Origin: Rubripirellula sp.
GTDB lineage: Bacteria > Planctomycetota > Planctomycetia > Pirellulales > Pirellulaceae
DNA: 33,528 bases
Direction: 5' to 3'
Assembly (NCBI GenBank): GCA_012270385.1
Contig: JAAXIK010000387.1
Span: forward strand, 1 to 33,528
The translations under genes were made by a program, and so were the position numbers. The notes under the pieces were generated by a model that saw only the letters and a list, made by a program, of their open reading frames with translations, was not told the DNA's origin and did not search any database. This document shows, piece after piece, positions 1 to 33,528 of the stretch (position 1 is its first letter; each line of letters opens with the position of its first letter).

Positions 1-1
1 T

Positions 2-463
2 ACCGACCGGCTCACTTACGACCCACTGGTGGCTTGGTTTCGAGCTGCAGAGCCCCCGGCAAATCGTGCTTGGACTTTTTCATTAGTGAATGTGCGGATT
101 GCCCTGGCCAAGGCCCCATCGGAGGTTGAATTACTTTCCGATGTTATCGACTCCGTTAGAAATGACGGTCGCGGTGAAGATGATGTGGTGATGGCAGGTT
201 TGTTTCAAGCAGATGATGCCTATCTTGTACCTAGTATTTCCATGCCGAATATCGTTGCTTCAGTCAGGGGTAGAGCTACGGATGTATTCGGGAAGTATCA
301 AACGAGCAACATTCTTGTCGACAACCAATCAACTACCGAATCGATTGGTCGAGGGGGTGTTTTCGATTACCCACGGCACTTCGATCTGAATGCCGTGGAA
401 GCTGAATCAGTCAGCGGGCAGTTACCCGTTTATGCCGAGTTCGCTCCCACGGAAGGGATTTGA
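2..463 (+). CDS. C-terminal part of an unrecognised protein, cut by the left window edge
   Basis: The reading frame is open from base 2 to a TGA at 461-463, so this is the last 153 or so residues of a longer gene. A GTG at 29 could serve as a start, but the frame stays open upstream of it and the residues there (RLTYDPLVAWF) read as normal protein, so I treat the gene as partial. I do not recognise the family. The visible part is mixed alpha/beta in character, with few cysteines and no obvious membrane segment or sorting tail. It is convergent with the HD-GYP regulator that follows. A perfect 8-bp inverted repeat (371-378 with 391-398) sits inside the coding region about 65 bases before the stop. 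Function unknown. Confidence 0.6.
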   Translation, partial: TDRLTYDPLVAWFRAAEPPANRAWTFSLVNVRIALAKAPSEVELLSDVIDSVRNDGRGEDDVVMAGLFQADDAYLVPSISMPNIVASVRGRATDVFGKYQTSNILVDNQSTTESIGRGGVFDYPRHFDLNAVEAESVSGQLPVYAEFAPTEGI

Positions 464-542
464 AATCCGCCTTCTGTAATGGATCACGCAGCGCTCTGTT
501 CCCGATATTGCATCCTTCAATTGTCTCGGGCGTTCAATCGTC

Positions 543-1709
543 TCAGGTTTGCTCACCGGATTCCCGTTGCACTGCGATGACGTCATGCTTTCGACGAAGG
601 AAGGCGTCGAGAATCCTGGGGTCGAAGTGCTTACCCCTTCCCTCTTCAAGGATCTCCAGACATTGATCCATGGAGAAAGCTTTTTTGTAGGGCCGTGGTG
701 AACTCAGGGCATCAAAGACATCTGCCACGGCAACCATGCGACCTTCAATGGGAATCTCTTCGCCCGAAAGACCTTTTGGATATCCAGTGCCGTCCCACTT
801 CTCGTGGTGCGAGCTTGCGATGATTGATGCCAACTGGAGAAGCGGAGAACGAGTGGATTCAAGGGTTTCAGCCTCTCCGTTGGCTGGGTGGGATGCGTCA
901 GCATCGGTTTGACTGTGCGTCGGATTCATGATTTCACTTCCGATCCCACAATGCTGCTTGATCGCTGCATATGCTGTCGCATCCAGGTTGCCAGTCTTGT
1001 GAAGGATCGCATCGGGGATGCCAATTTTTCCCACATCATGAAGCTTTGCAGCTTGTTCAATCAAATCAATCTGTTGACGATCAAATCCTAGCTCATCCGC
1101 AATGATTCGGGTGTACCGCCCAACTCGGGTCACATGTTGCCCAGTGTCATCATCACGGTATTCGCCAGCACGTGCCAAGCAGTGGATCGCTTCTTGGCGT
1201 GAGATCTCCAGTTCTCGCGTTCTTTCCTTAACCATTTCCTCGAGCATTTCAGAATGTCGCGCCAGATGATCTTGGTAAGCTTTGACCGCAAGTACATTTT
1301 CCATTCGAAGTGCGAGTTCAGATGGGTCCACGGGTTTCGAAAGAAAATCAGAGGCACCCAGCCTGAGGGCCTGCAATTTGACTTCCGGGTCATCAGCAGC
1401 GGTTAAGATCAGAACAGGAACTCGTTGATAACGCTCGTTTTGTCGCATCAATTCCAGAATCTCAAGGCCTGAGCGATGAGGCATGTTGATATCCAGCAGG
1501 ACGATGTCCGGCTGGTTTTCTTCCATCAGATCCAGAGCATTTCGTGAGTCGGAAGTTGATCGAAAATTGGAGAAACCTGCTTCGCTGAGATAGGCTTTGA
1601 CAACCTCAATGTTAATTGGTTCATCGTCAATAATCGTGACACATGCAGCATGATCGACGCTGTGGTCGCGCACCGGCGGTTGGGTAGGCGAGTAAGTCGA
1701 TCGATCCAT
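543..1709 (-). CDS. Response regulator with HD-GYP output domain (probable c-di-GMP phosphodiesterase, RpfG type)
   Basis: 388 aa. Residues 23-143 form a receiver domain: acidic pair D29/E30, phosphoacceptor D73 in LLDINMP, T103 and K125. A short helical linker (about 144-172) leads into an HD-GYP domain (about 175-375) with HD at 224-225 in KLHDVGKIG, HHE at 301-303 and DGTGYP at 306-311. All the signature metal and GYP residues are present, so hydrolysis of cyclic di-GMP is expected from the family; this is inference. A polar stretch of about 25 residues (265-290) is inserted between the HD motif and HHE, longer than usual for this loop. There is no adjacent histidine kinase. ATG start at 1709; the Shine-Dalgarno is weak (GAAAGACAG directly upstream). 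Confidence 0.93.
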   Translation of the reverse strand: MDRSTYSPTQPPVRDHSVDHAACVTIIDDEPINIEVVKAYLSEAGFSNFRSTSDSRNALDLMEENQPDIVLLDINMPHRSGLEILELMRQNERYQRVPVLILTAADDPEVKLQALRLGASDFLSKPVDPSELALRMENVLAVKAYQDHLARHSEMLEEMVKERTRELEISRQEAIHCLARAGEYRDDDTGQHVTRVGRYTRIIADELGFDRQQIDLIEQAAKLHDVGKIGIPDAILHKTGNLDATAYAAIKQHCGIGSEIMNPTHSQTDADASHPANGEAETLESTRSPLLQLASIIASSHHEKWDGTGYPKGLSGEEIPIEGRMVAVADVFDALSSPRPYKKAFSMDQCLEILEEGRGKHFDPRILDAFLRRKHDVIAVQRESGEQT

Positions 1710-2018
1710 CTGTCTTTCGGTATAAATTGAGGTTTAGGCAGGCCGAAGGCTTCGGCCGCAGCAGATAATGGGCGGGGGAATAGCCGTCCGCGGAGCCATG
1801 GAGTTTGAACTGGACTACGAAACTCGCCTATTAGAAAGTTAGGTCAAAAAGATCATTCAAGCTGGCTTGCCTATCGAGGGGGGGAGAATTATCAGGTTCA
1901 AGTAGCGTTTGAGCGGATTGTATCAATGTGGACAGAGAGGAAATCCTCTCCAAAGTAATCAACGTGTTAGGTAGCTTTCGTATTGATCCATTTCCGAATG
2001 TCATTTCGCTCGATCATT
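1710..2018. other. 309-base intergenic region with two small palindromes
   Basis: No convincing gene lies here. Two inverted repeats are visible. The first is GGCCGAAG-G-CTTCGGCC at 1741-1757, starting 32 bases upstream of the HD-GYP gene start. The second, at 1935-1950 (GAGAGGA / TCCTCTC), lies about 70 bases past the end of the 108-aa gene. The first may be a regulator site or an upstream hairpin. The second could help termination but has no T-tract. Both roles are guesses. Confidence 0.4.
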
Positions 2019-2345
2019 TTAGCCCTCCAAGATTGCATCTTTGATGGCTTGCACTGCTGTTTGTCGATCCATCCACTCAAGTTGTAGTGATTTCGTGTTG
2101 ACACCTAACGAAGAAGCGAGCTGTATGGCAAGATCCAAGTCTCGTATGCCATGATACTGATTCGTCATCTTTCCATTTTCATAAATGGTCTGTGAATCGG
2201 TCTGGTATCCCGATTCAAATGCGTCGGCGAGCCGCTCGATCCAGTCTTCGGGTATGCCCTGCTCCAAGCAGTGTTGGACACTCCAAATCTCGTCACCGCG
2301 ACACTGGCTGAGCAAATGAAGCGCTCGATCCCTTCTCATTACCAT
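2019..2345 (-). CDS. Small protein of unknown function (108 aa)
   Basis: A soluble, helical-looking 108-residue protein (begins MVMRRDRALHLL) with no membrane segment or signal peptide and a single pair of cysteines (C15, C26). I do not recognise the family. It starts 17 bases after the stop of the 143-aa gene on the same strand, so the two are probably co-transcribed. ATG start at 2345, with a second ATG two codons later; a purine-rich stretch (GAAGGGCAGAGAGCGG) just upstream supports initiation here. It may be planctomycete-specific, but that is a guess. Confidence 0.6.
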   Translation of the reverse strand: MVMRRDRALHLLSQCRGDEIWSVQHCLEQGIPEDWIERLADAFESGYQTDSQTIYENGKMTNQYHGIRDLDLAIQLASSLGVNTKSLQLEWMDRQTAVQAIKDAILEG

Positions 2346-2362
2346 CCGCTCTCTGCCCTTCT

Positions 2363-2794
2363 TTAGCTCTGAGGTTTTGTCAGTCTTCTTCCAGGTTTTT
2401 CCACGAGCTGCATTTTTGGAAAGACATTCTTACCGCCATGAAAGGTGCGTTTCCCGTTGATATTGTGATCAAATACAAACACGCCTCGTTTCGCAGTCTT
2501 GCGAGAGGATACGCGAAGAATCGATGGATTTCCGCATTCAGGACAGCGAACGCGAAGTCCATAGCGTTCGAGGAGCCTCTGTATGGTGCTCACTACCCGT
2601 TGGTTCTCTTCAAGACTTGGGTACTGCATCCCCTCGAAGTTTCGAAGGTAGTCTTGAATGGTGAGTCGGATGGAGCGGTGCAGCCGATTTAATTCTAGCT
2701 CGATGGCAGAGAGTGACGAATCCGGCTCGCGTGTTGCATCCTTTCGGCTGTTTGCTTCGGGTTTGCGATTTGCATCCTGCTCGCTCACTGTCAT
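2363..2794 (-). CDS. Unknown protein with one CPECG knuckle (143 aa)
   Basis: The N-terminal 30 residues are polar and probably disordered. Residues 30-75 look helical. A CPECGNP motif follows at about 84-90, then a basic, probably beta-rich C-terminus. The CxxC resembles half of a zinc ribbon, but no second CxxC is present, so it may bind zinc only as a dimer or not at all. The C-terminal half (RKTAKRG, NGKRTFHGG, PGRRLTKP) is strongly basic and could contact nucleic acid; this is inference only. It is first of a two-gene minus-strand unit with the 108-aa gene and is divergent from the 3040 operon across 245 bases. Confidence 0.65.
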   Translation of the reverse strand: MTVSEQDANRKPEANSRKDATREPDSSLSAIELELNRLHRSIRLTIQDYLRNFEGMQYPSLEENQRVVSTIQRLLERYGLRVRCPECGNPSILRVSSRKTAKRGVFVFDHNINGKRTFHGGKNVFPKMQLVEKPGRRLTKPQS

Positions 2795-2869
2795 GAAGTT
2801 TTCCGTGATCGGAACCGTTGGCGATCGGTCGTTGCTATCAATTCAATCGAGAATACAGGTACGTTTTCC

Positions 2870-2897
2870 TTGCTGAGGTTTATACATAATGTATAAT
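2870..2897 (+). promoter_or_regulatory. Possible sigma-70-type promoter for the HlyD/M50 operon
   Basis: TTGCTG at 2870-2875, a 16-base spacer, then TATAAT at 2892-2897, in the divergent gap upstream of the gene at 3040. The -10 matches the consensus exactly. It would give a leader of about 135 bases. Planctomycete promoters are poorly predictable by eye, so this is tentative. Confidence 0.3.
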
Positions 2898-3039
2898 CTT
2901 TTGGGTTCGGGCAAGTCGATTTGAGAAAAATCCTCAGCGCAAAGGAAAAATCATCGCAAGGTCAAACTGGCGGTGAGATTTAAATTTCTCTACTGTCAGA
3001 CGATATTCCCATTCATCCGATCTCGTTCTTTAGACGCAA

Positions 3040-5097
3040 ATGACGGTCAATCAGCAAACGGTTGAGGAGACAAAAGCCCAGATTCGGGGTTTGGTCAACG
3101 AAATCGCGCAGCTTGCAAAGAGCGGTGCGACGCCAGACGAATTTTATTCTGGACTTTTGACTCGTATTATCACCGCGCTCGCCGCTGCCGGTGGCGCAAT
3201 ATGGTTATTGGACGAGAATGGCAAGCTCCGATTGCAGTACCAGGTCAATGCGGAGCAGAATCTGCTGAATCAAGAAAATGAGGATGGTGTGAAGCATCAC
3301 CGCCTCATCGAGCGGGTTGCGAGAAGCGGGCAATCTATCCTTGTTCCACCCTTTTCAGGAACTACCGATGGAGAAGGAGAGAGTAATCCGACTCGGTATC
3401 TATTAGTGCTTGGATCTCTTCAGCACGACGAGCGACAAGATGGACTGATCGAGGTCTTTCAGCGACCCGACACCGCACCGGATACTCAAAAAGGTTACCT
3501 GCGGTTTGTCCAGCAGATGTGCGATTTGGCAGCGGAATGGCTCCGTGGTCAAACTCTGCGTACCCTCGGTGATCGACAAACGCTCTGGCAACAAGCCGAT
3601 GCTTTCGCCCGCGCTACCCACGAATCACTCGATTTAAAAGAAACGGCTTATATAGTTGCTAACGATGGCCGTCGTCTGATCGGATGTGATCGGGTGAGTG
3701 TTGCCATTAAAAAAGGAAGAAAGTGTCGTGTCCAAGCAATCAGTGGGCAAGACACGATTGAGAATCGTTCCAATATCGTGGCTGCATTAAACCAACTTGC
3801 TACTCGAGTGGTAGCAGCCGGCGAGCCACTATGGCATGACGGCTCAACCGAGGATTTGCCGCCGCAGATTGAAGAAGCTTTGGAGGATTACGTTGATCAG
3901 AGCTACGGTCGCAATGTTGCGGTTTTACCTTTACGGGAACCTGAGCGACGGCTCGGAGTGAATTCGGACCAAGGAGCTGCTGGAGAAATCGATCGTGACA
4001 ATGCGCATCGAGGAGAGGTCATCGGCGCTTTGATCGTTGAGCAAATTGAAAGTGCGATCCCCACCGAAATTTTCAAAGCTCGATGTGATTTGGTTTATGA
4101 ACACGGAACTCGAGCAATCGCCAATTCGCTTGCACATAGCAATCTATTTCTCATGCCACTATGGCGTGCGTTAGGCCGCGCCTCTTGGATCTTAAGGGCG
4201 AGGACACTACCAAAAACGATTGGTGTGGTATCGCTTCTACTTGTCGTCATCCTTGGTTTGATCTTTATTGAGAAGGATTTTAATCTTGAGGCAGAGGGAA
4301 CTTTGGTACCGATCCAGCGTCGCGAGGTGTTCGCGCCGATTGATGGCGAGGTTCTCCATGTTTTGGTGGATCATGATGATCCCGTCGAAGAAGGTGATCT
4401 GCTGGTCAGCATGATCAATCGTGATTTAGAAATTCAGCTGACTGAGGTCGTGGGTCAGATTTCCACCAATCGTGTTGAGGAACGTCGAGTACAGGGTCAA
4501 CTGCGCCTGCGCGACATCGAATTATCCGAACGTCGTGCCCTTGAGGCAGAACAGATCAAGCTGGAAACTGAATATCAAGTGCTCCGAAAAAAAGAGCAGC
4601 TCTATCTTGAGCGAATGAGTGAATTGGAAGTTCGCTCGCCGATCAAAGGGAATGTCGTTTCTTGGGATGTTGAAAAAACCCTTCACAGCCGACCCATCAT
4701 TACCGGGCAGGTTCTGGTGGAAATTGCAGACCTGAATCAACCTCTGGTTCTTGAAGTCGAATTACCGGAGAAAAGAGAGGGGCACCTAGATCGATACATC
4801 AAGGATCAGAGCCTGCAGAAAGATGATCAGCTTGAAGTGAGTTACATCTTGGCAACTGATCCCGATGTGCCACTCGAAGCCAAACTCGCGTTAGACAGCG
4901 TTTCCATGCGAGCCGATGCAGATGAGGAACATGGCGCGATTATCAAGATGCGAGCCATCCCGGCTCAAGACACTTTACGAGAATTACAGCCTAGGCCCGG
5001 AGCAAAGGTCATTGCCAAGATTTACTGTGGTCGTAGGAGCAGTGGGTTTGTCTTCTTTCACGAGATCTATGAATGGTGCTGCAAGTTCTTTTTCTGA
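3040..5097 (+). CDS. GAF-GAF-TM-HlyD fusion: sensor-like membrane-fusion (periplasmic adaptor) protein
   Basis: 685 aa. Two GAF-like domains (about 35-165 and 195-365) precede one hydrophobic segment (about 392-411). The C-terminal half is of HlyD / membrane-fusion type. It has a biotinyl-lipoyl half-motif around 425-460 (FAPIDGEVLHVLV then VEEGDLL), a coiled-coil hairpin (about 462-525), the second lipoyl half (SPIKGNVVSWDVE, about 528-560) and a beta-barrel region. With one TM, the GAF part should be cytoplasmic and the HlyD part periplasmic. The usual role of the HlyD family is to bridge an inner-membrane pump to an outer-membrane channel; here the GAF pair suggests control by a cytoplasmic signal (inference). 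It is first in a three-gene plus-strand operon. The stop at 5095-5097 is 65 bases before the next start. No strong Shine-Dalgarno. Confidence 0.88.
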   Translation: MTVNQQTVEETKAQIRGLVNEIAQLAKSGATPDEFYSGLLTRIITALAAAGGAIWLLDENGKLRLQYQVNAEQNLLNQENEDGVKHHRLIERVARSGQSILVPPFSGTTDGEGESNPTRYLLVLGSLQHDERQDGLIEVFQRPDTAPDTQKGYLRFVQQMCDLAAEWLRGQTLRTLGDRQTLWQQADAFARATHESLDLKETAYIVANDGRRLIGCDRVSVAIKKGRKCRVQAISGQDTIENRSNIVAALNQLATRVVAAGEPLWHDGSTEDLPPQIEEALEDYVDQSYGRNVAVLPLREPERRLGVNSDQGAAGEIDRDNAHRGEVIGALIVEQIESAIPTEIFKARCDLVYEHGTRAIANSLAHSNLFLMPLWRALGRASWILRARTLPKTIGVVSLLLVVILGLIFIEKDFNLEAEGTLVPIQRREVFAPIDGEVLHVLVDHDDPVEEGDLLVSMINRDLEIQLTEVVGQISTNRVEERRVQGQLRLRDIELSERRALEAEQIKLETEYQVLRKKEQLYLERMSELEVRSPIKGNVVSWDVEKTLHSRPIITGQVLVEIADLNQPLVLEVELPEKREGHLDRYIKDQSLQKDDQLEVSYILATDPDVPLEAKLALDSVSMRADADEEHGAIIKMRAIPAQDTLRELQPRPGAKVIAKIYCGRRSSGFVFFHEIYEWCCKFFF

Positions 5098-5162
5098 TGT
5101 TTTCATCGCGATCTATTGAGCCGAGTATCCGGCAGCAGTTGTTCCTTCGGAGTAAAGAGAAG

Positions 5163-6110
5163 ATGCAATTGAGACTCTCAACGACCGTCCTCAGTCTGTG
5201 CTTGGCTACGCTGACGGCGAATCCAGTTTGTTGGTCACAGCAAGCTGAGGCCCCCGAGCCCTCACCCGGCGAAGTCATTGAGGCAGAAAATTGTCTTGTG
5301 CAATACATCTTTAAGGTGATGCTAGCAGCTCGATCCGAAGGTGTATTAACGGAATTGCACTTTGAGGAGGGAGACACCGTCAAGATGGGTCAGTTGATCG
5401 CAGTGATCGATGACACGGCAGCCGCTCTTGCAGTGGCATTGAAATTAGCTGAAGAAAAAGAAGCGGTCATGAATGCCGCTAACGAGGTCAACCTTGAGGA
5501 TGCCCTCAATGCTGAGGAGCTCGCGAGTGCAGAATCGGAAGCTTACAAGGATCTTCGAAAAGAAGGAGCCATTCCCTACTGGGAGATGGAAAAGAAGCGT
5601 CTTGAAGCAAAGAGGGCAAAGCTTCGCATTGATCTGGCCGTCATGCAAAAGAAAATCGCAGAGGTTCAGATGATCGCCAAACGAAGCGAACGCCAGCTTG
5701 CCGAGTTTGAACTTTCCCAACGGCAGGTAAAAACTCCTTCCACTGGTTTCATTGAAGCACGATACGCACAATTGGGCGAGTGGCTTCAACCTGGTTCTCC
5801 AATTGCAACCCTGATTCAAATGGACCGTCTGCGGGTAGAAGGCGACATTGATGCATTAAGCTTTCGAAGTCGGGTTCGACAGGGAACGCCCGTGAAAGTC
5901 GTTATCGAGAATGACTCGGATCCGAATAAGGCAATCAAAATAGACGGGAAGCTAGGTTATGTGAGTATGGAGATCGATCTCAATAATCGTCATCGAGTCT
6001 GGGTCGAGATTCAGAATCAACCGATTATCGATGAGGCGACCGGTAAGGTGATCGATTGGCAAATCAAACCGGGGATGCGAGCATCGATTAAGATTCCTCA
6101 AGGATCTTAA
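5163..6110 (+). CDS. HlyD / RND-type periplasmic adaptor protein
   Basis: I place the start at the ATG at 5163 (315 aa), not an upstream in-frame codon at 5073. From 5163 the protein begins with a clear signal peptide (MQLRLSTTVLSLCLATL, ending near CWS) and has a purine-rich site (GGAGTAAAGAGAAG) just upstream; the earlier start would overlap the previous gene. The first lipoyl half is at about 50-80 (SEGVLTELHFEEGDTVKMGQ). A long coiled-coil follows (about 90-190), then the second lipoyl half (VKTPSTGFIEARYAQLGEW) and a beta-barrel domain ending near KPGMRASIKI. As a secreted adaptor it would act in the periplasm beside the other two HlyD-type proteins of the operon. No pump gene is adjacent. 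Confidence 0.88.
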   Translation: MQLRLSTTVLSLCLATLTANPVCWSQQAEAPEPSPGEVIEAENCLVQYIFKVMLAARSEGVLTELHFEEGDTVKMGQLIAVIDDTAAALAVALKLAEEKEAVMNAANEVNLEDALNAEELASAESEAYKDLRKEGAIPYWEMEKKRLEAKRAKLRIDLAVMQKKIAEVQMIAKRSERQLAEFELSQRQVKTPSTGFIEARYAQLGEWLQPGSPIATLIQMDRLRVEGDIDALSFRSRVRQGTPVKVVIENDSDPNKAIKIDGKLGYVSMEIDLNNRHRVWVEIQNQPIIDEATGKVIDWQIKPGMRASIKIPQGS

Positions 6111-6157
6111 ACTTCTCTGAAGTCACCCATTATCCCACACGGTAATCACTTCGAAAC

Positions 6158-8395
6158 ATGGCAACGCTTGCGGAATCCTTAGTTAGCAGCTCTTCGAGAC
6201 CGCTAACGGTGCGCAAACGGCCGGACCTTTCTGCCAATCGCCAACGTTATCAAGGGACAGGTTACTGGGTAGTCAAAGAGCCAGTTGGACTCCAGTACTT
6301 CCGCTTTCATGAAGAAGAATATTTCATTCTCAACATGCTCGACGGGCATGTGAGTCTTCAACAGATTAAAGATGGGTTTGAGCAAAGGTTTGCCCCTCAA
6401 AAGATCACGTTCGGTGATTTGCAGCAGTTCATTGGAATGCTTCATCGAAGCGGATTGGTCATTAGTAATTCTCCTGGGCAAGGGAAGTCCCTACGTGAGC
6501 GTGGGAGGAAGAAAAAGAATAAAGAGGTGATGGGTAAATTCACGAATGTATTTGCCATTCGCTACCGTGGATTTGATCCTGAGAAGATTCTTAATGGACT
6601 GCTGCCATGGTTTGGTTGGTTGTTCACCGTGCCGGCGCTCATTGGTTTCGTACTGATTTTCATGGCGGCCTCCCTTCTTTTGGCATCGCAGTACGAGACG
6701 GTCTATTCGAGATTACCATCCTTTCAGCAATTTTTCGCAGCGGATCGTTGGTTCATTCTTGCCATTACCATGGGTTTGGTCAAAGTTCTACATGAATTCG
6801 GCCACGGTCTGAGTTGCAAGAAGTTTGGTGGAGAGTGTCATGAGATTGGATTCATGTTGCTCGTCTTTACCCCATGCCTGTACTGCAACGTTTCTGACTC
6901 TTGGATGCTTCCCAATAAATGGAAGCGGGTTTGGATTGGTGCAGCTGGAATTTATGTGGAGATGTTTCTCGCGTCGATCGCCACGTTTATCTGGTGGTTT
7001 ACCGAGGAGGGTACAGCGATCAACGATCTGTCTCTCAATATGATGTTTCTCAATGCTGTTAGCACCGTTCTGGTCAACGGAAATCCGCTGCTGCGTTTTG
7101 ATGGTTATTACATCCTGATGGATGCTCTGGAAATTCCGAATCTTCGGCAAAAGAGCACCGAAGTTCTGAAGCGTGCCTTTCAGAAAACCTGCCTGGGATT
7201 GGAATTACCGGAAGATCCATTCTTGCCAACTCGTGGGCGGTTCTTTTTCGGTGCATTCACCGTTGCCAGTGTGATTTACCGGTGGGTTGTCGTGTTTTCG
7301 ATCTGTTGGTTTGTCATCAAAGTTCTGGAACCCTACGGTCTCCAGGCAATTGGTCGAATGGTAGCCGTGGTGGGTTTTGCCGGTTTAGTGATACAGCCAA
7401 TTGTTCAAACTTGGAAGTTTTGTCGTACTCCTGGGAGATTATCCAAAGTGAAGCGAACTCCATTAATGATTTCTCTTGGTGTTCTTGCAGTGATCTTGGC
7501 ACTCGTCTGTTATGTGCCATTACCCCACCATATCGATTGCGCATTGGAGATACGGCCGAGCCAGGCCGGTCTGGTTTACGCTGGGACCCCCGGTCAGATC
7601 GAGTGGACTGTCTCACCCAAGGAATATGTGAACGAGGATGATGCCGTCGCGATCCTCCGGAATCCAGATCTGGAGATCCGCTTAGCAGATCTTCGGGGGC
7701 GGCAAGAAATTGCCGAAGTCGAGCTTAGGAATCTGTCTTATCGAAGTCGGAATGATGCCGCTTTGAAAGCTCAAATCGACACCCAAGAGGAGTTGCTAGC
7801 AGCTATTGAGTTGTTGAGGGAGAAGACAGAGGAGGAAATCAAGGAGCTAACTGTACTGGCGCCTCGCTCCGGATACGTGATTCCGCCGAATGATCGACCT
7901 GCTGAGAATTCTCCAGATGGACGCTTGCCGACATGGGTGGGTTCACCCCTGGAGCCGCGAAACCGCGGGGCCATGCTCACGGCCGAGGATGTGATTTGCG
8001 AGATAGGAAATCCAAAAGCCCTCGAAGCTGTACTGGTCGTTGATCAGGGTGATGTTCAATTAGTAAAGATAGGGCAGCAAGTGGATATAAAATTAGACGC
8101 GGAGAGAGAATCTACCTATCACGGTGCAATCACGGAAAAGTCGAATGAACCGATTGCAGCGACCTCAATGTCGCTAGCAAGTCAAACTGGCGGGGATCTT
8201 CAAACCGAAATCGATCCCGCAACAGGCCAAGTCAAACCGCGTAGTATTTCTTATCAAGCCAGAGTGCCGCTTACTGAGGTGGGTTTGACGTTGCGTCCCG
8301 GATATCGAGGCTCAGCGAAAATACATGTCGATCCCATGTCACTTGGCTCCCGATTATGGCGGGTCATCGCACAAACTTTCAATTTCGAAATCTGA
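6158..8395 (+). CDS. PqqD-like / M50 site-2 protease / HlyD fusion membrane protein
   Basis: 745 aa in three parts. Residues about 35-105 resemble a PqqD / winged-helix chaperone domain (YFRFHEEEYFILNMLDG). A polytopic M50 metalloprotease core follows, with HEFGH at 212-216 and the third-ligand motif NGNPLLRFDGYY near 308-318 (D315). After a further TM (about 453-472) the C-terminus is HlyD-like, with a coiled-coil at about 520-590, the lipoyl-type segment LAPRSGYVIPP and a terminal beta-barrel. The zinc ligands are intact, so proteolysis in the membrane is possible, but such M50-HlyD proteins may act mainly as transport components. Third gene of the operon, 47 bases after the previous stop. 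The substrate is unknown. Confidence 0.88.
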   Translation: MATLAESLVSSSSRPLTVRKRPDLSANRQRYQGTGYWVVKEPVGLQYFRFHEEEYFILNMLDGHVSLQQIKDGFEQRFAPQKITFGDLQQFIGMLHRSGLVISNSPGQGKSLRERGRKKKNKEVMGKFTNVFAIRYRGFDPEKILNGLLPWFGWLFTVPALIGFVLIFMAASLLLASQYETVYSRLPSFQQFFAADRWFILAITMGLVKVLHEFGHGLSCKKFGGECHEIGFMLLVFTPCLYCNVSDSWMLPNKWKRVWIGAAGIYVEMFLASIATFIWWFTEEGTAINDLSLNMMFLNAVSTVLVNGNPLLRFDGYYILMDALEIPNLRQKSTEVLKRAFQKTCLGLELPEDPFLPTRGRFFFGAFTVASVIYRWVVVFSICWFVIKVLEPYGLQAIGRMVAVVGFAGLVIQPIVQTWKFCRTPGRLSKVKRTPLMISLGVLAVILALVCYVPLPHHIDCALEIRPSQAGLVYAGTPGQIEWTVSPKEYVNEDDAVAILRNPDLEIRLADLRGRQEIAEVELRNLSYRSRNDAALKAQIDTQEELLAAIELLREKTEEEIKELTVLAPRSGYVIPPNDRPAENSPDGRLPTWVGSPLEPRNRGAMLTAEDVICEIGNPKALEAVLVVDQGDVQLVKIGQQVDIKLDAERESTYHGAITEKSNEPIAATSMSLASQTGGDLQTEIDPATGQVKPRSISYQARVPLTEVGLTLRPGYRGSAKIHVDPMSLGSRLWRVIAQTFNFEI

Positions 8396-8615
8396 CCCGT
8401 AACCTCCGTGTTCTGCGGGGCACATTAATCCCCAATTTTTAAAAATCCTATCCAAGCTTCTCTTTTGATGGTTATCGCTTTGTGTTAAACACATGGCGTT
8501 CGTTTGTGGAGTTACCCTGCGGGTAAGAGATCAGTAAGTTCCATAACGATTACCTTGGATAAATAAAACAACTCAACCTTTATAAAGTCGCTTGAGCATT
8601 ACAGGAGAAAAGTGA
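8396..8615. other. Intergenic region upstream of the DUF3467 gene
   Basis: 220 bases without a gene. Visible elements are a 13-bp palindrome TGTGTT-A-AACACA (8481-8493), a small hairpin TTACCC-TGC-GGGTAA (8512-8526) and the strong AGGAG ribosome binding site at 8603-8607. No convincing -35/-10 pair was found. The palindrome could be an operator; this is not established. Confidence 0.35.
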
Positions 8616-8990
8616 ATGGCCGACAGTAAAGATTCAGATCAAGCACAGCCCGCTGAGCAGGCTCAAACCCAACAACCTGTTCAGGTTCAAGTCAACGCGG
8701 ATCACGCTATGGCATCCTATGCAAACTTCTGCCGCGTGACTGGGTCACCGGAAGAGCTGATCGTTGACTTTGGTTTGAACCCGCAGCCAATTGGTGTTCC
8801 AAAAGATCCAATCGAGGTAAAGCAAAGAATCATTGTTAATTTCTACACAGCCAAGCGATTACTCGCGGCATTGCAGATGTCGGTTGCTAGACATGAGGCA
8901 GTCTTCGGTGTGCTTGAGACTGACATTAACAAACGTGTTCGTCCGGGCCTGAACCAACCCAATCAGCAAGCTCCTGCAAAGGAAGACTGA
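8616..8990 (+). CDS. DUF3467 family protein
   Basis: 124 aa, soluble. A Gln/Ala-rich N-terminus (about 1-27) precedes the DUF3467 core (about 28-110), recognisable from HAMASYANFCRVTGSPEEL, VDFGLNPQP, RIIVNFYTAKRL and SVARHEAVFG. The biochemical role of the family is not known to me. The start is well supported: ATG at 8616 with AGGAG at 8603-8607, one of the best ribosome sites in the window, which suggests high expression. It is likely a single-gene transcript, ending at the terminator at 9017-9046 and separated from the M50 gene by 220 bases. Confidence 0.88.
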   Translation: MADSKDSDQAQPAEQAQTQQPVQVQVNADHAMASYANFCRVTGSPEELIVDFGLNPQPIGVPKDPIEVKQRIIVNFYTAKRLLAALQMSVARHEAVFGVLETDINKRVRPGLNQPNQQAPAKED

Positions 8991-9016
8991 GTTTCAGGGA
9001 ATTAAGAATTCATGTG

Positions 9017-9046
9017 CCGTGCGCTCTTTTGAGTGCACGGTTTTTT
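9017..9046 (+). terminator. Rho-independent terminator after the DUF3467 gene
   Basis: A 10-bp stem CCGTGCGCTC (9017-9026) pairs with GAGTGCACGG (9031-9040) through one G-T wobble, with a TTTT loop, followed by six T at 9041-9046. It begins 26 bases after the DUF3467 stop. Confidence 0.9.
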
Positions 9047-9072
9047 AATGATGTATTTGCCAGCGTCAAACG

Positions 9073-10122
9073 TTAGCGGGAAGCCTCCGTGAGATTAATC
9101 TCATTAATGAGCATTCTTAATCTTCCCAGTGCGCGGCGATTGAAATGGAATACCAGTCGAGGAAGGTCCGCCAGATCCGGCTCGCCAGCTTCAAGGGGAA
9201 GAGCTTGGGTTTGTTCGAAAGATCCTTTGACAAGAATATCTGAGAATTTCTGCTGGATACGCTCGAGATGTTCATCGGACAATTTTGATTTCAGTCGAAA
9301 TACCAACTGATCTTTGACATATCGCATACTGTGATAGACCCGGTAAAAATTCATGATCTCATGAATTGTCTCATCTACCGAGTTGGTAATTTTGTAAAGA
9401 TGCACATCTTCAGGGCTGATCATTCCGTTTGCGAGGAGTTGTTTTTCAAAGAAAACACCAGCGTCCCTCCAGTAGCTTCCACCCGGATGATCTAAGAGAA
9501 TCAGCGGTAAAATGGTCTGTTTTCCCGTCTGCATCAAGGTGAGTGTTTCGAGGGCTTCATCGAGGGTTCCGAATCCACCAGGCACACAAACTACTGCACT
9601 GCACTCTTTTACGAACATAAGCTTGCGAGTGAAGAAATACTTCATGGTCACAAGCTTGGAGTCGCCGTCAATATACGGGTTAGCACCCTGCTCAAATGGG
9701 AGCATGATATTGAGTCCCATGGAGGCTTCACGCCCAGCGCCTCGATGTCCGGCCTCCATGATCCCACCGCCGGCACCCGTGATGACCATCCAGCCATGGC
9801 TCGCCATCTTGTTGCCAAGTTCCATTGCGGCTTGATATTCAGGGTGATCTTCTGAGGTGCGAGCTGACCCAAAAATGGTCACCTTTCGCCGTTTGCGATA
9901 AGGTCGAAAAACTGAGAAAGCGTACCGCAACTCCAGAAGGGTACGAGAGAGAATCTTCAGATCTCCCCTTGCGGGTTGATCCTCTTCAAGCCGCGTAATG
10001 GTCTTTTGGAGTGTTTGAAAGAGGTCTTCCGATTTTTCCTCGGAGAGCGGCTCGTTGGCTGGCTGCGGTCGTTCAAGTTCGTCTTCACCAATAGCTTCGA
10101 TCGGGAGTTCCTCTGGAGCCAT
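9073..10122 (-). CDS. LOG family protein (nucleotide 5'-monophosphate phosphoribohydrolase-like)
   Basis: The start is placed at the ATG at 10120-10122 (349 aa), preceded by AAAGGA; the frame stays open upstream to 10251, but that extension has no family resemblance. Residues 80-260 are a LOG / lysine-decarboxylase-like Rossmann domain: VTIFGSARTS (81-90), GAGGGIMEA (116-124), the FFTRKLMF segment with R166/K167, and the signature PGGFGTLDE (181-189). Proteins with this motif, often annotated as lysine decarboxylases, mostly split the N-glycosidic bond of nucleoside monophosphates (LonelyGuy, PpnN). The acidic N-terminus (1-50) and the helical C-terminal region after about 280 make it longer than minimal LOG proteins of about 190 aa. 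It lies 171 bases downstream of nhaA on the same strand. Confidence 0.88.
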   Translation of the reverse strand: MAPEELPIEAIGEDELERPQPANEPLSEEKSEDLFQTLQKTITRLEEDQPARGDLKILSRTLLELRYAFSVFRPYRKRRKVTIFGSARTSEDHPEYQAAMELGNKMASHGWMVITGAGGGIMEAGHRGAGREASMGLNIMLPFEQGANPYIDGDSKLVTMKYFFTRKLMFVKECSAVVCVPGGFGTLDEALETLTLMQTGKQTILPLILLDHPGGSYWRDAGVFFEKQLLANGMISPEDVHLYKITNSVDETIHEIMNFYRVYHSMRYVKDQLVFRLKSKLSDEHLERIQQKFSDILVKGSFEQTQALPLEAGEPDLADLPRLVFHFNRRALGRLRMLINEINLTEASR

Positions 10123-10293
10123 AATCGATTCCTTTAAGGTTAGTGGTAAAACGAACACCTTGGTGCATTGCCGCAACGTCCCCGGCCGCACCGTCTCCGC
10201 AGCTGTCGTATCGAAAATTCCGGTGTGCCCTTCCCCGACGCAGCTGCCCAAATTTTACCTTAGGTCGTTTGAACAGCGGAATAGGTTTTCGGA

Positions 10294-11604
10294 TCAGTCG
10301 GCTGTGTGGGATTCGCTTGCCGTTTCAATTGCCTGATTGGGCTGGATGCGAAGTGCTTTTCCAATGATTACAGCTAACGGAGCAGCCGCGAAGCTCAACA
10401 GTGCACCCATCTTTACTGAGTCTTGCACGGGGCCAGCCACCTTGAAGGCAGCCACCGAGACAAACAGAGCAACCGTGAAGCCAATCCCTGCGACCATTCC
10501 CAGGGTTACAACGTGTCGATAATCCATGCCAGCTGGCTTCTCCAGTTTGAACCCTTTTTCAGCAAGAAGGGTCATGAGAGTAATTCCTAGCGGTTTACCG
10601 ATAAGCAGTCCAGCTAGTACTAGCCACGTCCCGGTGCCAACACTACTGAAGACTACGCCGGCGTTTGCTAAACCAAAGAAGCCTAGAAAGAATTCAACGG
10701 GTAGTTTCCAGAAGTGCTCAAACTCATTGAGTGTGTCATCACGATGCAGCTCTTGTTTTGCAAAGATGCCAAGGTCCGTATGTGCATGGGGAATGAATGG
10801 GATGATTGGAACGAGTCCCAAGGCTGCGTGGATATTAGCTTCATAAAAACTAAACCATGACATCACCCCGGGACCAATCAGGTATGCCCAATGTGACTGA
10901 ATTCGTGCTCGCTTAAAAAACCGGGCGAGGATCATCGCGGCAGCAGTTAATAAGAACCACTTCACCTCCACGGGTGCCTGTGGATAGGCAACCGCCAAGA
11001 TAATCAGCCCGGCGGCGTCGTCAGCAATCGCAAGTAACAAAAGGAAAGCGATGGCCGGATGTCCGTTACCAAAAATCACCCGAGCAATCAAATAACTAAA
11101 CGCAATATCCGTCGCGCAGGGGACTGCCCATCCGTCAGCAAACACAGACATCTGCCCTGTTAACAGGCATCCGCCGAGGTAAACCAAGGCTGGGCCGGCG
11201 ATGCCACCAAAGGTTGCCAGAAGGGGAGTTGCCGCTTTCCGAGGGTTAGAGAGTGCGCCACCGGGTAACATCGATTCCCATACTTCTTTGGCAGCGATTG
11301 CAAAGAATAAAGCCATGAAGATATCGTTGATAATGAAATGGATAGTCAGACCGTGATGGCCTCCGGATTCATGATCGTCAGCTACTTGGCTACTCTCTTC
11401 GTGAACATCTTCTGCTCCGCCTGCGAGATCGAACTCGATAAAATCAATGTACTGCTCAGGAGTCAGACGCAAGCCCTCTGGCAAGGAGTTGAGGTTGAAA
11501 GCACCATTCGCCCACAGGAGCGCAAAAAGCGTTCCCGCAATGAGAAGGAAAGAGTTATCAATCAGAGTGCGGATGATGCCGTGTTTTTGTGTGTGCCCAG
11601 TCAT
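10294..11604 (-). CDS. nhaA: Na+/H+ antiporter NhaA
   Basis: Start taken at the ATG at 11604 rather than a TTG at 11616; this gives 436 aa. Polytopic inner-membrane protein of the NhaA family, which exchanges Na+ (Li+) for protons in pH and sodium homeostasis. Numbered from the upstream TTG, ATDIAFSYLIARVIFG lies at 168-183 and the ion-binding double aspartate in LLLLAIADDAAGL at 199-200, matching D163/D164 of E. coli. It is longer than the 388-aa E. coli protein mainly because of a polar, acidic and His-containing loop (about 40-92) between the first two TM segments (EESSQVADDHESGGHHG). The neighbours give no operon partner. NhaA fits a marine or saline habitat. Confidence 0.95.
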   Translation of the reverse strand: MTGHTQKHGIIRTLIDNSFLLIAGTLFALLWANGAFNLNSLPEGLRLTPEQYIDFIEFDLAGGAEDVHEESSQVADDHESGGHHGLTIHFIINDIFMALFFAIAAKEVWESMLPGGALSNPRKAATPLLATFGGIAGPALVYLGGCLLTGQMSVFADGWAVPCATDIAFSYLIARVIFGNGHPAIAFLLLLAIADDAAGLIILAVAYPQAPVEVKWFLLTAAAMILARFFKRARIQSHWAYLIGPGVMSWFSFYEANIHAALGLVPIIPFIPHAHTDLGIFAKQELHRDDTLNEFEHFWKLPVEFFLGFFGLANAGVVFSSVGTGTWLVLAGLLIGKPLGITLMTLLAEKGFKLEKPAGMDYRHVVTLGMVAGIGFTVALFVSVAAFKVAGPVQDSVKMGALLSFAAAPLAVIIGKALRIQPNQAIETASESHTAD

Positions 11605-11823
11605 TTTTGCGGACAATTTTCCAGATTGGTGTCAGATGAAGATTAACTCAAAGATTCAATGGGATATGTCAGATTCGCTCGCTCCAGCATCCGATGGATG
11701 GATTTGCGCCAGGCAGCTCCCTGAAATCATAGTCCCTTTGCCGCGATTCGGTGAGGTCACTTGTGAACATCTTCTTCGATCGTTGAATAACAGATGAAAA
11801 ACCCGAAATCCCACTGCGTGAAT

Positions 11824-12120
11824 TCAACACGTTCGCCCCAGCGTTCTCGCCGCAATTTCTTCCACCGCTATCCAGGCTAGACCCATGATGGTTGCGTTCG
11901 GATTTCCCACCGTGATTCCCGGAAAAATCGAACCATCCACAATCCAAATTCCCGAGGCGTTCCTAAGCCGGAACTGTGGATCCACCACGCTTTCACCTTC
12001 TGTTCCCACTGCGCAGGTGCCCAAGGGGTGGTAAAGGGTTTGGGCATAACGAAGAATCGACTTCCCGATGGCTTCACTGGTGGAACGCTTCTTCCCCGGT
12101 AAGGTTTCGGAGTTAATCAC
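11824..12120 (-). CDS. C-terminal fragment of GMC oxidoreductase, after the in-frame stop
   Basis: The frame continues without shift from the 12157-13335 part: after TAA at 12157-12159, 12 further sense codons lead to a GTG at 12118-12120 and on to the stop. The fragment (98 aa from the GTG) is the typical GMC C-terminus. It carries the catalytic-His segment LYHPLGTCAVG, then VVDPQFRLRNASGIWIVDGS and the NPNATIMGLAWIAVEE motif. It cannot be a flavoenzyme on its own, because the FAD-binding part is in the other piece. No Shine-Dalgarno precedes the GTG, so separate translation is doubtful. Most likely the gene is a pseudogene, has a sequencing error or is read through. Confidence 0.7.
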   Translation of the reverse strand: MINSETLPGKKRSTSEAIGKSILRYAQTLYHPLGTCAVGTEGESVVDPQFRLRNASGIWIVDGSIFPGITVGNPNATIMGLAWIAVEEIAARTLGRTC

Positions 12121-12156
12121 TTTTTCCAGGTCCTTCGATTTTGTAATTTCACGTAC

Positions 12157-13335
12157 TTATTCAAAACCGCGAATCATTTGCTCGAGGTCCTCTTCGCAAT
12201 GGAGATAGTCAGCGTCGATTTTTGGTGGATCCATCGGATTAGCTGAACTGAGTTGAAGGGAACCTTGGGACCGAGGTTGCGTTAGATTGACTCCAATACT
12301 CATCCATGCAGAATTCGTTGACTTAGGAAAAGTCAAATAATGCGTGGGTGTGACGTGCAGCTGAATCGTGTCATTAAGAAACAAGCCACCACACTCTGCA
12401 AGATTACTCGATAGAGGACCTGTGCCCATGACTTGCCACTGCGCGACGACTCGCGGGTCTGGATCATATGAGAAGGGTTTGAGTGACTTCTCACATTGGT
12501 AAATGACGGGCATCAGTAAATGATCACGTAAATTTCTCCCGACCCAACTGTTGTTAAATCGAGTGGAGATACCGTGTTGATCGAGATCATCGGGTGATCC
12601 GACCCCGCTTCTCATGAGAATGGATGGTGTACCGATCGATCCCGCAGCCAGAATGACTCCATACTTGGACATCACTTGGTTTGTGCCTTTCGCAGTTAAT
12701 ATTTGGATTCCTTCGGCATGTTGATTGTTCCAGCATACTTGGTCCACTATGCCTCGGACGACCTGTATGTTGCTTCGCCATGTTGCAGATCGTTCATCTC
12801 TTGGAAGCATCACCTCTTCTAGCGATCTTCGGCATCCTTTGTGATTCAGGCGTCGATAGGTCATCGGACTACAGTCCGACAGTGTTTCAGTCGCTTTCAG
12901 GAATGATTTTCCAGTGTGACTTAGCCAACGTGGCTTTTCAGGTTGGAGTATCTGTTCCAGTGAATGGATGGCGTTGCGGATACGTTGCGCACTCCAGCGG
13001 TTCTGCGTTGATGTGGAAAGCTGCTCAAGATCGGAGGCAGTGGGTGGAAACCAAATCATTGAATTGATCCGGCTACTCCCACCAATACCACGGCCTCGAG
13101 GCCAATGAAGCGAGCGATTGGCGAGAGATGGATTAGCGGATGTGGTGAAATCCCAATCTTCCGAGGATTTAAGTAGCCTTAGCCAGCGTGCAGGCCGCAG
13201 ATGGTCGATCTGGGGCGCTGCCTTGCAGGGGGCTTCCACGATGATAACCACCGCACCAAATTCTTGAGCTAAGCGTCTAGCCAAAATACAGCCAGCCGAT
13301 CCTGCTCCCACGACGATATAATCTGGCTGATTCAT
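12157..13335 (-). CDS. GMC oxidoreductase, N-terminal part (gene interrupted by in-frame TAA)
   Basis: 392 aa before the stop, about 503 aa if the TAA is read through, which is a normal GMC length. The FAD-binding GAGSAGC (10-16) and the GMC motif WPRGRGIGGSSRINSMIW are intact, and no other lesion is visible. Family members oxidise alcohols such as choline, glucose or polyethylene glycol with FAD; the substrate cannot be read here. The piece lacks the catalytic His/Asn of the C-terminal domain, which sits in the same frame downstream, so as it stands it should be inactive. ATG at 13335; divergent from the aminotransferase across 139 bases. One base change (for example CAA to TAA) would explain the break. 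Confidence 0.85.
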   Translation of the reverse strand: MNQPDYIVVGAGSAGCILARRLAQEFGAVVIIVEAPCKAAPQIDHLRPARWLRLLKSSEDWDFTTSANPSLANRSLHWPRGRGIGGSSRINSMIWFPPTASDLEQLSTSTQNRWSAQRIRNAIHSLEQILQPEKPRWLSHTGKSFLKATETLSDCSPMTYRRLNHKGCRRSLEEVMLPRDERSATWRSNIQVVRGIVDQVCWNNQHAEGIQILTAKGTNQVMSKYGVILAAGSIGTPSILMRSGVGSPDDLDQHGISTRFNNSWVGRNLRDHLLMPVIYQCEKSLKPFSYDPDPRVVAQWQVMGTGPLSSNLAECGGLFLNDTIQLHVTPTHYLTFPKSTNSAWMSIGVNLTQPRSQGSLQLSSANPMDPPKIDADYLHCEEDLEQMIRGFE

Positions 13336-13474
13336 TGAAATTTCTGGATGTCTCTACGATGGTCGATTCGTGATTTGTCGATTAGGATTCTCTCACAAAA
13401 ATATGTGTTGACGTTTTTGGCTTGCTGGCCACCACGAGTCAAGCCTCACTACCTCTTGCAATCATTGCCTAATC

Positions 13475-14698
13475 ATGCCTGATTCCAACGAATCTAACGC
13501 CTCTCTGCGATTCTCTTCCGTATCCACCGCCGCTCCTGACCCGATTTTGGGGCTGACAGAAGCTTTTTTGGCTGATGAACGTTCCGACAAGATGAACTTG
13601 AGCGTTGGTGTTTACAAGGATGCTTCCGGCCAAACCCCCGTCCTCGAGTGTGTCAAAGAGGCTGAATCAAGGCTGCTGGAAACCGAAAAAACAAAAGGTT
13701 ATCTCGCCATTGATGGGCTTCCTGATTATCGGCAAGCGGTGAAGCAGATGATTTTTGGCGATGCAGTCTCCAGCGACCGTATCGCAACCCTGCAGTCTCC
13801 AGGCGGGACAGGCGCTTTGCGTATCGCTGCAAGTTTTTTGAGCTCGCAGATGCCGCCGCTTCGAGTTTGGGCTTCGACCCCAACTTGGGCTAATCATCAC
13901 GCCGTTTTCGAGTCCGAGGGACTTCCGATTGAGTCTTATCGATACCTCTCTTCCGATAGGACCTCTTTGGATTTTGATGCGATGATCGAAGATCTCAATA
14001 CCAAATCCAAACCGGGCGACGCAGTTTTGCTCCATGCTTGTTGCCACAACCCTACCGGGATCGACCCATCCGGTGAACAGTGGGAAGTGATTGCGAAGAC
14101 TGTCTCAGAACGGGGATTACTGCCACTGATTGATTTTGCTTATCAAGGTTTTGGGCATGGCTTAAGTGAAGATGCTGAGTCCATTAAAACAATCCTGCGC
14201 CACAACGACGAAGCGATCATCTGTAACTCGTTTTCGAAGAACTTTGGACTATACGGAGAGCGAGTCGGTGCCGTGTCGTTTGTCGCTGGTAACTCCGATG
14301 CTGCGACTGCAGTTCAGAGCCAATTGAAGAAATTGGTTCGATGCAATTACAGCAATCCTCCTCGCCACGGTGGTTCCATTGTGGCCACCATTCTGGGATG
14401 TAGTGAACTGACGCAAAAATGGGAGTCCGAGTTGGCGAATATGAGAAATCGTATCAAGGCGCTCCGCGAACAGTTCGTCACCACAATGAAGAATACGGGA
14501 AAAGGCCATGACTTCACCTTCCTGCTGAATCAATCCGGCATGTTCTCCTTTAGTGGATTAAATAAGATGCAGGTTGATCAATTGAAAGCGGATCACGGAA
14601 TTTATATTGTGGGGAGTGGGAGGATCAACGTTGCGGGCATGCAGGAAAGTAAAATGGAGAAATTCTGCTCCGCGATAGCTACGGTTCTCGAAGGCTAA
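13475..14698 (+). CDS. Class I aminotransferase, AspC/TyrB type (aspartate or aromatic amino acid transaminase)
   Basis: 407 aa, close to the family norm of about 397. It is PLP-dependent: HNPTG (191-195), D220 and Y223 in LIDFAYQGFG, and the Schiff-base lysine K255 in NSFSKNFGLYGERVG. The C-terminal GSGRINVAGM matches the substrate-carboxylate arginine region. The features are those of subgroup I-alpha, which moves amino groups between aspartate or aromatic amino acids and 2-oxoglutarate. AspC and TyrB cannot be told apart by eye, so no symbol is given. Cytosolic. It stands alone on the plus strand, divergent from the GMC gene and convergent with the sulfatase. Confidence 0.93.
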   Translation: MPDSNESNASLRFSSVSTAAPDPILGLTEAFLADERSDKMNLSVGVYKDASGQTPVLECVKEAESRLLETEKTKGYLAIDGLPDYRQAVKQMIFGDAVSSDRIATLQSPGGTGALRIAASFLSSQMPPLRVWASTPTWANHHAVFESEGLPIESYRYLSSDRTSLDFDAMIEDLNTKSKPGDAVLLHACCHNPTGIDPSGEQWEVIAKTVSERGLLPLIDFAYQGFGHGLSEDAESIKTILRHNDEAIICNSFSKNFGLYGERVGAVSFVAGNSDAATAVQSQLKKLVRCNYSNPPRHGGSIVATILGCSELTQKWESELANMRNRIKALREQFVTTMKNTGKGHDFTFLLNQSGMFSFSGLNKMQVDQLKADHGIYIVGSGRINVAGMQESKMEKFCSAIATVLEG

Positions 14699-14791
14699 CC
14701 GGTAGCTCTGCTTGAAATCCACTCGCTCGCCATTCGCTTAACAGTTCAAGAACCATTAGCTTTGGGGTAGGGGTAAGATTTACGTGCGAAG

Positions 14792-16279
14792 CTACTTTGA
14801 TGATTTGACCCTTTTCTTCTTTTTAGATTTAATCTTGGCAATGGCTTCCGCTTCCGCTTGTGCTGAGAAATGAGGATTGGGAGTTGCTGGAATTGGGGCA
14901 TTGATAGACGCTCTCCATCGGATCAGCATCTGGTGAAGTTCTTCGGCTTTCTTCGGGTTCGTCTGCGAAAGGTTCGTGGTCTCACCTACATCCTTACTCA
15001 GGTCATATAGCTCCAGAGCACCGTCTTCAAAGTATTCATGTAATTTCCACTGCCCGTAGCGAATGATACTGCAAGGCCGACTTCGGAATAGCGGGTCGCG
15101 TTGTTCATCGATTCGCTGGTAGCTTTGAAGGTACGCTGGGAAGTGCCAATAAAGTGCTCGATCACTTAGCTGATGTTTTTCACCACGAAGTAGCGGCATC
15201 AGACTTACTCCATCGAGGACTTGATCACTCGGCATGGGCGAACCTGTGATTTCGCATAAGGTTGGGTACAAATCGATATTGATAACGGGAGAGGAATTCG
15301 AAGTTCCCGATTTAATGATTCCCGGCCATGTAAAAAATAATGGTTCACGGATACCACCCTCGTAATATGTTCCTTTGTATCCCTTGAGTGGGTGCATGGA
15401 AGTTGCCGGACCATAGCCGCCGTTGTCGGAGCTGAAAATAACGACTGTGTTATTCCGTTGCTGCGTCCTGTCCAACGTTTCGATTAATTTACCAATTCCT
15501 TGGTCGACGCTTTCAATCATGGCTGCCATGACCGCATGATCGTGCAAGCTACCTTTAGGTTTATGATTGTATTTTTCAACAAGATCTGGCCGCCCTTGAA
15601 GAGGTGTGTGAACGGCAAAATGAGATAGGTACAGCAGCCAGGGTCTTGAGGAATTCTCCTCAATGAATGTCACAGCTTCCTGTGTCAGCCGATCAGTCAG
15701 GTACTCGTCTTTTGCAGCACTGTCTAAACCTGGAACGTTCGGGTGTGGGGGGAAATAACCCCTGGGTGGACTACCACTATGGGACCCAGCGATGTTGATG
15801 TGAAATCCATAGGGTCTGGGATCCTGACTCAGATGCCACTTCCCCATGATCGCTGTACGATATCCATTCTGCTGGATCTGCTTTGCCCAAGTTTTTATCC
15901 CTCGATCCAACGTGTCCGTTCCTGGGACATGCATCAATTTGCCAAATTGTGGTTCGCCCCTCCGTGACGTACCGACATTGTAAATCTGATGTCGTGGGCT
16001 GTATTGTCCAGACAATAGGGACGCGCGAGCCGGCGCGCAGTTCGCGGAGGCTGAATAGGCATTGGTAAAAATCATGCCTTCACCGGCGAGTTGATCTAGG
16101 TGAGGTGTTTCATAGAAATCTGATCCCATGAAACCACAGTCCCGCCAGCCGAAGTCATCGAGGAAAATGAATAGGATATTTGGCTTTTCTATTTTGCTCT
16201 GATCATCACTTAGCTCCGTGCTTTGGCAAAACGGATGCATCGGCAGTAACGTGACTAGTATGACAAAAAATACTCTCAT
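14792..16279 (-). CDS. Secreted sulfatase (formylglycine type)
   Basis: 495 aa. Signal peptide (MRVFFVILVTLLPMHPFC). The sulfatase core begins PNILFIFLDDFGW with metal ligands D41/D42. The sulfatase signature CAPARASLLSGQY puts the cysteine that is converted to formylglycine at C81. The second metal site is SSDNGGYGP. Family members hydrolyse sulfate esters, in planctomycetes usually on algal polysaccharides; the substrate here is unknown. The C-terminus is lysine-rich (KIKSKKKKRVKSSK). It is last in a minus-strand run after the PSD1 and DUF1501 genes, 92 bases downstream of the latter, and may be co-transcribed. The anaerobic or FGE-type maturase is not in the window. Confidence 0.95.
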   Translation of the reverse strand: MRVFFVILVTLLPMHPFCQSTELSDDQSKIEKPNILFIFLDDFGWRDCGFMGSDFYETPHLDQLAGEGMIFTNAYSASANCAPARASLLSGQYSPRHQIYNVGTSRRGEPQFGKLMHVPGTDTLDRGIKTWAKQIQQNGYRTAIMGKWHLSQDPRPYGFHINIAGSHSGSPPRGYFPPHPNVPGLDSAAKDEYLTDRLTQEAVTFIEENSSRPWLLYLSHFAVHTPLQGRPDLVEKYNHKPKGSLHDHAVMAAMIESVDQGIGKLIETLDRTQQRNNTVVIFSSDNGGYGPATSMHPLKGYKGTYYEGGIREPLFFTWPGIIKSGTSNSSPVINIDLYPTLCEITGSPMPSDQVLDGVSLMPLLRGEKHQLSDRALYWHFPAYLQSYQRIDEQRDPLFRSRPCSIIRYGQWKLHEYFEDGALELYDLSKDVGETTNLSQTNPKKAEELHQMLIRWRASINAPIPATPNPHFSAQAEAEAIAKIKSKKKKRVKSSK

Positions 16280-16371
16280 GGTTATCTATTCGGTGGCACG
16301 ATCAAGCGGGCAGAGGGTCAAGCGTTTCCATTGATCGCTTGACGGTAACGACAGGTTGGAACCGAGCTTGC

Positions 16372-17847
16372 TTAAGCAATGAGTTCGTTGACTACTCTAG
16401 CGGGTTCTACACCCGTGAGTCTTTGATCAAGTCCTTGGAACGGGTAGGTGAATCGACGATGGTCGATACCAAGTAGATCCAGAATGGTTGCGTTGAGATC
16501 GTGGATGTGAACAGGGTCTTTGGTGATGTTGTAGCTGAAATCGTCTGTCTCTCCGTGAACGCACCAACCTTTTACACCACCACCGGCCATCCAAATCGAG
16601 AAACATTTTGGATGGTGATCTCTCCCGTAATTCGTTTTGGTCAGTTTGCCTTGGCAGTAAGCGGTACGGCCGAATTCTCCACCCCAAACGACCAGTGTGT
16701 CATCGAGCATCCCTCTTTGCTTCAGGTCAGTCAATAGACCAGCAGAAGGTTGATCTACATCGTTGCATTGTTTCGGAAGATCTTTTGGAAGTGCACCATG
16801 TTGATCCCAGCCACGGTGGAAAATTTGGGTGAAGCGAACGCCTCGTTCTGCCATTCTGCGCGCCATAATGCAAGAATTTGCAAAAGTGCCTGGGACTAAA
16901 ACCTCCGGTCCATACAGATCCAGTACGTGCTGTGTTTCATCAGAAAGGTCGGCCAGTTCAGGAACACTGGTTTGCATTCGGAAAGCCATTTCATACTGCG
17001 CGATTCTTGCATTAATTTCTGGATCACCAACTTGTTGAAGATTGAGTTGATTAAGTGAACCCAGCGTGTCGAGCATTCTGCGTCTTGCGGTGGAATCAAT
17101 CCCTTTTGGATTCGACAGGAATAGAACTTTGTCTCCGCGACTACGGAGTGCGACCCCTTGATATTTACTCGGTAAAAAACCGCTGCCCCAAAGTCGGTTG
17201 TACAGTGCTTGTGCTTGTTGTCTTCCTGTCCATGACGCTGTCATCACCATGAATGCTGGAAGATTCTCGTTTTCCGTGCCAAGACCATAACTTAGCCAGG
17301 ATCCCAGGCTCGCTTTACCAGGTAACTGATCGCCGGTGCAAATGTAGGTGATGGCTGGATCATGATTGATGGCTTCGGTATACATTGACCGAACCAGGGC
17401 AATCTGATCAACCTGTTTCGACATGTGAGGAAGCAGTTCGCTTACCATCGTTCCCTGCTCACCCTGAGGGGAAAATTTGTAAATACTGGGGGCGATGGGA
17501 AACCTTGCTTGACCACTGGTCATCGTGGTTAATCTTTGCCCTTGCCGTATTGAGTCCGGTAAATCTTTATCGAACCAATCTACGAGGTTGGGCTTGTGGT
17601 CCCACAAATCCATTTGGCTCGGAGCACCCGACATAAACAGATAGATTGCCCTTTGCGCTTGAGCTTGATGGTGAGTTCTTGGTGACGGGGACTCGGAACC
17701 GGAATCAGTATTGGCTCCCGTGGCATCTGCGTGACCCGCGGTTTCAAGGGATGCGAGAGCCGCTGCACCCAAGCCGGCAGCACCTTTGGAGAAAAGCGAG
17801 CGCCTCGTTAAGCGGTTGAGCGATTCCTGCAGGACTTCAGTTTTCAT
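16372..17847 (-). CDS. DUF1501 family protein with Tat signal
   Basis: 491 aa. The N-terminus carries a twin-arginine signal ([20 protein letters not shown], about 13-32), so folded export is expected. The rest matches DUF1501, an alkaline-phosphatase-fold family abundant in planctomycetes ([62 protein letters not shown]). The biochemical role is not known. Its ATG overlaps the TGA of the upstream DUF1549/DUF1553 gene (ATGA at 17844-17847), the classic coupling of this pair. The pair usually occurs together and may form a periplasmic complex (inference). Confidence 0.95.
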
Positions 17848-20800
17848 TTGGACACGACCTCATCCAGATTCAGGAGTGTATTGCAAACCAGGGTCCAAGC
17901 AGCTTTCCTCGCATTGGGCTCTCCTACCAGCGCGGTGCAGAGATCGGTTTGATCTTCATAGTAGACTTGGCTGTCGGCAAGCAAAGAATGGATGGCTTCG
18001 GTCTCGAGATCGCTCGGTAATCTGGTGGTGATGGTTTGAAAAAGCCAGTTGATTTTTTCTGAATCGCTTATCTCGTCCAGTTCCGATTCCACCCTTTCCG
18101 CCAATTTCTTAGCGGACTCAAGGAACTGCTGTTCATTCAGTAGTAAAAGGGCTTGGAGTGGTGTGTTAGTGCGTTCTCGACGAGCTGTACACGACTCACG
18201 GCTTGGAGCATCCAGCATCGTCATCTGTGGGGGAGGGCTGGTGCGTTTCCAGAAGGTATAGACACTGCGTCGATAAATCTTGTCTCCCTGATCGGGTCTG
18301 AATTTAACAGTATTGCTTCCGGAATAACCCACAGCGGCCCACAGCCCGTCAGGCTGAGGTGGTTTCACGCTGGGCCCGCCCCTCTCGTCTTGCAGGAGTC
18401 CGGATAGAAAGAGAGCTTGGTCTCGAAGGATTTCTGCATCAAGACGATATCTTGGACCACGTGCGAGCAAGCGATTGTAAGGGTCCTTCTGTTGTAACTC
18501 AGGTGTTACTTCATGGCTCGTGCGATAGGTCTCCGAAGTAACAATCATTCGGATGAGCCTTTTCACATCCCATTGATTCGTTCGGAAATCAACAGCTAGC
18601 CAATCTAGAAGTTTTGGATGACTTGGAGGTTCACCTTGGCTCCCGAAGTCCTCACTCGTTTTTACCAAACCCGTCCCAAATAGCTGTTGCCAAAAACGAT
18701 TGACAGCAACTCTGGCTGTTAGCGGATTTTGTTCACCGGTAAGCCATTTCGCCAAGCCAAGTCGATTGCGAGGTGAATCGTTGGGAAATGGACTGAGGAA
18801 TTCGGGTACGGATCTTTCAACCGCATCTCCTGGTTGATCGTACTGACCGCGAATCAGGATGTGTGAGGTACGAGGGGGATCGATCTCTTTCCAGATGAGT
18901 GTGGTCGCGACATTCTTTTCCAGGGATTCGCGTGCTTTTCGCGTACCCTTTTCTAAATCAAGTAAGGCGAGCCAATCTGGGTGGAGGCAAAAAACACTTC
19001 GATAGTATCTTCGCAGGGAAGCATTGGTTTCATCACTACGCTGCGCTGAAGGTGTATCCGTGATGCTTATCAACTCGGATGGGATCGGGATTGCTGGGGA
19101 ACGATAGGCATAGGAGAAACGGGATGTTCCCTCATGGTTAATCACTTTTAAATAGAGATCGTTGCTCCCCTTCTTGAGATTCAGTTCAATTTCCTGTTCA
19201 AGCGGATTGAGTGGGTGCGGTCCGCGGCGATTTGAGATTTCCTTTCCGTTGAGGAAAACCATCAAGCCATCGTCAACGTCACACAGTAACGTTACTTTTT
19301 GAGGCTTGGGTGATTTGAGATTTTGGTAGATCATTAAGGCCGAGGATCGATCAACAATCGATGGAAGCGTATGAATGGATACGGGGCCAAGATCTTCTCT
19401 TGTTTTCCAACGATACTCCGTTTCTTGATAATTAAATATTTCCTCTGCATCGAACGCTTTGCCCTGTGAAGCGAAAGATCTTCCGTACCCCGGATTTGGG
19501 TTTTCAATGGGAAATGGACCGACGCTGAAAATTGGACCTAGGGTGACTTGTTGGTTGGCGGGGATAGACGGATTGGAATCGCTCAATGTCAACTTTACGT
19601 GTTTGAATTGATGTTTCGCAAAGACGCTTTGATAGTGGAGTTGGATGCGAATCAGAAGTTCGTCTTCTCCAGAATCCAGTGGAGCAAAAACAAACCAAGC
19701 ATTACGACCACCAGGATCCTGGTGACCTGCGGCGGCCCAGCCTTCTCGATCATTCATTGAGGAGTCGATTGCGTATCGCACATCAAATGGACCATCCTGC
19801 TGTTCCACATCCGCTAAAGCAAAAATGGGTGGAATTTTGGTCCATGGTTTTCCTGTCATAGGATTGCCAATCTCAAGCGTGATTTCCGTGAGGACCACAT
19901 TTCCATTTTCTGAAACACCGACCTTGTCATTCTCAGAATCCACTAGAGCTTCTAGCTGTAGGGTTTGCCAACTTGTGCCAGTGGGTAGCGGAGCGACGAT
20001 GGTTGTTGTGTCTTGATCTGCTGCTTCGCCAGCGATCCTGAACGAGCCATCCTCAAGAATTTCCATTTGGGTTTGGGAGGAGGATTCGACTGAACTCGGT
20101 TGAATCACATGCTTCGATGCATTCGCATTGTCGCTTAAGGAACGCTCCCATGTAGCCTGCGCTTGATCCACACTTTCAATGGGACCTTGTCGCTCAGCTG
20201 CGAAGTCGAGTATGGCCTGGTCATATTCGGCAAGAAGCTTTTTTTGTTCGTCTGTCGGGACGGGGATTACAGGCGCGGGATTCTTGGAGTTACCGTCCAA
20301 GGCTCGACCATCTAAACTATTGAAGAAAGCGGAGAGCGCATAGTAATCACGTTGGGAAATGGGGTCAAACTTGTGGTCGTGGCAGACTGCACAACCCACC
20401 GTAAGACCTAAGAAGATCGTTCCAAATGCATCCGTCCGATCCATCACGTTCCTGGCAAACACTTCTTCATAGATTGAACCACCTTCGTTGGTGGTCACGT
20501 TCAAGCGATTGAAACCACTCGCAACTAATCCCGGATCACCCAACGCGGGAATCAGATCTCCCGCGAGTTGCTGACTAATAAATGCATCAAATGGCATGTT
20601 TTCATTCAATGCATTGATCACCCAATCCCGAAACGGCCACATCTCTCGGTAATTGTCTAAGTGAAGACCATGAGTGTCCCCATACCTAACGAGATCTAAC
20701 CAATAGCGTCCAAAATGTTCTCCAAATTGAGGTGAAGCTAACAGGTCATCTACGAGTTCCTCGTAGGCTTCCGGAGAAGGGTCCTTGAGGAACCAATCAA

Positions 20801-21395
20801 TCTGCTCCCTGCTTGGCGGTAGACCTGTTAGGTCGAGGCAAACTCGCCGTAGGAGTTCAGATGGCTTTGCTGGAGGATTTTTGATCAATCCATTGGCTTT
20901 GATGCGCTCTTGAATGAAGTAGTCAATGGCTTCACTGTCTTTCTCGATTTCTTCAGGGACTCTTGGCTTCTCAGGCGAGGTAAACGCCCAAGGCCTTTCA
21001 ATGGTGGCACCCAGCTGAAGCCATTTTTCAAGAATCTTTTTCTGATCAATGGTGAGAGGTTTCTGAAATTCTGGGGGAGGCATCAGGACGTCAGAATCCT
21101 CTGAGTGAATTCGGTCGAGTATAAAGTCTCTATCGGTGTCCTGTTCAGACAGTATCGACCGTAAACCCTCAATCGTATCCAGCCTGAGATCCGCTTTGCG
21201 ATCATGCTCATCGGGTCCATGGCATGCAAAACAGTGATCAGAAAGAATGGGTCTAATCTCTCGATTGAAATCAATGCCAGGTTGCTCCGATGATTCAGCC
21301 CAGACACCCTCCGAATTCGAAGCTACGAAGATGACAAACAATGGTAGGGTGGTTGAGAGGATTCGATAGAGCGAATTGGACGTGGTTATCATCAT
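17844..21395 (-). CDS. PSD1 cytochrome c-like / DUF1549 / DUF1553 protein
   Basis: Start taken at the ATG at 21395 (1183 aa); a GTG four codons earlier (21407) is less likely. It has a signal peptide ending near GVWA (about 33). A PSD1 planctomycete cytochrome-like domain carries CFACH at 55-59. DUF1549 (about 156-361) contains a second CxxCH ([11 protein letters not shown], 335-345). Two probable beta-sandwich / galactose-binding-like regions follow (about 430-590 and 680-770), then DUF1553 (about 877-1146) with [13 protein letters not shown] and [16 protein letters not shown]. Both CxxCH motifs could bind heme covalently, but this is not demonstrated for the family as far as I know. Overlaps the DUF1501 gene by 4 bases. 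Probably periplasmic. Confidence 0.95.
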
Positions 21396-21486
21396 GGAGC
21401 AACGCACTCAAGATCTTTTGGAATGGGAGAAGTCTAGTTTAGTTTACCGCGGCACGATGGCGACTCAAAACAGCGGTTTAATCGAT

Positions 21487-24400
21487 TCAGGAACTGCCCC
21501 ATCCCCCTCCTCCGGGAGTTTCAATCACCAATCGATCACCGGGCATCACCGTTCTGGAAACCCGAAAATCTAACATTTCAGCTTTGCCATTCCGGTGGAT
21601 AAGGTGATTTTGACCGGCTGCCCCTGGTAAACCATTTTCCATGCCATAAGGCTCGGTAGTGCGTCGGGATGTGATGAGAGAGAGTACGAGCGATTCAAGG
21701 AATTCAAATTCTCGAATGACCCCATTCCCTCCACGATATGCGCCACCACCTCCACTCCCGCTGCGAATGGCAAACTGGACTAACCGAACCGGTAGCCGAC
21801 TTTCCAAGATTTCCGGATCAGTGATTCGTGTATTGGTCATATGGGTATGGACACCATCGGCTCCATTCCCGTGGCTTGTGGCACCACTACCTCCAGCAAT
21901 GGTTTCATAGTACCCAAAATGGTCATTTCCTAGGAGGAAATTATTCATCGTGCCCTGAGATGCCGCTGCTGCTTGAAGTGCACCCAGTAGAACATCCGTA
22001 ACCCGTTGACTCGTTTCGACATTTCCAGCCACCACCGCGGCACATTGTCGAGGGTCAGTGTGATGAGGCGGATCAAGCAAACCCGGTGGGATGATGATGT
22101 TGATATCGCGAAGAGCTCCTTCGCACAGCGGAAGTTCAGATCCAGCGAGGCATCGAATCACGTAGAGTACCGCAGCGGTAACAATTGCAGGGGTCGCATT
22201 GAACCCATTGGGATGTGCAGGTCCGGTTTCAAACTCGATCGTTAGCCCTCCGGCCTCCCTTCTTAAGGTCACTCCGATCGCGGTACCATCGTCGAGGCAG
22301 TCTTTGAATTCAAGCGGTTCCTCGGGTAGTGTTCTTATCCAATGTTCAACCGTATTACCTGAGACCTCCAAAAGCTGATCCATGATGGAATGTAATCGCA
22401 TCTTGGTATAGATCTCTGATAACTCCTGGAGTGATTTGACCCCGAAGAGGCCAGCAGCTCGTTGAGCGTCAATGTCAGCAAGGTTTTCGTCGGGGCATCG
22501 CGACGGGTATTCTCCCGAGGATAATAGTTGGTGAAGTTCCACACGTTTCTGGATACCGTTCCTTACCAGTGGAAAGTCTTGAATCAGAACACCCTCTTCT
22601 GCAAGGCACGTTGCATGGGGCGGCATCGAACCAGGTGAGATTCCGCCAATTTCGGCATGATGAGCTCGGGAAGCGATAAAGAAGTCTGGCTTGCCTCCTT
22701 TTTTCTGATCACAGAAAACAGGAGTCACTGCGGTGACATCGGGTAGGTGTGAACCACCGGAAAATGGATCATTACTCAGGTAACAGTCACCGGAATACAT
22801 CTCGGGATAAGTATCCATCATATGCCGCACTGTGTGTCCCATTGCACCAAGATGTACCGGTACGTGTGGCGCGTTGGCTACCAAGACACCATCGGAATTA
22901 AAGATGGCGCAACTGTAATCACGGCGTTCTTTGATGTTGACACTTACAGATGTCCGACGAAGAACCTCTCCCATTGCGTCGGCAATGCCCTGCAAGCGTC
23001 TAGAAATCACCTCGAGAAGAATTGCATCGTCTCGATCTGCGGCAGGACAGGGATCGCCATGTCGCTCTAGCTTTTCGTGATGGAAATTTCCTTGGCCATT
23101 TGATGAAAGTTCACCAATCTTATTATTTTCATCATTGCTTTGATGAAGATCAATTGGATGTTGTTTTGTGGCGGTAATGATCCCCGCTGCACTTGCGGTC
23201 GCAGTCCAGCCGGGTTCGAGTACCAATGTTGAGTGGGGTCCTGCAATTAATGCTGGCCCAGAGATTACTTGGCCAGTATGGATTTCACTTCGATCCCACT
23301 CTTGAGCTTCCAACCATTTTCCACCATGCCAGAGTTTGGTCGGAGCTTTCTCTTGAGGTAGAACCGATTTCTGAAAATGATTTTCGTTTTCACCACCTCT
23401 TCGATATCCATGCTTCGCTTGATCTCCGGATAGGACGTGGAATATCGACTTTTCAGAAGCAGTGGCTTCACATCGTATAGCGACCAATTCAATGGGGTGA
23501 TCCTTTCGACAGTACCCAAAGGTCTCTTGGTGGGTCTCATGAAATCGTTTAGCCAGTGAATCCTGGGGTTCTAGCTCAATGGTTAATGGAGCTTCTGTCC
23601 CGCTGTAACGCATGTCAATTTCAAATCGATAATCAATCATGCGATCAGCTTCCTGATCTTGTGTCAGCTGTGCACCAGCCGAGCGTTTTGCCGCATTTTT
23701 GGGTCCATCAATTTTTAATTTGGATGAACCATCCCAGATTTGATAGATCCCGTTGGCTGCAAGGCAACCCAATTTTGCGATACCGATACCCAGTGCGCTA
23801 AGTAGGCCGGAGTCGGGATGATCAATGATGGTTTTTATTTCGAGTGTGTCAGCGATACGACACAAGTGCTGTCCTGCGGCTCCACCAAACCCTGCTAAAG
23901 CCATGTCTCTTACATCTGAACCTTGAGCGGTGGTGACAGTTCGCACTGCTTCGGCCATATGTGTGATCGCAATATCAAAGAAGCCATCGGCAAGCTCTTC
24001 CACAGATAGAGTTTTGGAAGGCGGCAATTTGTTAGCTTGTTGTGTGAGTTTGTTTTTTGCAGCGGTGACATCGAGTGGAAATGGGAAGCGATCAGTCGGT
24101 ATGCGTCCGAGCAATAAATTCACATCGGTTATGGTGAGGGGGCCACCCTTGCCATAACAAGCGGGTCCTGGTTCCGATCCAGCGCTTTGGGGGCCGACCG
24201 TAAGACGCCCCATCTCACTGATACCGCAGATCGAACCGCCGCCCGCTGCGACGGTCTCGATGTCCATCATGGGGTTCATGACGCGGATGCCAGCAATTTT
24301 TGATTCGTAACGCATTCCCACTAGGCCTTCGAATCGGCTGACATCCGTACTTGTGCCACCCATATCAAGCCCAACTACTTTGGAGTGACCTGTTTTTATC

Positions 24401-25461
24401 GCAAGGTCTCCGAGGGCGATTACACCACCTGCGGGCCCGGAAAGAATACTGTCTTTCCCTTGGAAAGCAGCGGGTTCAACTAGATTGCCATTACTGGTCA
24501 TCAATTGAAGTCTGCAGCGTTCAACCCCTCCAAATTGCTGCCACACTCTGCCGAGATAACAACTGAGTATTGGATTTAAGTAAGCGTCCAGAGTGGTGGT
24601 TTCTGTCCTTGCAACGTATTTGATTAAGGGAGCAACGTCAGTAGAAAGAGAGATATCCGTAATCCCACATCGCTGAGCAATCGTGGCAATTCGTTGTTCA
24701 TGTTCGGGATTCAAGTGGCTGTGCAATAAACAAATTGCAACGGCATCGATGCCTTGTTCAACCGCGAGTGCAAGATCGCTCTCGATCTGTTTTTCGTTGA
24801 TTGTCTTTAAGATTTCCCCTGTGGCGTCCAATCGTTCATCTATCTCGATGATGTAATCGGTTAATGGATCTGTTTTTTGAATCTGAAGTGCGAATAAGTC
24901 GGGACGATCCTGTTCACCGATTGCCAAAAGATCACCGAACCCCTTGGTGACCAACAATGCCATTTTCGCCCCGGCGCGGGTCAAGAGAGCATTCGTTCCC
25001 TTGGTCGTTCCAAGCCGAACAACGAGTTCTTGAAGACGGTCGAGGAGAAGGTTTCCTAGCAAAAGGACTGTTGATATAACCGGAGCCTCAAGTTTCGCAT
25101 CGATCTCAAAAGTCAGGTCACCAGAGAGATCGGTAAGTGCTGATGGATTGGCGTTCTCAACTCCAATCGACTCACTGTTCTGATGATTGATTTTACCCAG
25201 ATCAATCATGTGACCCTTCTGGTCACTGAGGATTGCACTAGCACCATTCCAGAAATGAGGAATATCCGCTCCGGGGAAAGATTCAAGCGAAAATCGGTGA
25301 TCACCTAGGTGCGATCGAACCTTGGTTCGAGTAAGACCGCTACTAAGCACTTTGATTTCACGGCGTTGATGATTTGCCAGAACAAAGCAATCGGTAAATG
25401 TACCGCCTATATCTGCCCAAACACGGATGCTATCTTGGTTACTAGGTTGAGCGGAGGACAT
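21487..25461 (-). CDS. Fused hydantoinase A/B family protein, probable 5-oxoprolinase (ATP-hydrolysing)
   Basis: 1324 aa, a HyuA-HyuB fusion like eukaryotic 5-oxoprolinase (about 1290 aa). The N-terminal part (about 12-760) has the actin-like ATPase motifs VWADIGGTFTDC (14-25) and GLDMGGTSTDVSRFEG (364-379). The B part (about 811-1324) begins DAILLEVISRRLQGIADAMG, has DYSCAIFNSDG and SNDPFSGGSHLPD, and ends in the typical PGGGGWG tail. 5-oxoprolinase opens 5-oxo-L-proline to glutamate with ATP; hydantoinases of the same family act on related rings, so substrate certainty is moderate. A polar linker of about 45 residues (765-810) joins the two halves. The gene begins 14 bases after the TrkA reading frame. 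Confidence 0.9.
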   Translation of the reverse strand: MSSAQPSNQDSIRVWADIGGTFTDCFVLANHQRREIKVLSSGLTRTKVRSHLGDHRFSLESFPGADIPHFWNGASAILSDQKGHMIDLGKINHQNSESIGVENANPSALTDLSGDLTFEIDAKLEAPVISTVLLLGNLLLDRLQELVVRLGTTKGTNALLTRAGAKMALLVTKGFGDLLAIGEQDRPDLFALQIQKTDPLTDYIIEIDERLDATGEILKTINEKQIESDLALAVEQGIDAVAICLLHSHLNPEHEQRIATIAQRCGITDISLSTDVAPLIKYVARTETTTLDAYLNPILSCYLGRVWQQFGGVERCRLQLMTSNGNLVEPAAFQGKDSILSGPAGGVIALGDLAIKTGHSKVVGLDMGGTSTDVSRFEGLVGMRYESKIAGIRVMNPMMDIETVAAGGGSICGISEMGRLTVGPQSAGSEPGPACYGKGGPLTITDVNLLLGRIPTDRFPFPLDVTAAKNKLTQQANKLPPSKTLSVEELADGFFDIAITHMAEAVRTVTTAQGSDVRDMALAGFGGAAGQHLCRIADTLEIKTIIDHPDSGLLSALGIGIAKLGCLAANGIYQIWDGSSKLKIDGPKNAAKRSAGAQLTQDQEADRMIDYRFEIDMRYSGTEAPLTIELEPQDSLAKRFHETHQETFGYCRKDHPIELVAIRCEATASEKSIFHVLSGDQAKHGYRRGGENENHFQKSVLPQEKAPTKLWHGGKWLEAQEWDRSEIHTGQVISGPALIAGPHSTLVLEPGWTATASAAGIITATKQHPIDLHQSNDENNKIGELSSNGQGNFHHEKLERHGDPCPAADRDDAILLEVISRRLQGIADAMGEVLRRTSVSVNIKERRDYSCAIFNSDGVLVANAPHVPVHLGAMGHTVRHMMDTYPEMYSGDCYLSNDPFSGGSHLPDVTAVTPVFCDQKKGGKPDFFIASRAHHAEIGGISPGSMPPHATCLAEEGVLIQDFPLVRNGIQKRVELHQLLSSGEYPSRCPDENLADIDAQRAAGLFGVKSLQELSEIYTKMRLHSIMDQLLEVSGNTVEHWIRTLPEEPLEFKDCLDDGTAIGVTLRREAGGLTIEFETGPAHPNGFNATPAIVTAAVLYVIRCLAGSELPLCEGALRDINIIIPPGLLDPPHHTDPRQCAAVVAGNVETSQRVTDVLLGALQAAAASQGTMNNFLLGNDHFGYYETIAGGSGATSHGNGADGVHTHMTNTRITDPEILESRLPVRLVQFAIRSGSGGGGAYRGGNGVIREFEFLESLVLSLITSRRTTEPYGMENGLPGAAGQNHLIHRNGKAEMLDFRVSRTVMPGDRLVIETPGGGGWGSS

Positions 25462-25475
25462 GGAATGATTGACGA

Positions 25476-26315
25476 TTAATGATTGAACAACGCGAGACTT
25501 TCTTCGGCCGCTGTAGGGTCGATCAGTGCGACGACGATGTCACCAGGTTCAAGGCGATCATCGGCTTGTGGAACGCGGACAAATCCGTCCCTTTCCACGG
25601 CAGCGATCAAGCATCGGCCAGCAAGTGGTAATTCGGCGAGCGTAGCCTTTGTGATTGCTGCATCAGGAAGAACTTCTAGTTCAAAGACCCCGATTGCACC
25701 GTTGGGCAGTCGACGTTGACTAATCACAGCACCCTCATTTAGGTAGCCCAGAATTTGGCGTGCTGTCACATCCCTTTCACTCACTGCATGATCGATTCCG
25801 AGTTTGCCAACCACGTTTGCATAATCGGGTCGACCTACCACACACATGACCCGAGCAGCACCCAGTTCTCTCGCCTCCACGCCTGCCATGATATTGCTCT
25901 CATCATTGCCGGTGCAGGCCACGAAGTAGTCCACTGTTCCGGCTCCCTCGTCCTCTAGGATCGTACGACGGTTAGCGTCAGCATGGATAACTGTCGCTTT
26001 GGGAAGCAAGCGAGACAGACGATCACAGCGATCAGGATCGGCTTCTAGCATCACAATTCTGTAGTCGCGTCGAGCCAGAGATTCCGCGAGGTGGTATCCC
26101 GTTTCACCGCCACCGGCAATCATCACTCTTTGTTGAGCACTTCGGTCTTTAGAAAGCGTGAAAAATTCGCGACTTTTGGCGACAGATTCGGGATTTCCGA
26201 TCAGGCTGACGCGATCCTTCCCGTGTAGTTCATCTTCTCCGCTGGCGATCCACATTCTGCCATCTCGCGCTATGGAGCCGATGCGTACTGAGGCGGCTAA
26301 GTCAAGGACTCTCAA
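25476..26315 (-). CDS. trkA: TrkA C-terminal part (second RCK unit), after an in-frame TAA
   Basis: 279 aa if read from a TTG at 26313-26315, immediately after the TAA that ends the first part, in the same frame. It contains the end of the first RCK_C domain (LAASVRIGSIARDG), a second Rossmann NAD-binding domain (MIAGGGETGYHLAESLA, VIHADANRRTILEDEG, TGNDESNIMAG) and a second RCK_C domain (LPLAGRCLIAAVERDGFVRV). Together with the first part the total is 447 codons, the usual TrkA length. A TTG start inside a conserved domain is unlikely to be natural, so either the gene is broken, the stop is an error, or translation passes through or restarts there. Next is oxoprolinase, 14 bases on. Confidence 0.8.
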   Translation of the reverse strand: MRVLDLAASVRIGSIARDGRMWIASGEDELHGKDRVSLIGNPESVAKSREFFTLSKDRSAQQRVMIAGGGETGYHLAESLARRDYRIVMLEADPDRCDRLSRLLPKATVIHADANRRTILEDEGAGTVDYFVACTGNDESNIMAGVEARELGAARVMCVVGRPDYANVVGKLGIDHAVSERDVTARQILGYLNEGAVISQRRLPNGAIGVFELEVLPDAAITKATLAELPLAGRCLIAAVERDGFVRVPQADDRLEPGDIVVALIDPTAAEESLALFNH

Positions 26316-26819
26316 TTAGTGTTCTGCCGCAGATGAGCGCGCATCGACCTCCACTTCATAAACTTCAAGTTGGCCGCGCGCAAAATGCTCCAACGGGATT
26401 GCATCTGGATTGCGAATTGCGCGTGCCAATTCAAAAGCAGATAGCTGTTCCAAGCTCAGCAAGCTGTCGATGTTGAAGTGTCGCTGGTAATCAAATGTAC
26501 TGAGATCCTGAAACGCGGGTGCGTAGACCCTCGCAATACTTCTTCTCGCCCCGAGTGCTTTTGCCATGCTTGCGGCGAGGATGTTCACTTCATCGTCTCC
26601 TGTGACCGCCAGGCAAACATCTGCGGCACACACATCTGCTTGGAACAAGACGGTGCTTCGTGCTGCGCTTCCGACAATTGCGCGCACATCCAGCTCACTG
26701 TTGATTTGAGCAACATTTTCCTGATCAGCGTCGACTACGGTAACGCTATGGCCGCGGCGGCAGAGAATATCCGAAACCCATCGACCTACCGTCCCCGCAC
26801 CTAAAGTCAGAACTTGCAT
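26316..26819 (-). CDS. trkA: TrkA N-terminal part (first RCK unit), interrupted by in-frame TAA
   Basis: 167 aa to a TAA at 26316-26318. NAD-binding Rossmann domain with GAGTVGR (8-14), the acidic VVDAD after beta-2 and VTGDDEVNILAASMAKALGA, followed by the start of an RCK_C domain (LEVYEVEVDARSSAAEH) that the stop cuts. TrkA is the cytoplasmic gating subunit of Trk/Ktr K+ uptake, binding NAD(H) and nucleotides beside TrkH. No trkH lies in the window. The remaining 279 codons follow at once in the same frame. A 6-bp hairpin (26844-26865) lies 25 bases upstream of the ATG. Confidence 0.85.
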   Translation of the reverse strand: MQVLTLGAGTVGRWVSDILCRRGHSVTVVDADQENVAQINSELDVRAIVGSAARSTVLFQADVCAADVCLAVTGDDEVNILAASMAKALGARRSIARVYAPAFQDLSTFDYQRHFNIDSLLSLEQLSAFELARAIRNPDAIPLEHFARGQLEVYEVEVDARSSAAEH

Positions 26820-26940
26820 ATTCCGTGGTTCTTTCGATGTGATGCTGCCGATCTCAGTGGGCAGCGGTGGAGTCCTCTATGAGTGCTCTGATCCATCATC
26901 AGTGCAAAACAGAGATCATCTGGCGAGCAACAATACAAAC

Positions 26941-27150
26941 TCACGTGATCCACCCAATAACATACAGGACGATAAAGATCACACCCATAAAACCAGTGAT
27001 CCATTTTCCGGTTTGCCAGGCGTGAAATTGAATCATCTCGATGCTCTCATGTCGTGTTGCACCAAAAACTATCGCAATCGCGATAATCAATGGGAAGTAA
27101 TAGAGCATATAGGTCAGTGAAATCGGTAGCATGCGTTGCTTGCCTTCCAT
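26941..27150 (-). CDS. Small two-TM membrane protein
   Basis: 69 aa with two hydrophobic segments (about 12-28 and 46-68) joined by a short polar part carrying ATRHESIEMIQFHAWQTG. I recall small proteins of this type beside DUF6677 genes in planctomycetes, but the recollection is not firm and I know no function. ATG at 27150 has AAGGAT closely upstream; a second ATG at residue 7 is possible. Same strand as DUF6677 (62 bases upstream) and trkA (121 bases downstream). Inner-membrane location inferred. Confidence 0.65.
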   Translation of the reverse strand: MEGKQRMLPISLTYMLYYFPLIIAIAIVFGATRHESIEMIQFHAWQTGKWITGFMGVIFIVLYVIGWIT

Positions 27151-27212
27151 GGTATCCTTGTGGGAGAAACCATGTTGTGATTTTGTGTCTTATCGGCTGG
27201 TCTTGCAGGGGA

Positions 27213-27833
27213 TTAAGTCGACGTTTTACTCGTCTCCCTCTCATCTTCCGGTTCGTCGTCAGGATCTGTCTCGTCCTCAATCTTCCGCCCACTGATGGGA
27301 ACAGAGAGTGGTCCTCCGTAGGCATCATAGATCACTAGTATATTGAGAAGCCCCGCAATCACCGTATACCAGGTCCCCATTTCATAACCCGCACCGTAGG
27401 TCGCATACCACGCTGCAACTTCATCCGCTTGATTCTCGATGACAGGTCGATAGGGTGGTGCCATCAAGCCTCCCCATAGCGGTTCATAGTTGGGGTTTGT
27501 ACTGAGACTCAGTGCATCAGTTGCATCATTCATTCTTCTTCCTTGGAGGTAGGCGGGGAGTGCTACCACACCTGCACCAGCCTGAAGAAAATAGTGCCAT
27601 CGCTTATCACCCGGTTGCCATGAGGAATAGACAACGTGCTTTCCTCCCAATCCGAAGCCGAGAATCCAGGTGGATAGAATGCAGACGAAAAAAATGGCTG
27701 CCTTGGTGGTACGCCCTTGGTAATAGTGACCAGCTCCAGGAATTAACCAAGCCAATAGAGCAGCTAGCGGTCGGTTGCGCAAATCCACCAACCGTCCGTC
27801 TACCGAAATCGTGTTTTCTTCTTCGGGACTCAT
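27213..27833 (-). CDS. DUF6677 family membrane protein
   Basis: 206 aa. The N-terminal soluble part (1-20) is followed by about four hydrophobic segments (about 22-35, 45-64, 80-97, 155-172). The segment LLAWLIPGAGHYYQGRTTKA resembles the PGxGHxYxGR motif of TM2-type proteins. The C-terminus (about 183-206) is a charged, acidic tail rich in D/E. Annotated elsewhere as DUF6677 in planctomycetes; no function known. It heads the long minus-strand run and is divergent from the lipoprotein gene across a 340-base region with ordered repeats. Confidence 0.8.
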   Translation of the reverse strand: MSPEEENTISVDGRLVDLRNRPLAALLAWLIPGAGHYYQGRTTKAAIFFVCILSTWILGFGLGGKHVVYSSWQPGDKRWHYFLQAGAGVVALPAYLQGRRMNDATDALSLSTNPNYEPLWGGLMAPPYRPVIENQADEVAAWYATYGAGYEMGTWYTVIAGLLNILVIYDAYGGPLSVPISGRKIEDETDPDDEPEDERETSKTST

Positions 27834-28173
27834 TTAAGCGGTCTTTTCCAATTCATGTGGTTCTCAAAGCCTGATCAGGGTAACGCAGGATCATCTTCGC
27901 TGCTGACATTGTTAAGTAAACTGTCGGTACGCGATAGGTGAATACGGTCAACCTCGACTCATTGCGGTCAACCTCTCCTCAGTCGTTACCTATCGAGTGA
28001 GATTGCCACTCGTTTTTCCATGATAGACCGAAATATTACGAGGATGTGTTGGATTGAAGCCTATCCCATGAAAACATCTCTTGACCGCTCGAGCTTGATT
28101 TCGTTATCTCCAACCGATCCAGTTAGGTTAGTGTGATTCACAAGCTTTTTGCACCCAATCACGGCGCAGTATC
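27834..28173. other. 340-base divergent intergenic region with palindrome, direct repeats and flanking inverted repeat
   Basis: No gene is supported here. Elements: a perfect 10-bp palindrome CCTGATCAGG (27870-27879), 37 bases upstream of the DUF6677 start; two direct repeats CGGTCAACCTC at 27945-27955 and 27965-27975, exactly 20 bases apart (16 of 20 positions match when the whole unit is compared); and an inverted repeat CGATAGGT (27932-27939) / ACCTATCG (27988-27995) that encloses them. A 20-base period places the repeats on one DNA face, as expected for a regulator binding site. No clear promoter boxes were found for either gene. Confidence 0.5.
27931..27995. repeat. Pair of 20-base direct repeats enclosed by an inverted repeat
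   Basis: The direct repeat core CGGTCAACCTC occurs twice with a 20-base period. The flanking arms CGATAGGT and ACCTATCG are perfect reverse complements and can extend to 10 pairs with one G-T wobble. On the minus strand the core reads GAGGTTGACCG. This could be an operator for DUF6677 and/or the lipoprotein gene, or a structured transcript; the sequence alone does not decide. Confidence 0.5.
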
Positions 28174-28764
28174 ATGTTTCGCTTTTTCCCGATCGTTCTC
28201 TGTTCGCTGCCACTCTTTGTCGGATGTGGAAATGATAGTGAGCCGATGGCAAATCGATCCGCCATCTCCTCGAGTGAAAAGAAAGAATCTCAGGCATTGG
28301 TGAATAGCCCCACTGATGTCGTGAGTCAGTTTCTTGATGAAGTGCGAAGGGGTGGAGAGGATTCCTTGGCCCAGAGCCTGCTGACGAGGAAAGCTCAGTC
28401 GGAATTACAGCGAATCGGACAAACCGTGCAGCCCATCGGTTCTCCGGATGCTTCGTTCCAGGTCACTCGAGCGGAATCCGTACCCAATGAGCCGGGATCG
28501 GCACTGGTTCATAGTCTTTGGATAGAACCGAATTCGACGGGTGGCAAAACAACCAATCAGGTGGTTTGGGCGGTGGAGCAGGAGGATCGCTATTGGCGAA
28601 TCTCAGGACTCGTCATTGCCGTGGAAGAGAGTCAATCGCCGGTGGTTCTGGATTTTGAAAACGGGGATATGATGGCTCAATTGCTTGCAGGTTCCCAACC
28701 CGCCAAGAAAACAGAGGCGGGGGGAACCAAGGCGGCCGCGTCCGGTTCCTCAGTGAATCGCTAG
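28174..28764 (+). CDS. Putative lipoprotein of unknown function
   Basis: 196 aa. The N-terminus MFRFFPIVLCSLPLFVGCGND is a short signal peptide with a lipobox-like LFVGC, so Cys18 is the probable lipidation site. After a polar linker, residues about 45-155 (VVSQFLDEVRRGG, LLTRKAQSELQRIG, VVWAVEQEDRYWRISGL) look like a small alpha/beta NTF2-like domain, but I cannot name the family. The C-terminus is Gly/Ala/Ser-rich. Envelope location inferred. Monocistronic on the plus strand; no clear Shine-Dalgarno. Confidence 0.7.
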   Translation: MFRFFPIVLCSLPLFVGCGNDSEPMANRSAISSSEKKESQALVNSPTDVVSQFLDEVRRGGEDSLAQSLLTRKAQSELQRIGQTVQPIGSPDASFQVTRAESVPNEPGSALVHSLWIEPNSTGGKTTNQVVWAVEQEDRYWRISGLVIAVEESQSPVVLDFENGDMMAQLLAGSQPAKKTEAGGTKAAASGSSVNR

Positions 28765-29072
28765 CTCGTTGAGTCCTATCTGATTTTTGCGACACAGAAA
28801 TTCTTTCACAGTCGTAAACCAAACGTGGTTCTCGATGTTTTGATGGGATGTCAGGCAATGATGCCGCATCATGCGGGTAAGGGCGCGTGAAAGTCCATTA
28901 GCCCTCACGGCGTCAGCAAAGATTACGACTTCTTGTTTGGATTTGTCCTCGGTGTCGCACTGGCGAAGTTGCCTTCTTGATTCAACATGCCTAGGATAGA
29001 TCCGCATGCTTTGATCAGTTGGATGATCTGAGTTCACCGAGCTGGGTTAGATACCGTCGATAAGGGTTAATA
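28765..29072. other. 308-base intergenic region, no gene supported
   Basis: The only structure I see is a perfect hairpin ATGATG-CCG-CATCAT at 28858-28872 without a T-tract. A minus-strand reading frame crosses the region but looks like chance: its product is of biased, low-similarity composition with no motif. Confidence 0.35.
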
Positions 29073-29075
29073 TTG

Positions 29076-29453
29076 ATGTCAAGTTTGCTCACGAAACACT
29101 CGTTATGGATTTTTACAAGCATTTTTGCGTTGACTATCTTGCTAGGGTCGATGGATGCTTCAGCAATGGGAAGTTCAGGCTTTTTGAAGCGAATGAAATC
29201 AAAGGATGGTTGTTGTTTGTGCAACCGTAAACATCAAGATACCGAAGAGGTTAGTGATACGGATTCAGTGAACGACCAAACTGCGGTGGAGTCGAACGCG
29301 GACGAAGTGGAGAAGATGGAGCGAGGGGGTATTTTTGCAAGATTGCGTTCTAGACGCTCTGGTAAAGCAGTGGTTATCGACGCAGAAGAAATGACTCAGA
29401 AGAGTAGCAGCGACGCACCGGTGGAAGCGATTCCACCTGCACCCAAGTCCTAA
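29076..29453 (+). CDS. Small secreted protein with a CCLC cysteine cluster (unknown)
   Basis: The ATG at 29076 is preferred to a TTG one codon earlier; AAGGG lies about 10 bases upstream. 125 aa. A signal peptide or N-terminal TM (about 9-27, SLWIFTSIFALTILLGS) is followed by a cleavage-like DASA. A short cysteine cluster KDGCCLCNRKH (about 44-54) comes next, then an acidic, Ser/Asp-rich stretch and a basic patch RLRSRRSGK. It is low-complexity and probably disordered after export. Family not recognised. It lies convergent to the sulfatase-like gene. Confidence 0.6.
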   Translation: MSSLLTKHSLWIFTSIFALTILLGSMDASAMGSSGFLKRMKSKDGCCLCNRKHQDTEEVSDTDSVNDQTAVESNADEVEKMERGGIFARLRSRRSGKAVVIDAEEMTQKSSSDAPVEAIPPAPKS

Positions 29454-29503
29454 GCGAACCCAGGGCTCACGTTTTGGTATCCAAACAAAAGCGGATGCTA
29501 TGC

Positions 29504-29535
29504 AAAACCCATCATCCCTACGTAGCGATGATGGG
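29504..29535 (-). terminator. Hairpin terminator between convergent genes (mainly for the minus-strand gene)
   Basis: A perfect 9-bp stem, CCCATCATC (29508-29516) with GATGATGGG (29527-29535), has a 10-base loop that is itself palindromic. On the minus strand it is followed by TTTT, and it starts just past the stop of the sulfatase-like gene. On the plus strand there is no T-run, so any role for the secreted-protein gene would be weaker. Confidence 0.6.
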
Positions 29536-29537
29536 CT

Positions 29538-30686
29538 TCAGTTCGGGTTCGATAAAGCGATCAACTCGTCAACGACATCGGGGCGCAGGCGAGCAACGTT
29601 GTTGTAATCGTCGGCATCGTCGGGTTTAAGGAACAGATTTTCTGCACCATCCGAGTCAATCACACAGAACCACTTAGGGCTCATTACAGCCGATGCGGTG
29701 CGAGAAGATTGAATAGGGATGACGGGAGAGCTCGATCTGGACAGAGCCCATTGTTCTGCGGTGTAGGTTGGCTCTCCTTCGACGGCGAGCGACTTCAAGA
29801 TCTCAGGTATTTGCTCACTAGAGGTCAGGTGGGGAATCCTCAGAGTGGCTTCACTTCCGATCAACAAAGGAAGGTGGATGTCACCGCTTCTTAGATTTTC
29901 TGGTTCGGTGCCAAATTCACCGCCCTGCCCCAACCGGAATCCACTGGTTCCTAAAAAGACAATCTGAGCATCCATTTGCTCCGCTTCTTCCAACAGATAA
30001 TCCATCATCATATCAATGAGCCCGACTTGTGAACCGTAGCGATCTATCCATTGTGGAATCAGATCGGGATCATCTTCAGGTGTAATTTGGAAGCTAGGTG
30101 GGATAACCAACTTCGAACAAACTTCGTTCGAATATTCCACCTCGTTGGCATCATTTGCTTCTTGATTTGACTCGAGTTCAATCGGTTCTTCTAGGTATTC
30201 GAATTCGGTGACCGATTCCATAGGTTTTATCGGAGCATCCCAGCAGCGTGTGAGGAAGCTACTGTGAATCCAGATTGCTCCCATGGCTTCCGGTTGCCTG
30301 ATGCGATCGATTGCCGTAGCAACTAGCTGACCAAATCGTGTTTGAAATGCTTCTTCCTCTGCGACTTGGTTCTCTTGGACGGATTCAAAAGGTAGCAGTG
30401 TAATTTCGTCAAAACAGTGCTCACCAAGTTCATGCAGGTCGTCATCTGAAATAAGAACCAAGGGGCCGATTGACCGAAATCGCTTTGCCCATTCCACTTG
30501 GCTCGAGGTCCAACTGGAAAAGAGGTTCCCAGGCAGATCCGTGTTCGCGGTGAGTCGGTCCCAAAGCAACCCGTTAGCAGCGATTCGATCCAGCGAAGGC
30601 GTTTGATTCCAAGAACAGCCGTAACAACTGAGTGCCTGCGGTGCGATTCCCTCAAGAGAAACGATGATCAGGGGTCGGGTGGGCAT
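29538..30686 (-). CDS. Sulfatase-fold (alkaline phosphatase superfamily) protein, apparently catalytically degenerate
   Basis: 382 aa. The N-terminus has the sulfatase framework (LIIVSLEGIAPQALSCYGCS then TPSLDRIAANGLLWDRL). However, the expected metal-binding acidic residues after the first beta-strand are replaced by L11/E12, and the formylglycine C/S-x-P-x-R signature is missing (TANTDLPGNLFSSW instead). The C-terminal metal site, normally SDHGE or SDNG, reads GTSGFRLGQGG (245-255). No signal peptide. A variable acidic stretch (about 155-190) is inserted in the middle. The fold assignment is moderately sure; the loss of catalysis is inference from these changes. It may be a binding or regulatory pseudoenzyme. 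Single gene with its own terminator. Confidence 0.75.
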   Translation of the reverse strand: MPTRPLIIVSLEGIAPQALSCYGCSWNQTPSLDRIAANGLLWDRLTANTDLPGNLFSSWTSSQVEWAKRFRSIGPLVLISDDDLHELGEHCFDEITLLPFESVQENQVAEEEAFQTRFGQLVATAIDRIRQPEAMGAIWIHSSFLTRCWDAPIKPMESVTEFEYLEEPIELESNQEANDANEVEYSNEVCSKLVIPPSFQITPEDDPDLIPQWIDRYGSQVGLIDMMMDYLLEEAEQMDAQIVFLGTSGFRLGQGGEFGTEPENLRSGDIHLPLLIGSEATLRIPHLTSSEQIPEILKSLAVEGEPTYTAEQWALSRSSSPVIPIQSSRTASAVMSPKWFCVIDSDGAENLFLKPDDADDYNNVARLRPDVVDELIALSNPN

Positions 30687-30858
30687 GACAGGCTTGGATA
30701 CACCTACAGTTACGGCTTCTGATTGTTAAAAGTGTGACGATCAAGGCTCTGCATCACGTCTCACCAAAGCAAACCCTAACTTTACATGCAAATTGTGATT
30801 CGGCATGCCTAAGCAGGCCGTGTCATAAATATCCCACCTTCATTGGAACTCTCCAAGC

Positions 30859-32286
30859 CTATTTTCTCTTGGGCTTGTAGATCTCCGTGGCGGTTCCATA
30901 GTGAACCTCACCAGCATTCATTAGGGTCTCACTGAGTGTTGGGTGAGGGTGCACGGAATCTGTAATATCGTGCACCTCACAGCCCATCTCGATTGCTAGA
31001 ACAGCTTCGGCAATGAGTTCTCCTGCACCACTTCCGACGATACCGCAGCCAACGACTCGATGACTTTCTGGGTCAACTAACCATTTGGTCAATCCATTGG
31101 TTACACCGATCGCTTGCGCGCGTCCGCTGGCAGCCCAGGGATAGACCTCCACGTCAACCTTTTTCCCAGCCTCTTTGGCTTCCGCTTCGGTCAATCCTGC
31201 CCAAGCAATTTCTGGGTCAGTGAATACTACTGCGGGAATGGCCGCCTTATCAAAGGCAGAGGATTTCCCAGCGATGACTTCAGCAGCCACTCGTCCTTCG
31301 TGCGTAGCTTTGTGCGCTAACATTGGATCACCCGCTACATCACCGATTGCAAGGATGCTTGGATCAGAAGTGCGTTGCTGTGAATCGCAGACAACGAATC
31401 CCCGGTCATTGACGACAACCTTGGTATTTTCAAGCCCAAGACCGGAGGTCACGGGGCGTCTTCCGATGCTCACCAATACACGATCATAACGTTCGTGGCC
31501 AAACTTTCCTGGACCCTCAAAGGTCACTTCAATTTGGTTATCTACTTCGGCGAGTGATCCAACTTTTGTGTTCAGGTAGATGCGACCCTCAAATAATGAA
31601 TCCATTGCTTTGGCGAGTGGCTTGACGAGATCGCGATCAGCTCCTGGCAGTAGTCCATCCATCAATTCGACTACTGTCACTTTTGATCCAAGCCGAGCGT
31701 ATACGGATCCCATCTCAAGACCGATATATCCACCACCCACTACGAGAAGGGACTCAGGAATATCTTGAAGTGCTAGTGCGCCTGTACTGTCAAGCACGCG
31801 GTCGCTGTCGATTCGAAATGCGGGTGGCATTGCTGGGACGCTGCCGGTCGCCAGGATGCAGTGATCGAAAGTGAGTTGACCGCCTTCTGGAATCGATTCG
31901 TGATCACCCTCGAGTTTGAGTGTATTGGAATCGATGAAAGATCCTCGTGCTTGAATGACCGTAACGTTTCGTCTCTTTGCAAGGTTGCCCAATCCACCGG
32001 TCAACGCGGCGATCACCTTGTCTTTTTTCGCACGGACTTTATCGATGTCAACTTGAGGCTTCCCTTCATAGCTCACGCCCCAATCTTCTCGCATCTCTTC
32101 CACTTCGCTGATTACTTTCGCGACGTGCAGAAGCGCCTTGCTGGGGATGCAACCGCGAAGCAGGCATGTACCACCGAGGCGGGATTCCGCCTCGACAACG
32201 GTCACATCGAGACCTTCATCGGCCGCGAGAAAGGCTGCGGCATAACCACCGGGACCACCACCGAGAACGACAACGGGAGCGTGCAT
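30859..32286 (-). CDS. lpdA: Dihydrolipoyl dehydrogenase
   Basis: Start at the ATG at 32286 (475 aa) rather than a TTG at 32301, since the conserved strand VVVLGGGPGGYAAA then follows directly. FAD-binding GGGPGG (9-14), redox-active disulfide C41/C46 in GGTCLLRGCIPSK, NAD-binding VVGGGYIGLEMGSVYARLG and the C-terminal catalytic HPHPTLSE (about 446-453) are all present. It is the E3 component of pyruvate and 2-oxoglutarate dehydrogenase or glycine cleavage complexes, reoxidising dihydrolipoyl groups with NAD+. No E1/E2 genes lie in the window. It follows rpsD on the minus strand across 192 bases that hold structured inverted repeats. Confidence 0.97.
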   Translation of the reverse strand: MHAPVVVLGGGPGGYAAAFLAADEGLDVTVVEAESRLGGTCLLRGCIPSKALLHVAKVISEVEEMREDWGVSYEGKPQVDIDKVRAKKDKVIAALTGGLGNLAKRRNVTVIQARGSFIDSNTLKLEGDHESIPEGGQLTFDHCILATGSVPAMPPAFRIDSDRVLDSTGALALQDIPESLLVVGGGYIGLEMGSVYARLGSKVTVVELMDGLLPGADRDLVKPLAKAMDSLFEGRIYLNTKVGSLAEVDNQIEVTFEGPGKFGHERYDRVLVSIGRRPVTSGLGLENTKVVVNDRGFVVCDSQQRTSDPSILAIGDVAGDPMLAHKATHEGRVAAEVIAGKSSAFDKAAIPAVVFTDPEIAWAGLTEAEAKEAGKKVDVEVYPWAASGRAQAIGVTNGLTKWLVDPESHRVVGCGIVGSGAGELIAEAVLAIEMGCEVHDITDSVHPHPTLSETLMNAGEVHYGTATEIYKPKRK

Positions 32287-32317
32287 GGTTCTGAGTTCCA
32301 ATCAGAGTCTTGTGTAA

Positions 32318-32373
32318 TGTATGCGGTGGACCCTGTTAAGGGCCTACCGACGCCAATCTACGAACCGCATACA
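32318..32373 (-). promoter_or_regulatory. Structured leader candidate upstream of lpdA
   Basis: A perfect 10-bp inverted repeat, TGTATGCGGT (32318-32327) with ACCGCATACA (32364-32373), encloses a second small hairpin, CCCT-GTTA-AGGG at 32331-32342. Read on the minus strand this would give a closed stem with an inner stem-loop ending about 32 bases before the lpdA start. This could be a cis-regulatory leader, part of a tandem terminator, or a small structured RNA. Confidence 0.4.
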
Positions 32374-32375
32374 AC

Positions 32376-32409
32376 CAAAGCGTCTAACCCTTCAGGGAAA
32401 GACGCTTTG
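32376..32409 (-). terminator. Strong hairpin downstream of rpsD
   Basis: A perfect 10-bp stem, CAAAGCGTCT (32376-32385) with AGACGCTTTG (32400-32409), is extended inside by CCC/GGG around a TTCA loop. It sits about 70 bases after the rpsD stop. On the minus strand the stem ends in TTTG followed by GTTGT, so the T-tract is weak. Termination or RNA stabilisation is likely but not certain. Confidence 0.45.
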
Positions 32410-32478
32410 AGCGTGCGTTCAAAAATGTCTGCTGGTATCGAAACGAAGGATCAAGCGATTTCGTTATCAAGACAGCAA

Positions 32479-33087
32479 CTACCGCGATAGGAATTCCACC
32501 ACGCTATTCGCATCCACTGGAAGACTGATATCGCTCGGCCCAGGAACACCCAGCATGGTTGCTTTGAGGTTTTCACTATCGAAGGACACCCAATCCAAAG
32601 CATCAGGGCTCGCGTTGGCGATCACACCACGATAGAGATTCTTGAGGTTTTCCTTGCCACGTACCTCGATGATATCACCCGGACGCAGTAGGTAATTTGG
32701 TTTAGTGACTTTGACCCCGTTCACTCTGAAGTGACCATGAGTAATCCCCTGACGTGACTGAGGTCGAGTTTTGGTGAACCCAACGCGTCGGACGACATTG
32801 TCAAGTCGGCGTTCGCACATCAGCAACAACAGTTCACCGGTGTTGCCAGGCTTACGACCTACCGCGTCAAAATAACGGCGAAGTTGCCGTTCACCCAAGC
32901 CGTAGTAGTGCTTGATCTTCTGCTTTTCCATCAATGCCGCACCGTAGTTACTTGGGCGACGGCCACGCACATGCATACCTGGCGGGTTTGGGCGTCGATC
33001 CAAAGCACGGGATGCTCCAGCTGTTTCGTAGATCAGGGTACCTAGACGACGGTTGATTCGGCCTTTTGGACCAGTGTATCGAGCCAT
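32479..33087 (-). CDS. rpsD: 30S ribosomal protein S4
   Basis: 202 aa, normal length. Recognised from ARYTGPKGRINRRLG, RPNPPGMHVRGRRPSNYG, KIKHYYGLGERQLRRYF, ERRLDNVVRRVGF and the S4 RNA-binding motif SRQGITHGHFRVNGVKV. It binds 16S rRNA early in small-subunit assembly and in many bacteria represses its own operon. The zinc-binding cysteines seen near the N-terminus of some S4 proteins are absent (C-minus type). ATG at 33087 with AAGGAT eight bases upstream. It is not in the usual S13-S11-S4-rpoA cluster within this window; the next gene downstream is lpdA. Confidence 0.98.
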   Translation of the reverse strand: MARYTGPKGRINRRLGTLIYETAGASRALDRRPNPPGMHVRGRRPSNYGAALMEKQKIKHYYGLGERQLRRYFDAVGRKPGNTGELLLLMCERRLDNVVRRVGFTKTRPQSRQGITHGHFRVNGVKVTKPNYLLRPGDIIEVRGKENLKNLYRGVIANASPDALDWVSFDSENLKATMLGVPGPSDISLPVDANSVVEFLSR

Positions 33088-33528
33088 TCGATTATCCTTA
33101 TCACGTTAAAACGCGGTTAGAGGCATTGTGCGGATCAGAGATCAGCACGGCGTGATCCGCGTCCAATTCAGCAACTCTCATCAACTTGAAGTTGCTAACT
33201 TGACCTTGCGGCTTACGTCAGCCGGCAAGTGGTCACGCTACTTTTCTTCTTTTGGGGGGCTCAGTCTCGCGATTTCTACCTATTTTCACAAGGGGGAACC
33301 GGCGAAGAATCAGCTGATTTGTAGGTTATCAGCAGCTTGGCCGCTCAAGGATTACGAATTTCATGCATCCCAAGGACTTTTTGAAAGTCTGAGCTTCGCA
33401 GCTCGCGTTTTTTTGGAGGCACGGGGGCGATGTGCTGAGATGCGAGTTTTCATCTTGTCGGTGATGGGCATGGTCAGTTGGGGGGTATTGCCAGAGCACG
33501 TAAAGCGAGTGTCCCAAAAGACGGTCAG
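33088..33528. other. 441-base region upstream of rpsD, no gene supported
   Basis: No convincing coding sequence. A 62-codon minus-strand frame (33329-33517) has no motif and odd composition. Two inverted repeats stand out. CTTGCGGCT (33205-33213) pairs with AGCCGGCAAG (33220-33229) with one bulge, about 120 bases upstream of rpsD and possibly in its leader. GAGCT-TCGC-AGCTC (33391-33404) is followed by GCG and seven T on the plus strand; it resembles a terminator, but no plus-strand gene feeds it here. Confidence 0.4.

Follow-up and report, generated by a model that had tools for sequence, protein, structure and literature searches.

The window analyzed here is the whole stretch of 33,528 nucleotides from Rubripirellula sp. 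(contig JAAXIK010000387.1). It contains three consecutive genes encoding HlyD-type adaptors, designated P1, P2, and P3, and a nearby gene encoding a DUF3467 protein. The features are as follows, with positions counted from the first nucleotide of the window and the basis of each assignment in parentheses.

3040..5097, plus strand: P1, GAF-GAF-TM-HlyD adaptor, 685 aa (Pfam, AF2 model, folds)
3133..3960, plus strand: tandem GAF region of P1, residues 32-307, predicted to be cytosolic (Pfam; fold match over residues 13-379)
4207..4266, plus strand: predicted transmembrane helix of P1, residues about 390-409 (helix in the model, hydrophobic sequence)
5163..6110, plus strand: P2, signal peptide and HlyD/RND-type adaptor, 315 aa (Pfam, start read from the sequence)
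6158..8395, plus strand: P3, RRE/PqqD-like domain, site-2 protease (M50), and HlyD, 745 aa (Pfam/NCBIfam, AF2 model, folds)
6203..6472, plus strand: RRE/PqqD-like domain of P3, residues 16-105 (fold matches, profile match to PqqD)
6737..7327, plus strand: RseP-like M50 core of P3, residues 194-390 (RseP fold, NF041824 match)
6791..6805, plus strand: HExxH zinc site of P3, H212, E213, and H216 (invariant in 64 homologues)
7100..7102, plus strand: presumed third zinc ligand of P3, D315 (NGNPLLRFDGYY) (invariant in 64 homologues)
7520..8335, plus strand: C-terminal HlyD/MacA-like adaptor of P3, residues 455-726 (MacA fold)
8616..8990, plus strand: DUF3467 protein, 124 aa, proposed accessory component (PF11950, 83.7 bits)

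All three adaptor genes lie on the same strand, with gaps of 65 bp between P1 and P2 and 47 bp between P2 and P3. A longer ORF of P2 opens at 5073, within P1, and the start that yields a signal peptide is the ATG at 5163, giving the 65-bp gap. The original prediction described three co-oriented HlyD-type genes with these gaps and with differing N-terminal modules (GAF-GAF-TM; signal peptide; PqqD-like plus M50); its coordinates, strands, and gaps all agreed with ours, and the modules were borne out by Pfam, structure models, and fold comparison. Just upstream of P1, a small zinc-ribbon-like protein is encoded divergently (2363-2794, minus strand), and its relatives occupy the same place in 23 loci.

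The Pfam matches of P1 to GAF_3 and GAF exceeded the cut-off, and HlyD_3 was also matched. The alignments behind the structure models contained no loci other than those of the window and the genomes. In the fold comparison of the P1 model (mean pLDDT of 87), the N-terminus resembled the tandem GAF of PDE5A (Z of 20.1) and the C-terminus resembled MacA (Z of 17.2). P2 matched HlyD_3 and HlyD_D23, and its score against RND_mfp was 86.6 bits, under the cut-off of 94.9. HlyD/RND-type adaptors usually serve ABC, MFS, or RND pumps, and together with the closeness of P2 to the RND_mfp cut-off, this could make the three proteins ordinary adaptors for small-molecule pumps encoded elsewhere. Such a role is highly improbable because the recurring partners of the trio, as described below, are SecA2, DUF3467, TolC, and giant proteins, with no pump among them, and because, to our knowledge, a protease-RRE fusion like that in P3 has no role in drug efflux.

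In P3, HlyD_3 was over the cut-off, Peptidase_M50 was narrowly under it (26.1 versus 27.2 bits), and PqqD was also under it (16 versus 23.4). In the P3 model (pLDDT of 87.2), residues 16-105 were matched with the TbiB1-leader complex 5v1v (Z of 10.9, rmsd of 3.0, 86 aligned), 6jx3 (Z of 10.7), and TigE (Z of 10.0), of which 5v1v and 6jx3 are RRE domains solved together with leader peptides. The N-terminal domain also gave a profile match to PqqD 3g2b (E of 3.4e-4). This segment has the winged-helix leader-binding fold in the model, leader binding itself being putative. Residues 194-390 resembled RseP 7w6x (Z of 9.9, rmsd of 3.8, 161 aligned), and HExxH with a distal D lies within this transmembrane core, as in M50 proteases. 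The 64 homologues aligned were from Planctomycetota and Proteobacteria, and the second M50 motif was scored by alignment, a strict regular expression having overlooked many of them. Because HExxH and D315 are invariant in this set, catalysis in P3 has likely been kept, which, as far as sequence can indicate, argues for a function beyond the pore role proposed for M50 in 2015. Residues 455-726 were matched with MacA (Z of 16.7, rmsd of 6.2, 224 aligned). For all of these domains, likeness of fold is no demonstration of function. Taken together, P3 joins what looks like an intact site-2 protease to an adaptor and to a domain of the leader-binding type.

P3 also matched the daptide protease family NF041824 with 179.4 bits over residues 32-412 and LiaK/YydH with 55 bits. 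With the RRE-like fold, these matches could point to RiPP-like peptide maturation and export, in which P3 would be related to the daptide and epipeptide proteases, the RRE would bind a small precursor, and the adaptors would export the product. We regard this as unlikely, since neither score reached its curated cut-off (300 and 225, respectively), no modification enzyme was recognized in the conserved neighborhood of the trio, and the related operons, as judged from products of 60 aa or more, encode giants and not small precursors.

Of the 62 genomic loci whose flanks were long enough, 43 had P1-P2-P3 and 11 had SecA2-P1-P3, and the rest are variants or have a gene overlooked by simple ORF calling. 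Pirellulaceae as a rule have P1-P2-P3, in many cases followed by DUF3467, and loci of the Mariniblastus type have the order SecA-like, P1, P3. The trio is thus a conserved unit, and its arrangement is not due to chance. The co-occurrence that the original prediction had proposed to examine was found across Pirellulaceae and beyond, and no trio gene was accompanied by a conserved pump of its own. In a P3 tree made by a quick method and containing several long branches, P3 of the window was placed within the Pirellulaceae orthologues, near two P3s adjacent to SecA2 (L005 and L006), and three proteobacterial P3s from operons without SecA formed their own long, fully supported branch.

The trio had been described as lacking any pump or channel gene. 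Within the window this holds: none of its ORFs was recognized as a pump or channel gene that would partner HlyD, and no ABC transporter partner was found among them or among the recognized conserved neighbors, linked genes being those considered. It does not hold for relatives, in 20 of which a conserved partner, a short SecA, is linked to the trio. Kamneva, Poudel and Ward (2015; PMC4452313) described a module in which secondary SecA_DEAD genes adjoin genes of the same three clusters, M50+HlyD, HlyD, and GAF+HlyD, with no ABC gene and, in some loci, with an OEP gene. They also reported that module members may be encoded apart, proposed M50 as a pore, whereas its catalytic residues are invariant in the set above, and called the broader biological role of the module "completely unknown." GAF+HlyD, HlyD, and M50+HlyD are encoded together in the window, and the genome has a secondary SecA_DEAD without a SecA_SW match. 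Unlike what is usual in the described module, the SecA gene is unlinked; since separate encoding is itself reported in PMC4452313, the absence of a SecA gene next to the trio does not disqualify the window.

The short SecA gene of this genome is located on another contig (C525:2683-4761). Its product has SecA_DEAD, SecA_PP_bind, and the P-loop, with no Pfam match to SecA_SW, and it shares 58-59% identity with the copies that precede the orthologous trio in two relatives (G121 and G205). The order read directly in G205 is SecA2, P1, P2, P3, DUF3467, and a gene beginning LESRQLLDG. Of 60 family genomes, 59 carry P3 and 58 a short SecA; among the matches listed for the phylum, P3 is present in 27 of 28 genomes with a short SecA. 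Of the 49 family genomes compared, 20 have the short SecA linked to the orthologous trio, at distances from P3 of 3.3-8.6 kb, mostly 3.3-4.5 kb, which leaves room for P1 and P2. In all of the ten closest relatives, SecA and P3 are apart, in five of them on a single contig; where a genome is in many contigs, non-linkage is weaker evidence. Because the short SecA is linked to the trio in relatives and unlinked in this clade, the pump-less appearance of the window most likely reflects relocation of the SecA gene and not a motor-less machine. The window is a member, with a probably relocated motor, of a module known since 2015.

A second SecA is not always needed, because three apparently closed genomes (G024, G283, and G291; loci L124, L193, and L194 belong to G024 and G291) carry P3 with one SecA match, of canonical size, among the matches listed. 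Proteobacterial operons, of which some were selected by hand from 81 plasmid records, also occur in two forms. On annotated plasmids, the P3 operon often opens with a giant gene, as in the order giant, DUF3467, P1, P3, SecA2, P2, TolC. The giants were of the LEPR-XLL type in Pontibrevibacter, Pseudosulfitobacter, and Thalassospira, of DUF4347 or other types in Kosakonia, Azospirillum, Burkholderia, Niveispirillum, and Variovorax, and of still other types in Methylosinus, Rhizobium, Mesorhizobium, and Alisedimentitalea. In operons with the short SecA, all five P1 proteins tested had GAF domains, DUF3467 was mostly included, and the readable giants bore LEPRxLLxAD-type tags; in SecA-less operons, none of the four P1 proteins tested had a GAF match, and the tags read LE[PA]Rx(M/V)(F/Y)DA. 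Thalassospira was mixed, with an LL-type tag and DUF3467 but an operon without SecA and a P1 without a GAF match. The two forms, one with SecA, GAF, DUF3467, and the LL tag and the other SecA-less with no GAF and the MF tag, can be seen in L172-L180 and L240-L245. The SecA motor is, therefore, not universal, as judged from the SecA-less proteobacterial form and from the three closed-looking genomes without a listed second SecA. In Kosakonia, Azospirillum, and Burkholderia (L176, L179, and L241), the SecA-less P3 operon is adjoined by small genes annotated as tail fibre.

DUF3467 was present in 61 of 294 genomes of the phylum, 41 of them with P3 (p of 7e-18, without phylogenetic correction), and in 16 of the phylum genomes listed, including the present one, it was no farther than about 3.4 kb from P3. 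It also occurs in SecA-type proteobacterial operons and is probably a component of the module. An exclusive association with P3 systems was ruled out, 20 of the 61 genomes having no P3. Tandem DUF3467 genes, one apparently double-domain, were found away from P3 in G137, G194, G291, G105, and other genomes of the same class.

The candidate cargo was suggested by an N-terminal motif. In the proteobacterial operons, 12 of the 13 readable giants beside P3 carried [LIM]E[PA]R at the N-terminus, although in Rhizobium and Alisedimentitalea the motif lies a little ahead of the start as annotated. The thirteenth, a HrpK-domain protein beside a P3 relative in Phyllobacterium, lacked it. LEPR-XLL was found in 18 of the 294 phylum genomes, 17 of which had P3, compared with 67 P3-positive genomes in total (p of 3e-11, without phylogenetic correction). 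Since NF012209 alone overlooks motifs of the Pirellulaceae type, a broader motif model was made; some of the genes used to build it lie near P3, and with only genomes not used in building counted, 16 of 17 were P3-positive. Motif genes near P3 in planctomycetes were weakly and not significantly enriched (9 of 41 versus 4 of 40 regions, p of 0.12), a result expected from scattered cargo genes yet equally uninformative. The present genome itself encodes LE[DSQPA]RxLLA proteins. The cargo is likely to consist of very large surface proteins starting with a short LEPR/LEDR-x-LL tag. N-terminal LE[PDSQA]RxLL is common to large planctomycete proteins (L103, L114, L115, L130, L136, L147, L190, and others), and it may be possible that it serves there as a general sorting signal.

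Because of the proteobacterial giants, the co-occurrence across the phylum, and the folds of P3, from which we infer export, recognition, and cleavage, the trio probably encodes the envelope portion of an exporter that moves giant surface proteins without an ABC transporter, the module of Kamneva et al, in which P3 reads and probably trims the tag. The original suggestion that a surface protein encoded elsewhere is exported or processed fits the LEPR/LEDR evidence, with both activities deduced. In the proposed mechanism, the short SecA, perhaps assisted by DUF3467, would drive giant proteins to the membrane and dock on the cytosolic GAF domains of P1, which could serve for docking or regulation. 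The RRE-like domain of P3 would read the LE[PDSQA]RxLL tag, and its M50 protease would trim it. The inner-membrane pore could be SecYEG or the helices of P3 itself, and the adaptors of P1, P2, and P3 may form one mixed periplasmic sleeve, which would pass the protein on to a TolC-type channel whose gene lies elsewhere. The genome holds TolC-family genes, with candidates for the exit channel on three other contigs (C514, C25, and C132).

GAF domains are sensors, and M50 proteases such as RseP cleave anti-sigma factors. The combination could, therefore, represent envelope sensing by regulated intramembrane proteolysis, in which the HlyD parts would serve as scaffolds and not as a path for export. 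This is quite improbable, given that the presence of three separate adaptors, which in relatives go together with TolC and a SecA-type ATPase, points to transport, and that a general reading of the conserved neighbors turned up no sigma or anti-sigma gene.

The exporter of giant proteins would resemble type I secretion (HlyBD-TolC, and LapBCE for giant adhesins) in its HlyD-type adaptors, the TolC-type channel of relatives, and the giant surface cargo, and differ from it in having no ABC transporter with the trio, three different adaptors, a SecA-type ATPase, and an N-terminal instead of a C-terminal tag. As in the accessory Sec system of Gram-positives (SecA2-SecY2), a second, divergent SecA would be paired with large surface proteins, whereas the system here has HlyD adaptors, a site-2 protease, and a short SecA without a SecA_SW match. 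PCAT exporters recognize a leader, cleave it, and export the product within a single machine, as the present system would by analogy, but they are a cysteine protease (C39 peptidase) fused to an ABC transporter, whereas P3 is a membrane metalloprotease fused to an adaptor. MacAB-TolC is alike in that the adaptor folds of P1 and P3 are closest to MacA, and unlike in that the trio system has no MacB.

It is an evenly balanced possibility that these operons represent a distinct Gram-negative ABC-free route, defined by an N-terminal LE[PDSA]Rx(L/M)(L/F) tag on giants, a reader of the RRE type known from RiPP biosynthesis, and an adaptor-built site-2 protease that cuts the tag, and existing in two forms, one with the short SecA, a GAF-bearing P1, and DUF3467 and the other with none of these and an MFDAA-type tag. 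In the open-access literature searched, a scope that leaves aside subscription papers and NCBIfam notes, no link of LEPR/LEDR cargo, the RRE-like domain, or DUF3467 to the module was found, and the parts of PMC4452313 used here do not name DUF3467, an RRE-like domain, or LEPR-type cargo. A candidate cargo signature, together with a candidate reader and a candidate protease, would make the 2015 module testable. If the proposal is true, it would account for the way in which proteins thousands of residues long might leave the cells of planctomycetes and many Proteobacteria with no ABC exporter dedicated to them.

Elsewhere in the window, a potassium uptake protein of the Trk type (TrkA_N, TrkA_N, TrkA_C; 25476-26819, minus strand) is present as two ORFs split by one in-frame stop, representing either a broken gene or a sequencing error.
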